From NCBI RefSeq assembly GCF_000388115.1, contig NZ_AQGQ01000004.1:1-64000 (forward strand): a stretch of 64,000 nt of DNA. The letters are read 5' to 3'. The position numbers and the translations under genes are program-made. A model generated the notes under the pieces. It searched no databases. It worked only from the letters and a program-made list of their open reading frames with translations, and was not told where the DNA came from. Position 1 is the stretch's first letter. Each line of letters opens with the position of its first letter. This DNA is from Aeromonas molluscorum 848 (lineage in GTDB: Bacteria > Pseudomonadota > Gammaproteobacteria > Enterobacterales > Aeromonadaceae). This document shows positions 1-64,000 of this stretch, piece after piece.

Positions 1-181
1 ACGTCCTCTCAAGGTATTCACACAATCGACAGTCCAGACAGTCAAAGGGGATGCCACAGGGCGACAGAGGGGCGTCCTCTCCATCTTCCTCGAACTCTTC
101 CAGTTCATCCCACAGGAAGGGCAGCAGGATCTCCTGTAGCCACTCCTGCTTGATCGCTGGTCCTATCCCCCAAGCATCCAT
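1..181 (-). CDS. Partial Cys-rich acidic protein, unknown function
   Basis: An open frame of 60 codons starts at ATG 181 and runs off the left edge of the window with no stop. The visible N-terminal part has an acidic stretch (EELEEFEEDGED-like composition around residues 27-38) followed by a Cys cluster with the spacing CGIPFDCLDC and a further Cys three residues on, which could bind metal. It begins five bases after the stop of the winged-helix gene at 186-731, so the two are probably co-transcribed. I do not recognise the family. It is too short to judge alone; the reading frame and tight spacing are the only support. Confidence 0.4.
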   Translation of the reverse strand, partial: MDAWGIGPAIKQEWLQEILLPFLWDELEEFEEDGEDAPLSPCGIPFDCLDCRLCEYLERT

Positions 182-185
182 AGGG

Positions 186-731
186 TCATCCCTTCATCAT
201 CGCTATGAGCTTCTGTAGGGCGCTCCTGTTGTGCTCTTGGCTGGCCTTCTGGCTGGCTTCCCACTCTTCCGGTGTCTTGGTGACTCGCTTGTGGTCGAAC
301 ATGGCGGACTTGTCCACAGACGAAGAAACGGGAGCGTGATCCTTGTTACTTTGTTTCTGTTTAAAAGAAGTCGAAGACTTAGCCGGACGCTTGGTGCTGG
401 GGGTACGGAAAAGGGCTAGGAGTGCCGACCCGATGCGGTACACAGAGGCCAGATTCCAGTTGGCTATCTGGGCGTGTTTCCGGAACTCGGTCTTGAAGAA
501 GCCGATGGCTTCCAGACGACGCAGAGAATTGCGGACTGTGCGTGTGGTACAACCGATACCCTTAGCGATGGTCCGCAGGTAGAGACTCGCAGCCCAGCCG
601 TGGGCCTTGTTCAGGTGTCGTGCGATGAAGAGGGCGACTTCTTTGGTGTAGTAGGTCCCGAAGGTGGACACTGGTTGCTTGGCTATGGTGGCGACAAGCT
701 GATCGCTGTGTTGTAGAATCGTAACTGACAT
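186..731 (-). CDS. Winged-helix / HTH domain protein, possibly replication- or element-linked
   Basis: A 181-residue protein with an N-terminal winged-helix-like region (about residues 25-95) containing TIAKGIGCTTRTVRNSLRRL, which reads as a recognition helix, followed by a Lys/Ser/Thr-rich low-complexity tail. This layout resembles helix-turn-helix proteins of plasmids and integrated elements, but I cannot name a family. ATG 731 is preferred over the in-frame GTG 737. Neither has a good Shine-Dalgarno. Three CGTAAC repeats lie over its start and just upstream, which may be an autoregulatory site. A Cys-rich partial gene follows five bases downstream. The sequence supports a DNA-binding role, but the biological process is unknown. 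Confidence 0.6.
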   Translation of the reverse strand: MSVTILQHSDQLVATIAKQPVSTFGTYYTKEVALFIARHLNKAHGWAASLYLRTIAKGIGCTTRTVRNSLRRLEAIGFFKTEFRKHAQIANWNLASVYRIGSALLALFRTPSTKRPAKSSTSFKQKQSNKDHAPVSSSVDKSAMFDHKRVTKTPEEWEASQKASQEHNRSALQKLIAMMKG

Positions 732-777
732 AGGCACTGCTTTTTGTTATGCGCCCGCTACGTAACCACAGCGTAAC
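720..777. repeat. Three direct CGTAAC repeats at the start of the winged-helix gene
   Basis: CGTAAC occurs at 720-725, 761-766 and 772-777 in the same orientation. The centre-to-centre distances are 41 and 11 bases, close to whole turns of the helix, so a dimer or oligomer could read them from one face. One copy lies inside the first codons of the winged-helix gene and two lie just upstream, next to the end of the neighbouring Zn-ribbon gene. This may be an operator for the adjacent regulator. The repeats are short, so chance cannot be excluded. Confidence 0.35.
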
Positions 778-1532
778 TATCTGATTCTATTCACTTTCTC
801 CTGACGTTTCTTGAAGTCGAAGATCTCGTGCAGGGGGGCCGGCAAGGCCCAGTCACCCCCACAGCCCGGGCAGGCGCGCGCGCGCTCTTCTGCGGCACTC
901 AGACCGCCGACGCGGTAGAGATAGTAATAGACGGGGATGCCGGTCATCGTCTCGAGCCGCTTGCACAAGTCAGCGCCACGTCGTGCCAGACGGCTGCCAG
1001 GTTCGCCAATTTCGTGCAAGGCCGCATGCTCGGCAATGGATCCGTTCATCTGCAACTGGTCACAAGCCTCCCAATCTTCCTGCCACTTGATGATCTGTTT
1101 CTGATCGCCATTGGCGATGGTGGGTAGCCGGTAGAGGGGCACAGGGGCGAAGTGATCACCGCAGCGCAGCGGTGAGCAGCTGTGCAGGAAGCTGGTGTAG
1201 AGCAGTAACCAGCTCGGCCGCTCACAAGGGTCTGTGCCATCCGAGAGCAGATCGGCTCCCAGCAGTTGCAGCTTGGGGGCGAGCAGACCGGCCTGGTGCA
1301 AACCTTGTTCGGCCAGGCTGACCTGTTCACTCTGGTTATCCGGGTGCAGGCTGTCTTGCTCGGGACAGACCACCCGGCTGACGAAGTGGCCTTGTTGCAT
1401 GCTGGTGGGAAACTCCCGGCCCAGGATCTGACCCTGATAACGCAGCATGTCCAGGTAGTTGACGATGGCGCGCTCGGCTTCGCCGAGGGAGGTATCGCGG
1501 TAGCATTCGAAAGTCAGTTCGAGAATATACAT
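777..1532 (-). CDS. Zn-ribbon protein, DUF2310 family
   Basis: A 251-residue protein that I recognise as the DUF2310 family (Zn-ribbon-containing, possibly nucleic-acid-binding) found in Aeromonas, Shewanella and Vibrio relatives. It starts MYILELTFECY, typical of the family, and has a C-terminal CPGCGG knuckle at about residues 221-226, followed by a short basic tail. Its molecular role is not known. It sits 19 bases downstream of the small KfrA-like gene on the same strand, so the two probably form an operon. No signal peptide or membrane segment is visible. Confidence 0.8.
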   Translation of the reverse strand: MYILELTFECYRDTSLGEAERAIVNYLDMLRYQGQILGREFPTSMQQGHFVSRVVCPEQDSLHPDNQSEQVSLAEQGLHQAGLLAPKLQLLGADLLSDGTDPCERPSWLLLYTSFLHSCSPLRCGDHFAPVPLYRLPTIANGDQKQIIKWQEDWEACDQLQMNGSIAEHAALHEIGEPGSRLARRGADLCKRLETMTGIPVYYYLYRVGGLSAAEERARACPGCGGDWALPAPLHEIFDFKKRQEKVNRIR

Positions 1533-1551
1533 GGGTGGAGCTGGGCCTGGT

Positions 1552-1872
1552 TTAGCGGGGGTGGGTCATGAGGGTCAGCAGGCGATCCAGTTTCTGCTCG
1601 AGCCTGTCCAGCTGGGCCGCGAGGCTCTGCACGCTGGGCTCATGGATCAGGGGGGCCTGGTCGGACTGGGGCGTGCCATCCATGTCATGGGGTGACTGCA
1701 TCGGCTCGTCTTTCGTGTCTTTGAGTTGCGACTGCTTCCACTGACTGAGGCTCTTTAGCAACTCGGCCATGGGCACGGCCTGGCTCAGGCGTGCCTTGAC
1801 CATGGCGGTGGTGGGGGTGATGCCACGGGCTTTGAGCTCGTTGGCTATTTGGTGGATCTCGGCGGATGACAT
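1552..1872 (-). CDS. Small KfrA N-terminal-like DNA-binding protein
   Basis: A 106-residue protein whose N-terminus (residues 1-45, with GITPTTAMVKARL) resembles the KfrA N-terminal helix-turn-helix domain. The C-terminal part (about residues 78-102, LAAQLDRLEQKLDRLLTLM) has heptad-like leucines consistent with a short coiled coil. The middle is polar and probably disordered. A sequence-specific DNA-binding role is inferred from the domain alone. The gene lies between a DUF2789 gene and the DUF2310 Zn-ribbon gene, all on the minus strand. Confidence 0.65.
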   Translation of the reverse strand: MSSAEIHQIANELKARGITPTTAMVKARLSQAVPMAELLKSLSQWKQSQLKDTKDEPMQSPHDMDGTPQSDQAPLIHEPSVQSLAAQLDRLEQKLDRLLTLMTHPR

Positions 1873-1978
1873 TGATCTTCCTCTGGTTCTCTCTCACGGG
1901 GCAGGCATGCCAAGGTCCCATCTTGGCGGCGTTGGGCAGCCAGAGACTACCCTGACTGCGGCTTGGCGAACAGGGGCC

Positions 1979-2209
1979 TCATTGGCGCAGCAGCACATCG
2001 AGTTGATCTATGGCTGCGCTCCAGACGGCGTCATCGCGCCACGACTCCCGCAAAAAACTGGCCTGGGCGGCGTTCCAGAACGGGGCATCGCTCAGTTCCA
2101 GGCCGTCGCGCAAAGAGTGGTTGTCAATGAAGCGGCTCAGACTGGCCGCGTCGTTGGCCAGACCCAGCTGGGCGAAGAGGGCAGGCATGTCATGTACCAT
2201 GGGGTCCAT
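1979..2209 (-). CDS. DUF2789 family protein
   Basis: A 76-residue acidic protein matching the DUF2789 family pattern: an N-terminal HDMPALFAQLGLANDAASL, then FIDNH and a C-terminal helix ending in an LDVLL segment. Proteins of this family are small and cytosolic with no established function. The minus-strand sequence upstream has AAGGAGAAAG before the ATG and a TATAAT element at about 2236-2241, so the gene probably has its own promoter. Confidence 0.75.
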   Translation of the reverse strand: MDPMVHDMPALFAQLGLANDAASLSRFIDNHSLRDGLELSDAPFWNAAQASFLRESWRDDAVWSAAIDQLDVLLRQ

Positions 2210-2344
2210 TGTCTTTCTCCTTGAATAAACTCCTAGATTATAGACAGCCCGCTTCTCTTATTGGCTCTTGCGTACCCAGGGACAGTGTCTGGTGCCAGTC
2301 TCCGGCACGGGTAACAGACGCTTTCCCCTGGCAGGTCACGCATT

Positions 2345-2647
2345 TCATCCGCCGCCTGGCAGCCGGTGCGGGGGGATATCAATCCCGGCCACATTGAGCC
2401 CTTGCATGGTGAGGGTGCCAAGATAGTGGCTCTCGCCATCGCTGCTGAATTCAAACTCGTAGCAGGTGAGCAGACGCAATGGTCTGCGGGCAAGCCGCCT
2501 GTGGCTGCGAGCCACCGACAGAAGCTGCAACTCATGCTGCTTGCAGTAGCGCCTCAGGTATTGCCAGGCCAGCTCGGCCTGACGCCGCTGCTGCCAAAAC
2601 GCGCTGGCCAGACAGACCAGCAGCATGATCCAGAGCATTTCTTCCAT
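2345..2647 (-). CDS. DUF3301 family membrane-anchored protein
   Basis: A 100-residue protein with one hydrophobic N-terminal helix (about residues 4-18) followed by the QRRQAELAWQYLRRYCKQ region and a beta-rich C-terminus with YEFEFSSDGE, the usual DUF3301 layout. It is likely a single-pass inner-membrane protein with a cytosolic domain. Function is unknown. It follows the DUF3549 gene by 22 bases on the same strand, so it is probably in one operon with it. Confidence 0.75.
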   Translation of the reverse strand: MEEMLWIMLLVCLASAFWQQRRQAELAWQYLRRYCKQHELQLLSVARSHRRLARRPLRLLTCYEFEFSSDGESHYLGTLTMQGLNVAGIDIPPHRLPGGG

Positions 2648-2669
2648 GGACAGGCTCCTTGATGTCGGG

Positions 2670-3698
2670 TCAGTTTGCGTTGAACAGGCGACCGATAGCG
2701 CGGCTCAGCGCCGGGCTGCGATTCGGGCTGCGCAGGGTGGCGAGCACCTGGGGACGCAGCAGTGGCAGGGTGACCAGCTCGGCGAAGACCTGATTGAAGA
2801 AGGGGGTCGGTTGCTGCGCCAACTGCTCCAAAAAGAGATCGAGCAGCGGACCGTGTTGCAGATCTGGCCAGAGCCGTCCGGCAATGGCGAGCAGCAGGCT
2901 GGGGCTGGGCTGGGTCTCCAGCAGGGTCAGCAACTTGTTGGTACGTGCCTGGTTAGCGGGGGTGGCGGCGAAGGCGCGGCACAGGTAGGCCAGGGTCTCG
3001 GGATCAGGAGAGGCGCACTCCTGCTCCTTGCCAAGGCGCTCGAGCAGGGCCCCTTGCAGCGCCGGTGGCAGGGCTGCACTCTCCAGACTCTGGCACAGGG
3101 CATGAAGCGGCTCATTGGGCAGACGTGCCATGGCTTTGCACACCAGTGCCAGATTGCTCTCTTGCTGCAAGCGCTCGGCGAAGTCGGCAAAGCCCTGCAG
3201 GCCAAGTTGTTGCCAGCCATCCTGCCCAGGCGCAACCAGATAGTGGCACAGACCCTGATAATAACTGGAGGGTGCCTGTTCGAGCTGGCGTCCCAGTTTT
3301 GCATGCAGGCTGGCCATTTTGGCTTCGGCCGGGCGGAAGGTGTACGGATTGTCTGCCAGTCGCTTGGCGGTGGCATCGTCCAGATCGCCGGTGAGTTTGT
3401 AGCCTAGCGTCTCGGCTACCAGATCCATGAAATGCTTGGGGCCGGCCGAGATGAGCAGGCCTCGCTCATCGAGGGCAAACTTGAGGAACCAGAGGTAATG
3501 TTTCTCCTCGGTCGCTTGAAAGAAATGCACCCCCAGCCAGGCGTGCTGCTGCAACGGCCAGGGGTAGGGAATGGCCTGCTGCTCGATGCGGACAAACTCG
3601 GCGCTGTCGAGGGGGCGAACCTGGCGACCCAGATCAAACAACTGGAATTGGGTCTCGGCCTGGGTCAGGAAGTCGGTCAGGGTATTGATGGTGGTCAT
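2670..3698 (-). CDS. DUF3549 family protein
   Basis: A protein of about 342 residues that fits the DUF3549 family of gammaproteobacteria: an N-terminal TINTLTDFLTQAETQFQLFD start, a YPWPLQQHAWLGVHFF core and a helical C-terminal half. The function is not known. I chose ATG 3698 because family members begin very near the TINTL motif. An in-frame ATG at 3722 would add eight residues. Neither start has a clear ribosome-binding site. A TATAAT on the minus strand just upstream (about 3731-3736) is a plausible -10 element. It is divergent from yqcC. Confidence 0.8.
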   Translation of the reverse strand: MTTINTLTDFLTQAETQFQLFDLGRQVRPLDSAEFVRIEQQAIPYPWPLQQHAWLGVHFFQATEEKHYLWFLKFALDERGLLISAGPKHFMDLVAETLGYKLTGDLDDATAKRLADNPYTFRPAEAKMASLHAKLGRQLEQAPSSYYQGLCHYLVAPGQDGWQQLGLQGFADFAERLQQESNLALVCKAMARLPNEPLHALCQSLESAALPPALQGALLERLGKEQECASPDPETLAYLCRAFAATPANQARTNKLLTLLETQPSPSLLLAIAGRLWPDLQHGPLLDLFLEQLAQQPTPFFNQVFAELVTLPLLRPQVLATLRSPNRSPALSRAIGRLFNAN

Positions 3699-3952
3699 GG
3701 CATGGGGTGGCTGATGAGTCATGGCCCCGATTATAAGGAGCTAGCTCCAGATAGCCAGCAGGGCGGAGATGGACTGGCAGCCGGGGACCTGGCGCAGCCC
3801 CTCTGCCTAAGCCTGGTGAGATTGTGTATAGTGGCGCCCCTTTCGATAGCCCGGGTTAACCGCGTTGCGCCTTGCATTCGCCGGGTTATCTATGACGACA
3901 AGTGGTGGCCGGCGCAACGAGCCCGGTTTGCAGAAATCGTGAGGAGTTGATG

Positions 3953-4288
3953 ATGAACAAGTATCTGTTGGTGGCTGGCCTGCTGGGTGAGCTGAGCGCC
4001 GAGTTGCAGCGTTTGGATCGCTGGCAGCTTGATCATCCCGGTGAAGAGGCACTTGCCAGCACACTGCCATTTTGTGTCGATACCCTGAATTTCGACCAGT
4101 GGTTGCAGTTCGTGCTGATCCCGCGCATGGAACAGTTGGTGCTGCAACAGGCGCCATTGCCGAGCAGCGTCTCTATCTATCCCATGGCGAGTGAAAGCTA
4201 TAAGGAAGAGCTGGCGGAGGTGACTGACTTGTTGCGGCTCATCGCCCGTTTCGATCTGCTGCTCTCTGGCAAAGTGGTGGAACAGTGA
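3953..4288 (+). CDS. yqcC: YqcC family protein
   Basis: A 111-residue cytosolic protein of the YqcC family, with the characteristic LPFCVDTLNFDQWLQFVLIPRM motif region around residues 40-60. The function is unknown. It is the first gene of yqcC-truC-yqcA, the same order as in E. coli. Two adjacent ATG codons occur at 3950 and 3953. GAGGAG at 3941-3946 gives a proper spacing of six bases only to the second, so 3953 is chosen. Its stop overlaps the GTG start of truC (GTGA), which suggests translational coupling. Confidence 0.85.
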   Translation: MNKYLLVAGLLGELSAELQRLDRWQLDHPGEEALASTLPFCVDTLNFDQWLQFVLIPRMEQLVLQQAPLPSSVSIYPMASESYKEELAEVTDLLRLIARFDLLLSGKVVEQ

Positions 4289-5142
4289 GCCATCTCAGCT
4301 CCCTTGCGGATGAGCTGAGGTCGGCTGGGCAAGAGGATGGCGCCATGCACGCTCCTTCGTCCCAGGAGTCGCTGCCAGCGGATGAGCCGCAGATGGACGA
4401 ACTGAAGCCGACTCTGCTCTATCAGGATGACTGGTTGGTGGCGGTCAATAAACCCTCAGGGCTGCTGGTGCACCGCAGCTGGCTCGAAAAGGGAGAGACC
4501 CGCTTCGCCATGCAGATGACCCGGGATCTCATCGGTGGACGTCATGTTTACCCGGTGCATCGTCTCGACAGGCCCACGTCGGGTGTCCTGCTCTTTGCCC
4601 TGAACCCGGAGGTGGCGCGCAGCCTGACCGAGGCCTTTAGCGAGCGGCGGGTACACAAAGAGTATCTGGCGCTGGTACGTGGATGGGCCCCCGAGCAGGG
4701 AGTGATCGACTATCCGCTCAAAGAGCAGCTGGACAAGATTGCCGATGCCCTTGCCGCACGGGACAAACCCGCCCAGGAGGCGGTGACCAGCTTCAGGCGT
4801 CTGCACCAGGTCGAGTTGCCCCATGCGGTTTCCAAGCAGCATGCCACCAGTCGTTATAGCCTGGTGCGACTCTTCCCCCACACGGGGCGCAAGCACCAGC
4901 TGCGTCGTCATATGGAGCACCTTTTCCACCCCATGGTCGGTGATACCACCCATGGAGATGGTCGCCATAACCGGTTCTTCCGAGCACATTTTGGCTGCCA
5001 GCGCCTGTTGCTGGTGGCTCGTACCCTCAGTTTCGAGCATCCAGTGCTCAAGGTGCCCATGCGTATTCAGGCTCCCCTTGGTGACGAGTTGCTGACGCTG
5101 TTTGGCAAGCTTGGCTGGCCAGCAAGCGAGAGCGACTACTGA
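4285..5142 (+). CDS. truC: tRNA pseudouridine(65) synthase TruC
   Basis: A pseudouridine synthase of the RluA superfamily that modifies U65 in tRNA(Ile1) and tRNA(Asp). The catalytic motif HRLDRPTSG is present, with the nucleophilic Asp at about residue 95. The pocket motif HTGRKHQLRRHM follows in the C-terminal half. The E. coli enzyme starts close to the LLYQDDWLVAVNKPSG motif, which here is about 40 residues in. The GTG at 4285 overlaps the yqcC stop and gives a Ser/Glu-rich extension; ATG 4393 would give the conventional N-terminus. Identity is certain, the start is not. Confidence 0.9.
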   Translation: MSHLSSLADELRSAGQEDGAMHAPSSQESLPADEPQMDELKPTLLYQDDWLVAVNKPSGLLVHRSWLEKGETRFAMQMTRDLIGGRHVYPVHRLDRPTSGVLLFALNPEVARSLTEAFSERRVHKEYLALVRGWAPEQGVIDYPLKEQLDKIADALAARDKPAQEAVTSFRRLHQVELPHAVSKQHATSRYSLVRLFPHTGRKHQLRRHMEHLFHPMVGDTTHGDGRHNRFFRAHFGCQRLLLVARTLSFEHPVLKVPMRIQAPLGDELLTLFGKLGWPASESDY

Positions 5143-5247
5143 GGTTTACCAGCTTAACACCAGTGAAATCAGTGTATTGATCTCTTGACCTGTCCCCGGG
5201 GTTTTTGCTGTGGCATGCTGGAACCATTCCCAAGTCGAGGAGGTGAA

Positions 5248-5688
5248 ATGGCACAGATAGATATAGTGGTGGGTAGCGTCTACGGCGCCGCTTTCCTGGT
5301 CGCTGAGACCCTGATGGATGAATTGGCGGGCCAGGGCCATGAGTGCAGTCTGCATGAAGAGGCCCGCCTCGAGGACATCTCGCCGACGCGTTTCTTGTTG
5401 CTCGTTTCGGCAACCACCGGGCAGGGGGATGTCCCTCCCAATCTGGAAGCCTTCGCCGCCGACCTCAGGGAGCGGGCGCCCTATATGAAGGGACTCCATT
5501 ACGCGCTGGTTGCCATGGGCGACAGCAGCTATGAACATTTCTGCGGTGCAGGCCGTCAGCTCGATACCTTGTTACTGGAATTGGGGGCTCAGGCCTTGCA
5601 GCCCAGGTTGGAAATTGATGCGACTGTGGTCGACGAACCTGAAGTGGTCGCGCTGGCCTGGCTAAGAGAGTGGCAGGGACAACTCTGA
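5248..5688 (+). CDS. yqcA: Flavodoxin-like protein YqcA
   Basis: A 146-residue short-chain flavodoxin of the MioC/YqcA type. The FMN-binding loops are visible: VGSVYGAA near the N-terminus, SATTGQGDVP around residue 55 and MGDSSYEHFC around residue 92. It is probably a cytosolic one-electron carrier; its partner is not known from the sequence. ATG 5248 is preceded by GAGGAGG at 5237-5243. The gene closes the yqcC-truC-yqcA group and is followed by a strong terminator. Confidence 0.88.
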   Translation: MAQIDIVVGSVYGAAFLVAETLMDELAGQGHECSLHEEARLEDISPTRFLLLVSATTGQGDVPPNLEAFAADLRERAPYMKGLHYALVAMGDSSYEHFCGAGRQLDTLLLELGAQALQPRLEIDATVVDEPEVVALAWLREWQGQL

Positions 5689-5734
5689 TTAATTGCCTCA
5701 TTAATGTACTCATGTCGTTATTTATAAGCGACAA

Positions 5735-5767
5735 AACGGGCCCTCAATATTGGGCCCGTTATTTTTT
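5735..5767 (+). terminator. Rho-independent terminator after yqcA
   Basis: A perfect nine-base stem (AACGGGCCC at 5735-5743, GGGCCCGTT at 5752-5760) with an eight-base loop is followed by ATTTTTT. It ends the yqcC-truC-yqcA unit. Confidence 0.9.
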
Positions 5768-6091
5768 CTGAAATCCTTTCCTGCCGATGCATTATTTCGC
5801 ACCCTCGCCTTGACGGATTAGAGTATCAACTCTGGATATAGGGAAGATAAAAGTTCGACTTGTCGACAAGTCTTAAATTTAAAAGTTCCTCATTGAAAGC
5901 GATTTCAGTCATGTTTTTGTCATTGTTTTGCTGGTTTATTACTTGGTGTTCGATGCGAATTAATTGATGACACCGTTTTCAGCTTGTGTGGTTGTAGTTG
6001 TTTTCTAATTATATTGGTGAGTTGTGGTTGTCTTGTACGCTAATTGAGGTGTTATTAGCTTGCAGGGGTAAGGCTGTGCTGTTTGTCCCTG
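5768..6091. other. AT-rich non-coding stretch upstream of the lamB promoter
   Basis: About 320 bases that are clearly more AT-rich than the surrounding genes, with no convincing open frame. I looked for MalT boxes (GGAKGA core) and found none that is clean in the right position. The stretch probably holds upstream regulatory DNA for lamB, but nothing specific can be assigned. Confidence 0.5.
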
Positions 6092-6137
6092 TTTTGTGAA
6101 TTAGCTCATGTTTGTGCCCATATCGCCTACCTATAAT
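6092..6137 (+). promoter_or_regulatory. Candidate CRP-dependent lamB promoter (class II)
   Basis: TGTGA-N6-TCATG at 6095-6110 matches the CRP consensus TGTGA-N6-TCACA in eight of ten positions. A perfect TATAAT follows at 6132-6137, while the -35 hexamer (6109-6114) is poor. With a start near 6144 the CRP site is centred at about -41.5, the class II activator position. This fits carbon-catabolite control of a maltoporin gene. Confidence 0.65.
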
Positions 6138-6183
6138 CGACCCCGGTTATCACCCAAACGTTTTTATGGTGATAGGAAGTTAA

Positions 6184-7485
<1,302 letters not shown>

Positions 7486-7509
7486 GCCCGACTTTCAGTT
7501 AAGTTAGTG

Positions 7510-7538
7510 ACTGCCCCCACTTGGGGGCAGTTTCGTTT
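7510..7538 (+). terminator. Hairpin between lamB and malM, possible attenuator
   Basis: CTGCCCCC (7511-7518) pairs perfectly with GGGGGCAG (7523-7530) around the loop ACTT and is followed by TTTCGTTT. As malM follows at 7577 in the same direction, the hairpin may only partly stop transcription, or may protect the lamB mRNA 3' end, giving less malM than lamB. Confidence 0.7.
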
Positions 7539-7576
7539 CGCCGGGTAACGGCCACCGGATAAGAGGGATAATAAGA

Positions 7577-8554
7577 ATGACGCTGGTAAAGATGTCGATT
7601 GCCGCCGCAGTGACCGTCTGGTTGACCGGTTGTGCGGGTAATATGGGCGTGCCCTTGCAAGAGCATGCGGCCGTTCTGGACAATGCTGAACAGGCCAAGC
7701 AAGCCCTGTCACAGGCCAGCAATTGCTGCGCTGGTTTCAATGAGTTCCAATACGCGAATCTGCCGGAAGGGGAGACCCTGCTTAGCCTGGATGGCAAGCA
7801 GCCCAGCTACCGTTTCGATGAAGGCATGAGCTATTTTGCCGCTTACCGTCTGCCCAAAGACACGGGCAACCTCTATATCCGCTTGGCCTCACAGGTTGGC
7901 AAAACCGTGCTGCAACCCAAGGTGATCATGTTGGATGCCAACTTCAAGGTGACCCGTGTACTGGGTGCCTCTGTGTTCGCTTATCAGCCAGCTCACCTGA
8001 TGGATGCCGATCGCATCGAGGGCAAGGTGTTTGTCGATCGCAGCATGCCGGGTAATCCCGCCAGCGAGACCTATATGGTGGTCTATGCACCTGCCGATCA
8101 GTTGAGTGGTTCCACCACCATCTTGCATCCAGCCAAGGCCTTTGCTCGGGCCAATAACACAGTCGAACCCAATATCAAGGATCCAGTGATCCCGCACTCC
8201 CCCTGGGGACTGGTTCAGATAGTGGTCACCGACATGGCCAAGGCGCAGGGTATTGAGGCTGTGTTCAAACCTGAATATGCCGATAAAGTTGCCATGAGCC
8301 AGGGCCAGCAGGCCGCGGGTGTCGCGGCTACTACTGCAGTGGCAACCAGTACCGCCTTGGTGGCGAGGGCGCCAAGCAAGCCTGCTCCTGCCATGCTGAG
8401 CGAGACAGAGGCGTTCTATCAGTCGCAAATAGAGAAAGCGGTCAAGGCCGGAGATATTGATAAGGCGATGCAACTGGTCAATGAAGCCGAGCGAGGTGGC
8501 TCTACTAGAGCCAAGTCCGTGTTTGTTGATGCGGTGAAAAAATCCCAGAAATAA
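7577..8554 (+). CDS. malM: Maltose operon periplasmic lipoprotein MalM
   Basis: A 325-residue MalM family protein. The N-terminus has a lipobox VWLTGC with the acylated Cys at residue 19, and Ala at +2 predicts outer-membrane sorting (in E. coli MalM is usually described as periplasmic). The core contains LASQVGKTVLQPKV and the C-terminal quarter has a linker rich in Ala/Thr/Ser followed by an alpha-helical segment. Its exact role in maltodextrin use is unclear in any species. It lies directly downstream of lamB, as in E. coli, and a terminator follows. Confidence 0.92.
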   Translation: MTLVKMSIAAAVTVWLTGCAGNMGVPLQEHAAVLDNAEQAKQALSQASNCCAGFNEFQYANLPEGETLLSLDGKQPSYRFDEGMSYFAAYRLPKDTGNLYIRLASQVGKTVLQPKVIMLDANFKVTRVLGASVFAYQPAHLMDADRIEGKVFVDRSMPGNPASETYMVVYAPADQLSGSTTILHPAKAFARANNTVEPNIKDPVIPHSPWGLVQIVVTDMAKAQGIEAVFKPEYADKVAMSQGQQAAGVAATTAVATSTALVARAPSKPAPAMLSETEAFYQSQIEKAVKAGDIDKAMQLVNEAERGGSTRAKSVFVDAVKKSQK

Positions 8555-8586
8555 TAATGTGGTTTTTATCATCCACTATATTTATC

Positions 8587-8613
8587 AGGCCTCCATTGTC
8601 GGGGGCCTTTTTA
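8587..8613 (+). terminator. Rho-independent terminator after malM
   Basis: AGGCCTCC at 8587-8594 pairs with GGGGGCCT at 8601-8608 (one G-U pair), followed by a run of T. It ends the lamB-malM transcript. Confidence 0.88.
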
Positions 8614-8980
8614 ATGGTTATATTGTTTCTACAAAAGAGAGTTAAGTGGTTACACTGGGTTACGCTGCGTTTCTTTTTATTACGAATAGAGATGTTAAGA
8701 TGCAATTTGAAACGGCACTTTTCATTAATTTGAAATACAGTAGTGTTGCCGATTTACAGCCAAAAAACGACATTTAACATTTATTAAAATCATCTTGTGA
8801 TCTCCCCTCCAAATTTCCTATCTGCTAATTTCAGAGTAAAGAATTTCCCTTTTCTCTGGGTTATATTGTTCTCGTCAAAATAAAAAACACCCGATCTCCC
8901 TTTTCCGGTTAGCTTTCATCCCCATGATAGGCTTAACTTCGAATGGGTCCGTTAGGGAACAATCATTCAGGAGTACACAC
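8614..8980 (+). promoter_or_regulatory. AT-rich ptsG upstream region with two AATTTGAAA repeats
   Basis: A gene-free, AT-rich stretch upstream of ptsG. It holds a direct repeat of AATTTGAAA at 8704-8712 and 8727-8735, which could be an operator, and a CRP-like half site TTGTGATC near 8795. The ribosome-binding site AGGAG (8969-8973) is seven bases before ATG 8981. In E. coli this region carries Mlc and CRP sites and the SgrS sRNA target. I cannot identify exact equivalents here. Confidence 0.4.
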
Positions 8981-10411
8981 ATGTTACAAAACGCATTCTC
9001 CAACCTGCAGAAAGTCGGTAAGGCGCTGATGTTGCCTGTATCGGTCTTGCCTGTTGCGGGTATCTTGTTGGGGGTGGGTGCCGCCCACTTTACTTGGATG
9101 CCTGAAATCGTCTCCCAGTTGATGGAGCAAGCCGGTGGCTCAGTGTTTGGCCAGATGGCGCTGTTGTTTGCTGTGGGGGTCGCCCTTGGCTTTACCAACA
9201 ACGATGGTGTTTCCGGTCTGTCAGCCATCGTCGGCTACGGCATCATGACCGCCACCTTGTCTGTCATGGCGCCAGTGATGGGGGTCGACAAGATCGACAC
9301 CGGCGTCCTGGGGGGTATCCTCGCCGGTGGCGTGGCCGCCTGGGCGTTCAACCGCTTCTACAAGATACAGCTGCCAGAATATCTGGGCTTCTTCGCTGGC
9401 AAGCGTGCCGTGCCCATCATCACCGGTTTCGTCTCCATCGGTCTGGGTGTGATCCTGTCTGTGATTTGGCCACCCATTGGCGGAGCCATCGCTGCCTTCT
9501 CTGACTGGGCTGCCAACCAGAACCCGGTACTGGCTTTCGGTATCTACGGCGTGGTTGAACGCTCCCTGATCCCGTTCGGTCTGCACCACATCTGGAACGT
9601 GCCTTTCTTCTATCAGGCGGGTACCTGTGTCAACGGTGCCGGTGAAACAGTACACGGCATCATGACTTGCTTCCTGACTGCCAACGATGCGACTCGTGCT
9701 GCCGGTAACGGCTTCGGTCAGCTGGCTGGCGGTTACCTGTTCAAGATGTTCGGTCTGCCTGCTGCTGCCTTTGCCATTGCCCATGCTGCCAAGCCGGAAA
9801 ACCGTGCCAAGATAGTTGGTATCATGGCTTCTGCTGCCCTGACCTCCTTCCTGACCGGTATCACCGAGCCGATTGAGTTCTCCTTCCTGTTCGTTGCTCC
9901 TGTGCTGTACGCCATCCACGCCGTGCTGGCGGGTCTGGCTTATGTGCTGACCAACTCCCTGGGTGTTGTACACGGTCACACCTTCTCCAACGGCTTCATC
10001 GACTTCGTTGTACAGTCACCGCGTGCCGCTCACATGTGGCTGCTGGTTGGCCTGGGTCTGGTCTACGCCGCCATCTACTACGTGGTATTCAGCTTCGTCA
10101 TTCGTGCCATGAACCTGAAGACCCCGGGTCGTGAAGACGAGACTGCTGAAGAGACAGTCAGCCAAAGCAAGGACGAGATGTCTGCTGCCCTGGTTGCCGC
10201 TTTCGGTGGTAAAGAGAACATCGCCTCGCTGGACGCTTGCATCACTCGTCTGCGGGTGGGTGTGAAAGAGGTAGCCAAGGTTGATCAGGCTGGCCTGAAG
10301 AAACTGGGCGCTGCCGGTGTGGTGGTTGCTGGTTCCGGTGTACAAGCCATCTTCGGTACCAAGTCTGACAACCTGAAAACCGACATGGATATCTGGATGA
10401 AGAGCAACTAA
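8981..10411 (+). CDS. ptsG: PTS glucose-specific IIBC component PtsG
   Basis: A 476-residue PTS permease that takes up and phosphorylates glucose. Residues 1 to about 385 form the EIIC membrane domain with the typical [19 protein letters not shown] start, the GITEPIEF motif and [16 protein letters not shown] linker leads to the EIIB domain, where the phosphorylated Cys lies in DACITRLRV at residue 420, equivalent to Cys421 of E. coli. No EIIA domain is attached, so it must use a separate Crr protein. ATG 8981 has AGGAG at good spacing. It is transcribed alone and ends in a strong terminator. Confidence 0.96.
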
Positions 10412-10436
10412 TCCGCTTGCTTGACAGACAGATGTG

Positions 10437-10469
10437 AAGAGGGAGGCTTGTGCCTCCCTCTTCTATTTT
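10437..10469 (+). terminator. Rho-independent terminator after ptsG
   Basis: An eleven-base perfect stem (10437-10447 with 10452-10462, core GAGGGAGGC) and the loop TTGT are followed by CTATTTTG. Confidence 0.88.
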
Positions 10470-10612
10470 GTCTGCTGGGGGGTTGTGATGGCGCATGGCA
10501 CAGAGCCCGCTTGCGTGGCCCCGCAGCTGGGGTGGCCTCATGATGTACTAGCCCCCTTGCACCAGGCAGACATTGGGCCAGGCCAGATGCCAGGCTGAGG
10601 TTGCAAGCCATC

Positions 10613-10652
10613 ACCAATAGCAAGGGCGCCATCAGGCGCCCTTGCTATTGGT
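10613..10652 (-). terminator. Perfect 18-base hairpin downstream of yaeH
   Basis: Bases 10613-10630 pair with 10635-10652 without a mismatch around the loop ATCA. There is no T-run on either strand, so it may be a transcript-end stabiliser, or a terminator needing other factors, rather than a classical intrinsic terminator. It lies 16 bases past the yaeH stop and contains AAGGGCGCC, which also occurs in the dapD terminator. Confidence 0.7.
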
Positions 10653-10668
10653 ATGGAGCAGGCCGTTG

Positions 10669-11052
10669 TCAGAGTTTTTCGAGATCCTTCTCTATCTCGC
10701 TGATCTTGTTGGCCACCACTTTCTCCAGATGGCGCAGATCGCGCAGTATCTTCTTCTTGATGTCCGGGTCGGTCTGGCTATGGACGCCTTGGGTCAGGCT
10801 GTCGAGCTCATCGACCACATACTTGAGGTTGGCATTGATCTCGGTGACGTCCTTGTACTGATGGGTACCAGAGTCGACCAAGATGGTTTTGCGTTGCCTG
10901 GGGTATTTGAACTTGACGCTCTTGGCGAAAAACTCCCCCTTCAGCTTCTTGAAGTAGATCTTGAGGATGTCGTGGTTGGCTTCCTGACGCAGGGTGTAAC
11001 TGTCCACTGCCGTGGGATCCTGGATCCCCAAACTCTTCAGATTTTCGTACAT
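10669..11052 (-). CDS. yaeH: DUF3461 family protein YaeH
   Basis: A 127-residue cytosolic protein that is clearly the DUF3461/YaeH family: [10 protein letters not shown] at the start, then [16 protein letters not shown] and [16 protein letters not shown], and a C-terminal coiled helix with [13 protein letters not shown]. No function is established. It lies downstream of dapD on the same strand, as in E. coli. ATG 11052 is chosen because it has AAGGAAA upstream and gives the family's conserved start; the frame extends further without support. Confidence 0.9.
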
Positions 11053-11257
11053 TCGACTATTTCCTTGGCTTAAACCCGTCTTGCCCAACCATGATAACCG
11101 AGAAAGCACGACAGGCCTGTGACTGGGACGCCAAAATAAAAAGAGGTCCGCACGAACCCGTTACCTGATGGCGAACACAGTGGCGCTTGCTCGTTGATAT
11201 TGCTCTCTTGTGACGGAGCAGGATAGCGATAGGAGGGGCTTTCAACTCAATAACCCA

Positions 11258-11325
11258 TTACTCGTCGGTCGCGGCAGCAGGGCGTCGATGCCGACATTGT
11301 GGCGAGCGACGTCCATGGGAGAAGA
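11258..11325 (-). pseudogene. Remnant duplicate of the dapD 3' end
   Basis: Read on the minus strand, this stretch repeats the last part of dapD (11390-11440). GTCGGCATC, then ACGCCCTGCTGC, then CGACGAGTAA occur in the same order and near-identical spacing, with a few substitutions and a small indel that breaks the frame. It sits beyond the dapD terminator at 11335-11361. It is most simply explained as an old partial tandem duplication. The rest of the yaeH-dapD gap (11053-11257) holds nothing I recognise. Confidence 0.55.
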
Positions 11326-11334
11326 CGCATCAAT

Positions 11335-11361
11335 AAAAAGGGCGCCGACGGCGCCCTTTTT
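11335..11361 (-). terminator. Rho-independent terminator after dapD
   Basis: AAAAAGGGCGCC (11335-11346) pairs with GGCGCCCTTTTT (11350-11361) around the loop GAC. The flanking A and T runs make it a terminator in either direction; it ends dapD transcription. Confidence 0.92.
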
Positions 11362-11389
11362 ATGCAACGAGTCACGACTCGTCCAGTCG

Positions 11390-12217
11390 TTACTCGTCGA
11401 TGGAGCGCAGCAGGGCGTTGATGCCGACCTTGGCACGGGTCTTGGCATCGACCTTCTTGACGATGACAGCCGCATAGAGGCTGTACTTGCCACATTTGGA
11501 GGGCAGGGAGCCGGAGACGACTACTGAGCCTGCAGGCACGCGGCCATAATGGATTTCGCCGGTTTCACGGTCATAGATACGGGTGGATTGGCCGATGAAG
11601 ACCCCCATGGAGATGACGGAGCCCTCTTCGACGATGACACCTTCCACCACTTCGGAGCGGGCACCGATAAAGCAGTTGTCTTCGATGATGGTCGGGTTGG
11701 CCTGCAGAGGTTCCAGCACGCCGCCGATACCGACGCCGCCGGAGAGATGCACGTTCTTGCCAATCTGGGCACAGGAGCCGACGGTGGCCCAGGTATCGAC
11801 CATGGTGCCCTCATCGACGAAGGCGCCAATGTTGACATAAGAGGGCATCAGCACGGTGTTGGGGGCGATGAAGGAGCCTTTGCGGGCTGTGGCCGGCGGC
11901 ACCACGCGCACCCCCGCTTCTTTGAACTGCTCTGCAGTAAAGTCGGAGAACTTGAGGGGAACCTTGTCGAAATACTGAGCGTCGTCACCCTTGATGATGC
12001 CGTTGTCATTGATGCGGAAGTAGAGCAGCACGGCTTTTTTCAGCCATTGATGTACGACCCACTCGCCGGCAATCTTCTCGGCGACCCGCGCCTTGCCGCT
12101 GTCCAGCAACTCGATGGCTTGCAGTATGGCGGCCTTGGTGGCGCTGTCCACTGAGCCTGGGGTGATTGTGTCGCGGCGCTCGAAGGCCGACTCAATGATC
12201 TGTTGCAACTCGGTCAT
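11390..12217 (-). CDS. dapD: Tetrahydrodipicolinate N-succinyltransferase DapD
   Basis: A 275-residue cytosolic enzyme that succinylates tetrahydrodipicolinate in the lysine/diaminopimelate pathway. It has an N-terminal helical domain and a left-handed beta helix of hexapeptide repeats (about residues 105-230, with [20 protein letters not shown] and [17 protein letters not shown]). Length matches E. coli (274). It lies downstream of glnD on the same strand with a 141-base gap, so it may have its own promoter. A T-rich stretch with TATAAAGGAACCCC precedes the ATG and supplies the ribosome-binding site. Confidence 0.96.
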
Positions 12218-12358
12218 GATGGGGTTCCTTTATAAAATTCTGTTTGTTGTATCACACTTTTCCCGCCGGTTTTAAGGGGGAGGGCCGATTTCTTCACCCA
12301 AAACGCGGTTGGAGCTGGCTTGTCATGGTGTCCCGGCAGGCTGTGGGGGTCACTTGGT

Positions 12359-14998
12359 TCAGCTTTCTTGTTCTTGGGGGTTGAGCTGATGCACCAATTT
12401 CTCCTCCAGGGCGAGTTGTTCGGCCTGGGTCAGCGGCTCGCCGGCGCGATTGGTCAGGCTGAAGAAATCCTCTACCCGCTCGCCGATGGTGGTGATCTTG
12501 GCGGCATGGAGGCTGAGGCCGCACTGTTGGAAAACGGCACCGATGCGGGCCAGCAGCCCGGGGGTATCCAGTGCCGTCAACTCCAGTAGGGTGTGACGGT
12601 TTTCTCCCTTGTGAGGCAGAAAGACAACCCGGGTCGGCACGCTGAACTGGCGATGACGGCGCGACAGTGGCTTGTTGCGCAGCACCAGCTTGCCCGGCTC
12701 TTGCAGCGCCTTCTCCAGCGCCTTTCTGATGGTGGCGGTGCGATTGGGGCTGATGGGCTCGCCATTGGGTTCCAGCACGATGAAGGTATCGAGGACATAG
12801 CCGCTGCGGGAGCTCATGATCTGTGCGTCATGAATGTTGAGGTTCTTCTGATCCAGAGCCGAGGCCACGGTGGCAAACAGATTCGGCGTGTCTCGGCAAT
12901 AGATGAAGACTTCGCTGCCGCCTCTGGTCGGATGCTTGCCTATGGTGACCAGCGGCGTCTCGCCAGCTCCCTCCTGTTCGAGAATGTGGCGGCTATGCCA
13001 GGCGATCTGTTCCGGGCTGTGGCGCAGGAAGTAGTCCGCCTTGAAGTCGCTCCACAGCGCAGTGATGGAGGCATCGTCCAGGTGACGTTGGCTGAGCAGT
13101 TGCCGTGCCTGGCGCTGGTTCTCGCGGATACGCAGCCGGATATCGGGCGGGTTTTCCAATCCCTGGCGAAGTGCCTTCTGTGTAGTGAAATAGAGTTCCC
13201 GCAGCAGGGTGCCCTTCCAGTCATTCCAGAGGCTGTCGTTGGTGGCGCAGATATCGGCCACCGTCAGGCAGTAGAGCAAATCCAGGTGCTGTTCGTCGCG
13301 CACCTTCTGGGCGAAATCGGTGACCACTTCGGGGTCGTGGATGTCCCGGCGCTGGGCGGTGACCGACATCAGCAGGTGATGGCGTACCAGCCAGGCGACC
13401 AGGCGGCTCTCGTAGCGATCCAGTCCGTGCAGCTGGCAGAACTCCAGGGCATCGACGGCACCGAGCTCGGAGTGATCCCCGCGCCGCCCCTTGGCGATGT
13501 CGTGGAACAAGGCCGCGATACAGAGCAGCTCGGGTTTGCGTAGCCGGTTCACTATCTCATGGCAGAGCGGATGGGTCTGGCGGCTGGCCGACGTGGGGAA
13601 GTGATGAATGTTCTTGAGCAGACGATGGGTGTGTTCATCCACCGTGTAGGCGTGGAACATGTCGAACTGCATCTGACCGACGATAAGGTTCCACTGGGGC
13701 AGGTAGGCCGCGAGGATCCCATATTTATGCATAAGAGTGAGCGGCTGGCCGATGCCGTTGGGATGGCGCAGCAGCGCCATGAACAGGCGACGACACTCGG
13801 GGATCTCTTGCAGCCAGCAGTCGAGTTTGCGGCGCGCCTCGCGCAGCTGACGCAGGGTCGCCGAGTGAATGCCGGCTATCTCTGGGTGTTGGGCTATCTG
13901 GTAGAAGAGTCGCAAGATGGCGGCGGGGTCCTGGGCGAACAGCTCGGCGTCGACCGCATCGATGAGTCGACCACGGAGCTGGAACTCGTCACTGATCCGG
14001 CGCACGTCCATGGCGGTGTTGCCAAGGATCGCCTCATCAAACAGCTGCAGCAGCATCTCGTTGAGCTCGGAGACCCGCCGCACCGTTTGATAAAAGCGCT
14101 TCATCATCTGCTCGACCGGTCTATTGACTTCCCCCTCGAAACCCAGCATCTCGGCGACTGTGCGCTGGCGGTCGAACAGCAAGCGGTTGTCGCCTCTGTT
14201 GATGGCCATGTGCAGGGCAAAGCGTACCTTCCACAGGAAATTCTGGCAGTCGAGCAGCTCGCGATACTCGGCGCGATTGAGAAAGCCGTGACTGGTCATC
14301 TCATAGAGGGTGGTGGCGCCAAAATGGCGACGGGCGACCCAGGCCAGGGTCTGAATATCGCGCAGGCCACCCGGGTTGCTCTTGAGATCGGGTTCGAGTT
14401 TGTAGGCGGTGCCGAGGAACTGCTGGTGACGCTGGGCCTGTTCGGCGCGCTTGGCACGAAAGAAATCCTCGCTCGGCCAGAATACCTCGGGGCGGGTGGC
14501 TTGTTGGAGCGTCTCGAATCCGCCTAGATTGCCGGTGATATAGCGGGCCTCGATGAGGTTGGTGGCGACAGTGATGTCGGCCAGCCCCTGTTGGGTGCAC
14601 TCGGCCACGTTACGCACCGACTGACCCACCTCCAGCTTGAGATCCCACAACAGGGCGATGAACTCGCCGATGCGCAGCCCCAGCCCCTCGTCCAGGTCAT
14701 CACCCTCATAGAGGATGAGCAGATCAATGTCGGAGTGGGGGTGCAGCTCGCCCCGGCCGTAGCCACCGACGGCAATCAGGGTGAGATGAGTCTCTTGATC
14801 GAAGCCGAATTTGTGCCACAACCGGGTCAGCAGCTGATCCATGTACAGGGAGCGGGTGGCTACCAGCTCAATGATGTTGTCACCGGCATCGAAGCGTTCG
14901 TGCAACCAGCCGAGGAAGCGGCTCAGGTACTCTTTGCAGTTATCCCGGCTGAGGTCATCATCGGGTAGCAGATGGGGGGAAAGCAGGCTGGCGTCCAT
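12359..14998 (-). CDS. glnD: Bifunctional uridylyltransferase/uridylyl-removing enzyme GlnD
   Basis: An 879-residue nitrogen sensor that uridylylates PII (GlnB) when glutamine is low and removes UMP when it is high. Domains in order: nucleotidyltransferase (GGYGRGELHPHSDIDLLIL near residue 80-100), GlnD/glutamine-synthetase adenylyltransferase linker, HD hydrolase domain (LFHDIAKGRRGDHSELG around residue 490-505) and two C-terminal ACT domains. All key metal motifs are intact. It is located between map and dapD on the minus strand, as in E. coli. Confidence 0.96.
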   Translation of the reverse strand: MDASLLSPHLLPDDDLSRDNCKEYLSRFLGWLHERFDAGDNIIELVATRSLYMDQLLTRLWHKFGFDQETHLTLIAVGGYGRGELHPHSDIDLLILYEGDDLDEGLGLRIGEFIALLWDLKLEVGQSVRNVAECTQQGLADITVATNLIEARYITGNLGGFETLQQATRPEVFWPSEDFFRAKRAEQAQRHQQFLGTAYKLEPDLKSNPGGLRDIQTLAWVARRHFGATTLYEMTSHGFLNRAEYRELLDCQNFLWKVRFALHMAINRGDNRLLFDRQRTVAEMLGFEGEVNRPVEQMMKRFYQTVRRVSELNEMLLQLFDEAILGNTAMDVRRISDEFQLRGRLIDAVDAELFAQDPAAILRLFYQIAQHPEIAGIHSATLRQLREARRKLDCWLQEIPECRRLFMALLRHPNGIGQPLTLMHKYGILAAYLPQWNLIVGQMQFDMFHAYTVDEHTHRLLKNIHHFPTSASRQTHPLCHEIVNRLRKPELLCIAALFHDIAKGRRGDHSELGAVDALEFCQLHGLDRYESRLVAWLVRHHLLMSVTAQRRDIHDPEVVTDFAQKVRDEQHLDLLYCLTVADICATNDSLWNDWKGTLLRELYFTTQKALRQGLENPPDIRLRIRENQRQARQLLSQRHLDDASITALWSDFKADYFLRHSPEQIAWHSRHILEQEGAGETPLVTIGKHPTRGGSEVFIYCRDTPNLFATVASALDQKNLNIHDAQIMSSRSGYVLDTFIVLEPNGEPISPNRTATIRKALEKALQEPGKLVLRNKPLSRRHRQFSVPTRVVFLPHKGENRHTLLELTALDTPGLLARIGAVFQQCGLSLHAAKITTIGERVEDFFSLTNRAGEPLTQAEQLALEEKLVHQLNPQEQES

Positions 14999-15020
14999 GG
15001 CATCTCATCGTCTTGAAAAC

Positions 15021-15047
15021 AAAAACCCCGGCGCTGGGCCGGGGTTT
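15021..15047 (-). terminator. Terminator between map and glnD
   Basis: AAACCCCGG (15023-15031) and CCGGGGTTT (15039-15047) form the stem. On the minus strand, the direction of map, it is followed by a short T-run (TTTTTG). Confidence 0.85.
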
Positions 15048-15051
15048 GATG

Positions 15052-15840
15052 TTAACCCTGTTTGATATGGCGGTCGATAGTGTCGTCCGGGCGAAGGGTG
15101 AGTACCTCGCAGCCATCTTCCGTCACCAGCAGGGTGTGCTCCCATTGGGCCGAGTCGCCGCCATCCTTGGTGGTGACTGTCCAGCCATCCTTGGGGTTGG
15201 TACGGCAGTGATACTTCTTGCTGTTGACCATGGGCTCTATGGTGAAGCACATGCCCGCTTTGAGCTCCAGTTTGCCGTTGTTGCGATAGTGCAGGATTTG
15301 CGGCTCTTCATGGAATTCGCTGCCGATGCCGTGGCCACAGTAGTCACGTACTACGGAGAAACCGGCCTGCTCGACGATGGGCTGGATCACGGCACCAATC
15401 TCGGTGATGCACATGCCGGGGCGGACGCGTTTGATGGCGGCGTACAGGCTCTCCTGGGCAACCTTGCACAGCTGGCGGCGCAGGGGGGTCGTCTGACCGA
15501 CGATGAACATGGCGGAGGTGTCGCCGTGGTAGCCATCTTTGATGACGGTGATATCCAGGTTGATGATGTCCCCTTCCCGCAATTTCTTGTGGTTGGGAAT
15601 GCCGTGACAGATCACATCGTTTACCGAAGTACAGATGGATTTCGGGAAGCCGTGATAGTTCAAGGGGGCTGGAACAGCCTGCTGGACATCGACGATGAAG
15701 TCATGGCACAGAGTGTTGAGCTCGTCAGTGGTGACGCCTGCCTGTACGTGGGGGGCTATCATCACCAGCACATCGGCGGCCAGTTGGCCGGCAACGCGCA
15801 TCTTTTCAATCTCTTCCGGCGTCTTGATTTTAATGGACAT
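15052..15840 (-). CDS. map: Type I methionine aminopeptidase Map
   Basis: A 262-residue cytosolic metallopeptidase that removes the initiator Met from nascent proteins. The pita-bread fold residues are visible: HGFPKSICTSVNDVICHG, NLDITVIKDGYHGDTSAMF (the DxD metal pair), YCGHGIGSEFHEEP and CFTIEPM. Length matches E. coli Map (264). It is divergent from rpsB, the arrangement seen in E. coli. Confidence 0.96.
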   Translation of the reverse strand: MSIKIKTPEEIEKMRVAGQLAADVLVMIAPHVQAGVTTDELNTLCHDFIVDVQQAVPAPLNYHGFPKSICTSVNDVICHGIPNHKKLREGDIINLDITVIKDGYHGDTSAMFIVGQTTPLRRQLCKVAQESLYAAIKRVRPGMCITEIGAVIQPIVEQAGFSVVRDYCGHGIGSEFHEEPQILHYRNNGKLELKAGMCFTIEPMVNSKKYHCRTNPKDGWTVTTKDGGDSAQWEHTLLVTEDGCEVLTLRPDDTIDRHIKQG

Positions 15841-16130
15841 GGGATCTCTCTTGCGGCCTGGTTCTTCGTCGGTATGACCGACAACAAGCAGGTAATGAAA
15901 AATAGATGCGTTTGCAATCAGGGCAAAATTTTATCCGCAACCTCCGCCGACTTCCAGTGTGATTGTCATCACAAGGTCAAATCCATGGCGCAGAGTCGAC
16001 TCTGGTTAGCTATTTTTAGCGTGGCCGTCGGTGGCGCCAGCGGCAAACTTATGATATAAAGCGCGCCGGAACTGGAACTACTTGTCCCAGTTTCATCACC
16101 CTAATCAATAACACACACACATCGATACCT
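15841..16130 (+). promoter_or_regulatory. map-rpsB divergent region with the rpsB promoter
   Basis: The gap between the divergent starts of map and rpsB. ATGATATAAAGCGCGCC at 16051-16067 carries a good -10 (TATGAT at 16050-16055 or TATAAA at 16055-16060) followed by a GC-rich discriminator, typical of ribosomal-protein promoters under ppGpp control. No strong -35 is visible. The rest up to map has no recognised element. Confidence 0.5.
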
Positions 16131-16201
16131 GTACCGGGGTGCCCCTTTGGGGTCGGTTACATGGGATGTGTGGAGGCCTAACCCCAATACAGAGGTATAA
16201 A
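16131..16201 (+). ncRNA. rpsB 5' leader with a likely S2 autoregulation structure
   Basis: The leader directly before rpsB contains TTGGGGT (16147-16153) exactly complementary to ACCCCAA (16181-16187), with GGTTA (16155-16159) able to pair with TAACC (16179-16183) as an alternative. A small GC hairpin (CCCC TTT GGGG) precedes it. Autogenous control of rpsB-tsf by ribosomal protein S2 through a conserved leader is known in gammaproteobacteria. Assigning this structure to that role is inference from position and pairing. Confidence 0.55.
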
Positions 16202-16930
16202 ATGGCTAAAGTTTCTATGCGCGACATGCTGCAAGCCGGCGTTCACTTCGGTCACCAGACTCGTTACTGGAACCCGAAAATGAAATCCTACATCTTCGGT
16301 GCCCGTAGCAAGGTTCACATCATCAACTTGGAAAAAACCGTTCCGATGTTTGACGATGCCATGAACTTCGTGAGCTCCGTTGCTGCCAAAAAAGGCAAGG
16401 TACTGTTCGTTGGTACCAAGCGTGCTGCGTCTGAAGCCGTCAAAGATGCTGCTATCCGCTGCGATCAGTTCTATGTGAACCATCGCTGGTTGGGTGGCAT
16501 GCTGACCAACTGGAAAACCGTTCGTCAGTCCATCAAGCGTCTGAAAGATCTGGAAGCTCAGAGCCAAGACGGTACCTTCGAGAAGCTGACCAAGAAAGAG
16601 GCGCTGATGCGTACTCGCGAAATGGACAAGCTGGAGAAGAGCCTGGGCGGTATCAAGAACATGGGCGGCTTGCCTGACGTGCTGTTCGTTGTCGATGCCG
16701 ACCACGAGCACATCGCTATCAAAGAAGCCAACAACCTGGGTATCCCGGTTGTCTCCATCGTTGATACCAACTCCAATCCGGACGGCGTTGATTACGTCAT
16801 CCCGGGTAACGACGATGCGATCCGTGCCGTTCAGCTGTACCTGAATGCTGCTGCTGACACCGTACTGGAAGCTCGCGCTCAAGACATCGTTGTTCAAGCT
16901 GAACAAGATGGCTTCGTTGAAGCTGAGTAA
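16202..16930 (+). CDS. rpsB: 30S ribosomal protein S2
   Basis: A 242-residue ribosomal protein S2 with the family start [20 protein letters not shown], the [13 protein letters not shown] segment and the conserved [19 protein letters not shown]. It binds the platform/head junction of the 30S subunit and is needed for S1 binding. ATG 16202 is chosen because it begins the universally conserved N-terminus; in-frame codons further upstream are non-coding leader. Followed by tsf after an attenuator-like hairpin. Confidence 0.98.
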
Positions 16931-16981
16931 TTGATAAGGACTGTTAAAGCCCTTATTAACCAAGCTGATGTAATTGGTTAG

Positions 16982-17009
16982 CAGGGGCCCTTGTGGCCCC
17001 TGTTTCTTG
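16982..17009 (+). terminator. rpsB-tsf intergenic attenuator hairpin
   Basis: CAGGGGCC (16982-16989) pairs with GGCCCCTG (16995-17002) and is followed by TTTCTTGTC. A leaky terminator at this position is known in E. coli and sets the rpsB to tsf ratio. Confidence 0.8.
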
Positions 17010-17035
17010 TCAATTCAAGACCGAGGATACTGGAC

Positions 17036-17917
17036 ATGGCTAACGTTACTGCCGCCCTGGTAAAAGAACTGCGCGAGCGCACTGCCGCTGGCATGATGGA
17101 TTGCAAAAAAGCACTCGAAGAAGCCAATGGCGACATCGAGCTGGCTATCGAGAACATGCGTAAATCTGGTCAGGCCAAAGCCGCCAAGAAAGCAGGCCGT
17201 ATCGCTGCTGAAGGCGTGATCTTTGCCCGCACCGAAGGCAATGTTGCCGTCATGATCGAGCTGAACAGCGAAACCGACTTCGTCGCCAAAGATGCCAGCT
17301 TCATGGGCATGGGCCAGAAGATCGCTGATATCGCTGCGACCCAGAAAATTGCTGATGTTGACGCCCTGAAAGCGGCCGACTTCGGTAACGGTGAATCCGT
17401 CGAGCTGACCATCACCAACCTGATCGCCAAGATCGGTGAGAACATGAACCTGCGTCGCGTGATGCTGGTTGAAGGTGACAACTTGGGTACCTATGTACAC
17501 GGTTCCCGCATTGGTGTTATCACCAAGCTGACCGGTGGCTCCGCCGAGCTGGCCAAAGATTTGGCCATGCACGTTGCTGCCAACAGCCCGCAATTCGTCA
17601 AGCCTGAAGATGTGTCTGCTGAAGTCGTTGCCAAAGAGCGCGAAATTCAGATCGACATCGCCATCAACTCCGGCAAGCCGAAAGAGATCGCCGAGAAGAT
17701 GGTTGAAGGCCGCATGAAGAAGTTCACTGGTGAGGTTTCCCTGACTGGTCAACCCTTCGTCAAGGATCCGTCCATGACTGTTGCCGAGCTGCTGAAGAAA
17801 GAAGGTGCTGACGTTGTTTCCTTCACTCGCTTCGAAGTGGGCGAAGGCATCGAGAAGCAGGAAACTGACTTCGCTGCCGAAGTTGCTGCCCAGATCGCGG
17901 CTGCTCAGAAGGCATAA
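17036..17917 (+). CDS. tsf: Elongation factor Ts
   Basis: A 293-residue guanine-nucleotide exchange factor for EF-Tu. The N-terminal UBA-like domain ([20 protein letters not shown]) and the core motif [15 protein letters not shown] are intact, as is the C-terminal module with [16 protein letters not shown] 17036 has GAGGAT upstream and gives the conserved start [13 protein letters not shown] strong terminator follows. Confidence 0.97.
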
Positions 17918-17940
17918 CCGAACCGGTTTTAGCTAACTCC

Positions 17941-17969
17941 AGACCGCGACTTATGTCGCGGTCTTTATA
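17941..17969 (+). terminator. Rho-independent terminator after tsf
   Basis: A perfect ten-base stem AGACCGCGAC (17941-17950) / GTCGCGGTCT (17955-17964) with the loop TTAT, followed by TTATAT. It separates the rpsB-tsf unit from pyrH, which starts at 17988. Confidence 0.88.
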
Positions 17970-17987
17970 TGACCAGGAATCAGTGAC

Positions 17988-18722
17988 ATGAGTACCAATC
18001 CCAAACCTGCATACCGACGTGTTCTTCTAAAGTTGAGTGGTGAAGCCCTGCAAGGATCCGAGGGTTTTGGCATTGATCCGGCTGTACTTGAGCGGATGGC
18101 CCAAGAGATCAAAGAGCTGGTTGAGCTGGGTGTTCAAGTCGGTCTGGTTATCGGCGGCGGCAACCTGTTCCGTGGTGCCGGTCTTGCCAAGGCGGGTATG
18201 AACCGCGTGGTGGGTGACCACATGGGCATGCTGGCGACCGTAATGAATGGCTTGGCCATGCGTGATGCCCTGCATCGTGCTTATGTGAATGCCCGTCTGA
18301 TGTCTGCTATCTCCTTGCAGGGCGTTTGTGATTCCTATAGCTGGGCCGAGGCGATCAGTCAGCTGCGCGCCGGCAAGGTAGTGATCTTCTCTGCCGGTAC
18401 CGGCAACCCCTTCTTTACCACTGATTCTGCGGCTTGCCTGCGCGGGATCGAGATCGAAGCCGACGTTGTGCTCAAAGCCACCAAGGTCGATGGTGTCTAC
18501 ACCGAAGATCCGGTCAAGAATCCGGACGCCATGCTGTATCATGAGCTGAGCTACGACGAAGTGCTTGATAAAGAACTCAAAGTAATGGATCTTGCCGCCT
18601 TTACCCTGGCGCGCGATCATGATCTGCCAATCCGGGTCTTCAACATGAACAAGCCGGGTGCCCTGCGCCGGGTTATCATGGGTGAACCGGAAGGTACACT
18701 GATCCACCACGTCGGCAAGTAA
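17988..18722 (+). CDS. pyrH: Uridylate kinase PyrH
   Basis: A 244-residue bacterial UMP kinase of the amino-acid kinase fold, making UDP from UMP in pyrimidine synthesis. Motifs include [11 protein letters not shown] at the start, [13 protein letters not shown] (nucleotide loop), [30 protein letters not shown] and [12 protein letters not shown] near the end. Length is close to the E. coli enzyme (241). It sits between tsf and frr as in most gammaproteobacteria. Confidence 0.97.
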
Positions 18723-18904
18723 GATGGCAGCGCACCGGCAGGCGCTTTGCTATTGATGATCAGTAGGCTAAGCCAACAGGTTCTTTAGCCCCGAGTGTCA
18801 GAAAATAAAGTAAAAGCTGAGCCGGAAGCGCTCTATCCATTACGTCAGTAAATTAAGCTAGAAACGGACCCGTCGCGGGTTCGTTCGCCAAAAGGAAAAC
18901 CACT

Positions 18905-19462
18905 GTGATCAACGAGATTAAAAACGACGCCAAGGACCGCATGTCCAAGAGCGTAGAATCGCTCAAATCCCAGATGTCCAAGATCCGTACCGGCCGTGCT
19001 CACCCGAGCCTGCTCGACGGCATCCAGGTTGAGTACTATGGCGCAGCGACTCCGCTCAAGCAGCTGGCTAACGTGGTGGCTGAGGATGCTCGCACCTTGT
19101 CCATCTCCATCTTCGATCGCTCGATGATGCAGGCGATCGAGAAAGCGATCCTGACTTCGGATCTGGGTTTGAACCCGTCCAGCAATGGCCAGACTCTGCG
19201 TGTGCCGCTGCCGGCCCTGACCGAAGAGCGCCGCAAGGATCTGACCAAGATCGTCCGCGCCGAGGCTGAAGGTGCCCGAGTTGCCATTCGCAACATCCGT
19301 CGTGATGCCAACGCCGATCTGAAAGCGCTGCTCAAAGACAAAGAGATCTCCGAGGACGACGACCGCCGTGCCCAGGAAGAGATCCAGAAACTCACCGATT
19401 CCTTCATCAAGCTGGCGGATGACGCCCTGGCCGTGAAGGAAAAGGAGCTAATGGAAATCTAA
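18905..19462 (+). CDS. frr: Ribosome recycling factor Frr
   Basis: A 185-residue protein that, with EF-G, splits the post-termination ribosome. The sequence matches throughout: the N-terminal three-helix bundle with [22 protein letters not shown], the beta domain with [15 protein letters not shown], and the C-terminal helix ending in the KEKELMEI segment. Length equals E. coli RRF. The start is GTG at 18905, as in E. coli, with AAGGAAAA upstream. Confidence 0.97.
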
Positions 19463-19483
19463 GCTTCTGACAGGTATATTACG

Positions 19484-19520
19484 AGCGCCGTGTAGTGCCC
19501 CTGCACGGCGCTTTTGTCTT
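19484..19520 (+). terminator. Terminator-like hairpin between frr and uppS
   Basis: AGCGCCGTG (19484-19492) pairs with CACGGCGCT (19504-19512), followed by TTTGTCTTTG. As uppS starts only 23 bases after the stem, some read-through or a promoter within the frr region must feed uppS. Confidence 0.75.
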
Positions 19521-19534
19521 TGTGGGAGAAATGA

Positions 19535-20311
19535 ATGTCGCGTTTGGCAGCCTTAGGCGATAGCGCCAACCAGTGTCTGCCCCGTCATGTCGCCATCATC
19601 ATGGATGGCAACGGGCGTTGGGCCGAGAACCGTGGCAAGATGCGGGTCTACGGGCACAAGGCCGGCGTCAAGGCCGTGCGGGAGACAGTTACCTTTGCCG
19701 CGCGGGCCAAGATGGATGCTCTCACCCTGTTTGCTTTCTCCAGTGAGAACTGGCGCCGCCCGGAAGGGGAGGTCAGTGCTCTGATGGAGCTATTCCTCAC
19801 CGTGCTCGGCAGCGAGGTCAAGAAGCTGCACAGCAATGGCATCCGCTTGCGGGTCATCGGCGATACCTCGCGTTTTAGTGCGCGGCTGCGGGCCAAGATC
19901 GCCAAAGCAGAAGCGCTGACCGAGGATAACCAGGGGTTGACCCTCAATATTGCCGCCAACTACGGTGGTCAGTGGGACATTGCCCAGGCGGCACGTAAGC
20001 TGGCCGCAGCCGTGGCAGCGGGTGAACTTCAGGCCGAGGATATCACCGAAGCCCGACTGGGACAGGCCATCTGCATGGCCGATCTGCCCCCGGTCGATCT
20101 GCTGATCCGCACCGGTGGAGATCACCGCATCAGCAATTTTTTGTTATGGCAGCTCGCCTATGCTGAGCTCCATTTTACTCCTGTGTTATGGCCCGATTTT
20201 AACGAGGCTGAGTTCAGCGAGGCAGTTGCCTCTTTCGTGGCCCGCGAGCGTCGCTTCGGGTGTACGGGTGAACAGATCCGGGAATTGATCGCCGAGCAAC
20301 AGACCGGCTAA
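19535..20311 (+). CDS. uppS: Undecaprenyl diphosphate synthase UppS
   Basis: A 258-residue cis-prenyltransferase that makes the C55 lipid carrier for peptidoglycan and O-antigen. The pyrophosphate loop [10 protein letters not shown] (catalytic Asp24) and the SSENWRRP motif are intact. In the signature RTGGxHRISNF, the usual Glu (E198 in E. coli) is Asp196 here. Glu of the YAELHF motif, which binds Mg2+, is present. The substitution is conservative and the gene is otherwise whole, so it should be active. It is followed by cdsA after 27 bases. Confidence 0.96.
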
Positions 20312-20338
20312 ACCCCGCTCCCAAGAGAGAGGTTTCTT

Positions 20339-21196
20339 TTGCTAAAACAACGAATTATTACCGCATTGTGTCTGATCCCCCTGGTGCTGGGGGCGCTGTT
20401 CTTCTTGCCTTTGAAGTTTTTTGCCCTGTTGGCAGCCTTGGTCTTTTTGCTGGCCAGTCGGGAGTGGGGCGGTTTTGTTAGCCGTGAGCGGCGGGAATGG
20501 ATACCCCTGCTGTTCTGTCTCTTGCTCGGTGCCAGCCTGATGTGGCTGCCGGTGGAGCAGCTTTGGGCCCCCGGGCTTAATCCCATCTTGATGGGCGTGC
20601 TCTGGACAGCGGCCAGCTGGTGGTTGCTTGGTCTGCTGCTAGTACTGCGCTATCCCCAGAGCGCCAGACTGTGGAAGGAGTCAGTCTGGCTCAAGTCGCT
20701 GTTTGGCCTGGTGACGCTCATTCCCTTCTTCTGGTCCATGGTCGCCATTCGCGGCTACAACTTCTATCACGACTCCGCCATGGGTGCCTGGATCCTGCTG
20801 TTCGTCATGGGCTTGGTCTGGGCGGCAGATTCTGGCGCGTATTTTTTCGGCAAGGCGTTTGGCAAACACAAGCTGGCCCCGTCCGTCAGTCCGGGGAAAA
20901 CCATCGAAGGTCTGTGCGGCGGCCTGTTTACCGCGGGCCTGCTTGCGGTCGGTGTGACCTGGTGGATGGGGTTTGTTCCCGCCAAGATGGGCACAGTGCT
21001 GTTCTGCTCCCTGCTGGCGGTGCTGGCCTCGGTGCTGGGCGATCTCACCGAGAGCATGTTCAAGCGTGAGGCGGGCATCAAGGATTCAGGCAATCTGCTG
21101 CCCGGTCATGGTGGCATCCTGGATAGGATCGACAGTCTGACGGCGGCTCTGCCAGTCTTCCTGCTCAGCTATCTCTTGCTGAGCCAGGGGGCCTGA
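20339..21196 (+). CDS. cdsA: Phosphatidate cytidylyltransferase CdsA
   Basis: A 285-residue polytopic inner-membrane enzyme making CDP-diacylglycerol from phosphatidate and CTP, the precursor of all phospholipids. It has about eight hydrophobic segments, the [13 protein letters not shown] motif and the C-terminal signature [19 protein letters not shown]. It starts with TTG at 20339, preceded by AGAGAGAGG. The stop overlaps the dxr start (TGATG), so the two genes are translationally coupled. Confidence 0.95.
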
Positions 21197-22392
21197 TGCG
21201 CCAGCTAGTGATCCTGGGAGCCTCAGGCTCCATCGGCCAGAGCACCCTCAAGGTGCTGCGTCATAACCCGGGTTGCTGGCAGGTGCTGGCGCTGACCGCC
21301 TGGCGCAGCCTGGATGCCATGCTGCGCGATTGCCTCGAATTCTCCCCCCGCTTTGCGGTCATGGTCGATGAGAGTGCGGCCCGTGAGTTGGCGAGCCGGC
21401 TAAAGGCCCATGGTAGCCAGACCCAGGTTTTGTCCGGTGCCAAGGCGCTGTGCGAGATGTCGGCCCACCCCGATGCCCACAGCGTCATGGCGGCCATCGT
21501 TGGCGCGGCTGGCTTGGCGCCGACCATGGCCGCCGTGCGAGCGGGCAAGCGTATTCTGCTGGCCAACAAGGAGGCACTGGTGATGTCCGGGGCCTTCTTC
21601 ATGGAGGCGGTGCGCGACCATGGTGCCGAGCTGCTGCCCATCGACAGCGAGCACAATGCCATCTTCCAGTGCCTGCCCGAGGCCATCCAGCGCCAACCCG
21701 GCTTCTGCGATCTGGCCGGGGCCGGTATCAGCAAAATATTGCTTACCGGCTCGGGCGGCCCGTTCCGCTATACCGATATCAACGACCTGGCCAAGGTGAC
21801 CCCGGCTCAAGCGGTGGCCCACCCCAACTGGTCAATGGGGGCCAAGATCTCGGTCGATTCCGCCACCATGTTCAACAAGGGGTTGGAGTACATAGAGGCG
21901 CGCTGGTTGTTCAATGCCGCTCCCGAGCAAATCCAGGTCGTGGTCCATCCCCAGTCCGTCATCCACTCCATGGTGCAGTACAAGGATGGTTCTGTGCTGG
22001 CCCAGCTCGGCAACCCCGACATGTGTACGCCGATCGCCCATGCCCTGGCTTATCCGGCCCGGATCCCGTCCGGTGTGGAACCGCTGGATTTTTTCAGTGT
22101 CGGAGAGTTCAGCTTCATTCGTCCCGATGTGGAGCGCTACCCTTGCCTGGCTCTGGCCATGGCCGCTTGCCAGGAGGGGCAGAGTGCCACCACGGCACTC
22201 AACGCCGCCAATGAGGAGGCCGTGGCGGCTTTCCTTGCCGAGCGCATCGGTTTCATGGATATTGCCAGAGTCAATGAGAGTGCCCTGCTGACCTTTGGCC
22301 AGCACTCTGCTGACTCTCTGGACGATCTCATTGCCCTGGACTGTGCTGCACGTGCACGGGCTCAGGATTTGATTAAGGCACTTAGCCGATGA
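21196..22392 (+). CDS. dxr: 1-deoxy-D-xylulose 5-phosphate reductoisomerase Dxr
   Basis: A 398-residue NADPH-dependent enzyme for the second step of the MEP isoprenoid pathway (product MEP). It has the NADPH-binding start [18 protein letters not shown], the [12 protein letters not shown] motif, the metal/substrate motif [13 protein letters not shown] and the flexible-loop region [17 protein letters not shown]. Length equals E. coli (398). It lies between cdsA and rseP; the gap to rseP is filled by two mini-ORFs. Confidence 0.97.
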
Positions 22393-22466
22393 ATGGCATA
22401 CCCTGGCCTGCTGCTTTTCTCCTTGCAGCCTCGCGGGTCATCGATGACATCAAGGAATTGGACTAA
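22389..22466 (+). CDS. Putative 25-residue coupled ORF after dxr
   Basis: ATG 22389 overlaps the dxr stop (ATGA) and opens a 25-codon frame ending in TAA at 22464-22466. The peptide starts [17 protein letters not shown] and is mostly hydrophobic at the front and charged at the end (DDIKELD). An AAGGCA element lies upstream. It fits exactly between dxr and the next mini-ORF, which starts on the last base of its stop. Whether it is translated or meaningful is unproven; I recognise no family. Confidence 0.3.
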
Positions 22467-22546
22467 TGGATATTTTGTGCAGGAATAACGCTGTCGACGC
22501 CTTCGGTTGCGCCCCGGTCGGATATAACCCCAGGAGCTTTGGCTGA
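22466..22546 (+). CDS. Putative 26-residue coupled ORF before rseP
   Basis: ATG 22466 overlaps the preceding TAA (TAATG) and runs 26 codons to a TGA whose last base is the first base of the rseP ATG (TGATG). CAAGGAA upstream is a plausible ribosome-binding site. The peptide begins [15 protein letters not shown] and has two Cys. It would couple rseP translation to the upstream message. There is no family match that I know. Confidence 0.3.
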   Translation: MDILCRNNAVDAFGCAPVGYNPRSFG

Positions 22547-23898
22547 TGGGGGGCGTACTCTGGAATATCGGTGCCTTCATCGTCGCCCTGGGCCTGCTGG
22601 TTGCGGTGCATGAGTTTGGCCACTTCTGGGTGGCCCGCCGTTGTGGCGTCAAGGTGGAACGCTTTTCCATCGGGTTTGGCAAGGCTATCTGGCGCCGTAT
22701 GGGCAAGGATGGCACCGAATATGTGCTGGCATTGATCCCCCTTGGCGGCTACGTCAAGATGCTGGACGGCAGAGTGGATGAGCTGAAACCAGGTGAGGAG
22801 GCCCAGGCCTTCAATCACAAAAGCGTCTGGGCCCGCATGGCCATCGTCGCCGCTGGCCCCATGGCGAATTTCGTCTTCGCCCTGTTCGCCTTCTGGCTGA
22901 TGTTCATGATTGGGGTGCCGAGCGTCAAGCCCATCGTCGGTGAGGTGCGCAGCCATTCCATCGCCGCCGAGGCAGGCTTATTGCCTGGCATGCAGATAGT
23001 CGAGGTGGGCGGCGAGCCTACCGGTGACTGGGAAAGCATCGTCTACGCCCTGATAAGCCACCTTGGTGACGACTCGGTACAGCTCAAGTTGACCGAACCC
23101 AAGAGCAGCTATGCCAGCGACAAGACTCTCGAACTGAAGAGCTGGACATTCGATCCGGATAAAGAGTCGCCCATCGTCAGCCTGGGGATCATCCCGCTGG
23201 GGGCCAAGGTGCTACCCGTGGTGGCCGAAGTGGTACCGGACAGTGCCAGTGCCACGGCCGGCATGCGCAAAGGGGACAAGATCCTGGCGCTGGATGGCCA
23301 GCCCCTGACCGACTGGGCGGCCTTTGTGGGCAAGGTACAATCCTCCCCCGACCAGCCATTGCAGTTGACCATTGAGCGTGATGGCCGTGAGCAGAGCATC
23401 ACCCTGACTCCCCATGCCAAAGAGGTAAAGGGGAAGGCGGTGGGCTTCGTGGGATTATCGCCTCAAGTGGTTCCATTACCGGATGAATATCGAATTCTGT
23501 TACAGTATGGCCCGCTTGATGCCCTCTGGCAGGGCATGCACAAGACCTGGAGCCTGATCACGCTCACCTTCGATATGATAGGCAAGCTGATTGGTGGCAT
23601 AGTGTCCCTGGACAACCTGAGCGGGCCCATCTCCATCGCCAAGGGCGCAGGTAACAGTGCCGATTACGGTCTGGTCTATTTTCTCGGTTTCCTGGCGTTG
23701 ATCAGCGTCAACTTGGGGATCATCAATCTGTTCCCGCTGCCGGTGCTGGATGGGGGCCATTTGGTCTATTTCCTCATCGAGGCAGTGACCGGCAAGCCGG
23801 TTTCGGAGAAGATTCAGGAAGTGGGGTTCAGGATAGGCGCCGCCATTCTGATGTTGCTGATGGGTATTGCGCTGTTTAATGATTTCGCTCGCCTCTGA
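22546..23898 (+). CDS. rseP: RIP metalloprotease RseP
   Basis: A 450-residue site-2 protease of the inner membrane that cuts RseA after DegS and so releases sigma E. It has the zinc motif HEFGH at residues 22-26 in the first membrane helix, two periplasmic PDZ domains (roughly residues 115-300) and the C-terminal [13 protein letters not shown] motif that supplies the third metal ligand (Asp). Length equals the E. coli protein (450). AGGAG precedes ATG 22546. It is directly upstream of bamA. Confidence 0.96.
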
Positions 23899-23932
23899 GG
23901 CCAGAGCATCAACAAGGACACATAAGAACAAA

Positions 23933-26356
23933 ATGGCTGTTAAAAAAGCATTGGTGTTGAGTTGCCTGCTGGGTGCCAGCTTCCTGGCCCAGGCGGCCCC
24001 TGCCTCTTTTGTGGTGCAAGACATTCAGGTTGACGGTTTGCAGCGGGTGACACTGGGCGCCGCCCTGTTGAACCTGCCGATCCGGGTCGGTGACACCGTC
24101 GATCCCGTTACCCTGGCCAGCGCCATCAAGAAGCTCTATGCCTCGGGCAACTTCGAGGACGTCAAAGTTTATCGGGACGGCAATGTGCTGCAAGTGGCGG
24201 TCAAGGAAAGACCGACCATCTCCAGCATCGAGTTCTCCGGCAACAAGGACATCAAGGAAGAGCAGCTGACCCAGAGCCTGGAGTCTTCCGGCATTCGGGT
24301 GGGCGATCCCCTGGATCGTACCGTGCTGAGCTCTCTCGAGAAGGGCCTGGAAGACTTCTACTATGGCGTGGGTAAGTACTCTGCCAAGGTCAAGGCCATA
24401 GTCACCCCGCTGCCCCGCAACCGGGTCGACCTCAAGTTCACCTTCGTCGAAGGTGAAGCCGCCAAGATCCAGCAGATCAACATCGTCGGCAATAATGTAT
24501 TCCCGGAAGAGAAACTGCTGGCCCAGCTCTCCCTCAAGGACGATGTGCCTTGGTGGAATTTCACCGGCGATCAGCGCTATCAGAAGCAGAAACTGGCAGG
24601 CGATATCGAAGTGCTGCGCTCCTACTATCTGGATCGCGGTTACATTCGTTTCGCACAGGAGTCTACCCAGGTCTCCATGACTCCGGACAAGAAGGGGGTC
24701 TATGTCACCCTCAACCTCAAGGAAGGGGATCAGTACAAGGTTTCTGGCATCCAGCTCAAGGGTGACATGATAGACCGTGGCGCCGAGATGAAGGAGCTCA
24801 TCCCCATCACGGCAGGCAGCGTCTACTCCGCGAGCCAGGTAACCCACACCGAAGAGGTGCTTTCCAAGTTCCTCGGTCGTTACGGCTATGCCTATCCCAA
24901 GGTCACCACCTTCCCGCAGATCAATGATGAAACCAAGGAAGTCGAGCTGATCGTCAACATAGAGCCGGGTCCCCGAGTCTATGTACGCAATATCAACTTC
25001 AGCGGCAACGTCACCACCAAAGATGAAGTACTGCGCCGCGAGATGCGTCAGATGGAAGGCACCTGGCTCTCCTCCGACAACGTCGAGCAGTCCAAGACCC
25101 GTCTTAACCGCCTCGGCTATTTCGAAAGTGCCGACGTGGATACCAAACGGGTTGCAGGTAGTGATGACCAGGTTGATCTGGACTTCAAGGTCAAGGAGCA
25201 GCCGGCGGGATCCATCAATGCCGGGGTTGGCTATGGTACTGATTCGGGTCTGAGCCTGCAGGCGGGTCTGCAGCAGGACAACTTCATGGGTACCGGCAAG
25301 AAGATCGGCATCTCGGCCAGTACCAACGACTACTCGAAGAGCATCGACCTGAGCTATAACGACCCCTACTTCACCGTCGATGGGGTCAGCTTGGGGGGGC
25401 GTCTCTATTACAACGAGTTCAGCGCGGCAGATGCCAACATCGTTGACTATGAGAACACCACCATAGGTTTCCGCCTCTCCAGCGGTTTCCCGGTCAACGA
25501 GAACAACCGCCTCGACTTCAGTCTTGGCTTCGAGAATAACAAGCTGTCCCAGCCCAACCCCTATCAGCAGGTTGAGGAGTTCTGGAAGGTATACAGCGCC
25601 AACATCGACGGTGACAACCGACTGACCTTCAACACGGTCGATTTCACCGCTGGCTGGACCCGTTCCACCCTGAACAAGGGGACCTTCCCGAGCGATGGTA
25701 ACCGTCAGCGTCTTAACGCCAAGGTGACCGTGCCCGGCATGGATCTGCAGTACTTCAAGCTCAACGCCGAAGATGCTCACTACTTCCCGTTCGATGTGGA
25801 TCACAGCTGGGTGCTGATGACCAAGGCCCGCGTCTCCTACGGCAACGGCTACGGCAGCAACGGCGACTATGACCACGTGCTGCCCTTCTTCGAGAACTAC
25901 TTCGCCGGTGGTTTCGATACCCTGCGTGGCTTCAAGAGCAATACCGTCGGTCCCAAGGCGCTCTACTACTACAACGTAGGGGGTAATGATGTTGCCCAAG
26001 GCACCGACAGTTCAGTGGGGGGAAATGCCCTGGCTATCGCCTCTCTCGAGCTGATTGTGCCGACGCCTTTTGCCTCCGAAACCTATCAGCCTCAACTGCG
26101 TACCAGCGTATTCGTTGATGCGGGTTCGGTATGGGATACCACCTTCGACTATGACCAGTATCAGAACCGTTGTGTGACGGGCTGCAAGTACTTGATGGAC
26201 TACTCGGACCCCACCAACTTCCGGGCCTCCTATGGTCTGTCGGTTCAGTGGCTCTCACCCATGGGCCCCTTGGTGTTTGCCATAGCACGTCCGCTCAAAG
26301 AGTACGAAGGGGATAGAACCGAGTTCTTCTCCTTCAACATAGGCCGTACCTTCTAA
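23933..26356 (+). CDS. bamA: Outer membrane protein assembly factor BamA
   Basis: An 807-residue Omp85 protein, the core of the BAM complex that inserts beta-barrels. A signal peptide ends in AQAA/PASF. Five POTRA domains follow (to about residue 425), then a 16-strand barrel. The lid-lock motif appears as [16 protein letters not shown] and the C-terminus is SFNIGRTF with terminal Phe. The start at 23933 gives a proper signal peptide; upstream in-frame codons overlap rseP. A short GC hairpin at 26423-26439 lies before skp. Confidence 0.97.
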
Positions 26357-26520
26357 AGGACGGGGCCAGCAGGGCTGGTCCCACCTGGTGTAGCCGCTCT
26401 CCTCGAGAGGGCGGGGAATAATGGGGCCTGTCGGGCCCCGCTAAGTAACAAGTTGGCACCGGGTGTCGCTTGCAATTCAAGGTAATCAGTTACCCTCATC
26501 CGGGGGTACAAGGAGTAAGT

Positions 26521-27033
26521 GTGAACAAAGCATTGAAAGTCGCTGGTCTGAGTATTGCTCTGATGGTCGCTGGCATGGGTTCCGCCCTGGCTGACACCAA
26601 GATTGCCGTGGTCGACATGAGCGAAATCTTCCAGAAATTGCCCCAGCGTGAAGCCGTTTCCAAGAAGCTGAAAGGCGAATTCGAGCCGCGCATGCGTGAG
26701 TTGCAGAAACTGGAATCCGATGGCCAGAAACTGGTTGAGAAGTTCAAGAAGGATGAAGCCTTCATGAGCGCTGACCAGAAGAAGCAGAACCAGGAGAAAC
26801 TGGCCAAGCTGCAGATGGAGTTCAACCAGAAGCGTCAGGCGTTCGAGCAGGATAACGGCCGTCGTCAGGCAGAAGAGCGCAACAAGATCCTGACCAAGGT
26901 GAAAGCTGCCATCGATTCCATCGCCAAGAGCAATGGTTACGATCTGGTGCTGGAGCGCAACGCCGCCCCCTATGCTGCCAGCAAGCTGGACATCTCCGGT
27001 CAGGTTATCTCTCAGGTCAGTAAGAGCAACTAA
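26521..27033 (+). CDS. skp: Periplasmic chaperone Skp (OmpH family)
   Basis: A 170-residue periplasmic holdase that escorts unfolded outer-membrane proteins to BamA. It has a signal peptide of about 24 residues ending in SALA, followed by DTKIAVVDMSEIF (conserved beta strand) and long charged helices that form the tentacles (about residues 55-130). It starts with GTG at 26521, with AAGGAG at good spacing. It is placed between bamA and lpxD as usual. Confidence 0.93.
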   Translation: MNKALKVAGLSIALMVAGMGSALADTKIAVVDMSEIFQKLPQREAVSKKLKGEFEPRMRELQKLESDGQKLVEKFKKDEAFMSADQKKQNQEKLAKLQMEFNQKRQAFEQDNGRRQAEERNKILTKVKAAIDSIAKSNGYDLVLERNAAPYAASKLDISGQVISQVSKSN

Positions 27034-27036
27034 TTG

Positions 27037-28059
27037 ATGGTATTCACTCTCGCACAGCTGGCCCAGCGGCTTGGGGCACAGGTTCATGGCGACGGAAGCC
27101 TGGAAATTCGCAAGGTAGCGACACTGGAAAAGGCCGGGAAGGGGGAAATAACCTTCCTGTCTAACAAGAAGTACCGCACTTATCTGGAACAGTGTCAGGC
27201 CACCGCCGTGTTGATCACGGAGGAAGACCTGCCGTTTTGTCCCACCAATGCACTGGTACTCAAGGATCCCTATGTCGGCTTTGCCCGGGTTGCCCAGTTG
27301 CTGGATACTACGCCGCAGCCAGCCATGGATATTCATCCTAGCGCTGTCATTGCCGCCGATGTCCAGATGGGTGAGAGGGTAGCCATCGGTGCCAATGCGG
27401 TCATCGAATCCGGCGTCGTGCTGGGGAATGATGTCCGCATAGGTCCGGGTTGCTTCGTAGGCAACAACACCCGCTTGGGTGATCGCTCCCGCCTGTGGGC
27501 CAATGTCACTCTCTATCATGAAGTGACGCTGGGAACAGACTGCCTGGTGCAAGCCGGTACAGTGATAGGGGCAGACGGTTTCGGTTATGCCAACGAGCGT
27601 GGCGAGTGGATCAAGATCCCTCAGCTCGGTGGCGTGACCATCGGCAATAGAGTCGAGATTGGCGCCTGTACTACCATTGACAGGGGCGCCTTGGAAGACA
27701 CTCGTATTGCCGACAATGTCATCATCGACAATCAGTGCCAGATCGCCCACAACGTCGAGATTGGCTACGGCACCGCCGTAGCGGGTGCGACTGTGATGGC
27801 CGGTAGTCTCAAGGTTGGTAAGTATTGTATTATTGGCGGCGCTTCCGTCTTTAACGGGCATATGGAGATTTGCGACCAGGCCACCATTACCGGTATGGCC
27901 ATGGTGATGCGACCCATTACCGAGCCCGGTGTCTACTCGTCCGGTATCCCCCTGCAAACCAATAAAGAGTGGCGCAAGACCGCCGCCCGGGTGATGCGTA
28001 TCGACGAGATGCACAAGCGGTTAAGCAAGCTTGAGAAGAAACTGGGTGACGAAGAATAA
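27037..28059 (+). CDS. lpxD: UDP-3-O-(3-hydroxymyristoyl)glucosamine N-acyltransferase LpxD
   Basis: A 340-residue trimeric acyltransferase for the third step of lipid A synthesis. It has an N-terminal uridine-binding domain, a left-handed beta helix of hexapeptide repeats (about residues 100-290) with the catalytic His in [11 protein letters not shown], and a C-terminal helix. ATG 27037 is preferred to the TTG at 27034. It begins right after the skp stop and is followed by fabZ after 18 bases. Confidence 0.96.
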
Positions 28060-28077
28060 TCACGATAGGGTACTGTT

Positions 28078-28539
28078 TTGACTACTGAAAAGAAAAGCTT
28101 AGGGATCCAGGAAATCATGGATCTGCTGCCACACCGTTATCCGTTCCTGATGGTGGATAAGGTTGAGCATTACGAGATCAGCGATGAGCGCAAAACCTTG
28201 CGTGCCATCAAGAACGTCTCGTTCAACGAACCCATCTTCCAGGGCCACTTCCCGGCCAAGCCGGTGTTCCCCGGTGTGTTGATCCTGGAAGCCATGGCGC
28301 AGGCCACCGGCATCCTGGCATTTACCATGGTCGGCAAGCCGTCCCCGAATGAACTTTACTACTTCGCCTCCATCGACCATGCACGCTTCAAGCGTCCGGT
28401 TGGCCCTGGCGACCAGCTGGTGCTGGACGTAGTGTTCCTGAAGGAGCGTCGTGGCATTGCCAAATTTACCGGTGTGGCTACCGTTGATGGTGAGGTGGTG
28501 TGTACCGCCGAACTGATGTGTGCCAAACGCGAGGTGTAA
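28078..28539 (+). CDS. fabZ: 3-hydroxyacyl-ACP dehydratase FabZ
   Basis: A 153-residue hot-dog fold dehydratase of type II fatty acid synthesis. The catalytic His lies in [12 protein letters not shown], and the catalytic Glu in [12 protein letters not shown], with [11 protein letters not shown] between them. It starts with TTG at 28078, as in E. coli. Placed between lpxD and lpxA, it shares 3-hydroxyacyl-ACP as a branch point with lipid A synthesis. The TAATAGTGATC sequence after it leads directly into lpxA. Confidence 0.96.
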
Positions 28540-28541
28540 TA

Positions 28542-29333
28542 GTGATCGATTCGACAGCCGTCATTCACGATACTGCTATCGTCCATGAGTCTGCCGTGAT
28601 AGGCAAAGGGGTTGAGATAGGCCCCTTTTCCGTCATTGGCGCCGAGGTGGAAATTGGTGATGACACCTGGATAAGTTCTCATGTTCTGATCAAGGGGCCG
28701 ACCAAGATTGGCCGCGGCAACAAGATCTTCCAGCACACCTCCATCGGAGAGGATTGCCAGGACAAGAAGTACGCCGGTGAACGCACCTTCCTTGAGATCG
28801 GCGACAACAACGTCTTTCGCGAGAACTGCACCGTCCACCGTGGCACTGTGCAGGATCAGTGTCTGACCAAGGTGGGCAGTGGCAACCTGTTCATGGTCAA
28901 CGTGCACGTGGCCCATGACTGCATCATCGGTGACAACTGCATCTTTGCCAACAATGCGACCCTGGCGGGTCACGTGGTGATCGGCGATTTCGTCATCTTC
29001 GGCGGTCTCTCCGCCATTCACCAGTTTGGCCGGGTCGGCGCCCACGCCTTCGTCGGTGGCTGCGCCGCCCTGAACAAGGACGTGCCGCCTTACGTCATGG
29101 CTGCCGGCAACTATGCCAAGCCGTTCGGGGTCAACTCCGAGGGCTTGCGTCGTCGTGGTTTCAGCCCGGAGGCCATCTCTGCGGTCAAGCGTGCCTACAA
29201 GGAGATCTTCCGTTCAGGCAAGACCATCGAAGAGGTGCTGCCCGTGCTGATTGAGATGGCACAAGCCGAACCGGCTGTCCAGCTCTATGTCGATTTCCTC
29301 AAAGACAATGAGCGTGGCATCATCCGTGCCTGA
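28542..29333 (+). CDS. lpxA: UDP-GlcNAc O-acyltransferase LpxA
   Basis: A 263-residue trimeric acyltransferase that starts lipid A synthesis. A left-handed beta helix of hexapeptide repeats fills residues 1 to about 190, with the catalytic His in [13 protein letters not shown], followed by a C-terminal helical domain. It starts with GTG at 28542, three bases after the fabZ coding region, as in E. coli. Its end overlaps the likely lpxB start. Confidence 0.96.
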
Positions 29334-30465
29334 TCCCATGCGCATCGGTATCGTTGCCGGAGAGACCTCCGGCGACATCCTGGCCGCCGGCCTGGTGCGT
29401 GAATTGCAATGCCGTTATCCGGATGCGCAGTTTGAAGGGATAGCCGGGCCGCGCATGCAGGCACTCGGCGTCAAGGCGCTGTTCGAGATGGAAGAACTGT
29501 CCGTCATGGGGATCACCGAGGTACTGGGCCGTCTGCCGCGCATCCTCAAGGTCCGCCGCGAACTGCTCCGCCATTTCATTGACAATCCACCCGACATTTT
29601 TATCGGGGTGGATGCACCGGATTTCAATATCGGGGTGGAGCTCAAACTGCGCCGTACCGGTATCAAGACGGTTCATTATGTCAGCCCCTCGGTCTGGGCC
29701 TGGCGTCAGGGCCGCATTCACAAGATAAAGGCCGCCACCGATCTGGTGCTCGCCTTCTTGCCGTTCGAGAAAGCCTTCTACGACAGATTCGATGCGCCCT
29801 GCCGCTTCGTGGGTCATACCATGGCCGACGGGATCCCGCTGGTGCCGGATCAGGCTGCCGCTCGTGCCGAGCTCGGGCTGGATCCCTCCCGCCGCTGGTT
29901 GGCGGTGCTGCCGGGCAGTCGCAACGCCGAGGTGGGCTTTATGTCCCCTCTCTTCCTCGAAGCGTGCAAGCATTTGACGGTACATTACCCTGATCTCGGT
30001 TTCATCGTGCCGCTGGTCAACGAGGCGCGACGGGAGCAGTTTCTGCGCATCAAGCAGGAGATAGCCCCCAAGCTGGAGATGGTGCTGCTCGAAGGGCAGG
30101 GTCGGGAGGCCATGACGGCCGCCGATGTGGTGTTGCTGGCCTCGGGCACGGCGGCACTGGAAGCCATGCTGGTGAAAAAACCCATGGTGGTCGGTTACAA
30201 GCTTAAGCCCTTTAGTTACTGGTTGGCCCAGCGCCTGGTCAAGACGGATTACGTCTCCCTGCCCAATCTGCTGGCGGATCAGATGCTGGTGCCCGAGCTT
30301 ATCCAGCACGAATGCACCACCGAGAATCTGGTCGACGAGGTGTGCAAACTGCTTGCCCACGACAACAGCGAGCTCATCGCCACCTTCACCCGGCTGCATC
30401 AGAGCATCCGTTGCGACGCTGACAAGCAGGCTGCCGATGCTGTACTCGCACTGCTTGGCAAATAG
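29326..30465 (+). CDS. lpxB: Lipid-A-disaccharide synthase LpxB
   Basis: A GT19 glycosyltransferase of about 379 residues that joins UDP-diacylglucosamine and lipid X into the lipid A disaccharide. It has [17 protein letters not shown], the [11 protein letters not shown] motif, LPGSRNAEV and [12 protein letters not shown]. Three in-frame starts are possible: ATG 29308, GTG 29326 and ATG 29338. GTG 29326 gives the length closest to the E. coli enzyme (382) and overlaps the lpxA stop by eight bases. None has a strong ribosome-binding site, so coupling to lpxA is likely. Confidence 0.95.
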
Positions 30466-30531
30466 TACGCCTGCTGGCGATGCTGTGCTGATACTGGCCC
30501 TGCGGGGCCTGTTTTAATTCAAGGCTGCAAG

Positions 30532-31122
30532 ATGATGATCGATATTCCCGAAGACAAGCTGGTTGCCGGTGTGGACGAAGTTGGCCGCGGTCCCCTGGTG
30601 GGCGACGTGGTCACTGCCGCCGTGATCCTAGATCCTGCCAGGCCCATCGCCGGGCTGGCCGATTCCAAGAAGCTCTCCGAGAAGAAGCGTCTCGCCCTGT
30701 ACGGCGAGATAAAAGAGAAGGCATTGGCCTGGGCCATCGGTCGTGCCAGCCCCTCCGAGATCGATGAGCACAACATATTGCACGCCACCATGCTGGCGAT
30801 GCAGCGTGCCGTGGCCGGGCTGCAGATAGTACCTGAACTGGTATTCATCGACGGCAATCGCTGCCCGGCTCTGCCGATGGAAGCGCGCGCCGTGGTCAAG
30901 GGCGACAGCCTGGTGGCCGCCATCAGCGCCGCTTCCATCCTCGCCAAGGTAACCCGTGATGAGGAGATGACTGAGCTCGATAGCCGCCACCCCGTCTATG
31001 GCTTTGCCCGCCACAAGGGTTATCCGACCCCTGAGCACCTTGCCATTCTGGCTGAACACGGCCCCTTGCCCGAGTATCGCCAGAGCTTCAAGCCGGTGCG
31101 CCGGGCCCTTGGGCAGGAGTGA
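30532..31122 (+). CDS. rnhB: Ribonuclease HII
   Basis: A 196-residue RNase HII that removes single ribonucleotides and RNA primers from DNA. The catalytic residues are visible: [16 protein letters not shown] (Asp and Glu), then a FIDGNRCP Asp and the later [15 protein letters not shown] motif. ATG 30532 and 30535 are adjacent; either may be used. It lies between lpxB and dnaE, the standard order. Confidence 0.96.
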
Positions 31123-31194
31123 CCTTGCGGCCTTTATCCATGACTCAACCGATGAGAGCGTCAATCGACTTCAACCAACGACCAGGGAGTGACC

Positions 31195-34100
31195 ATGGCC
31201 GAGCCTAGCTTTATCCATCTGCGCGTTCATTCCGATTTCTCCATGGTCGATGGCCTGCAGAAGATTGCTCCTATCGTCAGCGCCGCCGCCGCCGATGGTC
31301 AACCCGCCCTGGCGCTGACCGATCAGGTCAACATGTGCGGTTTGGTGCGCTTCTATGGCGCGGCCCACGGCAAGGGGCTCAAACCCATAGTCGGCACCGA
31401 TTTCTGGGCGCAGAGCGAGGAGCTGGGGGAGGAGCTGTTTCGGCTCACCCTGCTCGCCATGGATAATGAGGGTTACCAGAACATCACCATGCTCATCTCC
31501 CGTGCCTACCAGCGTGGTCATGTGCAGGACAAGCCTGTCATCGACAAGGCCTGGCTGAGCGATCATGCCAAAGGGGTGATAGTGCTCTCTGGTGGGCGTG
31601 AGGGGGACGTGGGCAAGTTTCTGCTCAAGGGCAATCGGCAGCAGACCGAGCAGTGTCTCGATTTCTATCGCCAGCATTTCCCCGATGCCTATTACCTCGA
31701 GTTGCTGCGCACCGAGCGGCCTGACGAGGAGGCTTACTTGCACATGGCGGTGGCCATCGCCGCCGAGTTCGAGTTGCCGGTGGTGGCCACTAACGAGGTG
31801 GTGTTCCTCAACGCCGAAGACTTTGATGCCCACGAAATCCGGGTGGCCATCCATGATGGCTACACCCTGGCGGACAAGCGCAGGCCGCGCAATTACAGCC
31901 CCAAGCAATATCTGCGCAGCCAGGCCGAGATGGCTGAGCTGTTCGCCGATATCCCCGAGGCGCTGGAGAACACAGTCGAAATCGCCAAGCGCTGCAACGT
32001 GACTGTGCGCCTTGGGGAATATTTCCTGCCCAACTTCCCGACCGGCGACATGACCACGGAAGAGTTTCTGGTGGTGAAATCCCAGGAGGGACTGGAGGAG
32101 CGGCTCGCTTTCCTGTTCCCGGACGCGGAAGTGCGTGCCGCCAAGCGCGGCGAGTATGATGAGCGCCTCGAGATAGAGCTCAAGGTGATCAACCAGATGG
32201 GCTTCCCTGGTTACTTCCTCATCGTGATGGAGTTTATCCAGTGGTCCAAGGACAACGGCATTCCGGTCGGTCCCGGCCGAGGGTCGGGGGCGGGTTCACT
32301 GGTGGCGTACGCGCTCAAGATCACCGATCTCGATCCGCTGGAATTTGATCTGCTGTTCGAACGTTTCCTGAACCCGGAACGGGTCTCCATGCCCGACTTC
32401 GACGTCGACTTTTGCATGGACAGGCGCGACGAGGTGATCGATCACGTCGCCGACATGTATGGCCGGGATGCGGTGTCGCAGATCATCACCTTCGGCAGCA
32501 TGGCCGCCAAGGCGGTAGTGCGGGACGTAGGAAGGGTGTTGGGCCACCCTTATGGCTTCGTGGACCGTATCTCCAAGCTGATACCGCCGGATCCGGGCAT
32601 GACGCTCGCCAAGGCGTTCGAGGCCGAACCCAAGCTGCCCGAGCTCTACGATCAGGATGAAGAGGTCAAGGATCTCATCGACATGGCGCGCCGCCTCGAA
32701 GGGGTGGTGCGCAACGCCGGCAAACACGCCGGTGGTGTGGTGATAGCGCCCACCAAGATCACCGATTTCGCGCCGCTCTATTGCGACAGTGAAGGACAGC
32801 ACCCGGTCACCCAGTTCGACAAGAACGATGTGGAGTACGCGGGTCTGGTGAAGTTTGACTTCCTGGGGCTGCGCACCCTCACCATCATCGACTGGGCGCT
32901 CGGCATGATCAACCCGCGCCTGGCCAAAGAGGGCAAGCCGCCGATCGATATCGCCGCCATCCCCATAGATGACAAGAAGTCATTTGCGCTGTTGCAGCGC
33001 TTCGAGACCACGGCGGTGTTCCAGCTCGAATCCCGCGGCATGAAGGATCTGATCAAGCGGCTGCAACCCGACTGTTTCGAAGACATGATAGCCCTGGTGG
33101 CACTGTTCCGGCCGGGCCCGCTCCAGTCCGGGATGGTGGACAACTTCATCGAGCGCAAGCGCGGGGATGAGGCCATCTCCTACCCGGATGCCACCTGGCA
33201 GCACGAGAGCCTCAAGCCCATACTCGAACCCACCTATGGCATCATCGTCTATCAGGAACAGGTGATGCAGATAGCCCAGGTGCTGGCGGGCTACACCCTG
33301 GGCGGGGCAGACATGCTGCGCCGGGCCATGGGCAAGAAAAACCCGGTCGAGATGGCCAAGCAGCGCTCGGGGTTCGAGGAAGGCGCCGTTAAAAACGGCA
33401 TCGACGGCGAGCTGGCGGTAAAGATCTTCGATCTGGTGGAAAAATTTGCGGGCTACGGCTTCAACAAGTCCCACTCCGCCGCCTACGCCCTGGTCTCCTA
33501 CCAGACCCTCTGGCTCAAGACCCACTTCCCGGCCGAGTTCATGGCGGCGGTCATGACGGCCGACATGGACAACACCGACAAGATAGTGACCCTGGTGGAC
33601 GAGTGCCAGCGCATGGGGCTCACGGTGATACCGCCGGACGTGAATACCGGCCGTTATCGCTTCAGCGTCAATGAAGATGGCCATATCGTCTATGGCATCG
33701 GGGCGGTGAAGGGGGTCGGCGAGGGCCCCATCGATGCTATCCTGGCGGCGCGGGACAGCGACGGCCCCTTCCGGGATCTGTTCGATTTCTGCAACCGGGT
33801 CGACATCAAGAAGATCAACAAGCGGGTGATGGAGAAGCTCATCTACTCCGGGGCCATGGACCGGCTCGGCCCCCACCGGGCCGCCCTGATGGCCACCCTG
33901 GAGGAAGCGATGCGCGCCGCCGAGCAGCACGCCAAGGCCCAGGCATTTGGTCAGGTCGACATGTTCGGGGTCCTGACCCAGGAGATTGATGACGTCAAAA
34001 AGGCGTTCGCCAACGTACCGCATTGGCCGGACAAGGTATGGCTGGAAGGGGAGCGCGAGACCCTCGGGCTTTATCTGACCGGGCACCCCATCAACCAGTA

Positions 34101-34674
34101 CAGCAGCGAACTGCGCCGTTATACCTCGGGTCGGCTGTGCGATCTGCATCCCACCTCCCGGGATACGGTGACCACGGCAGCGGGTCTGGTGATTGCGGCT
34201 CGCAGCATGGTCACCAAGCGCGGCAACAAGATGGGGATCTTTACCCTGGACGACAGATCCGGGCGTCTGGATGTGACACTATTTAGTGAAGCACTGGAAA
34301 AATACGAAGAATTGATGCAAAAAGACCGTATTTTGGTGGTTTCTGGACAGGTCAGCTTTGATGACTTCTCCGGTGGCCTTAAAATGTCGGCCCGTGAACT
34401 GCTGGATATCAATGATGCGAGGGAGCGATTCGCCAGGGCGATCCGTATTTCTCTCGACGAACAGCGCATAGATGAACGCTTTTTTCAGCGTTTTAGCGAG
34501 ATTTTGGAGCCCGCTCGTGCCGGAGTCTGTCCGGTTCAGGTACACTATCGGCGTCCCGGCTCACGGGTGCGACTGACGCTCGGTACCGAGTGGCGGGTGA
34601 CGCCCACCGATCAACTGATAGATGACTTGCGTGTCCTGCTGGGACGAGAGCGGGTGGAATTGGTTTTTGATTAG
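31195..34674 (+). CDS. dnaE: DNA polymerase III alpha subunit DnaE
   Basis: The 1159-residue replicative polymerase (E. coli 1160). Domains in order: PHP ([13 protein letters not shown] onward), palm with catalytic Asp residues in [13 protein letters not shown], thumb and fingers, the tandem HhH region with the beta-clamp motif QVDMFG (about residue 920), the OB domain and the C-terminal tau-binding domain. ATG 31195 is chosen because GGGAG lies five bases upstream. It is followed by accA after 15 bases. Confidence 0.97.
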
Positions 34675-34689
34675 AGGTTCTAAGGCCCT

Positions 34690-35640
34690 ATGAGTCTTTT
34701 TCTGGATTTTGAACAGCCGATAGCCGAATTGCAGGCGCAGATCGATGAGCTCAAACATGTGAGCGAAGGCAATCACGCCGTGGATCTCAAAGAAGATATC
34801 CGCCGGTTGGAGAAGAAAAACGAAGAGCTGACCAAGAAGATCTTCGGTGATCTTGGGGCCTGGCAGGTATCCCAGATGGCGCGCCATCCCCAGCGTCCTT
34901 ACACCCTGGATTACATCGCGCAGATCTTCACCGACTTCGACGAGCTGGCTGGCGATCGCGCCTATGCCGATGACAAGGCCATCATCGGCGGCATCGCCCG
35001 TCTCGACGGTGAGCCGGTGATGATCATCGGTCAGCAGAAGGGTCGCGAGACCAAGGAGAAGATCAAGCGCAACTTCGGCATGCCGCGTCCGGAAGGATAT
35101 CGCAAGGCCCTGCGTCTGATGGAAATGGCCGAGCGCTTCAAGATGCCGATCATCACCTTCATCGACACCCCGGGTGCTTACCCAGGTGTGGGTGCCGAGG
35201 AGCGTGGCCAGTCTGAAGCCATTGCCCGCAACCTGAAAGTGATGGCCGGTCTGACCGTGCCCGTGGTCTGCACCGTGATTGGTGAAGGTGGCTCGGGCGG
35301 CGCCCTGGCCATTGGCGTAGGTGATCGCGTCAACATGCTGCAGTACTCCACCTACTCGGTCATCTCGCCGGAAGGTTGCGCCTCCATCCTGTGGAAGAGC
35401 GCCGACAAGGCGCCGGTGGCCGCCGATGCCATGGGCATCACGGCCCAGCGTCTGAAAGAGCTCAAGCTCATCGACAATATCGTCGAGGAGCCGCTCGGTG
35501 GTGCTCACCGCAATGTGGAGTTGATGGCCGAGCGCCTCAAGGCCCGCATCAAGCAGGATCTGGATGCTTTGCGTCCCCTCGACAGCGATCAGCTGCTCGA
35601 CCAGCGCTACCAGCGTCTGCTGGGTTACGGCTACTGCTAA
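34690..35640 (+). CDS. accA: Acetyl-CoA carboxylase carboxyltransferase subunit alpha AccA
   Basis: A 316-residue subunit that with AccD transfers the carboxyl group from biotin to acetyl-CoA. It has the N-terminal [19 protein letters not shown], a [19 protein letters not shown] segment, the [19 protein letters not shown] motif and [16 protein letters not shown] for CoA binding. It closes the housekeeping run and is followed by a strong terminator. In E. coli, tilS lies close by; here about 11 kb of other genes intervene. Confidence 0.97.
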
Positions 35641-35668
35641 GCCCAGGCGTCATATCGAACCGATACCA

Positions 35669-35699
35669 GAAGGCCCTCGCATTGCGGGGGCCTTCCTTT
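35669..35699 (+). terminator. Rho-independent terminator after accA
   Basis: A twelve-base stem (35669-35680 with 35684-35695, core GAAGGCCC / GGGGCCTTC, two G-U pairs) is followed by CTTTT. Confidence 0.85.
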
Positions 35700-35772
35700 T
35701 GTGTCCGAGATGAAGGGGGTTCACATGATGTCTTCTGGCGCCATGTCTTGCACGACCCCTTGTCGGCTCAAC

Positions 35773-37200
35773 TCAACGGAATCCCGCTGGCGCGCCGGGC
35801 AAGCGGCACTCCTTGCTGACGGGCGGCTTGGCCTGGTGCAGGCCCTGAGGAGCGCACGCCAGCTTGAGGCGACGCCACTCTCGCCACAGCAGCCAGCACA
35901 GCGGCAGGGTCAACAGCAGCACAGTCGTGGGCTGGGCGAGCAGTACACCTTCGCGTCCCCACTGCATCGGCAGCAAGAAGATCAGTGGCAGCAGCAGCAG
36001 TGTCTTGGCCGCCGAGATGATCAGCGCCTGCCTGGTGCGGGCCATGGACTGCAGCAACACTATGCCGAACATGATGATCCCCTCCAGCGGAATGGCGCCG
36101 AGGTTGAGGGTCAGGCTGCTGACGGCGGCGGCAAGCAGCTCACCATCCTGGCTGCCGGTATAGAGCATGGCCACCGGTTGCGGCAACAGCTGGATCAGCA
36201 ACCAGACCAGCATCCCGTAGACCAGCGTCACTTTGAGCCCCATCTCCATCAGGAATTTCAGGTCCCGATAGCGCCCGGCGCCCGCCGCCTGGCTGATGAG
36301 GGGCTGGATGCCGAACGCCAGGCCTTGCAATATCACGATGAACACCGCCTCGGTGTAACCGGCCACGGTGAAGCCCGCCAGATCCTTGACCGAGCCATAG
36401 ACCATCAACTGGCTGTTGTGCAGCAGTAGCAGCAACCCCAGGTTGAACTGGGCGATGAGGCTTGGCAGACCGCTGAACAGCAAGCCGGGCATGGCCGGGC
36501 ATTCGGGCACCAGATCACGCCAGGAGAGACGCAGCCTGGCATGGGCGGTAAAGAAATATCCCAACCCCAGCAGGCTGACCACCCCTTCGGCGATGAGGGT
36601 CGCCTGGGCCGTGCCCACCAGTCCCAACCCCAGTCGACCGACCATCACATAGTTGAGGGCGATGTTGAGGAGGGCGCCGCTGCTGACCAGGATCATGGCG
36701 AGGCGGGGGCGACCATCGTTGCGCAGCAGATAGGGGACCGCCAGGTTGCTGGCCAGCAGCAGGGTACCGCCACCAATCCAGGTGAGGTAGTCACTGGCCT
36801 GTTTCCAGGTCTCTGTGCCTTGCTCTATCCCCAATACCAGCAGGATATCGATGTGCCAGTGGTGCAGCAGCAGGGGTGCCAGAGTGCCGAGCAAGGCCAG
36901 CAGCCAGAGGGCATTGACCAGCGCCTGGCGTGCGAGCTTGAGGTTCTTGGCCCCTTGCTGGAAGGAGATGGCGGTGGCCGCCCCCATGGCTATCATGGCG
37001 GCAAGGCCAATGAGCACCATGATGACCGGGTAAGCCAGGTTGATACCGGCAAGACCGGCGGCGCCCACGTAGTGACCGACGAAGATGCCATCGACCAGGT
37101 AGTAGGCACCGGATACCAGCATGGCCATGATGGAGGGGAGGGCATAGCCCCAGAAACGGCGGGTCATGGCTCGCTGGCGCAGGGTGAAATAGGTAGACAT
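35773..37200 (-). CDS. MATE family efflux transporter
   Basis: A 475-residue membrane protein of the MATE family (MatE domain twice) with about twelve hydrophobic segments. The start ALPSIMAMLVSGAYYLVDGIFVGHYVG is typical of MATE proteins of the DinF/MepA-like branch, as is PLISQAAGAGRYRDL in the second half. Such pumps export drugs or metabolites using Na+ or H+ gradients; the substrate here cannot be told. The last 40 residues are polar and variable. It lies 99 bases downstream of a LysR gene on the same strand, which may control it. Confidence 0.85.
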   Translation of the reverse strand: MSTYFTLRQRAMTRRFWGYALPSIMAMLVSGAYYLVDGIFVGHYVGAAGLAGINLAYPVIMVLIGLAAMIAMGAATAISFQQGAKNLKLARQALVNALWLLALLGTLAPLLLHHWHIDILLVLGIEQGTETWKQASDYLTWIGGGTLLLASNLAVPYLLRNDGRPRLAMILVSSGALLNIALNYVMVGRLGLGLVGTAQATLIAEGVVSLLGLGYFFTAHARLRLSWRDLVPECPAMPGLLFSGLPSLIAQFNLGLLLLLHNSQLMVYGSVKDLAGFTVAGYTEAVFIVILQGLAFGIQPLISQAAGAGRYRDLKFLMEMGLKVTLVYGMLVWLLIQLLPQPVAMLYTGSQDGELLAAAVSSLTLNLGAIPLEGIIMFGIVLLQSMARTRQALIISAAKTLLLLPLIFLLPMQWGREGVLLAQPTTVLLLTLPLCWLLWREWRRLKLACAPQGLHQAKPPVSKECRLPGAPAGFR

Positions 37201-37299
37201 ATCTGTTCTCTCGGGGAGGCCGATTATCGAGCAGACAGTTTAGATTGATATTATTTTGTTGATAATCCCGTCTTTATTTGATGGTTTGATGAGCCATGC

Positions 37300-38214
37300 T
37301 CAGTAATCTCGCGTTCGATAGTGGCCTTTAAGCTGGTCGATCAGGGTGCGCAAACCGTGGCCCAGCTGATGGCGGCTGGGATAGAAGAGAGAGAAACCTG
37401 CGAAGGTGGGGCACCACTGCTCCAGCATGCTCACTAATTTTCCTTGCGCCAGCTGTTTGCTCACCTCCTCCTCCAGGCAATAAGCCAACCCCAAGCCCGC
37501 CTCGGCGGCCCCCAGATAGAGGGCGGGGGTGCTGGTGGTCAGGGGCCCGGTCACTTCTATCTCCAGCAGGCTGCCCTCTTCCCCGGCAAAGGCCCAGCGG
37601 TAGTGATGGGAAGGGGTCAAGCGATAACCTATGCAGGCGTGACGGGACAGCTCGCGAGGGTGCTGCGGCGTGCCATGCTCGGCCAGATAGGCGGGGGAGC
37701 CTACTACCAGATAGCGCTGGGGCGGCCCGAGCGGCACGGCTATCATCTCTTTGGGCAGCAGATCGCCATAGAAGATGGCGGCGTCATAGCCATCCTCGAT
37801 GAGGCGCGGCATCAGCTCCTGCTCCACCACCTCCACCTGCATGCGCGGGTAACGCACCATGTAGTCGATAAGCACCGGGGCCAGCAGTTCGTCGATGGCG
37901 CTGCGCGGTGCACAGATCTTCAATCGGCCGACCGGTTCATCGCTGTGGCGGCTCAATTCCTCGAGGGCGGCCGCCAGTTGGTTCAGGGTCGGCAGCAACT
38001 GCTCCAGCAGGCGCTGGCCCGCATCGGTCGGCACCACGGCGCGGGTACTGCGATTGAGCAGTCTGACACCCAGGCGGGTCTCCAGCCCTTTCAGACTGTG
38101 GCTCAGGGCGGAGGCCGAGACGCCGAGTTCGAGGGCCGCCTTGCTGAAGCTTTGATGGCGGGCGACGGCGGCAAACACGGCCAGTTCGGCGAGATCGGTA
38201 CGGGTAACGGCCAT
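37300..38214 (-). CDS. LysR family transcriptional regulator
   Basis: A 304-residue regulator with an N-terminal winged HTH (residues 8-66: FAAVARHQSFSKAALELGVSASALSHSLKGLE) and a C-terminal periplasmic-binding-like effector domain (about residues 95-295). The effector is unknown. It is upstream of the MATE gene on the same strand and divergent from sdaC, so either could be its target. Family and boundaries are clear. Confidence 0.9.
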   Translation of the reverse strand: MAVTRTDLAELAVFAAVARHQSFSKAALELGVSASALSHSLKGLETRLGVRLLNRSTRAVVPTDAGQRLLEQLLPTLNQLAAALEELSRHSDEPVGRLKICAPRSAIDELLAPVLIDYMVRYPRMQVEVVEQELMPRLIEDGYDAAIFYGDLLPKEMIAVPLGPPQRYLVVGSPAYLAEHGTPQHPRELSRHACIGYRLTPSHHYRWAFAGEEGSLLEIEVTGPLTTSTPALYLGAAEAGLGLAYCLEEEVSKQLAQGKLVSMLEQWCPTFAGFSLFYPSRHQLGHGLRTLIDQLKGHYRTRDY

Positions 38215-38695
38215 ATCTATTCAACGGAAAAATGGTGAGCAACAGGGTACGCCAGGGCAAGGCGGCACACAACTTGGGTGCCAAGCGGAGGGGATGTAAG
38301 CAGTTTGTTTCATTGGCAGAGGGGCGTCACCAAGCTGTTCTCCTGAGTTGTTAACGGTTTTTCATCAAGCTGGAAAGGAAGCGTGATTCAAGGCGCTGCA
38401 AACACGATTTAAGTCAAACTTTTGTTTAATTCTTCAAATTTACCTGTGATTTGACGAGATGTTTAATTTAGAGTGACCCCATCAACGCGATGCGGGTTAA
38501 CGGAGTGTGAACAGCACCGTGACATGGTTCAAAGTGAATCCCCCTATCGCCCCACTTGTTGCAATCAGGTAACGCTTGCCGGATTGCGCCACGGTTCGAG
38601 CCAGATCCAGGGTGGACACAGGGTTCCAGGGAGTCGGAACAAGGCGGCACTTGCCGTGAGCCAGAAATTCGATTCTCAAACTACAGGAACGACTC
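38215..38695. promoter_or_regulatory. lysR-sdaC divergent intergenic region
   Basis: A 481-base gap with AT-rich parts around 38390-38470. A CRP-like half site CTGTGATTTGA at about 38450 lacks a good second half. No terminator, tRNA or convincing small ORF was seen. CTACAGGAACGACTC before ATG 38696 supplies the sdaC ribosome-binding site. The long leader side of sdaC may hold regulatory sites, but none can be named. Confidence 0.4.
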
Positions 38696-39994
38696 ATGTC
38701 CGAGATGAATGTTGCAGTAGAAGGCAGTCTGCCGCGCCAGGGCTCCCGTGCCACTGGCATGAACAAGGCTGATCTGGTGTGGATGCTGGGCTTGTATGGT
38801 ACAGCTATCGGTGCCGGCACCCTGTTCTTGCCCATCAATGCCGGGGTCGGCGGACTCTGGCCGCTGCTGGCCATGACCTTGCTGGCACTGCCGCTTACCT
38901 TCTTCGCACACCGTGGCCTCAATCGCTTCGTGCTCTCTGGCTCTACCCGGGATGGCGACATCACCGAGGTGGTCGAGGAGCACTTCGGCAAGATGGCGGG
39001 CAAGCTCATTACCCTGCTCTACTTCTTCGCCATCTACCCCATCTTGCTGATGTATGCCGTGGCCATCACCAACACGGTGGAGAGCCTGATGATCCATCAG
39101 CTTGGCATGACGCCGCCGCCCCGCGCGCTGCTAGCCCTGGGGTTGATCCTCTCACTGATGGCGGTGGTACGTCTGGGGGGCAAGTTCATCGTCAAGGCGA
39201 TGAGCATACTGGTATTCCCCTTCGTCATTGCCCTCATGGGACTGGCGCTCTACCTGGTTCCTCATTGGAATGGGGCCATCATCAGCGAGGCACCGGCCTT
39301 GTCCGATGCCTTCAACGGCGACTTCGTCAAGACCCTGTGGCTGGCCATCCCCGTGATGGTGTTCTCTTTCAATCACTCGCCCATCATCTCCTCCTTCGCG
39401 GTGGACAATAAGGGTCGCTATGGTGAGCGAGCCGACGGCAAGTGCAATCGCATCCTGCTGGGTAGCCATATCTTGATGGTGACGAGCGTGATGTTCTTCG
39501 TGTTCAGCTGCGTGCTGGCGCTCTCACCAAGCGACTTGCTGGCGGCCAAGGATCAGAACATCTCCATTCTCTCCTACCTGGCAAACCACTTCGACAACCC
39601 GGTGATTGCCACTCTGGCACCGCTTATCGCCATGGTTGCCATCAGCAAGTCTTTCCTTGGCCACTACCTGGGGGCGAAAGAGGGCTTCAACGGCTTGATG
39701 ATCAAGATGCTGCGCGAGCGAGGCAAGCAGCTGGAAGTGAAGCAGCTCGACAAGATAACCGCCCTGTTCATGATCCTGACCACCTGGGCCGTGGCCACGG
39801 TGAACCCCAGCATACTCGGCATGATCGAATCCCTGGGGGGCCCCATCATCGCGATGCTGCTGTTCCTGATGCCCATGTACGCCATTGCCAAAGTACCGGC
39901 CATGCGCAAATTTTCGGGTCAGCCCAGCAACCTGTTCGTGACCCTGATTGGCGTGCTGGCCATGACGGGCATTCTCTACTCCCTGCTGTTCTGA
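38696..39994 (+). CDS. sdaC: Serine/H+ symporter SdaC
   Basis: A 432-residue amino acid permease of the HAAAP family. Long segments match E. coli SdaC as I know it, including WMLGLYGTAIGAGTLFLPIN, FFAHRGLNRFVLSG, DITEVVEEHFG, PVMVFSFNHSPIISSF and NPSILGMIESLGGPIIAM. It has about eleven membrane helices. It should import L-serine with protons. No serine deaminase gene is next to it, unlike the E. coli sdaCB operon. The gene ends in a bidirectional terminator. Confidence 0.92.
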   Translation: MSEMNVAVEGSLPRQGSRATGMNKADLVWMLGLYGTAIGAGTLFLPINAGVGGLWPLLAMTLLALPLTFFAHRGLNRFVLSGSTRDGDITEVVEEHFGKMAGKLITLLYFFAIYPILLMYAVAITNTVESLMIHQLGMTPPPRALLALGLILSLMAVVRLGGKFIVKAMSILVFPFVIALMGLALYLVPHWNGAIISEAPALSDAFNGDFVKTLWLAIPVMVFSFNHSPIISSFAVDNKGRYGERADGKCNRILLGSHILMVTSVMFFVFSCVLALSPSDLLAAKDQNISILSYLANHFDNPVIATLAPLIAMVAISKSFLGHYLGAKEGFNGLMIKMLRERGKQLEVKQLDKITALFMILTTWAVATVNPSILGMIESLGGPIIAMLLFLMPMYAIAKVPAMRKFSGQPSNLFVTLIGVLAMTGILYSLLF

Positions 39995-40011
39995 GGGCCG
40001 CGTTAATGCGC

Positions 40012-40037
40012 AAAAAGCCGCCCCGGGGCGGCTTTTT
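40012..40037. terminator. Bidirectional terminator between sdaC and the Lrp-type gene
   Basis: A perfect 26-base palindrome, AAAAAGCCGCCCC with GGGGCGGCTTTTT, lies between the convergent genes. The A and T runs at either end let it work in both directions. Confidence 0.92.
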
Positions 40038-40063
40038 GCTATGAGGACCTCCCGCACTCTGGC

Positions 40064-40489
40064 TCAGCGGGTGCGATCGACAAGCTCGCTCAAGATGGTA
40101 TGGGTCTTGATCATGCTGAGTTGGGGCAGGGCCTCCAACTGTTGGCGAATGGCGTCGAGGCGCGCCATGCTCTCTGCCCTGACTTGTACCAGCATGTCGG
40201 TAGCGCCACTGACGCTGTAGCAGAGTCGAACTTCGGGGATCTGGCCGATGCGGGCACCATATTGCTCGCAGCGGGTAGTGCGAAAGCTGAGTTCGAAGAA
40301 GGCGCTGATCTGACCCAGGGGTTCGGCCAGCACGGCGCGATAGCCGAGGATGATGCCTCGCTCCTCCAGGCGCTTGATCCGCTCGCTCACCGCGGAGCGG
40401 GACAGCGCCACCGCCTCTGCCAGCTTGCTGATGCTGAGCCGACCATCTCGCGAAAGCAGGGCCACTATTTTATCGTCGTATCTGTCCAC
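40064..40489 (-). CDS. Lrp/AsnC family transcriptional regulator
   Basis: A 141-residue regulator with an N-terminal HTH (MDRYDDKIVALLSRDGRLSI, LAEAVALSRSAVSERIKRLE) and a C-terminal RAM ligand-binding domain (about residues 64-138, with CYSVSGATDMLVQVRAES). It is shorter than global Lrp (164 residues) and is one of its local paralogues. It is divergent from the YjeH-like exporter, a pairing that suggests amino-acid-responsive control of that gene. Confidence 0.9.
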   Translation of the reverse strand: MDRYDDKIVALLSRDGRLSISKLAEAVALSRSAVSERIKRLEERGIILGYRAVLAEPLGQISAFFELSFRTTRCEQYGARIGQIPEVRLCYSVSGATDMLVQVRAESMARLDAIRQQLEALPQLSMIKTHTILSELVDRTR

Positions 40490-40520
40490 TTTGCCTCTTT
40501 GCTGCTGTTGTCCTGCGATC

Positions 40521-40557
40521 CCCGGTTATCGCCGACGAAATGGCGGTAATAACCGTC
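40521..40557. promoter_or_regulatory. Candidate operator between the Lrp-type gene and yjeH
   Basis: GGCGGTAATAACCGTC at 40542-40557 is an imperfect palindrome (six of eight positions per half). A related element, CGGTTATCGCCG at 40523-40534, lies just beside it in inverted orientation. The spacing and location in the divergent promoter region fit a site for the Lrp-type regulator. This is an inference from symmetry only. Confidence 0.35.
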
Positions 40558-40649
40558 ACTTCACCGCCGCCAATAGGCAGTTTGATGACTTACCAGCGGG
40601 GCCGAATTGGCCTAACATGACTGACGATTTTCACATCGGACAACGGAAA

Positions 40650-41939
40650 ATGTCGAGCTTAAAGAAGGATCTGGGACTGTGGCAGGGGATGGGACTGCTG
40701 GCGACCTCGCTGCTTGGGACCGGGATCTTCGTGGTACCGGCCGCCGCCGCCTCCCTGGCGGGGGGCGCTTCCCTCTGGGCCTGGGTGCTGCTCATCGTGC
40801 TGGTGCTGCCCATCGCCTTTACGTTCGCCCGGCTCGGGCGGCGTTATCCCCATGCGGGCGGGGCGCCGCATCTTATCGGCAAGGCCTTTGGGGCCGGGGC
40901 CGAACGTTACTCCGCCTTCCTGTTTCTGGCCGTGCTGCCGGTGGGTTTGCCTGCTGCACTTACCATAGCGGCAGGATTCTGGCATGCCCTGTTCGCACTC
41001 GGCGAGCTGACCCTGTGGGCGATACAGTTGCTGACCCTGCTTGGCGTCTTGCTGCTCGGTCTGCGCGGTGCGCGATCCTCGGGCAATCTGCAACTGTTGA
41101 TCGCTCTGGCCATCGTGGGGCTGACTCTGCTTATTGCCCTCAAGGGCGAGATTGGCTGGCGCGATGCCGCTCAGCCTCTGCCAGACGCCGGTGAGTGGCC
41201 CGCCATGGCCACGGCGCTGGCGGTGATGTTCTGGTGCTTCGTCGGTCTGGAAGCCTTCGCCCACATGGGTGAGGAGTTCAAAAACCCGGAGCGTGACTAT
41301 CCCTTGGCGCTGCTCGGCGGCGTGCTGCTGGCGGGGCTCATCTACTGGATCCACTCCCTGGTCGTGCTCAAATATTGTCTCTATGGCGATGAGGCGAAGA
41401 ATGCCACCGCCATTCCGACCCTTCTGGCGCTCTTGTTCGGCCCGACCGCCAAGTGGCTGGTTGCCATACTCGGCTATCTCTCCTGCTTTGCCAGCATCAA
41501 CATCTACCTGCAAGGGTTCGCCCGCCTCATCTGGAGTATGGCGCGCGAAGGCAAGCTGCCTGCCTCCCTGGCAACCTTGTCTACGAGGGGAACCCCGGTG
41601 CGGGCGCTCTGTCTGGTGCTCGGCATCTGTGTCGCCTCGATCACCTTGATCCTCTGGTGGCGGCTGCCCCTTGATACCTTGATCCGCTACGCCAATGGCA
41701 ACTTTGTGCTGGTCTATCTGCTCTGCATGGCGGCGGGCTGGCGCCTGTTGGCAGGCGGCGGCAAGTGGCTGGCGGGGTTAAGTGCCTTGCTCTGCGCGGC
41801 CGTCATGGTCGCCCTGGCCGCAGAGGGTATCTATGCCCTGCTGCTGACCCTGGGTTATGGTCTCTTCGTCTGGTGGCGACGCAGGTATCGTCAGCCCCAA
41901 GGCGCGGTCGATGATGGGGCCTGCTCAGTGATCAAATAA
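40650..41939 (+). CDS. yjeH: YjeH-like L-methionine/branched-chain amino acid exporter
   Basis: A 429-residue APC-superfamily transporter similar throughout to E. coli YjeH: MSSLKKDLGLWQGMGLLATSLLGTG..., then LPVGLPAAL, VMFWCFVGLEAFAHMGEEFKNPERD and CFASINIYLQGFARLIWS. It has about twelve membrane helices. YjeH of E. coli exports methionine and branched-chain amino acids. ATG 40650 gives the family's start; in-frame codons further upstream overlap the regulator gene. A divergent Lrp-type gene likely controls it. Confidence 0.85.
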   Translation: MSSLKKDLGLWQGMGLLATSLLGTGIFVVPAAAASLAGGASLWAWVLLIVLVLPIAFTFARLGRRYPHAGGAPHLIGKAFGAGAERYSAFLFLAVLPVGLPAALTIAAGFWHALFALGELTLWAIQLLTLLGVLLLGLRGARSSGNLQLLIALAIVGLTLLIALKGEIGWRDAAQPLPDAGEWPAMATALAVMFWCFVGLEAFAHMGEEFKNPERDYPLALLGGVLLAGLIYWIHSLVVLKYCLYGDEAKNATAIPTLLALLFGPTAKWLVAILGYLSCFASINIYLQGFARLIWSMAREGKLPASLATLSTRGTPVRALCLVLGICVASITLILWWRLPLDTLIRYANGNFVLVYLLCMAAGWRLLAGGGKWLAGLSALLCAAVMVALAAEGIYALLLTLGYGLFVWWRRRYRQPQGAVDDGACSVIK

Positions 41940-41967
41940 CAGCCGTCAAATGACGCCGGTTCTAGAT

Positions 41968-42002
41968 GGAAGAAGCCCCGCAGTGCGGGGCTTCTTCCTT
42001 TG
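41968..42002. terminator. Bidirectional terminator between yjeH and the ABC-F gene
   Basis: A perfect fourteen-base stem (41968-41981 with 41985-41998, core AAGAAGCCCCGC) with loop AGT, followed by TTTGG on the plus strand. It separates convergent genes. Confidence 0.88.
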
Positions 42003-42017
42003 GGTTGGCATTGGCCG

Positions 42018-43745
42018 TCAGTGGAGACCGAGCCGCTCGGCGATCAGGGATAGCTCGTCGCGCCAGCTCTGTTGCAGCCGTGGGGTCTGGTGCCTGGGCT
42101 TGCGGGCAAGATCGGCGGCGAGCAAGCCATCCAGTTCGTACCAGCGTATCAGCATGGCCTCATCATCGTGCTCCGGCATGAGCTCTTCTCTCCTGGCGTC
42201 ATTGACCCGGAAGCCAGCTGCGGGCCGTTCGGGGGCATCGCCGAGCAGCTCGACATAGGCCCGCTCGGCGCTGTGGGCTTCGTGGATCCGGCCCTCCCTG
42301 ATCACCCAGAAACGGTTGCAGCTGCGCTCGATCAGATCCCGGTCGTGGGAGACAAGCAATACGCCGCCGGCAAAGCCGGTCAGCGCCTCGGCCAGCTCCT
42401 CCTTGCCTGCCAGATCCAGATGGTTGGTGGGCTCATCGAGCCAGAGCAGATGGTGGCTCGCCAGGGAGAGGGCGAGGAACAGCAGTCTGGCCCGCTCCCC
42501 CCCGCTCAAGCCATGCACTCGCTGGCCGTGACGGGAATAGGGGAAACCCGCCCGGATCAAGGCCTGGCGCAGCGTTACCTCCGGCAAAGGCGCCAGGGGA
42601 TAGAGGGCATCGGTCAGGGTAGCGTCGTCGTCCAGCTGCTGCAGGGACTGATCGTAGTAGGCGATGCTGGCGCCGGGGTGGCGATACCAGCCCTCAGCCG
42701 GCAGTTGGTCGGACAGCTCGCCCCAGCACTGGCGAAGCAGGGAGGATTTGCCCGTGCCATTAGCGCCAAGCAGGGCGACTCTGTCGCCGGCGCGCAGCCA
42801 GAGATCCTCGGCCCGCAACAGCGGCGGCAAGCCGGGGGCGGGGCGCACGTCGAGGGCGTCGAGCCGCAGCAGGGCATCGGCGGGCAGGGCCTGGCCGTGC
42901 AGTTCGAGGCGCCAGGAGGCATCCGCCCCGACCACGCTCTGCTCCTCCTGCAGTCTGGCCACCCGTTTCTCCATGGATTTCGCCTGGCGCACCAGCTTCT
43001 CGTTGTCATGCTCCCGTCCCCAGATGGCGAGGCGCTTGCTGCTGGCGCTCAGGCGGTCGATCTCTTTTTGCTCATCCATCCGGCGCAGGCGGGCCTGCTC
43101 ATCCTCTTCGGCCAGGGCTGCCCTCGCCTGGCTGCAGGGCAGGGCGAAGCGATAGAGGCGTCGATCCCGCAGAACCAGGGTATCCCGGGTCACCCGATCG
43201 AGCAGGCGCCCATCGTGGGAGACCAGCACGAAGGCGCCGCGCCACGCCAGCAGGAAGCGCTCCAGCCAGAGCAGGGCGGGCAAGTCCAGGTGGTTGCTGG
43301 GTTCGTCCAACAGCAACAGGTTGGGCTGGTGCAGCAGGGCGCGGCCAATCTGCAAACGGGTGTGCTGGCCACCGCTCAGGGCGCTGACCGGGAGGTCGGC
43401 TTGCTCGGCCAGTTGCAGCTCGGTCAACATCTTGTCCACCTGCCACCCTTGGTCGGCTTCGTTGTCCAGGGCATCGAACAGCACGGCGCGGGTACTGAGC
43501 GTTTGCAGTTGCAAAGGCAGATGCTGGGCCACGAATTCACAGCGGCAGTGGGTGGCCTTGTGTATGCGTCCGTCATGGGGTTGACGCTGACCGGCCAGCA
43601 GGGCGAGCAGTGTGCTCTTGCCACAGCCATTGGCACCGATGAGGCCAATGCGATCACCGCTGCGGATGCTCAGGTCCAGGTTGTCAAATAACGGAAGATG
43701 CCCCGCACTCATTTGCAGGGAATGGGTACTCATCAGGGTTGTCAT
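42018..43745 (-). CDS. ABC-F family ATP-binding protein
   Basis: A 575-residue protein with two ABC domains and no membrane part, the ABC-F layout. First domain: Walker A GANGCGKST, signature LSGGQHTRL, Walker B LLLLDEPSNHLDL. Second domain: GANGTGKSS, LSGGERARL, LLWLDEPTNHLDL. A charged helical linker (about residues 205-275) joins them, the region that reaches the ribosome in this family. ABC-F proteins act on ribosomes as translation factors or antibiotic-protection proteins. It is not one of the universal four that I can name. A leader peptide upstream suggests ribosome-sensing control. Confidence 0.88.
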   Translation of the reverse strand: MTTLMSTHSLQMSAGHLPLFDNLDLSIRSGDRIGLIGANGCGKSTLLALLAGQRQPHDGRIHKATHCRCEFVAQHLPLQLQTLSTRAVLFDALDNEADQGWQVDKMLTELQLAEQADLPVSALSGGQHTRLQIGRALLHQPNLLLLDEPSNHLDLPALLWLERFLLAWRGAFVLVSHDGRLLDRVTRDTLVLRDRRLYRFALPCSQARAALAEEDEQARLRRMDEQKEIDRLSASSKRLAIWGREHDNEKLVRQAKSMEKRVARLQEEQSVVGADASWRLELHGQALPADALLRLDALDVRPAPGLPPLLRAEDLWLRAGDRVALLGANGTGKSSLLRQCWGELSDQLPAEGWYRHPGASIAYYDQSLQQLDDDATLTDALYPLAPLPEVTLRQALIRAGFPYSRHGQRVHGLSGGERARLLFLALSLASHHLLWLDEPTNHLDLAGKEELAEALTGFAGGVLLVSHDRDLIERSCNRFWVIREGRIHEAHSAERAYVELLGDAPERPAAGFRVNDARREELMPEHDDEAMLIRWYELDGLLAADLARKPRHQTPRLQQSWRDELSLIAERLGLH

Positions 43746-43888
43746 GCTCTTGCTCTCTCAAATCTCGGGATCAGAAATCCCTGTCATCAGGAGCGCTGGC
43801 AACAACGGTCGAGAAAGGTCTCGGTTGGGAAGGGAGTCGGCTTTGCTCGAACCCGCTATCGCAGCGCGATGGTATGCAGGCAAGAGCA
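43743..43888 (-). promoter_or_regulatory. Long-range pairing that could mask the ABC-F start codon
   Basis: In minus-strand RNA, UGCUCUUGC inside the leader ORF (43888-43880) is exactly complementary to GCAAGAGCA (43753-43745), whose last A is the first base of the ABC-F start codon. The nine-base pairing would hide the ABC-F ribosome-binding region, and ribosomes on the leader ORF would open it. A small hairpin (GGGAT TTCTG ATCCC) lies between. This is the layout of translational attenuation; function is inferred. Confidence 0.45.
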
Positions 43889-43942
43889 CGGGAATGTGCC
43901 GAACAGGCGGGCCGAGAACATCGGACACGCTTGGATAACCAT
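43856..43942 (-). CDS. 28-residue putative leader peptide of the ABC-F gene
   Basis: ATG 43942 is preceded by a perfect AAGGAGGT (43955-43948) five bases away, the strongest ribosome-binding site in this part of the window. The frame runs 28 codons to TAG at 43858-43856. The peptide begins MVIQACPMFSARLFG and later has CSCLH. It lies about 34 bases after a good promoter and about 110 bases before the ABC-F start. Small, well-translated ORFs in this position precede many antibiotic-responsive ABC-F genes. No known leader sequence is matched. Confidence 0.6.
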   Translation of the reverse strand: MVIQACPMFSARLFGTFPCSCLHTIALR

Positions 43943-43981
43943 TTTTTACCTCCTTGTGTTGTGTTATGGCACTGTGCGGCG

Positions 43982-44010
43982 ATTATAAGCGCAGAGAAAA
44001 TGAGCGTCCA
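43982..44010 (-). promoter_or_regulatory. Sigma-70 promoter for the ABC-F leader
   Basis: A perfect TATAAT (43987-43982) lies 17 bases from TGGACG (44010-44005), four of six matches to the -35 consensus. Transcription would start near 43976, giving a 34-base untranslated stretch before the leader peptide. The rest of the gap up to pliI (44011-44125) shows nothing further. Confidence 0.65.
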
Positions 44011-44125
44011 TTGGAGACCGCGGGCACGTCACCATCTTGTGATGAGTGCCGCGGGAATTGCCTTTGATGGTTGGTCGCAAGCAACGCGGCAGCCCAGCGT
44101 GGTGAGCTGCCAGCTTGATTGTCCA

Positions 44126-44563
44126 TTAATCCCTGGGGGTTTTAAGTGCCTGGATTACATCATCGTTTGGAGCCAATCCCTCCACATGGTTGAAGAGGTC
44201 GAGCCCCTCCTGCGGATTGATGATGAAGGCATTGGCACTGAGGTAGCTGCCGCTGCCGACACTCTCCATGATGACGATGAGTTCGGGCTGCTTGTCACCA
44301 TTGAGATCCTGCAACTTGAGGTCCTTGATGCTGCCATCGCGGGGCAATACCTTGCCGTCGATGAACTGATCCAGCGGGAACTGGGGGTTGGCGCCGGAGT
44401 AGAGGCGCACGTCGTAGCTGCCGGTGGAGGCGGGTTCGCCGCGTCCCTCGTTGACGGTGATCAGCTGACCTGAGGGCAGTGTCAGTTGCTTGAAAAAAAC
44501 CTCCGCCGCCTGGCCGGCCAGTGGCAGGCTAAGCAGGCCGAGTGTCATGAGCAAGGTTTTCAT
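44126..44563 (-). CDS. pliI: Periplasmic i-type lysozyme inhibitor PliI
   Basis: A 145-residue periplasmic protein with a signal peptide ending in GQAA. It carries the SGxY-type inhibitory loop: Ser104 and Tyr107 in VGSGSYLSANAF, the two residues known to enter the lysozyme active site in PliI of A. hydrophila. A DLNGDKQPELIVI segment precedes it. It blocks invertebrate-type lysozymes, as met in molluscs and other hosts. ATG 44563 is chosen for its signal peptide. It lies 116 bases after pepO on the same strand, with two hairpins in the gap. Confidence 0.88.
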   Translation of the reverse strand: MKTLLMTLGLLSLPLAGQAAEVFFKQLTLPSGQLITVNEGRGEPASTGSYDVRLYSGANPQFPLDQFIDGKVLPRDGSIKDLKLQDLNGDKQPELIVIMESVGSGSYLSANAFIINPQEGLDLFNHVEGLAPNDDVIQALKTPRD

Positions 44564-44586
44564 CGATTTGACCCTTTTGACTGCGC

Positions 44587-44613
44587 TGACTGGCAAGCAT
44601 GAGTTGCCAGTCA
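44587..44613 (-). repeat. Perfect inverted repeat upstream of pliI
   Basis: TGACTGGCAA (44587-44596) and TTGCCAGTCA (44604-44613) form a perfect ten-base inverted repeat with a seven-base centre, 24-50 bases before the pliI start. It has no T-run, so an operator or an RNA hairpin near the ribosome-binding site is more likely than a terminator. A second hairpin (GCCGGGCA / TGCCCGGC, 44631-44650) lies between it and the pepO end. Confidence 0.6.
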
Positions 44614-44679
44614 CGGATGGAAACGGGTGGGCCGGGCATCTCTGCCCGGCGCCTTTCATATGCCTAGACGAGGTGGTGA

Positions 44680-46710
44680 TCACCAGATCTTGACTCGCTT
44701 GGCCGGGTCCAGATAGAGCTTGTCACTCTGCTCTATCTTGAACGCCTCATAGAAGGCGGGAATGTTGGGTACCACGCCATTGACCCTGTATTCGGGCGGG
44801 GAGTGGGGATCCGAACTCAGCAGCATCTGCATCAGCTCGGGGCGATACTTGCCCTTCCACACCTGGGCCCAGCCGAGGAAGAAGCGCTGCTCACCGGTAA
44901 AGCCATCGAGTACGGGGGCCTCCTTGCCACCCTGCGACAGCAGGTAGGCCTTGTGGGCTATGGTGAGGCCGCCCAGATCGCCGATGTTTTCCCCCAGGGT
45001 GAACTGGCCGTTGACGAACTGACCCGCGATGGGTTCGAAGCGGTTGTATTGAGCAACCAACCGGCTGGTGCGGAACCTGAACTCCTTGAGATCGGTCGGG
45101 GTCCACCAGTCGCGCAACACGCCGTCCCCATCGGATTTGGCGCCCTGATCATCGAAACCATGGCCCATTTCGTGGCCGATGACGCCGCCGATGGCGCCAT
45201 AGTTGACCGCATCATCGGCGTTGAGATCGAAGAAGGGGGGCTGCAGTATGGCGGCAGGGAACACGATCTCGTTGTTGCTGGGGTTGTAGTAGGCGTTCAC
45301 CGTCTGGGGCGACATATACCAGCGATCCTTGTCGACCGGAGTGCCAAGGCGCGACAGGCTATCTTGATACTCGAAAGCCTGGGCTCGCAGCAGGTTGCCG
45401 ATCAGATCGTCGGGTTCGACCCGGATGGCACTGTAGTCCCGCCACTTGTCCGGGTAGCCAATCTTGGGTCTGAACTTGGCGAGCTTCTCCTTGGCTTGCG
45501 CCTTGGTGGCTGGCGACATCCAGTCGAGGGTATCGATGCTCTGGCCATAGGCGATGCGCAGGTTCTCGACCAGCTGCTCCATGCGGGCCTTGGCTTCGGG
45601 GGGGAAGTATTGCGCCACATACCGCTTGCCGACGGCCTCGCCCAGATGGGCATCAAGTACCGCCAGAGCTCGCTCCCAGGCGGCGCGCTGCTTGGGAGTA
45701 CCGCTCAGGACGGTGCCGAAGAAGGCGAAGTTGGCCTGGTCGGTCCCACTGTCGAGGTAGGGGGCGTAGTCGCTGATGAGTTGCCACTTCAGGTAGTTGC
45801 GCCACTGGGCTGCCGGGGTCTGCACCATCAGTGTATCCAGAGCTTGCAGGTAGCTGGGTTGGCCCAGGATCAGCGTCGGCTGATTGGCGATGCCCGCCTC
45901 ATTGAGATAGCTCTGCCAGTCGATATGGGGAGCGAGGCGGCTGAGGTCGCCGGTGGCGACTTTGTTGTAACTCTTCTCCCTGTCCCGCAGTGCGACCTTG
46001 TCCCACTGGATGCGGGCGATGGCGGTTTCAAGGGCCAGTATCTGCTTGGCTTTGCCTTGGGCATCGGGTTCACCGGCCCGGGTCAGCATGCCGGCGATGT
46101 GTTGCTGGTATTGCTGGCGCAGGTGCACGCTGGCGTCATCGTTCTTGAGGTAGTAGTCCCTGTCCGGCAGGCCGAGGCCGGACTGACCGATGTTGACGCT
46201 GTACCGGGTTGGCGCCTTGGCATCCGGCCCTATCCAGAAACCGAAGGGGGCGCTGCCGCCAACCTTGCCTGTTCGCGCCAGGGCCTGGGCCAGTGTGCGG
46301 CTATCCGTTACCTGATCCAACTCGGCGAGCAGGGGGCGAAGCGGGCTCAGGCCCTTGGCATCACGGCCGCTCTTGTCCAGGTAACTGGCGTAGAAATCAC
46401 GGATCTGCTGGGCTTCCGACCCCTGGGGGGCGTCTTTGGGCAGCGCTTCTATCAGGGCGCGAACATCGGCAAGCGACTTGTCGCGCAGGGTATAGAAAGC
46501 GCCGTCGGCGGGTCTGTCATCGGGGATCTTGGCGCTGGCGAGCCAATGGCCGTTGGCATAGCGGAAAAAATCGTCGCCGGGTTTTACGCTGGTATCCATG
46601 TTGGCCAAAGTCAGCCCTGAGTGGGCCTGATCCTGGGCAGGCCCCTGGCTGCAACCTGCCAGCAGAGCCAAGCCGATCAATCCGGCCAGTATGCTTTTTT
46701 TGTTGTGCAT
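44680..46710 (-). CDS. pepO: M13 family zinc metallopeptidase PepO (neprilysin-like)
   Basis: A 676-residue lipoprotein with lipobox ALLAGCSQ (Cys20), so membrane-anchored and facing the periplasm or cell surface. The zinc motif HEMGH is at residues 513-517 and the third ligand lies in GENIGDLGG. The VNAYYNPSNNEIVFPA strand and the C-terminal RVNGVVPNIPAFYEAF are typical of M13 peptidases. It should cleave short peptides. It is upstream of pliI on the same strand and divergent from tilS. Confidence 0.93.
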   Translation of the reverse strand: MHNKKSILAGLIGLALLAGCSQGPAQDQAHSGLTLANMDTSVKPGDDFFRYANGHWLASAKIPDDRPADGAFYTLRDKSLADVRALIEALPKDAPQGSEAQQIRDFYASYLDKSGRDAKGLSPLRPLLAELDQVTDSRTLAQALARTGKVGGSAPFGFWIGPDAKAPTRYSVNIGQSGLGLPDRDYYLKNDDASVHLRQQYQQHIAGMLTRAGEPDAQGKAKQILALETAIARIQWDKVALRDREKSYNKVATGDLSRLAPHIDWQSYLNEAGIANQPTLILGQPSYLQALDTLMVQTPAAQWRNYLKWQLISDYAPYLDSGTDQANFAFFGTVLSGTPKQRAAWERALAVLDAHLGEAVGKRYVAQYFPPEAKARMEQLVENLRIAYGQSIDTLDWMSPATKAQAKEKLAKFRPKIGYPDKWRDYSAIRVEPDDLIGNLLRAQAFEYQDSLSRLGTPVDKDRWYMSPQTVNAYYNPSNNEIVFPAAILQPPFFDLNADDAVNYGAIGGVIGHEMGHGFDDQGAKSDGDGVLRDWWTPTDLKEFRFRTSRLVAQYNRFEPIAGQFVNGQFTLGENIGDLGGLTIAHKAYLLSQGGKEAPVLDGFTGEQRFFLGWAQVWKGKYRPELMQMLLSSDPHSPPEYRVNGVVPNIPAFYEAFKIEQSDKLYLDPAKRVKIW

Positions 46711-46842
46711 TTTGCTTGTTCCAATTCGAGTTATTAGCGTCCTTGCTCAGGGTTAGAGCAGGCGAGTCTCACTCTAGCAGCCCGGTTACAGCTTGATAAG
46801 CCCGACTCTGCTAAGATCGGCCCGTCTATTCCGGGGAAGCCT

Positions 46843-48192
46843 ATGATTTCTCAACTCTATTCATGTTTCTGTCAGACCCTGCCGACGCCGACAAGTTCCA
46901 GCTCCTTATTGGTGGCTTACAGCGGCGGTCTCGACTCCACCCTGCTGCTCTTGCTGGCTGATCGTTTCGCCCGCGAGCGGCAACTGCCCTTGCGCGCTCT
47001 GCACGTGCACCATGGGCTCAGCCCCAATGCCGATGCCTGGGCCGAGCAGTGCGCCGCTGTCTGTCGGCAGCTCGGCGTGCCGCTGCAGGTCGCACGGGTG
47101 CAACTGAACCGGGGTAATGGCGAAAGCCTGGAGGCTCAGGCCCGCACCGCTCGCTATGGGCAGCTCAGTGCGGCGCTTGCCCCGGGGGGATGGTTGCTCA
47201 CGGCCCATCATCAGGACGATCAGCTGGAGACCCTGCTGCTGGCACTCAAGCGTGGTGCCGGCCCACGGGGGCTAGCCGGTATTTTGCCCAGTCAGCCTTT
47301 TGGCAAAGGAGCGTTGCTGCGGCCCTTGCTGACGGTGAGTCGGCAGGATCTGGCCGAGGCGGCAAGCGAGGCTGGGCTGAGTTGGGTGGAGGATGAGAGC
47401 AACCAGGACCTGAGTTACGATCGCAACTTCCTGCGCCAGCGAGTGATCCCCGGGCTCAGGGCACGCTGGCCGGCGATCGCCCAGACGGCAGCCCGCAGCA
47501 TGGCGCTGTGCGCCGAGCAGCAGGCGCTGCTCGAAGAGCTGGCTGCCGAGGATTGGCGGTTGGCGGGAGAGGGGGAGGCGCTGCGCATCACTCCGCTCCA
47601 TGAGTTGAGCCCGGCCAGACGCAACAATCTGCTCCGTCACTGGATCCGGCGGCAGGGGGGCGAGATGCCAGCCCGGGATCAGCTCGCCCGGCTATGGGAC
47701 GAGCTGGTGTTGGCACGTCCGGATGCCAACCCTCAACTCAATTGGGGTCGGGTGAGTTGTCGCCGCTACCAGGGCTTGCTCCATCTGGTGCGCCCGGATC
47801 TCGCCCCCCTGACCGAGCAGATCCCTCTGGTTCCTGACGTCCTGGTGACCTTGCCGGATAGGCTTGGCAGTTTGCAGTTGAAGATAAGTACCGAGGGGCA
47901 ACTGAGGCTGCCCGAGGCGGATGAGCCGCTCTCCATTCGTTTCTCGGTGGCGCCTGGCCAGACCCTGACCCCTCAAGGGCGGGGGGGAAGCCGCCGCCTC
48001 AAAAAGCTGTGGCAGGAGTACGGCGTGCCCTCCTGGCAACGGGGGCGTATTCCCATGATCTTCTATGGGGAGACGCCCGCGGCGGCTCTGGATCTCTTTA
48101 TCTGCGAGGGATTTGCCCGCACGGGTAATCTGGGGCTGGCCTGGCAGAGGCTGGACTCCCCGGGCGATACCGAGGCTGAGTCCTTGCCATGA
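46843..48192 (+). CDS. tilS: tRNA(Ile)-lysidine synthetase TilS
   Basis: A 449-residue enzyme that puts lysidine on C34 of tRNA(Ile2), so that it reads AUA. The ATP pyrophosphatase P-loop SGGLDS is at about residues 27-32, HHGLSPNADAWAEQC follows, then AHHQDDQLETLLLALKRG. The TilS substrate-binding and C-terminal domains complete the usual length (E. coli 432). It ends in a strong bidirectional terminator. Confidence 0.95.
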   Translation: MISQLYSCFCQTLPTPTSSSSLLVAYSGGLDSTLLLLLADRFARERQLPLRALHVHHGLSPNADAWAEQCAAVCRQLGVPLQVARVQLNRGNGESLEAQARTARYGQLSAALAPGGWLLTAHHQDDQLETLLLALKRGAGPRGLAGILPSQPFGKGALLRPLLTVSRQDLAEAASEAGLSWVEDESNQDLSYDRNFLRQRVIPGLRARWPAIAQTAARSMALCAEQQALLEELAAEDWRLAGEGEALRITPLHELSPARRNNLLRHWIRRQGGEMPARDQLARLWDELVLARPDANPQLNWGRVSCRRYQGLLHLVRPDLAPLTEQIPLVPDVLVTLPDRLGSLQLKISTEGQLRLPEADEPLSIRFSVAPGQTLTPQGRGGSRRLKKLWQEYGVPSWQRGRIPMIFYGETPAAALDLFICEGFARTGNLGLAWQRLDSPGDTEAESLP

Positions 48193-48230
48193 AAAACACC
48201 GGGGCGGCCATTGGCCGCCCCGGTGTTTTT
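48192..48230. terminator. Bidirectional terminator between tilS and the GGDEF gene
   Basis: An eighteen-base perfect stem (48192-48209 with 48213-48230) bounded by A5 and T5 runs, with a three-base loop. It lies between convergent genes. Confidence 0.93.
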
Positions 48231-48288
48231 AAGCAGAGCAGACCCCTGGCTTGCCTATTCCCTGCAGACCTACCTCATTGCTTGGCCT

Positions 48289-49194
48289 TTAGCCCACGTC
48301 GCCGGCTTTTTTACGGGAATAGAGGTGGTTGTCGGCGGTTTCGTACAGGGTGTAGACGTTCATGCCCGGCAGCCAGTGGGCGGCCCCCAGGGAGCAGCCG
48401 ACCTCGAAGCTGGCGAGCTCCTGGTGGCTGTTGAGCATCTGTTGCAGACGTAGCCATACCGGGCGCCAGGCCTCGGCATCGGCCGGTTGCAGCAGCAGGG
48501 CGAACTCATCACCCCCGATCCTAAATGCCTGATCCGTGGCGCGGATACATTGTTGCAGCAGCTGGGCGAAGCGGCTGAGCACCAGATCGCCGACCGGGTG
48601 GCCCCAGGTGTCATTGACCTGCTTGAAGCGATCCAGATCCAGCAGCACCAATACCAGGCCATGGGGATCCCGGCTGTGCTGTTCGACGGCGCGGCCGAGG
48701 GCTTCGTCGAAGTAGGCGCGGTTGCCAAGCCCGGTCAGGTGATCGAGACGCACCTGTTGCTCCAGATTTGCCAGCCGCAGATAGAGAGGCAGCGCCAACT
48801 CGAACTGGCGGTGGCAGGCCTGCAACTCATCGATCTGTTGCTGGTTGGGGGCCTGAACCAGCTGATAATGGAGCTGGCCCAGACAGATCCCCTGACCATC
48901 CCTGAGCGGAAATTGCTGGCTGTGCAAGCTGAGCTGATCTTGCGGCAGACACTGGATCAGGCTGTGGTGGTTGGTGCCCTCCAGGCATAGGCTGTGGATG
49001 CGGACAATCCTTGCCGCCGTGCGGGCAAAGATTGCCAGCAGCTCGCTCAAGGTCTGCTGACCGAGCAGGCGCTCGAGCAAGCCATGGGCTGGCTGACTTA
49101 TCACGGGCGTCAGGTGATCCAGTTGGCGGATCCACTGTGCTGCGTCATAACCGACTGAGGCGTTGGCCCCTCTCCACGATGTTGAATTATCCAC
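48289..49194 (-). CDS. GGDEF domain diguanylate cyclase
   Basis: A 301-residue protein with a C-terminal GGDEF domain (about residues 140-300). The active-site loop is intact as RIGGDEF (GGDEF at 227-231), and the inhibitory site RATD lies at 218-221, the proper five residues before it, so c-di-GMP feedback is expected. The N-terminal 140 residues are a soluble sensor-like region without a recognised domain or membrane helix. It probably makes c-di-GMP in the cytosol in response to an unknown signal. It stands alone between tilS and the antiporter gene. Confidence 0.92.
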   Translation of the reverse strand: MDNSTSWRGANASVGYDAAQWIRQLDHLTPVISQPAHGLLERLLGQQTLSELLAIFARTAARIVRIHSLCLEGTNHHSLIQCLPQDQLSLHSQQFPLRDGQGICLGQLHYQLVQAPNQQQIDELQACHRQFELALPLYLRLANLEQQVRLDHLTGLGNRAYFDEALGRAVEQHSRDPHGLVLVLLDLDRFKQVNDTWGHPVGDLVLSRFAQLLQQCIRATDQAFRIGGDEFALLLQPADAEAWRPVWLRLQQMLNSHQELASFEVGCSLGAAHWLPGMNVYTLYETADNHLYSRKKAGDVG

Positions 49195-49322
49195 TCTTTT
49201 TCCTTACCTAGCGGCACCTTGGCCCACCATGGTGTCAAGCATTGCAAGATCCGCGCCCAAAATATGTTCTATAGAGCCAACCCCGGCTGGCTAGACTTAA
49301 GTCAATAAAATAGGAGGAAAAA

Positions 49323-51275
49323 TTGTATACGGAATTTTTGACTCTGCTGTTTGCAGCCGTGTTGTTGGTGGCGGTTTTCCGGCGCTTGGGCCTGCCGGCG
49401 ATCCTCGCTTACCTCATCGCAGGCATCCTGCTCGGCCCCCATGGTCTGGCGTGGGCGACTGAGCAAGCCATGATGCACACTCTGGGGGAGCTTGGGGTGG
49501 TCTTCCTGATGTTTTCCCTCGGCCTCGAGTTCTCCCTCTCCAAACTCATCGCCATGCGTAGCCTGGTAATCGGAGTGGGTGGCCTGCAGGTGATCCTGAC
49601 TACGGCGCTGTTTTGCTGGATTGGCTGGTTGTGGGGTTTGACCTTGCCGCAGGCTCTGGTAGTGGCGGGGACCCTCAGCCTCTCTTCGACCGCGGTGGTG
49701 ATCAAGCAGCTTGGGGAACAAAAGCAGCTCCACACCCGCCGTGCCCAGCTCGGGGTCAGCGTCTTGCTGTTTCAGGACTTGGCCGTGGTGCCGCTGCTGG
49801 TGATGATCCCCATACTGGCCGAGCCCGAGGCCCAAGGCGATGCGCTGCTGGTTGCCGTTGCCTGGGCCTCAATCAAGGGCCTGCTGGCCTTGCTCGGCCT
49901 GCTGGCGGTGGGTAAGTGGTTGTTGCCCTCCTTGTTTCATGAGGTTGCCCGGGCCCGCTCGGACGAACTCTTCGTGCTGAGCGCCCTGCTGGTGGCTCTG
50001 CTCGCGGCTTCTCTCACCCAGTGGATGGGGCTCTCCATGGCGCTAGGGGCTTTCCTGGCGGGAATGATGCTGGGTGAGTCCCATTACCGTCACCAGTTGG
50101 AGGTAGACATCAAGCCGTTTCGCGACGTGTTGATGGGGCTTTTCTTCATCACCATCGGCATGGCCATGGACTGGCAACAGGTGGCACACCATTGGTGGCA
50201 GGTGACCGGGATTGTGGTGCTGCTGGTACTGTTCAAGTCTGTGCTGGTGCTGTTGGCCGGGCGCTTGATGGGGGAGCGGAAACGCGATGCCATGGCGGCG
50301 GGCATCATGCTCAGCCAGGTTGGCGAGTTTGGCTTCGTGCTGCTGGCCCTGGCGCTCAACCATGGCTTGCTCGGCCAGGATATCGTCTCCCTGCTGATCG
50401 GCATTGGCGTCATCTCTATTGCCATTACCCCTTGGCTGGTGGGTCGTTCCCAGGAGCTGGCGCGCTGGTTGACGCGATCTTCCCTGCTTTCCCAATCAGA
50501 AGTGGCCCAGTCGGGCCTTAGCAAGAGTGGTCACGTCATCATCGCGGGCTTTGGCCGAGCGGGTCAGACCTGCGCCCGTTTCCTCAAGTTGGAGGGGATC
50601 CCCTTCCTGGCACTGGATCTGGACCCAGAGCGGGTGAACGAGGCCAAGCTGGCGGGGGAACAGGTGGCGTTTGGTGATGCCAGCAGACGGGAGATCCTGC
50701 TGGCGGCTGGCCTGCAACGGGCCCGGCTGGTGATTGTCACCTTCGATGATGCCAAGCGGATTGGCGCCATGCTTTCCCTCATCCCCGGCTTGGCAGAAGG
50801 GGTCAAGATAGTGGTACGCACCCAGGATGACCGCCTGCTAGAGCAGTATAAGCAGGCGGGGGCTCACGAGGTGGTACCCGAATCCCAGGAGGGGACCCTG
50901 ATGCTGGTGTCTCACCTTTTGCTGCACTGCGACGTGCCCATAGGCCGGGTGATACGGCGCATGGAGCAGGAGCGCAACAGCCAGTACTCCTTCTTGCACG
51001 GCTTCTATTGGGGAGGACAGAGTGCCCCGGATCTGGAACGGGATCAGAACCTGGAGCGACTGCACCCGCTGGTGTTGAGCGAACAGGCCTGGGCCATAGG
51101 CCACAAGGTACAGGAGCTGTCCCTGGAGGCGGTTCACATCAAGGAAGTGCAGCGTGGGGGTGACGTGCTGGAGCCCAGGGCTGAGCTGTTGTTGGGCGTG
51201 GGGGACACCCTGGTGCTCTTTGGTACCAATGCCGCCATAGAGCAGGCGGAACAGCGGTTGCTGGAAGGACATTGA
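49323..51275 (+). CDS. CPA2 family monovalent cation/proton antiporter with RCK domains
   Basis: A 650-residue KefB/KefC/YbaL-like protein. Residues 1 to about 385 form the antiporter membrane domain with LPAILAYLIAGILLGPHGL, FLMFSLGLEFSL and LLFQDLAVVPLL. A TrkA-N (RCK) domain follows with HVIIAGFGRAGQTCARFL, then a TrkA-C domain with the VGDTLVLFGT end. It likely moves K+ or Na+ against protons under nucleotide control. It starts with TTG at 49323, with AGGAGG well placed. No kefF/kefG ancillary gene is beside it, so the exact type is open. Confidence 0.88.
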   Translation: MYTEFLTLLFAAVLLVAVFRRLGLPAILAYLIAGILLGPHGLAWATEQAMMHTLGELGVVFLMFSLGLEFSLSKLIAMRSLVIGVGGLQVILTTALFCWIGWLWGLTLPQALVVAGTLSLSSTAVVIKQLGEQKQLHTRRAQLGVSVLLFQDLAVVPLLVMIPILAEPEAQGDALLVAVAWASIKGLLALLGLLAVGKWLLPSLFHEVARARSDELFVLSALLVALLAASLTQWMGLSMALGAFLAGMMLGESHYRHQLEVDIKPFRDVLMGLFFITIGMAMDWQQVAHHWWQVTGIVVLLVLFKSVLVLLAGRLMGERKRDAMAAGIMLSQVGEFGFVLLALALNHGLLGQDIVSLLIGIGVISIAITPWLVGRSQELARWLTRSSLLSQSEVAQSGLSKSGHVIIAGFGRAGQTCARFLKLEGIPFLALDLDPERVNEAKLAGEQVAFGDASRREILLAAGLQRARLVIVTFDDAKRIGAMLSLIPGLAEGVKIVVRTQDDRLLEQYKQAGAHEVVPESQEGTLMLVSHLLLHCDVPIGRVIRRMEQERNSQYSFLHGFYWGGQSAPDLERDQNLERLHPLVLSEQAWAIGHKVQELSLEAVHIKEVQRGGDVLEPRAELLLGVGDTLVLFGTNAAIEQAEQRLLEGH

Positions 51276-51371
51276 GGCAGGTCGGGCAGACGGTGGGAGC
51301 ATGTTGGGAGGCTGAAGGGCCGCCAATAAGCAGACGGCGCAGACGGAGAAAGAACAGGGCCTGGCTGGCTG

Positions 51372-52541
51372 CTATCGGGCTGGTTGGGCTGCGGTGACTG
51401 GCGGGGCGCTGGCCTGACTCTCGATGTCGAGGAAGCGAGCCACCCGGGTTCTGTCGTCCAGGGTGTCTTGATAGCCGAGGGCGATGAGCTGTTGGCAGTA
51501 GCCGGGTACGAACATCAGAAAACTGGCCAGACTGCTGGTTTCATCCCCTCTGACTCCCAATACGCGCAGCAAGCGGCGCATTTTGGTCGGCAACTGTGCC
51601 AGAAAAGGGAGCGCCAGCATGTCGAGATCCTGGCTCGGTTTGAGCACGCAGGCTTCCACAGTCTTGAGTTTCAGTCTTGCTCTGTCCCGCTCTGGAATGA
51701 GTGACAGGGTGAGGTTGATGCGGCCCAGGCGCTCCAGATCCGAATTGAGGGTGTCGGTGAACACGGTATCGAGCAGGCGGCTGGCGATGTGGGAGCTGGT
51801 CAGCCGATCCCGATATTGGCTCTGGTTTTGTTGGGGAGGCGGCGCCAGGGCAATGGCCAGGATCCGCTCTGCTCCCAGATGGATAGCCGGGCTCAGGGGG
51901 CTGAGCTGATGAATGGATCCATCGCCATAGAATTTGTCGCCGATGCGGGTGGCCGGGAAGATAAAGGGCAGGGCGCTGGAGGCGATAAGATGATCTGAGG
52001 TGATCAGGGTGCGAATGCCACGCCTGCGTTCCCGCTCCCAGGGATGATGCTGGGAGCGCCCTTGAAAGAAAGTGGTGCTAAGACCGCTCTCATAATCCGA
52101 TGCCGTGATGGCCAGGGCCTCCAGACTGCCGTAGAGGATATTGTCGTCGATGCGGTGATAGTCGATGAGCTGCTCGAGCAGCTTGCGCAGTGGACTATTG
52201 TCGAACAGGTTGAAGGCGCGATTCGGGTCCGGATGGATCAAGCCAGCCGATCCCTCGTAGAGCAGACGCCAGAGCAGGCGCCCCGGGTGAAAATCGAAGA
52301 TGTGGCGCGTCTCGAAACGGCGCCAGACCCACTCAAGTTTACGCACTCCCAGATGAAAGCATGAGGCGTGGCAAGCGAGGGCGGTGGCGTTGAGGGCGCC
52401 GGCCGAGGTACCGCACAAGATAGGGAAAGGGATCCCCTGATTGCGAGGATAGAGTTCGGCGATGGCTTTGAGGGCGCCAACTTGGTAGGCGGCGCGAGCG
52501 CCACCACCGGTTAACAGCAGGGCTGTATTAGGTTTGGCCAT
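51372..52541 (-). CDS. Patatin-like phospholipase family protein
   Basis: A 389-residue protein with an N-terminal patatin domain: the oxyanion loop TGGGARAAYQVG (residues 11-22), nucleophile Ser46 in GTSAG and the Asp of the DGS motif (about residue 210). It has no signal peptide or lipobox, so it is cytosolic or membrane-associated. It presumably hydrolyses acyl esters of lipids. The C-terminal third is a helical region seen in proteobacterial DUF3336-free patatins. It is transcribed alone. Confidence 0.87.
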   Translation of the reverse strand: MAKPNTALLLTGGGARAAYQVGALKAIAELYPRNQGIPFPILCGTSAGALNATALACHASCFHLGVRKLEWVWRRFETRHIFDFHPGRLLWRLLYEGSAGLIHPDPNRAFNLFDNSPLRKLLEQLIDYHRIDDNILYGSLEALAITASDYESGLSTTFFQGRSQHHPWERERRRGIRTLITSDHLIASSALPFIFPATRIGDKFYGDGSIHQLSPLSPAIHLGAERILAIALAPPPQQNQSQYRDRLTSSHIASRLLDTVFTDTLNSDLERLGRINLTLSLIPERDRARLKLKTVEACVLKPSQDLDMLALPFLAQLPTKMRRLLRVLGVRGDETSSLASFLMFVPGYCQQLIALGYQDTLDDRTRVARFLDIESQASAPPVTAAQPAR

Positions 52542-52831
52542 AGCAGATGTCTCTGGGACTCTTATGAGTTATATTGTGGCGCTAAAAACAAGAGCCGCCG
52601 ACCGGATCCTATCCTGAAAACTGAGCTCTGCCAGCGCCTGCAAGGGGCAGATTGACGTCATATCTGCGTCATTTTCGTGAGCAAAACTGGGCAGTGAGTT
52701 GACTACAAGTCTATAACATTATTGGTAAAAGTGGTTAAGGCCATGTGTAAAGTCAGGGTAAATCCAGTCCCAGTTCAGCCCTGTCGTGGGTTAATGTGAA
52801 TCGTGTTGCGAAATTAATAGAGGCCCCATTA

Positions 52832-53575
52832 ATGCAATCAGCGCAAATCAGCGTCTCCATCGTCATACCGGCGCAGAACGAGCGGGACAACCTGGCCCCC
52901 CTGATCGGCGAGATCCGCCAGGCCATGGATAGCCAGTTCGAGTATGAACTCATCTATGTCGATGACGGCAGCACCGATGACAGTTTTGCCATTCTGACCC
53001 GGATAAAGCAAAATTTTCCCCGGCTCAGAGTGCTGCGCCATGAGCAAGGAGTGGGTCAGAGCTTTGCCGTACTGAGCGGGGTGCGACATAGCCGTGGCGA
53101 CTGGCTGGTGATACTGGACGGTGATGGCCAGAACGATCCGGCCGACATTCCCGGCATGCTGCGCGAATTGATGGGGCGCAATGAAGCGGATCCGGCGCTG
53201 GTGGGCCTGATTGGCCACAGGGTCAATCGCCGGGATGATTGGGTCAAGCGACTCTCATCCCGACTGGCAAACGGCTTTCGTGATCTTTTGCTGCGCGATG
53301 GTATCCCCGATACCGGCTGTGGTCTCAAGGCCCTCAGGCGTGAGCGCTATCTGGCGTTGCCTTGCTTCAACCACATGCATCGCTATATTCCTGCGCTGAT
53401 TCAGGCTTATGGCGGCAAGATGGAGTCTTATCCGGTCAACCATAGACCGCGTCAGGCAGGGGCCTCCAAATACGGGGTCTGGAACCGGCTCTGGGTCGGG
53501 ATTGTGGATCTGTTCGGCGTCTGCTGGTTGCTGCGCAGGGCCAAGGTAGTCCGAGTCAGGGAGCTACTGGATTGA
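52832..53575 (+). CDS. GT2 family glycosyltransferase (DPM1/ArnC-like, soluble)
   Basis: A 247-residue GT2 enzyme with SIVIPAQNERDNLAPLI, the nucleotide-binding YVDDGSTDDS, and DGDGQNDPADIP holding the metal-binding Asp cluster. Unlike ArnC or GtrB it has no C-terminal membrane helices. It should load a sugar onto undecaprenyl phosphate. ATG 52832 with AGAGG upstream is preferred; GTG 52796 would add twelve residues. It heads a three-gene unit with a LAB_N protein and an ArnT-like transferase. The 290 bases upstream hold no recognised element. Confidence 0.85.
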   Translation: MQSAQISVSIVIPAQNERDNLAPLIGEIRQAMDSQFEYELIYVDDGSTDDSFAILTRIKQNFPRLRVLRHEQGVGQSFAVLSGVRHSRGDWLVILDGDGQNDPADIPGMLRELMGRNEADPALVGLIGHRVNRRDDWVKRLSSRLANGFRDLLLRDGIPDTGCGLKALRRERYLALPCFNHMHRYIPALIQAYGGKMESYPVNHRPRQAGASKYGVWNRLWVGIVDLFGVCWLLRRAKVVRVRELLD

Positions 53576-53577
53576 CT

Positions 53578-53907
53578 ATGCTGGAGACCCAGATTGACTG
53601 GCTGCTGTGGACAGGGTTGCATGTCACCGGCTGGAAACTCATCGGCTATGCGGGTGCCTTGATGTTTGGCGGGCGCTGGCTGGTGCAGTTCATCGCTTCC
53701 AAGCGGGCAGGCAAGCCGGTGATCCCGCGCCTGTTCTGGTACATGAGCATACTCGGCAGCCTGATGACGCTGAGCTATTTTATCTTTTCTCCCAAGCAAG
53801 ATTCGGTCGGCGTCTTGCAGAATCTGTTTCCCACCTTCACTGCGCTCTACAGCCTCTATCTGGACGTCAAGCACCGCGGCTGGCGTCGGGACAGGGCGAC
53901 TCACTGA
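53578..53907 (+). CDS. Lipid-A-disaccharide synthase N-terminal domain (LAB_N) protein
   Basis: A 109-residue membrane protein of the LAB_N family, with three hydrophobic segments and the hallmark ALMFGGRWLVQFIASKRAGK followed by PRLFWYMSILGSLM. Despite the name it lacks any LpxB catalytic region. The family is small, membrane-bound and often next to GT2 genes, where it may anchor the enzyme or move the lipid-linked sugar. ATG 53578 comes two bases after the stop of the GT2 gene, so they are coupled. Confidence 0.85.
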   Translation: MLETQIDWLLWTGLHVTGWKLIGYAGALMFGGRWLVQFIASKRAGKPVIPRLFWYMSILGSLMTLSYFIFSPKQDSVGVLQNLFPTFTALYSLYLDVKHRGWRRDRATH

Positions 53908-53922
53908 TGACAAAGGATTGCC

Positions 53923-55629
53923 ATGATAAGTGATCGATTTTTACTGGAGGCATCACCGCGCCAGACGCTCGGTTGGCTGATGCTGCTGGCGCTGGTAATA
54001 CTGGCTGCGGGGATCGGCTTGCGCGACCCCTGGCCCGCCGACGAGCCTCGTTTTGCCCTGGTCGCCAAGGAGATGGTCGAGAGCGGCCGCTGGCTGTTTC
54101 CCATGCGTGGTGGCGAGATCTATCCCGACAAGCCGCCCATGTTCATGTGGGGCATTGCCCTCGGTTATCTGGTGACAGGCTCGCTCAAGGCGGCCTTCTT
54201 GCTGCCTTCCCTGCTGGCGGGGCTGGGCACTCTGTTGCTGACCTGGGACCTTGGGCGCCGTCTGTGGAATGCCCAGGTGGGGTTCCTGGGGGGTGTGCTA
54301 CTGCTCTTTACCGTCCAGTTTACCCTGCAGGCCAAAACGGCGCAGATAGATGCCTTGGTGAGCTTCTTCATCACTTTGGGGCTCTATGGCTTCCTGCGTT
54401 TCCTGCTCACGGGCGGCGGTTGGCGCTGGTACTACCTCGGCTGGTTCGCTGCCGGCCTTGGCATCATCACCAAGGGGGTCGGCATACTGGCGGTGCTGGT
54501 ACTTATCCCGGCTATCTGGACGCACAGGGAGCAATTGCGTCAAGCCAGCCGTGCCGCCTGGCTCAAAGGCTTGCTGGGCCCGCTGGCCATGCTGCTGGCC
54601 ATCGCCCTCTGGTTGCTGCCCATGGTCGCGACCGTGGCCGCGAGCGGGGATGTTGTGCTGCAGGCTTATCGTGACAACATCTTGCTGCGCCAGACGGTGA
54701 CCCGTTATGCCAACTCCTGGCATCACGTCAAACCCCTCTGGTACTACTTCACCTCGGTGATCCCCCCTTTCTGGCTGCCGGTCTCGCTCTTGCTGCCCTG
54801 GCTCGCGGTCTGCTGGACTCGTGCCATTCGCAATGAGGGTGACAGGCGGGTGATACTGCTGCTCGGCTATCTGCTCTTGATGCTGTTGTTCTTCTCTCTT
54901 TCACCGGGCAAGCGCGGCGTCTACATCACGCCGGGCACTCCGGTGCTGGCGTTGCTGGCGGCGCCCTGGCTGAGTCAGCTGCTTGACCGGGTCTGGCCGG
55001 CACGGCTGCTCAAGGGGTTGGGCTGGCTGCTCGCTCTGGTGGGCATTGGCGGTGCCCTAGCCTTGATGTTCAATGCCAGGCTGGCCGCCAAGGCGGCCGA
55101 GCTTGGGGCACATCCCTGGTTGCCACTGCTGATCCTGGGTCTCGGTCTGCTGGTCATCAATGGCACCTTGCGCCGCGCCCCGCTGCTAGCGATCCTCGGC
55201 TCATTGGCTTTCGGCTGGCTGCTCTATTCCACCCAGATAGCGATGCGGCTCAACGAGGTGCGCACCCCGGAGGAGATCATGGTCAAGGCGGCGCAAGAGG
55301 TGCCCAGGGGAGATCAGCTGCTGCTGGTCGGCTTCAAGGAGCAGCATCTGCTGTTCGCCCGCCAGCCGCTCTGGCACTACTCCTACCATGAGGAGAACCG
55401 GGTGCAGGGGCGGGAAGCTGCCGCCTGGATTGAGGCCATGCCAGGGCGCCGGGTGCTGGGCTCGCGCAACATCATCAGTGTCTGTTTCGACACCGAGCAG
55501 ACCATGAATCTGGGCTATCGCCACCGCACCGACTGGTTGCTGGCCAGTGCCGATGCGCTGCGTCCCGAGTGCCGGGGAGGGACGCCGACTATCGATCCCT
55601 TCTTCTATGCACCCAAGCTGGTCTATTGA
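53923..55629 (+). CDS. ArnT-like GT-C glycosyltransferase (PMT family)
   Basis: A 568-residue inner-membrane protein with about twelve helices and a C-terminal periplasmic domain. It has the ADEPRFALVAKEM motif of ArnT/GT39 enzymes with its catalytic acidic pair, and IYPDKPPMFMWG. It should transfer a sugar from undecaprenyl phosphate to an acceptor in the periplasm, such as lipid A or another glycan. True L-Ara4N genes (arnABD) are not in the window, so the sugar is unknown. It is third in the GT2-LAB_N-PMT unit. Confidence 0.87.
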   Translation: MISDRFLLEASPRQTLGWLMLLALVILAAGIGLRDPWPADEPRFALVAKEMVESGRWLFPMRGGEIYPDKPPMFMWGIALGYLVTGSLKAAFLLPSLLAGLGTLLLTWDLGRRLWNAQVGFLGGVLLLFTVQFTLQAKTAQIDALVSFFITLGLYGFLRFLLTGGGWRWYYLGWFAAGLGIITKGVGILAVLVLIPAIWTHREQLRQASRAAWLKGLLGPLAMLLAIALWLLPMVATVAASGDVVLQAYRDNILLRQTVTRYANSWHHVKPLWYYFTSVIPPFWLPVSLLLPWLAVCWTRAIRNEGDRRVILLLGYLLLMLLFFSLSPGKRGVYITPGTPVLALLAAPWLSQLLDRVWPARLLKGLGWLLALVGIGGALALMFNARLAAKAAELGAHPWLPLLILGLGLLVINGTLRRAPLLAILGSLAFGWLLYSTQIAMRLNEVRTPEEIMVKAAQEVPRGDQLLLVGFKEQHLLFARQPLWHYSYHEENRVQGREAAAWIEAMPGRRVLGSRNIISVCFDTEQTMNLGYRHRTDWLLASADALRPECRGGTPTIDPFFYAPKLVY

Positions 55630-55645
55630 GCCCACTCATGCCGCG

Positions 55646-55689
55646 CGGAATAATAGAGGGGGAGCCACGGCTCCCCCTCTATTATTCCG
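55646..55689. terminator. Long bidirectional hairpin between ArnT-like and hydrolase genes
   Basis: A perfect stem of about 20 bases (55646-55666 with 55669-55689, core AATAGAGGGGGAGCC) lies between the convergent genes. The outer AT-rich part of the stem could replace a T-run. Confidence 0.85.
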
Positions 55690-55700
55690 GTCCAGGGGTC

Positions 55701-56552
55701 TCAGCTCACCGATTGGCTGAGCTCGACGAAGGCGGCAAACAGGGGCGGGCTCGCCAGTATGCGACCATGACCCAGACCTTGGGTGGATATGAGCCGGGTG
55801 CGGCCATTCTGGCTGGCGCGCAGGGAGTCCTGATGGGGGGCAAACCTGTCCTGCTCGTCGTGGACTATGAGGGCAGGGCCGAGGCGTTTGGCCAGGGCTG
55901 CCAGAGGATCCACTTCGCTCAAGGGGTGTTGATACTCCTGCTCGATCTCTTTGACCACGGCATCGAACAGCCGCATCGAATAACCGGATCGCGCCACCAT
56001 GGCGTAGAGCTGGGGCACATAGTCTACGACGGGGGCGACCAGCAACAGGGGGCAGGTCTGCAGGCGAGGGTTACGGCTGGAGAGGGCCACTGCGCCTCCC
56101 ATGCTGTGGGCCATGACACCGGCGATGGGCCCAAACCGTTCGATCACTTCGTCCAGGGCGCGCACGAAGCGGGGCAGATGGCCGGTTTTCCCCTCGCTGT
56201 GGCCGTGGGCGGGGTGATCGTAGGCGATGGCGGTGAATCCCCGGGCCGCAACCTGTTCCATCAGAGGGTAGAGCTGGCTGGCGCTGCCGGACCAGCCATG
56301 CATCAGCAGCCAGACCGGCCCCTGACCGAGGCGATAGCTCATCAGCTGCCCCTCGCTGGTGTGCACGGCCTGGCGCACCAGACCTGCGGGGAGATCGGTG
56401 TCGCGCTGGACACGACTTGGAGTCAGCAATAGCTTGCTGGCGGTGCGTTTGGCGTGGGCGGGGGCCAGGCCGTGATGCAAGCGGGTGCCGAGACCGAGCA
56501 GCCACTTGCTTGGGCTGAAACGGCGGGTATTGAAGTAGATCTTGCTGCTCAT
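55701..56552 (-). CDS. Alpha/beta hydrolase
   Basis: A 283-residue cytosolic alpha/beta hydrolase. The oxyanion strand LLMHGWSGSASQ, the nucleophile elbow VMAHSMGGAVAL (Ser of GxSxG-like AHSMGG), a probable acid in VHDEQDRFAP and the His in LGHGRIL make a complete triad. Substrate unknown, perhaps an ester or acyl-lipid. It is preceded by a palindrome (56605-56618) that matches the one before the TetR gene upstream, so that regulator probably controls it. Confidence 0.87.
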   Translation of the reverse strand: MSSKIYFNTRRFSPSKWLLGLGTRLHHGLAPAHAKRTASKLLLTPSRVQRDTDLPAGLVRQAVHTSEGQLMSYRLGQGPVWLLMHGWSGSASQLYPLMEQVAARGFTAIAYDHPAHGHSEGKTGHLPRFVRALDEVIERFGPIAGVMAHSMGGAVALSSRNPRLQTCPLLLVAPVVDYVPQLYAMVARSGYSMRLFDAVVKEIEQEYQHPLSEVDPLAALAKRLGPALIVHDEQDRFAPHQDSLRASQNGRTRLISTQGLGHGRILASPPLFAAFVELSQSVS

Positions 56553-56604
56553 GGGCGGTCACTCCTGTGGTGCGCCGGTGTGAAGCGGCTGCTTTGTCAT
56601 TTTG

Positions 56605-56618
56605 AGTACGGTCGTGCT
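56605..56618. promoter_or_regulatory. TetR-type operator upstream of the hydrolase gene
   Basis: AGTACGGTCGTGCT followed by TTTTT. It differs by three bases from AGGACGATCGTACT at 57303-57316, which is also followed by TTTTT. The shared palindromic core AGnACGA/TCGTnCT marks it as a second site for the neighbouring TetR protein. It is 53 bases before the hydrolase start. Confidence 0.65.
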
Positions 56619-56680
56619 TTTTAATCGGTTTTAAAAAAAAGATGCTGAAAACACTGAATCGATGAAGGGCATCAGCGCGA

Positions 56681-57268
56681 TCAGTCTGGCTGCCAACTGA
56701 TCATCAGCGCCTCTGCCTCGGGCCAGAAATGCTGCTCGGGGTTCTCGCTCAGGGCCAGGGCTCCGAACACCAGATCCCCCAGATAGAGGCCATAGAGCCG
56801 ATAGACGGCGCGCCAGGGATCCATCTCGGCGCGCCATTCACCCCTGACCTGGCCTGCGGCAATCTGGCGGGCCAGATAGTCGAGCCAGAAGCGTACCAGC
56901 TGGCGGGCGGCTTGCTGTACCTCACCCTCCTCGGCCGAGGTCCAGGCATCGAGAAACATGCAGCGTCCGGCGAAGCTCTGGTTCCAGGCAAGCCAGGCCT
57001 CGAGCAGGGCGCGCAACTTGGCTTGCTGATTGGGATGTGCCTGCTGACGGACTGGCTGGATCACGCGATCCCGAAACACCTGGCCTGCATATTCGAGCAC
57101 GGCTATCTGCAAATTGTCCCGGGACTGGAAGTGGGCGAACAGGCCGCTCTTGGACATCTCGCACCGGCTGGCGAGGGAGCCGATGGTAAGACTCTCCAGC
57201 CCCTGCAGGCTCGCCTGCTCGAAACCTTGCTGCAAAATAGTCTCACGGGTCAGTCGGCCTTTGCTCAT
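56681..57268 (-). CDS. TetR/AcrR family transcriptional regulator
   Basis: A 195-residue repressor with an N-terminal HTH (about residues 8-52: LTRETILQQGFEQASLQG, then LASRCEMSKSGLFAHFQSRD) and a C-terminal ligand domain of the TetR_C 'YcdC/AefR'-like kind. An unknown, possibly acyl, ligand would relieve repression. A perfect palindrome lies 35 bases before its start, and a close copy lies before the hydrolase gene downstream. It should therefore repress itself and the hydrolase. Confidence 0.92.
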   Translation of the reverse strand: MSKGRLTRETILQQGFEQASLQGLESLTIGSLASRCEMSKSGLFAHFQSRDNLQIAVLEYAGQVFRDRVIQPVRQQAHPNQQAKLRALLEAWLAWNQSFAGRCMFLDAWTSAEEGEVQQAARQLVRFWLDYLARQIAAGQVRGEWRAEMDPWRAVYRLYGLYLGDLVFGALALSENPEQHFWPEAEALMISWQPD

Positions 57269-57302
57269 CCATCACCTCGGTGTCGATCCCGTAGCAGCAT
57301 AT

Positions 57303-57316
57303 AGGACGATCGTACT
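57303..57316. promoter_or_regulatory. TetR-type operator upstream of tetR-family gene
   Basis: AGGACGATCGTACT is a perfect palindrome in the form AGnACGA/TCGTnCT and is followed by TTTTT. It matches the site at 56605-56618. Its position just upstream of the regulator gene fits autorepression. Confidence 0.7.
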
Positions 57317-57375
57317 TTTTGCGAGCCACAGTTGCACAGCAGACAAGTCGCGATCCGGCAATGAGAAGACGCCGC

Positions 57376-58020
57376 TCAGTTATCCTTGATATCCAGCTGC
57401 TGCAGGGCAATCACCGCTTGAGTGCGATTCTTGACGTCGAGCTTGCGGAAGATGGCGGTGATATGAGCCTTGATGGTCGCCTCTGAGACATTGAGCTCCC
57501 AGGCTATCTGCTTGTTGAGGCTGCCATCGCGCAGCATCACCAGCACCTTGTATTGCTGGGGGGTGAGGCTGGCCAGCTTGCTGGCCAGGCTGGACTCATC
57601 TTCACTCTCTGGCCTGAGTGAGACCCCCTCTGGCAGCCAGGTATCACCGGCGATGACCGCATTGAGCGCCGTCACCAACTGCTTCATCGAGGAGGATTTA
57701 GGGATGAACCCCAAGGCTCCGAGCCGCAGTACCTGCTGTACGACGGAGGCCTCTTCCGAGGCCGATACGACAACAATAGGCAGATCGGGATACTGACCGC
57801 GCAGATGTACCAACCCCTCGAAGCCATTGGCTCCCGGCATCTTGAGATCGAGCAGCAACAGGTCTACTTCGGGGTGATCCCGCAGCAGATGAGCCAGACT
57901 GTCGATGGAGTCGGCCTCCAGCAATTGGGCATCGCTGATAGCCATGTGCACGGCTTGATAGAGGGCGCCCCGAAACAGGGGGTGGTCATCCGCGATGACG
58001 ATGGTAAATTGGCTGTCCAT
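57376..58020 (-). CDS. NarL/FixJ family response regulator (orphan)
   Basis: A 214-residue response regulator. The receiver domain has the acidic pair IADDHPLFRGAL, phospho-acceptor Asp58 in LLLLDLKMPG and Lys in FIPKSSS. The C-terminal LuxR-type HTH (about residues 150-210) has LTPQQYKVLVMLRDG and NKQIAWELNVSEATIKAHI. No histidine kinase gene is adjacent. The sequence resembles regulators of acetate or alcohol metabolism of the AgmR/ErdR/CrbR group, but that assignment is tentative. Confidence 0.9.
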   Translation of the reverse strand: MDSQFTIVIADDHPLFRGALYQAVHMAISDAQLLEADSIDSLAHLLRDHPEVDLLLLDLKMPGANGFEGLVHLRGQYPDLPIVVVSASEEASVVQQVLRLGALGFIPKSSSMKQLVTALNAVIAGDTWLPEGVSLRPESEDESSLASKLASLTPQQYKVLVMLRDGSLNKQIAWELNVSEATIKAHITAIFRKLDVKNRTQAVIALQQLDIKDN

Positions 58021-58212
58021 GGCTCGATGTTAACTATTTGTTTTGGAACATCAAACTAGCATCGCCCCCCATGGTGGTCAAACACGCAGACCGACAAATG
58101 TGACGGTCAGCCGGGATGAATTGCTATGTCTATCAGTAGGCAATAACAAGCATCCAGCGACTCGTCGCCTGTGATTGGGTGGCCCGGAACCTTGGCGATG
58201 CAGGAGAGCAAG

Positions 58213-58842
58213 ATGGATGAGATGGTATTGACGGTCGGCACGGGCTCGACCTGGGCGATGCGGGCGGCGCTGGTACTCGGGCTGACAGGGTTCAAGTGGC
58301 GCGAACAGGTGTTCGAACTCAAGGATGCAGCGGCCCTGCACAGGCTCAAACAGCAGGCCCCGGCAGGCTTGGTGCCCTGGCTGGTGCATGATGGGGTGCG
58401 GGTGCATGACTCCCTGGCCATCGCCGAATATTTGCATGAGCTCTGTCCGGATCGGGGGCTCTATCCGGCGGATCCTGCCCGGCGTGCCCTGGCGCGCAGC
58501 CTGTGCGCCGAGCTGCATTCCGGCTTTGGTCAGATCCGCAGTCGCTTGCCCTATTTTCTGGGGGCGCCCCGCAAGCAGGAGCCGCCTCTGGAAGCTTTGT
58601 CCGAACTGGCCAGATTGCAGGTGATCTGGGCGCAGGCTGGCGCCAGCTTCTACTTCGGCGCTCCGGGTATACTGGATGCCTTCTACGCCGTCATGGCCCA
58701 GCGTCTGTTCAACTACGGTATTGCCTTGCCGGGGGCCGCGGGGGCTTATCAGCAACATCTGCTGGCCTGGCCTTTGTGGCAAGCGACCCTGGAACGAGCC
58801 GGCAAGGATTGGCCTGCTCTGGCTGCCAAGTCGCAGGGTTAA
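58213..58842 (+). CDS. Glutathione S-transferase family protein
   Basis: A 209-residue cytosolic GST. The N-terminal thioredoxin-like domain has TGSTWAMRAALVLGLTGF with Ser as the likely activating residue, VPWLVHDG with the cis-Pro and VHDSLAIAEYLHELCP for glutathione binding. The C-terminal domain is all-helical. ATG 58213 has AGGAGAGC upstream. Substrate unknown. It is divergent from the response regulator gene and convergent with malS. Confidence 0.88.
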   Translation: MDEMVLTVGTGSTWAMRAALVLGLTGFKWREQVFELKDAAALHRLKQQAPAGLVPWLVHDGVRVHDSLAIAEYLHELCPDRGLYPADPARRALARSLCAELHSGFGQIRSRLPYFLGAPRKQEPPLEALSELARLQVIWAQAGASFYFGAPGILDAFYAVMAQRLFNYGIALPGAAGAYQQHLLAWPLWQATLERAGKDWPALAAKSQG

Positions 58843-58900
58843 ACTTGCGTGATTGAATCGGGCGCCAGCTCAGGTATTTGTCATCAGGTGGTTGGCATGA

Positions 58901-58935
58901 ACGAGGGGAGCCTGGGCTCCCCTCGTGGATTTTTC
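58901..58935. terminator. Terminator between the GST and malS genes
   Basis: ACGAGGGGAGCC pairs with GGCTCCCCTCGT (58901-58926) and is followed by GGATTTTTCC on the plus strand. It serves the GST gene and perhaps the convergent malS. Confidence 0.85.
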
Positions 58936-58992
58936 CACCTGCCTGTACTCTTGACCGTGGTCGGTGCGAGTCAGTGATGATCAGGCTGGCTC

Positions 58993-60648
58993 TTAGGGTT
59001 GCTCGCGTCCGGCGAACACCACCACCACCTTGTCGGCCCCTTTTTCCCGCAAGAAGCTGTAGGGCGCATCGGATAGCTGGCGATGGCTGCCGGCGGCGAT
59101 GGCCGGATGCCGGGCGCGGAATTGGCCGAGTCGCTGCCAATGTTTGACCAGTTCGGCCTTGTCACCGCTGGCCAGCTCCTGCCAGTTCATGTCTGAACGG
59201 ACCCCCTGATCGAAGACGCCACCATCCTTGGCCAGCCCTCGGCCCGACTCGTCACCGTAGTAGATCTGGACGGCGCCGGGCAGCAGCAGGAAGCTGCTGG
59301 CGACTCGTCGTTGCAGCGCCACATCCTGATAGTCCCCGAAGAACAACTTGGTATCGTGGGAGCTGATATAACTCAGCACATTGAAGTCCGAGTCCTGATT
59401 GAGGCGACTGGCATAGCTGGCGTAAGTTGGCTCGGCGCTGGCCAGGCACTGGGCCTGGGGCAGGGCAGCCTCACGCTGGTAATCGAAATTGATCAGCGCA
59501 TCGAAGCCATTCTGGTACCAGAAATCCTTGCTGACCCCCTGATCCCACACCTCGCCCACCATGTAGAAAGGCAGATCATCGAGCTTCTTGGTCGGGTTGT
59601 TCGCCTTCCACTCCTTGAGGGCCGCACTGCCCGCCTGTTTGAGCTTTAGCCATACCTCGGGTTCCAAATGTTTGACGGTGTCGGCCCGAAAGCCGTCAAT
59701 ACCAAAACGGCGTACCCAGTCGGTGTGCCAGGCGATGAGGTAATCGCTGACGCTTGCATTGGGGAGCCCCTTGGCCCGGGTATCCTGCTTGGCGGCGAGC
59801 AGAGGGGGCAGACCCACCTGCTTGGTGGACCCGGTCAGGAAGTCCGGTAGTCCGGCGACCGTGCCCGTGACATCGTCGTTGCCGGGCTGGGGGTAGCCTG
59901 GCAGACCCGCCCGCACCCAGTCTGGGCCCCACCACTTGTTCCACGCTGGTGACTGATAGTCGATGAACTGGTTGTAGTCGTGCCAGTTCTGCTCGCTACT
60001 CGGGCGCCACTCGCTCCATCTGCTCGGCAACTTGTCGGTATGTTGAGCCAGCGTCGTCAGTCCAAGATCCTGCAAGTCGGCCAGGGTGGCATAACCGGCG
60101 TGGTTCATCACCACATCCAGGATGATACGCATGCCACGCTGGTGGGCTTCGTCCACCAGTTTCTTGAGGCTCTCTTCATCGCCATAGTTCGGGTCGATTT
60201 TAGTGAAGTCGAGCGCCCAGTAGCCGTGATAGCCATAGAAGGGGAACTTGCCCTGTTCACCGCCGCCGATGAAGCCGTGCACCTGTTCCACCATGGGCGT
60301 TATCCAGATGGCATTGATGCCGAGTGCCTTTATGTAGTCCAGCTTGGCGGTCAGCCCCTTGAAATCTCCCCCATGCCAGGTGGCTACTTCATCCTGGCCA
60401 TCTTTCTGGCGGCCAAAGCTGTGATCGTTGCCGGGATCGCCGTTGGCAAAGCGATCGGTCAGCAGAAAATAGACATTGGCCTGATCCCAGTCGAAGGGGG
60501 CGGGTTCAGGGGGCGTGGCAGGTTCGAGCAGCAGCAGGCCTCCGCTATTCTTGCTGGGCGTCAGGGTCAGCTTGCCCTGACTGACCACGGCCTCTTGCCG
60601 GGAATAGGCATCCCGCAGCCGGGTACCATCTGGCCAGACCCCTTGCAA
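58993..60648 (-). CDS. malS: MalS alpha-amylase, catalytic portion (after an in-frame stop)
   Basis: A 551-codon frame that holds the whole GH13 catalytic domain of MalS. Conserved regions I-IV are present: DVVMNH, GFRADTVKH (nucleophile Asp), GEVWDQG (acid/base Glu) and SSHDT. The end LREKGADKVVVVFAG matches E. coli MalS. On its own it lacks a signal peptide. The same reading frame continues upstream (to 60705) with CLAWDGGPVTVSLQGVWPDG, equivalent to the E. coli segment before the catalytic domain, until the TAA at 60706-60708. TTG 60648 is only a formal start. Confidence 0.85.
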   Translation of the reverse strand: MQGVWPDGTRLRDAYSRQEAVVSQGKLTLTPSKNSGGLLLLEPATPPEPAPFDWDQANVYFLLTDRFANGDPGNDHSFGRQKDGQDEVATWHGGDFKGLTAKLDYIKALGINAIWITPMVEQVHGFIGGGEQGKFPFYGYHGYWALDFTKIDPNYGDEESLKKLVDEAHQRGMRIILDVVMNHAGYATLADLQDLGLTTLAQHTDKLPSRWSEWRPSSEQNWHDYNQFIDYQSPAWNKWWGPDWVRAGLPGYPQPGNDDVTGTVAGLPDFLTGSTKQVGLPPLLAAKQDTRAKGLPNASVSDYLIAWHTDWVRRFGIDGFRADTVKHLEPEVWLKLKQAGSAALKEWKANNPTKKLDDLPFYMVGEVWDQGVSKDFWYQNGFDALINFDYQREAALPQAQCLASAEPTYASYASRLNQDSDFNVLSYISSHDTKLFFGDYQDVALQRRVASSFLLLPGAVQIYYGDESGRGLAKDGGVFDQGVRSDMNWQELASGDKAELVKHWQRLGQFRARHPAIAAGSHRQLSDAPYSFLREKGADKVVVVFAGREQP

Positions 60649-60705
60649 CGAGACGGTAACAGGGCCGCCATCCCAGGCAAGGCAGGCTTGTTCGGGGGAT
60701 GACGT

Positions 60706-61080
60706 TTAAAGGCACTCGTCTTGGTGGCGCGCAGCACTTTCAGGCTGGGGGGTCTGCGGGTCGAAGCTGAACTGATAATCCCCCGCCAACATCACCTTGA
60801 GAGCGAAGCTGTTACTCCCAGCGCAATTGTCCATGGGCTGCGCCGTACCAAATGGCAGTGGTTGCGCCTCGTCCGGACCAAAGCTGGTGCCACAACTGTT
60901 GCCGGTGTCGCTGATGCGGATCTGGTGGCTGCCTTTGGCCAGATGATGGGTCAACTGCTGCACGCCCCCGGTCATGCTGAGAGTGGCGGGCACTGCCTTG
61001 CCATCCACATAGAGGTGCAGGTCGGGGGCCGCCCAGGCGGGCAGGGCCAGCAGGGCGAGCAACAGAGGGGGGAGACGCAT
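60706..61080 (-). CDS. malS: MalS N-terminal fragment with signal peptide
   Basis: A 124-residue frame with a signal peptide (MRLPPLLLALLALPAWA, cleaved before APDL) and the Cys-containing N-terminal domain of MalS (GSHQIRISDTGNSCG, then GDYQFSFDPQTP). It ends at TAA just after DECL. AAGGA precedes ATG 61080. A TAGAAT -10-like element at about 61115-61120 lies upstream. It would be secreted as a short non-catalytic fragment. Confidence 0.75.
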   Translation of the reverse strand: MRLPPLLLALLALPAWAAPDLHLYVDGKAVPATLSMTGGVQQLTHHLAKGSHQIRISDTGNSCGTSFGPDEAQPLPFGTAQPMDNCAGSNSFALKVMLAGDYQFSFDPQTPQPESAARHQDECL

Positions 61081-61219
61081 GAGCCATTCCTTTGTCTAGC
61101 AGTGGGATGACTCATTCTAAGGGGCGTCAGGAGGGAGCGGTAAACGGCAACCGGGATCTGTGAACTCGGTTCAAATGGCAACGCTTTCAAGGGGGGCGGC
61201 CTGGTCGGAGGGGCGCCAG

Positions 61220-61257
61220 ACAGCAACATGCCGACCCCAGGGTCGGCATGTTGCTGT
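61220..61257 (-). terminator. Hairpin after the mannosyltransferase gene
   Basis: An eighteen-base perfect stem (61220-61237 with 61240-61257, core CAGCAACATGCCGACCC) with a two-base loop lies 13 bases past the stop at 61271. There is only a weak T-run. It ends the gtr unit before malS. Confidence 0.82.
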
Positions 61258-61270
61258 AGTCATGAGCGAT

Positions 61271-62428
61271 TTAGACGGTGAAGAACTTGAAGTTGACGAA
61301 GGCCACCGCGATGAAAGACGCCACCATGCCGGACAGACAGAGCACCGCCGGTCGGATGGCGGGCCAGCGATGAGTCAGCAAGATGATCGCCAGGAGGGTC
61401 GGATAGAGGCCAAACATGTAGCGCGGCATGGCATTGAGCCCTGTCATCAGCGGTATGGTGCAGCAGATGAACATCAGGGTCGCCTCGGCCCAGCGCTTCT
61501 TGTAGAACAGATAGCCGTTCAGGGCCCAGCCGAACATCACCATGATGGAGAGGTAGGCCTTGCGGCCACCGAGTTCGAAGCCGCTCATCCACCAGTCCAG
61601 TGGGCTGTCCATGTGGCGACCCCATGCAACCTGAATGTGCTTGAATGCCAAGGCATCCCCCATCAGATGGTAGAGGTAGACCATGTAAGCGAACAGGCCG
61701 AAGGGGATTAGCCAGAGGGTGAGTATCACCTTGAGGGTCCGCTCGCTAAAGCGCAGGAACTCGCGGATGCCATAGGCCTGCACTGCCAGGATCAGCACGG
61801 GGAACACCATCATAACCCCGAGGTTGCGGGTGCTGGAGATGAGTATCCCCAGTACGGCCACCATCATCCACTGCTCCCGGTAGGCGAACAGGAACATGCC
61901 AATCATGAGCGCCATGAACATGGGCTCGGTATAGCCGGATACGAAATAGGCCGAGAAGGGAGAGAAGGCGAGCAGCCAGACCCCGAAACGAGCCGTTTCA
62001 TCCCCGAGCTTGAGTTGACGCAGCACCAGCAGCATCAGCGGCAGGCTGGCGAAAAAAGCGAGGTTGGCGACCAGCATCAGGCCAAACAGGCTCTCGACCT
62101 CAAGCAGGCTGGAGATGCCACCAGCCAACATGGGGTAGAGGGGCATGAAGGCCCAGTTGGCTGCATTGCCTTTGCTGAGCCAGCGTGGATAGAGATCGTA
62201 ACCGTTCTCTATGATGCGCTGGAACCAGACGCAGTCGAACTGACAGTAAGCCTGGAAGGGGCCTATGGGGCTGCCGTAGAGCTGGACGCCGAAGTAGCCC
62301 ATGCCATACAAGGCGATACGACTCAGGGCGAAGGCTGCAAAGATCAGCAGCCAGTCATGGCCACTGATGCGCAGGGAGGGGCGATAGGGCACCGCGGCTG
62401 GCGGTGTGAGATTGGTCACGTCATTCAT
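61271..62428 (-). CDS. PIG-V-like mannosyltransferase family membrane protein (GT-C)
   Basis: A 385-residue inner-membrane protein with about nine helices. It carries WFQRIIENGYD, the HDW/DCVWF-type luminal motif typical of PIG-V (GPI mannosyltransferase 2)-like bacterial GT-C enzymes, and FVSGYTEPMFMALMIG. It probably moves a sugar from a lipid carrier onto a glycan in the periplasm. ATG 62428 overlaps the gtrA stop (TGATG). Together with GtrA and GtrB this makes a three-gene glycosylation module as in O-antigen modification clusters, where this gene would give acceptor specificity. Confidence 0.8.
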   Translation of the reverse strand: MNDVTNLTPPAAVPYRPSLRISGHDWLLIFAAFALSRIALYGMGYFGVQLYGSPIGPFQAYCQFDCVWFQRIIENGYDLYPRWLSKGNAANWAFMPLYPMLAGGISSLLEVESLFGLMLVANLAFFASLPLMLLVLRQLKLGDETARFGVWLLAFSPFSAYFVSGYTEPMFMALMIGMFLFAYREQWMMVAVLGILISSTRNLGVMMVFPVLILAVQAYGIREFLRFSERTLKVILTLWLIPFGLFAYMVYLYHLMGDALAFKHIQVAWGRHMDSPLDWWMSGFELGGRKAYLSIMVMFGWALNGYLFYKKRWAEATLMFICCTIPLMTGLNAMPRYMFGLYPTLLAIILLTHRWPAIRPAVLCLSGMVASFIAVAFVNFKFFTV

Positions 62429-62799
62429 CAAGCGAATACCCAGATACGGGAGAGGACATAGGTCAGCATGGTGACCGTCAAGGTGGCGATGACCACCGGC
62501 AGCAGACCGGAGAGCCCCGCAAACAGCAGGCCGCTCAGGATCAGGTTGCGCACTACTAACGAGAAGAGCGCAACCAGCAGGAACTTGCCGACGGCTCCCT
62601 GCTTCTGGAAGGTGATGTACCTGTGACCGAAGAAGGAGAACCAAAAGGCCACCGAGAACGCGAGTGTGGTGACCACATGCTCATTGATGCCGGGCCAGCT
62701 GTGGAACAGGGCAAAGGAGCTGCCCAGATCCACTAGCGTGGCGCCACCACCGACGAAGCCGAAGCGCACTAACCGCCAGAATTCATCGCGGGAGATCAT
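62428..62799 (-). CDS. GtrA family flippase-like membrane protein
   Basis: A 123-residue protein with four hydrophobic helices and the GtrA signature FGFVGGGATLVDLG, AFSVAFWFSFFGHRYITF and the C-terminal YVLSRIWVFA. GtrA proteins are thought to turn undecaprenyl-phosphate-sugar across the inner membrane. Its ATG overlaps the stop of the upstream GT2 gene (ATGA) and its stop overlaps the next start, so all three are coupled. Confidence 0.9.
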   Translation of the reverse strand: MISRDEFWRLVRFGFVGGGATLVDLGSSFALFHSWPGINEHVVTTLAFSVAFWFSFFGHRYITFQKQGAVGKFLLVALFSLVVRNLILSGLLFAGLSGLLPVVIATLTVTMLTYVLSRIWVFA

Positions 62800-63854
62800 G
62801 CAGGATCCTGTTCCTGGCCGGCTTTTGCTGCGTCAGCCTGCTCAGGCTTGCTGGTCTTGGCTCGGCTCTTGACCTTGGGGGCGGGCGTCTTGTTCGCCTC
62901 CTGGGCGGCATATTGGCCGTAGACCCCTTCAATCAGGTAGATAGGACGCTGTTTCACTTCCACGAACATGCGACCAATGTATTCGCCAATGATGCCAAGG
63001 GAGAGCAACTGGATGCCGCCAAGGAAGAGCACCACCGACATCAGCGAGGCGTAACCGGGCACGTCTATGCCGAAGAAGAGCACTTGAGTCACTATCTTGA
63101 GGATGTAGAGGAAGGCAACGAAGGAAACGCCGACCCCGACATAGCTCCACACCCGCAGCGGCCAGCTGGAGAAACTCATCACGCCATCAAGGGCGAAGTT
63201 CCACAGCTTCCAGTAATTGAATTTGGTCTCACCGGCATGGCGGGCGGGGCGCTCGTAAGGCACGCCCACGGCACGGAAACCGGCCCAGGCGAACAGCCCC
63301 TTCATGAAGCGGGTGCGTTCTGGCAGCTGCTTGATGGCCTCGACGACCCGACGATCGATCAATCGGAAGTCACCGGCGTTCTCCGGCAGCTTGGTGCCGC
63401 TGGAGAGGGCGTTGAAGAAGCGGTAGAAACCGCCGGCGGTGATGCGCTTCATCGGCGTATCGGCGCTGCGGTCGACCCTGATGCCATAGACAGTGTCATA
63501 GTCGCCGGTTTGCCACAGTTTGACGAACTCCAGGATTAGGGCGGGGGGGTCTTGCAGATCCACATCCATGGGAACCATGGCATCGCCACGGGCATGGTGC
63601 AGACCTGCGGTCATGGCGGCCTCTTTGCCGAAGTTGCGCGCCAGATTCACCAGGGTGACCCGGGGGTCACGGGCGATGGCCTGCTCGACGACTTCACGAG
63701 TTCGATCGAGACTGCCGTCGTTGACGAAGACGATCTCAAGATGTTCCTTGATGGCATGAAGCTCTGAGTCTATCGCGGCAATAAAGGCATCAATGCTCTC
63801 TTCCTCGTTATAAACGGGCACGACCAGAGAGAGTCGGAAATTGGCTTGCGACAT
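62796..63854 (-). CDS. GtrB-like undecaprenyl-phosphate glycosyltransferase (GT2)
   Basis: A 352-residue enzyme with the GT2 domain (SLVVPVYNEEESI, VNDGSLDRT, MDVDLQDPP, AGDFRLIDRRV) followed by two membrane helices (about residues 235-300) and a basic, Ala/Lys/Pro-rich tail of about 35 residues. It should make undecaprenyl-phosphate-glucose or a similar lipid sugar. ATG 63854 is chosen for AAGGA at good spacing; an upstream in-frame ATG at 63881 has less support. Confidence 0.9.
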   Translation of the reverse strand: MSQANFRLSLVVPVYNEEESIDAFIAAIDSELHAIKEHLEIVFVNDGSLDRTREVVEQAIARDPRVTLVNLARNFGKEAAMTAGLHHARGDAMVPMDVDLQDPPALILEFVKLWQTGDYDTVYGIRVDRSADTPMKRITAGGFYRFFNALSSGTKLPENAGDFRLIDRRVVEAIKQLPERTRFMKGLFAWAGFRAVGVPYERPARHAGETKFNYWKLWNFALDGVMSFSSWPLRVWSYVGVGVSFVAFLYILKIVTQVLFFGIDVPGYASLMSVVLFLGGIQLLSLGIIGEYIGRMFVEVKQRPIYLIEGVYGQYAAQEANKTPAPKVKSRAKTSKPEQADAAKAGQEQDPA

Positions 63855-63895
63855 GGGGCTGTCCTTGTAGGAAAGGGGCATGAAAGAGGAGGCTG

Positions 63896-64000
63896 TTACT
63901 CGGTGCTCAGTCGCACCGATTCGACATTGAGCGGGGTCACGGTCGAGAGAGCCAGGAAGTTGAGCTGTTTGGGATCCTGGCTCAGCGCCTCACCGGGCAG
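63896..64000 (-). CDS. Partial gene at the right edge, C-terminal end only
   Basis: The last 34 codons of a minus-strand gene, with TAA at 63898-63896. The visible peptide reads LNFLALSTVTPLNVESVRLS near its end and is not membrane-like. It lies 41 bases upstream of the GtrB-like gene and probably belongs to the same operon. The family cannot be told from this fragment. Confidence 0.5.
   Translation of the reverse strand: MPGEALSQDPKQLNFLALSTVTPLNVESVRLSTE

Follow-up and report, generated by a model that had tools for sequence, protein, structure and literature searches.

A conserved leader ORF and competing RNA pairings upstream of a proteobacterial ABC-F gene point to translational attenuation

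The locus and its ABC-F protein

The stretch of DNA analyzed here – hereafter the window – comprises 64,000 nucleotides of Aeromonas molluscorum 848 (contig NZ_AQGQ01000004.1, positions 1 to 64,000). On its minus strand, an ORF with domain matches (42018..43745) encodes a 575 amino acid ABC-F ATPase with two ABC domains. Upstream of this gene and on the same strand lie a sigma-70-like promoter (TGGACG-17-TATAAT, 43982..44010) with 10 of 12 consensus matches, a leader Shine-Dalgarno sequence (AAGGAGGT, 43948..43955), and a 28-codon leader ORF (MVIQACPMFSARLFGTFPCSCLHTIALR, 43856..43942) recognized from the ORF list and from relatives. A promoter scan of the window found one site against a mean of 0.6 in shuffles, which alone is not significant; 20 of 24 Aeromonas loci share the pattern T(A/G)GACG-N16-18-TATAAT, and 22 of the 24 have TATAAT. 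Upstream of the promoter is a match to PliI, a periplasmic inhibitor of I-type lysozyme (44126-44566, minus strand), and a PepO-like M13 peptidase gene (44680-46710) lies after the PliI-like gene.

Within the leader, nine bases that we call segment 1 (TGCTCTTGC, 43888-43880) are complementary to GCAAGAGCA (43753-43745), a degree of complementarity reached in 11 of 2000 dinucleotide shuffles. The latter stretch, segment 5, consists of GCAAGAGC plus the A of the ABC-F ATG (43745..43753) and was assigned as a partner of segment 1 from duplex energies. A preliminary description of this DNA had claimed that a promoter, a leader ORF with a strong Shine-Dalgarno sequence, and a nine-base complementarity occur in this order, and that the last paired base is the A of the ABC-F start codon; we confirmed the full arrangement on the minus strand, with that A at 43745.

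Pairing comparisons indicate that segment 1 (43880..43888) has an alternative partner, segment 2 (CGGGTTCGAGC, 43845..43855). Segment 2 can also form part of a longer helix identified by covariation, H23, whose 5' arm comprises the last leader codons, the stop codon, and segment 2 (43834..43867) and whose 3' arm is segment 3 (43793..43823), with its near-invariant GTTGTYGCCAGCGC. The pairings of leader with post-leader, of leader end and stop codon with intergenic region, and of leader with ABC-F start thus share segments and are mutually exclusive. Another hairpin (GGGAT-TTCTG-ATCCC, 43767..43781) lies upstream of the ABC-F start, and relatives show this hairpin in other letters.

Annotation models and structural comparisons place the protein among ABC-Fs of mixed roles. 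The best NCBIfam model was ribo_prot_ABC_F (307.5 bits, below its cut-off of 380), and the Vga, Msr, Lsa, and OptrA resistance models scored far under their cut-offs. Among solved chains, sequence similarity is closest to YheS, which is not a resistance factor, and to ABCF1 and Uup, with VmlR2 (8buu) next. A structure search with the AlphaFold model (pLDDT 83.1, pTM 0.69) ranked VmlR2 first by E-value and gave higher TM-scores to ABCF1 and Arb1; its matches range from VmlR2 and PoxtA to ABCF1, Uup, and YbiT. Because resistance and housekeeping proteins are mixed among these matches, the fold does not decide the role of this ABC-F.

The gene is patchily distributed. At E ≤ 1e-150 it occurs in 23 of the 37 genus genomes, and 41 of 345 genomes of the order carry it, with named Aeromonas orthologs up to 93% identical; a class-wide protein search at E ≤ 1e-100 returned 1 of 369, the window's own genome, and no further ortholog. 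Judged from the genera that carry it rather than from a tree, the protein probably belongs to the PAF1 subfamily. Passages of PMC6723617 predict PAF1 to be a resistance subfamily on account of its patchy presence and report it in Vibrio, Enterobacter, Klebsiella, Serratia, and Citrobacter, and not in Escherichia. The ABC-F studied here resembles those proteins in being proteobacterial and patchy (23 of 37 genus genomes), with relatives in Klebsiella and Vibrio; it differs in its leader, which those passages of PMC6723617 do not mention. The Klebsiella locus had no megablast-level match in 5,426 E. coli genomes. This ABC-F is a probable ribosome-protecting protein.

The leader ORF and RNA element in relatives

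We collected 79 upstream regions: the window, five further genomes of the genus, 36 loci from named genomes, six from a plasmid collection (6 of 40 records used, some of them chromosome-sized), and 31 from other genomes. These loci are non-independent samples and include several near-copies. A leader of 26-31 codons with a strong Shine-Dalgarno sequence is present in 75 of the 79 regions, upstream of related ABC-F genes in Aeromonas, Chromobacterium, Burkholderia, Klebsiella, Vibrio, Rahnella, Proteus, and others – the conservation in relatives on which the preliminary description had made its reading depend. A filter for 24-30 codons behind a Shine-Dalgarno sequence retained 74 of these regions; L110, with 31 codons, failed it and was added by eye. 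The 75 leaders have 28 (46 leaders), 27 (17), 26 (10), 29 (1), or 31 (1) codons. Their frame is open in every case and AGGAGG stands ahead of 74 of them, whereas AGGA, GGAG, or GAGG at the usual place before the ABC-F start was found in none of the 75 (L089, whose ABC-F start is mis-set, among them).

Two candidate explanations were rejected on the basis of this set. The gap from leader stop to ABC-F ATG is 97-138 nt in all 75 regions, which we judged too long for reinitiation from the leader stop. An attenuator responding to amino acid starvation was discarded because the Aeromonas leader's Cys codons are not conserved outside that genus.

Four regions were left uncounted: L088 (genome G638), where the gene start is mis-set and the RNA is present just before the gene, and L101-L103, which are without the leader and whose proteins are only 37-39% identical. 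No similar leader was found at L067-L069, which encode distant proteins of the L067-L070 group. Upstream of the distant ABC-F genes of G722 and G688, L102 and L103 contain a different ORF of 22 codons with AGGAGG, MKLSQLAFARYLSNLR(P/I)QSAVN; its ARYLS resembles the arrest motif proposed below, but lies 9, not 13, residues from the end. L109 and L110, from the Burkholderiales sample, have leaders of 29 and 31 codons that are strongly diverged and retain an F-S/F-G step and an ..ALR end. In addition, 18 IMG/VR provirus contigs (L150-L166 and L169) carry the ABC-F and leader, 17 of them as near-copies and mostly near a contig end; these copies are probably host flanks. Comparing the window with Chromobacterium/Burkholderia loci, intergenic identity (87, 79, and 77%) exceeds coding identity (72, 67, and 68%), whereas against Klebsiella the intergenic region is not more alike (64% versus 66%).

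To survey the RNA itself, we used a covariance model (R1) that spans the end of the leader and the intergenic half and was built from many of the sequences that it later matched. R1 matched 38 of 340 genomes of the order, at a single place each, and 37 of the 38 matches (E ≤ 2e-9) lie directly upstream of this ABC-F by coordinates. The 38th (G665, E 0.009) was considered as a second locus and rejected as a weak chance match in a genome without the ABC-F protein; the gene downstream of it is presumably argS. This search of 340 genomes found the same RNA before no other genes, and the window genome holds one R1 copy despite its other ABC-F-like genes. Four of the 41 genomes of the order with the protein have no listed RNA match. 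Three of these are the distant G673, G688, and G722; the fourth is G724, whose locus L090 does carry the element and which was probably not drawn into the RNA search. Protein and RNA also coincide in Burkholderiales, where the same 5 of 300 genomes have both, and in a sample of the phylum R1 matched 6 of 297 genomes, all in the window's order.

Among 4227 Rfam models none reached its gathering score at this RNA, and the lax matches (E 0.64 and 2.5) were to animal RNAs; the sole gathering-score match in the window is a t44 RNA (RF00127, 80.2 bits) at 16094-16182 on the plus strand. A search of open-access literature – titles and the starts of abstracts, with few subscription journals and no preprints – returned no description of this leader, nor of any leader of a PAF1-like Gram-negative ABC-F. 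The RNA and leader family is new; the type of mechanism proposed for it is already known.

Competing pairings and selection on the leader

H23 was evaluated in an alignment (A5) of 45 sequences, drawn from 60 loci after 13 were left out by name and L107 was lost; the structures tested here were derived from the same sequences as were used for testing. In this alignment 94.1% of cells pair, 8 of 17 pairs show two-sided changes, and 0 of 500 shuffles reach H23 on any of five measures. Within 26 enteric and Vibrio sequences, two-sided changes occur in 7 of 23 pairs, a level reached by 1 of 500 shuffles, while the measure of further pair types is at chance level (346 of 500). Two loci are instructive for this helix: L110 has a TGA stop with matching downstream bases, and in L098 Gln replaces the last Arg of the leader together with ATTGC/GCAAT. 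A small hairpin at IALR-stop (ATCGC-GCT-GCGAT, 43858..43870) is an alternative to H23, and the L098 bases match in this hairpin as well.

The other pairings were more variable in their support. In the 26 enteric/Vibrio sequences, pairing of segments 1 and 2 occupies 96.2% of cells with a covariation score above 500 of 500 shuffles, pairing of segments 1 and 5 occupies 95.1% with covariation not beyond shuffles, and pairing of segments 3 and 5 occupies 82.7% with no covariation beyond shuffles. Since MAFFT misaligns segment 5 between lineages, we judged the 1:5 pairing across lineages by duplex energies and used alignment columns within the enteric/Vibrio set alone. Identical intergenic regions were counted once, leaving 71 sequences for duplex energies and 71 for the opening energies described below; the opening-energy set holds L089 and not L110, and the duplex set the reverse, L089 having been excluded from the duplex comparison and from the ribosome-position scan for its mis-set start. 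Matched 1:5 partners form duplexes with a mean of -15.4 kcal/mol, compared with -11.6 kcal/mol for swapped partners. Aeromonas segment 1 with enteric segment 5 reaches -7.6 kcal/mol, weaker than its own shuffles (-9.5), and L109 has a wholly different but complementary pair, GCGCTTACC/GGTAAGCGC, at -18.0 kcal/mol. The pairing is weak in L076 (-6.6 kcal/mol) and L110 (-7.8 kcal/mol). The pairing of leader with ABC-F start highlighted by the preliminary description therefore stands as lineage-matched complementarity, but not as covariation within the enteric/Vibrio sequences; the nine-base pair is real, but it is one among several competing pairings, of which H23 is better supported by the sequence comparisons.

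Two parts of the leader peptide are conserved in different ways. Counting from the leader end, codons -15 and -14 encode F/Y/L then G/S together in 50 of 57 distinct peptides, fixed 13 residues from the end; they close the proposed arrest motif (ARLFG in the window; codons 11-15, or -18 to -14 from the end; 43898..43912). Among 23 spread leaders these two codons combine high pS (0.75 and 0.66) with low pN (0.27 and 0.32). Codons -19 to -14 have a pN/pS of 0.54 overall (Aeromonas 0.07, Burkholderia/Chromobacterium 0.42, enterics/Vibrio 0.65), against 0.9-1.1 in most other leader segments. Codons -15 and -14 thus look selected as amino acids, modestly so in enterics/Vibrio. Ser -9 bears the same amino-acid-type signature (pS 0.50, pN 0.08), and its position within the paired core of segment 1 makes peptide and RNA causes inseparable there. 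The leader end behaves otherwise: Arg is final in 56 of 57 distinct peptides and Leu-Arg in 54, and the last four codons vary little at either synonymous or non-synonymous sites (pS 0.10, pN 0.11; pN/pS 1.09 overall), as expected from RNA constraint. On the conserved IALR end, selection seems to act mainly at the RNA level.

We then calculated how ribosome position would affect opening of the ABC-F start, scanning 39 of the 71 sequences with a ribosome footprint of -15 to +16, for which one codon either way is possible. The mean opening energy is 9.7 kcal/mol with no ribosome, 9.4 with the P-site at codon -16, 8.6 at -15, 6.7 at -14, 7.5 at -13/-12, 6.2-6.4 at -11 to -9, 8.5 at -8, and 10.2-10.4 at the leader end. 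Opening starts at -14 and the energy is lowest at -11 to -9; in enterics/Vibrio it stays low to about -4. From the drop at -14, the modelled start begins to open where the amino-acid-constrained step occupies the P-site. Masking segment 1 reduces the calculated opening energy by 1 kcal/mol or more in 48 of 71 sequences; the other 23 fall short of this, and in 13 of these the start becomes more closed, and the mean change in Burkholderia/Chromobacterium is small (10.5 to 9.3 kcal/mol). A ribosome at the leader stop lowers the energy by at least 1 kcal/mol in 11 of 71.

These results bear on an alternative that places the arrest sequence in IALR-stop itself, as in TnaC or MsrDL, and has the RNA controlled by a ribosome waiting at the stop codon. 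The near-fixed Leu-Arg end and the fixed spacing from the F-G step to the stop would suit such an arrest, and MsrDL arrests at its own stop codon in the account given in passages of PMC10314930. We nevertheless consider this explanation unlikely, as the low rates at both kinds of site and the matching base change that accompanies Arg to Gln in L098 are what RNA constraint would produce, and a ribosome at the leader end does not open the start in the model.

A proposed attenuation mechanism and its alternatives

We propose that the locus encodes an ermC-type translational attenuator in which leader arrest at about codon -14 frees the ABC-F start. Taken as a whole, we regard this statement as likely. 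Its basis is comparative – conservation of the leader, the pairings, amino acid selection on the motif, and selection on the bases of segment 1 and of the leader end – and from it we infer leader translation and arrest, an inducer, and resistance. The ermC attenuator follows a four-segment scheme. Two features expected of an erm-type system are recognizable here: a putatively translatable leader ORF with a Shine-Dalgarno sequence lies upstream in 75 of 79 regions, and exclusive pairings carry compensating changes for 1:2 and H23, between lineages only for 1:5, and not for 3:5. The translational attenuation favored by the preliminary description is accordingly supported in its core by leader conservation and pairings, as far as sequence comparison reaches.

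In the proposed OFF state, the ABC-F ribosome-binding region would be held in one of two ways: by segment 1, in a 1:5 pairing that encloses H23, or by segment 3, with segments 1 and 2 paired to each other. Induction would occur when a ribosome arrests at the F/Y/L-G/S step, with about leader codon -14 in its P-site, covering segment 1. The last leader codons, the stop codon, and segment 2 would then pair with segment 3, and with H23 formed segment 5 would be released and the ABC-F translated. The cause of arrest would most likely be a ribosome-targeting compound that this ABC-F counters.

Transcription attenuation is a further alternative, in which the folds govern intrinsic or Rho-dependent termination between leader and ABC-F. 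It has precedent in the VmlR and MsrD leaders, which act in this way according to passages of PMC9226507 and PMC10314930, and one weak terminator-like site is present at 43792-43779. A terminator scan of the window, however, gave 4 sites against 2.2 (sd 1.4) expected, which is near chance; in the relatives inspected, the sequence downstream of the hairpin that precedes the start is rich in A rather than T; and the ABC-F start codon is where the covarying or lineage-matched segments end. We therefore judge termination control improbable. A small protein with a function of its own, encoded by the short ORF and accompanied by incidental RNA pairs, is very unlikely: the open frame with its strong Shine-Dalgarno sequence in 75 of 75 leaders and the amino-acid-level constraint on the motif would suit such a protein, but pN/pS is near 1 outside the motif over all lineages and the pairings covary. 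We likewise give little credence to a riboswitch or other non-ribosomal sensor for which the leader ORF merely keeps the RNA open, a reading that draws on the near-invariance of intergenic bases but leaves the fixed spacing of the leader motif unexplained, while pairing with the leader end accounts for the near-invariant block.

The proposed translational attenuator has partial counterparts among characterized systems. As in ermC/ermB, with the ErmBL attenuator model as described in passages of PMC11264731, a short leader ORF precedes competing hairpins that share a segment, and the start would be freed by a ribosome in the leader; unlike in those passages, the controlled gene encodes an ABC-F rather than a methyltransferase, the loci are on Gram-negative chromosomes, the peptide is different, and the ON helix draws one of its arms from the last leader codons and stop codon. 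The Bacillus subtilis VmlR leader also combines a chromosomal ABC-F gene with a leader ORF and competing folds, including a hairpin that sequesters the Shine-Dalgarno sequence, but the passages of PMC9226507 describe a three-codon ORF and an intrinsic terminator, in contrast to the 26-31 codons and lack of a convincing terminator here. Streptococcal MsrDL-MsrD shares the principle that leader peptide arrest governs an ABC-F gene, and differs, in the passages of PMC10314930, in its MYLIFM peptide, stop-codon arrest, and transcription attenuation. Likened by description, the E. coli topAI-yjhQ uORF is another Gram-negative uORF sensing ribosome-targeting antibiotics, although it controls a toxin-antitoxin transcript (PMC12121999).

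More tentatively, these loci may represent a widespread undescribed family of drug-sensing attenuators in beta- and gammaproteobacteria, in which an A/S-R/H-x-F/Y/L-G/S arrest motif senses a natural inhibitor of translation and the switching helix takes one of its strands from the leader's final codons and stop codon. Maintenance of the leader across several proteobacterial families points to a real, old natural inducer. The ABC-F leaders described in the consulted portions of the papers compared here are Gram-positive, and for annotation these loci would provide a new RNA family as well as a new arrest motif. The leader could also serve as bait, as a compound that stalls it would reveal what the orphan ABC-F protects against. 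If the proposal is true, this ABC-F would be an overlooked inducible resistance factor of Gram-negatives.
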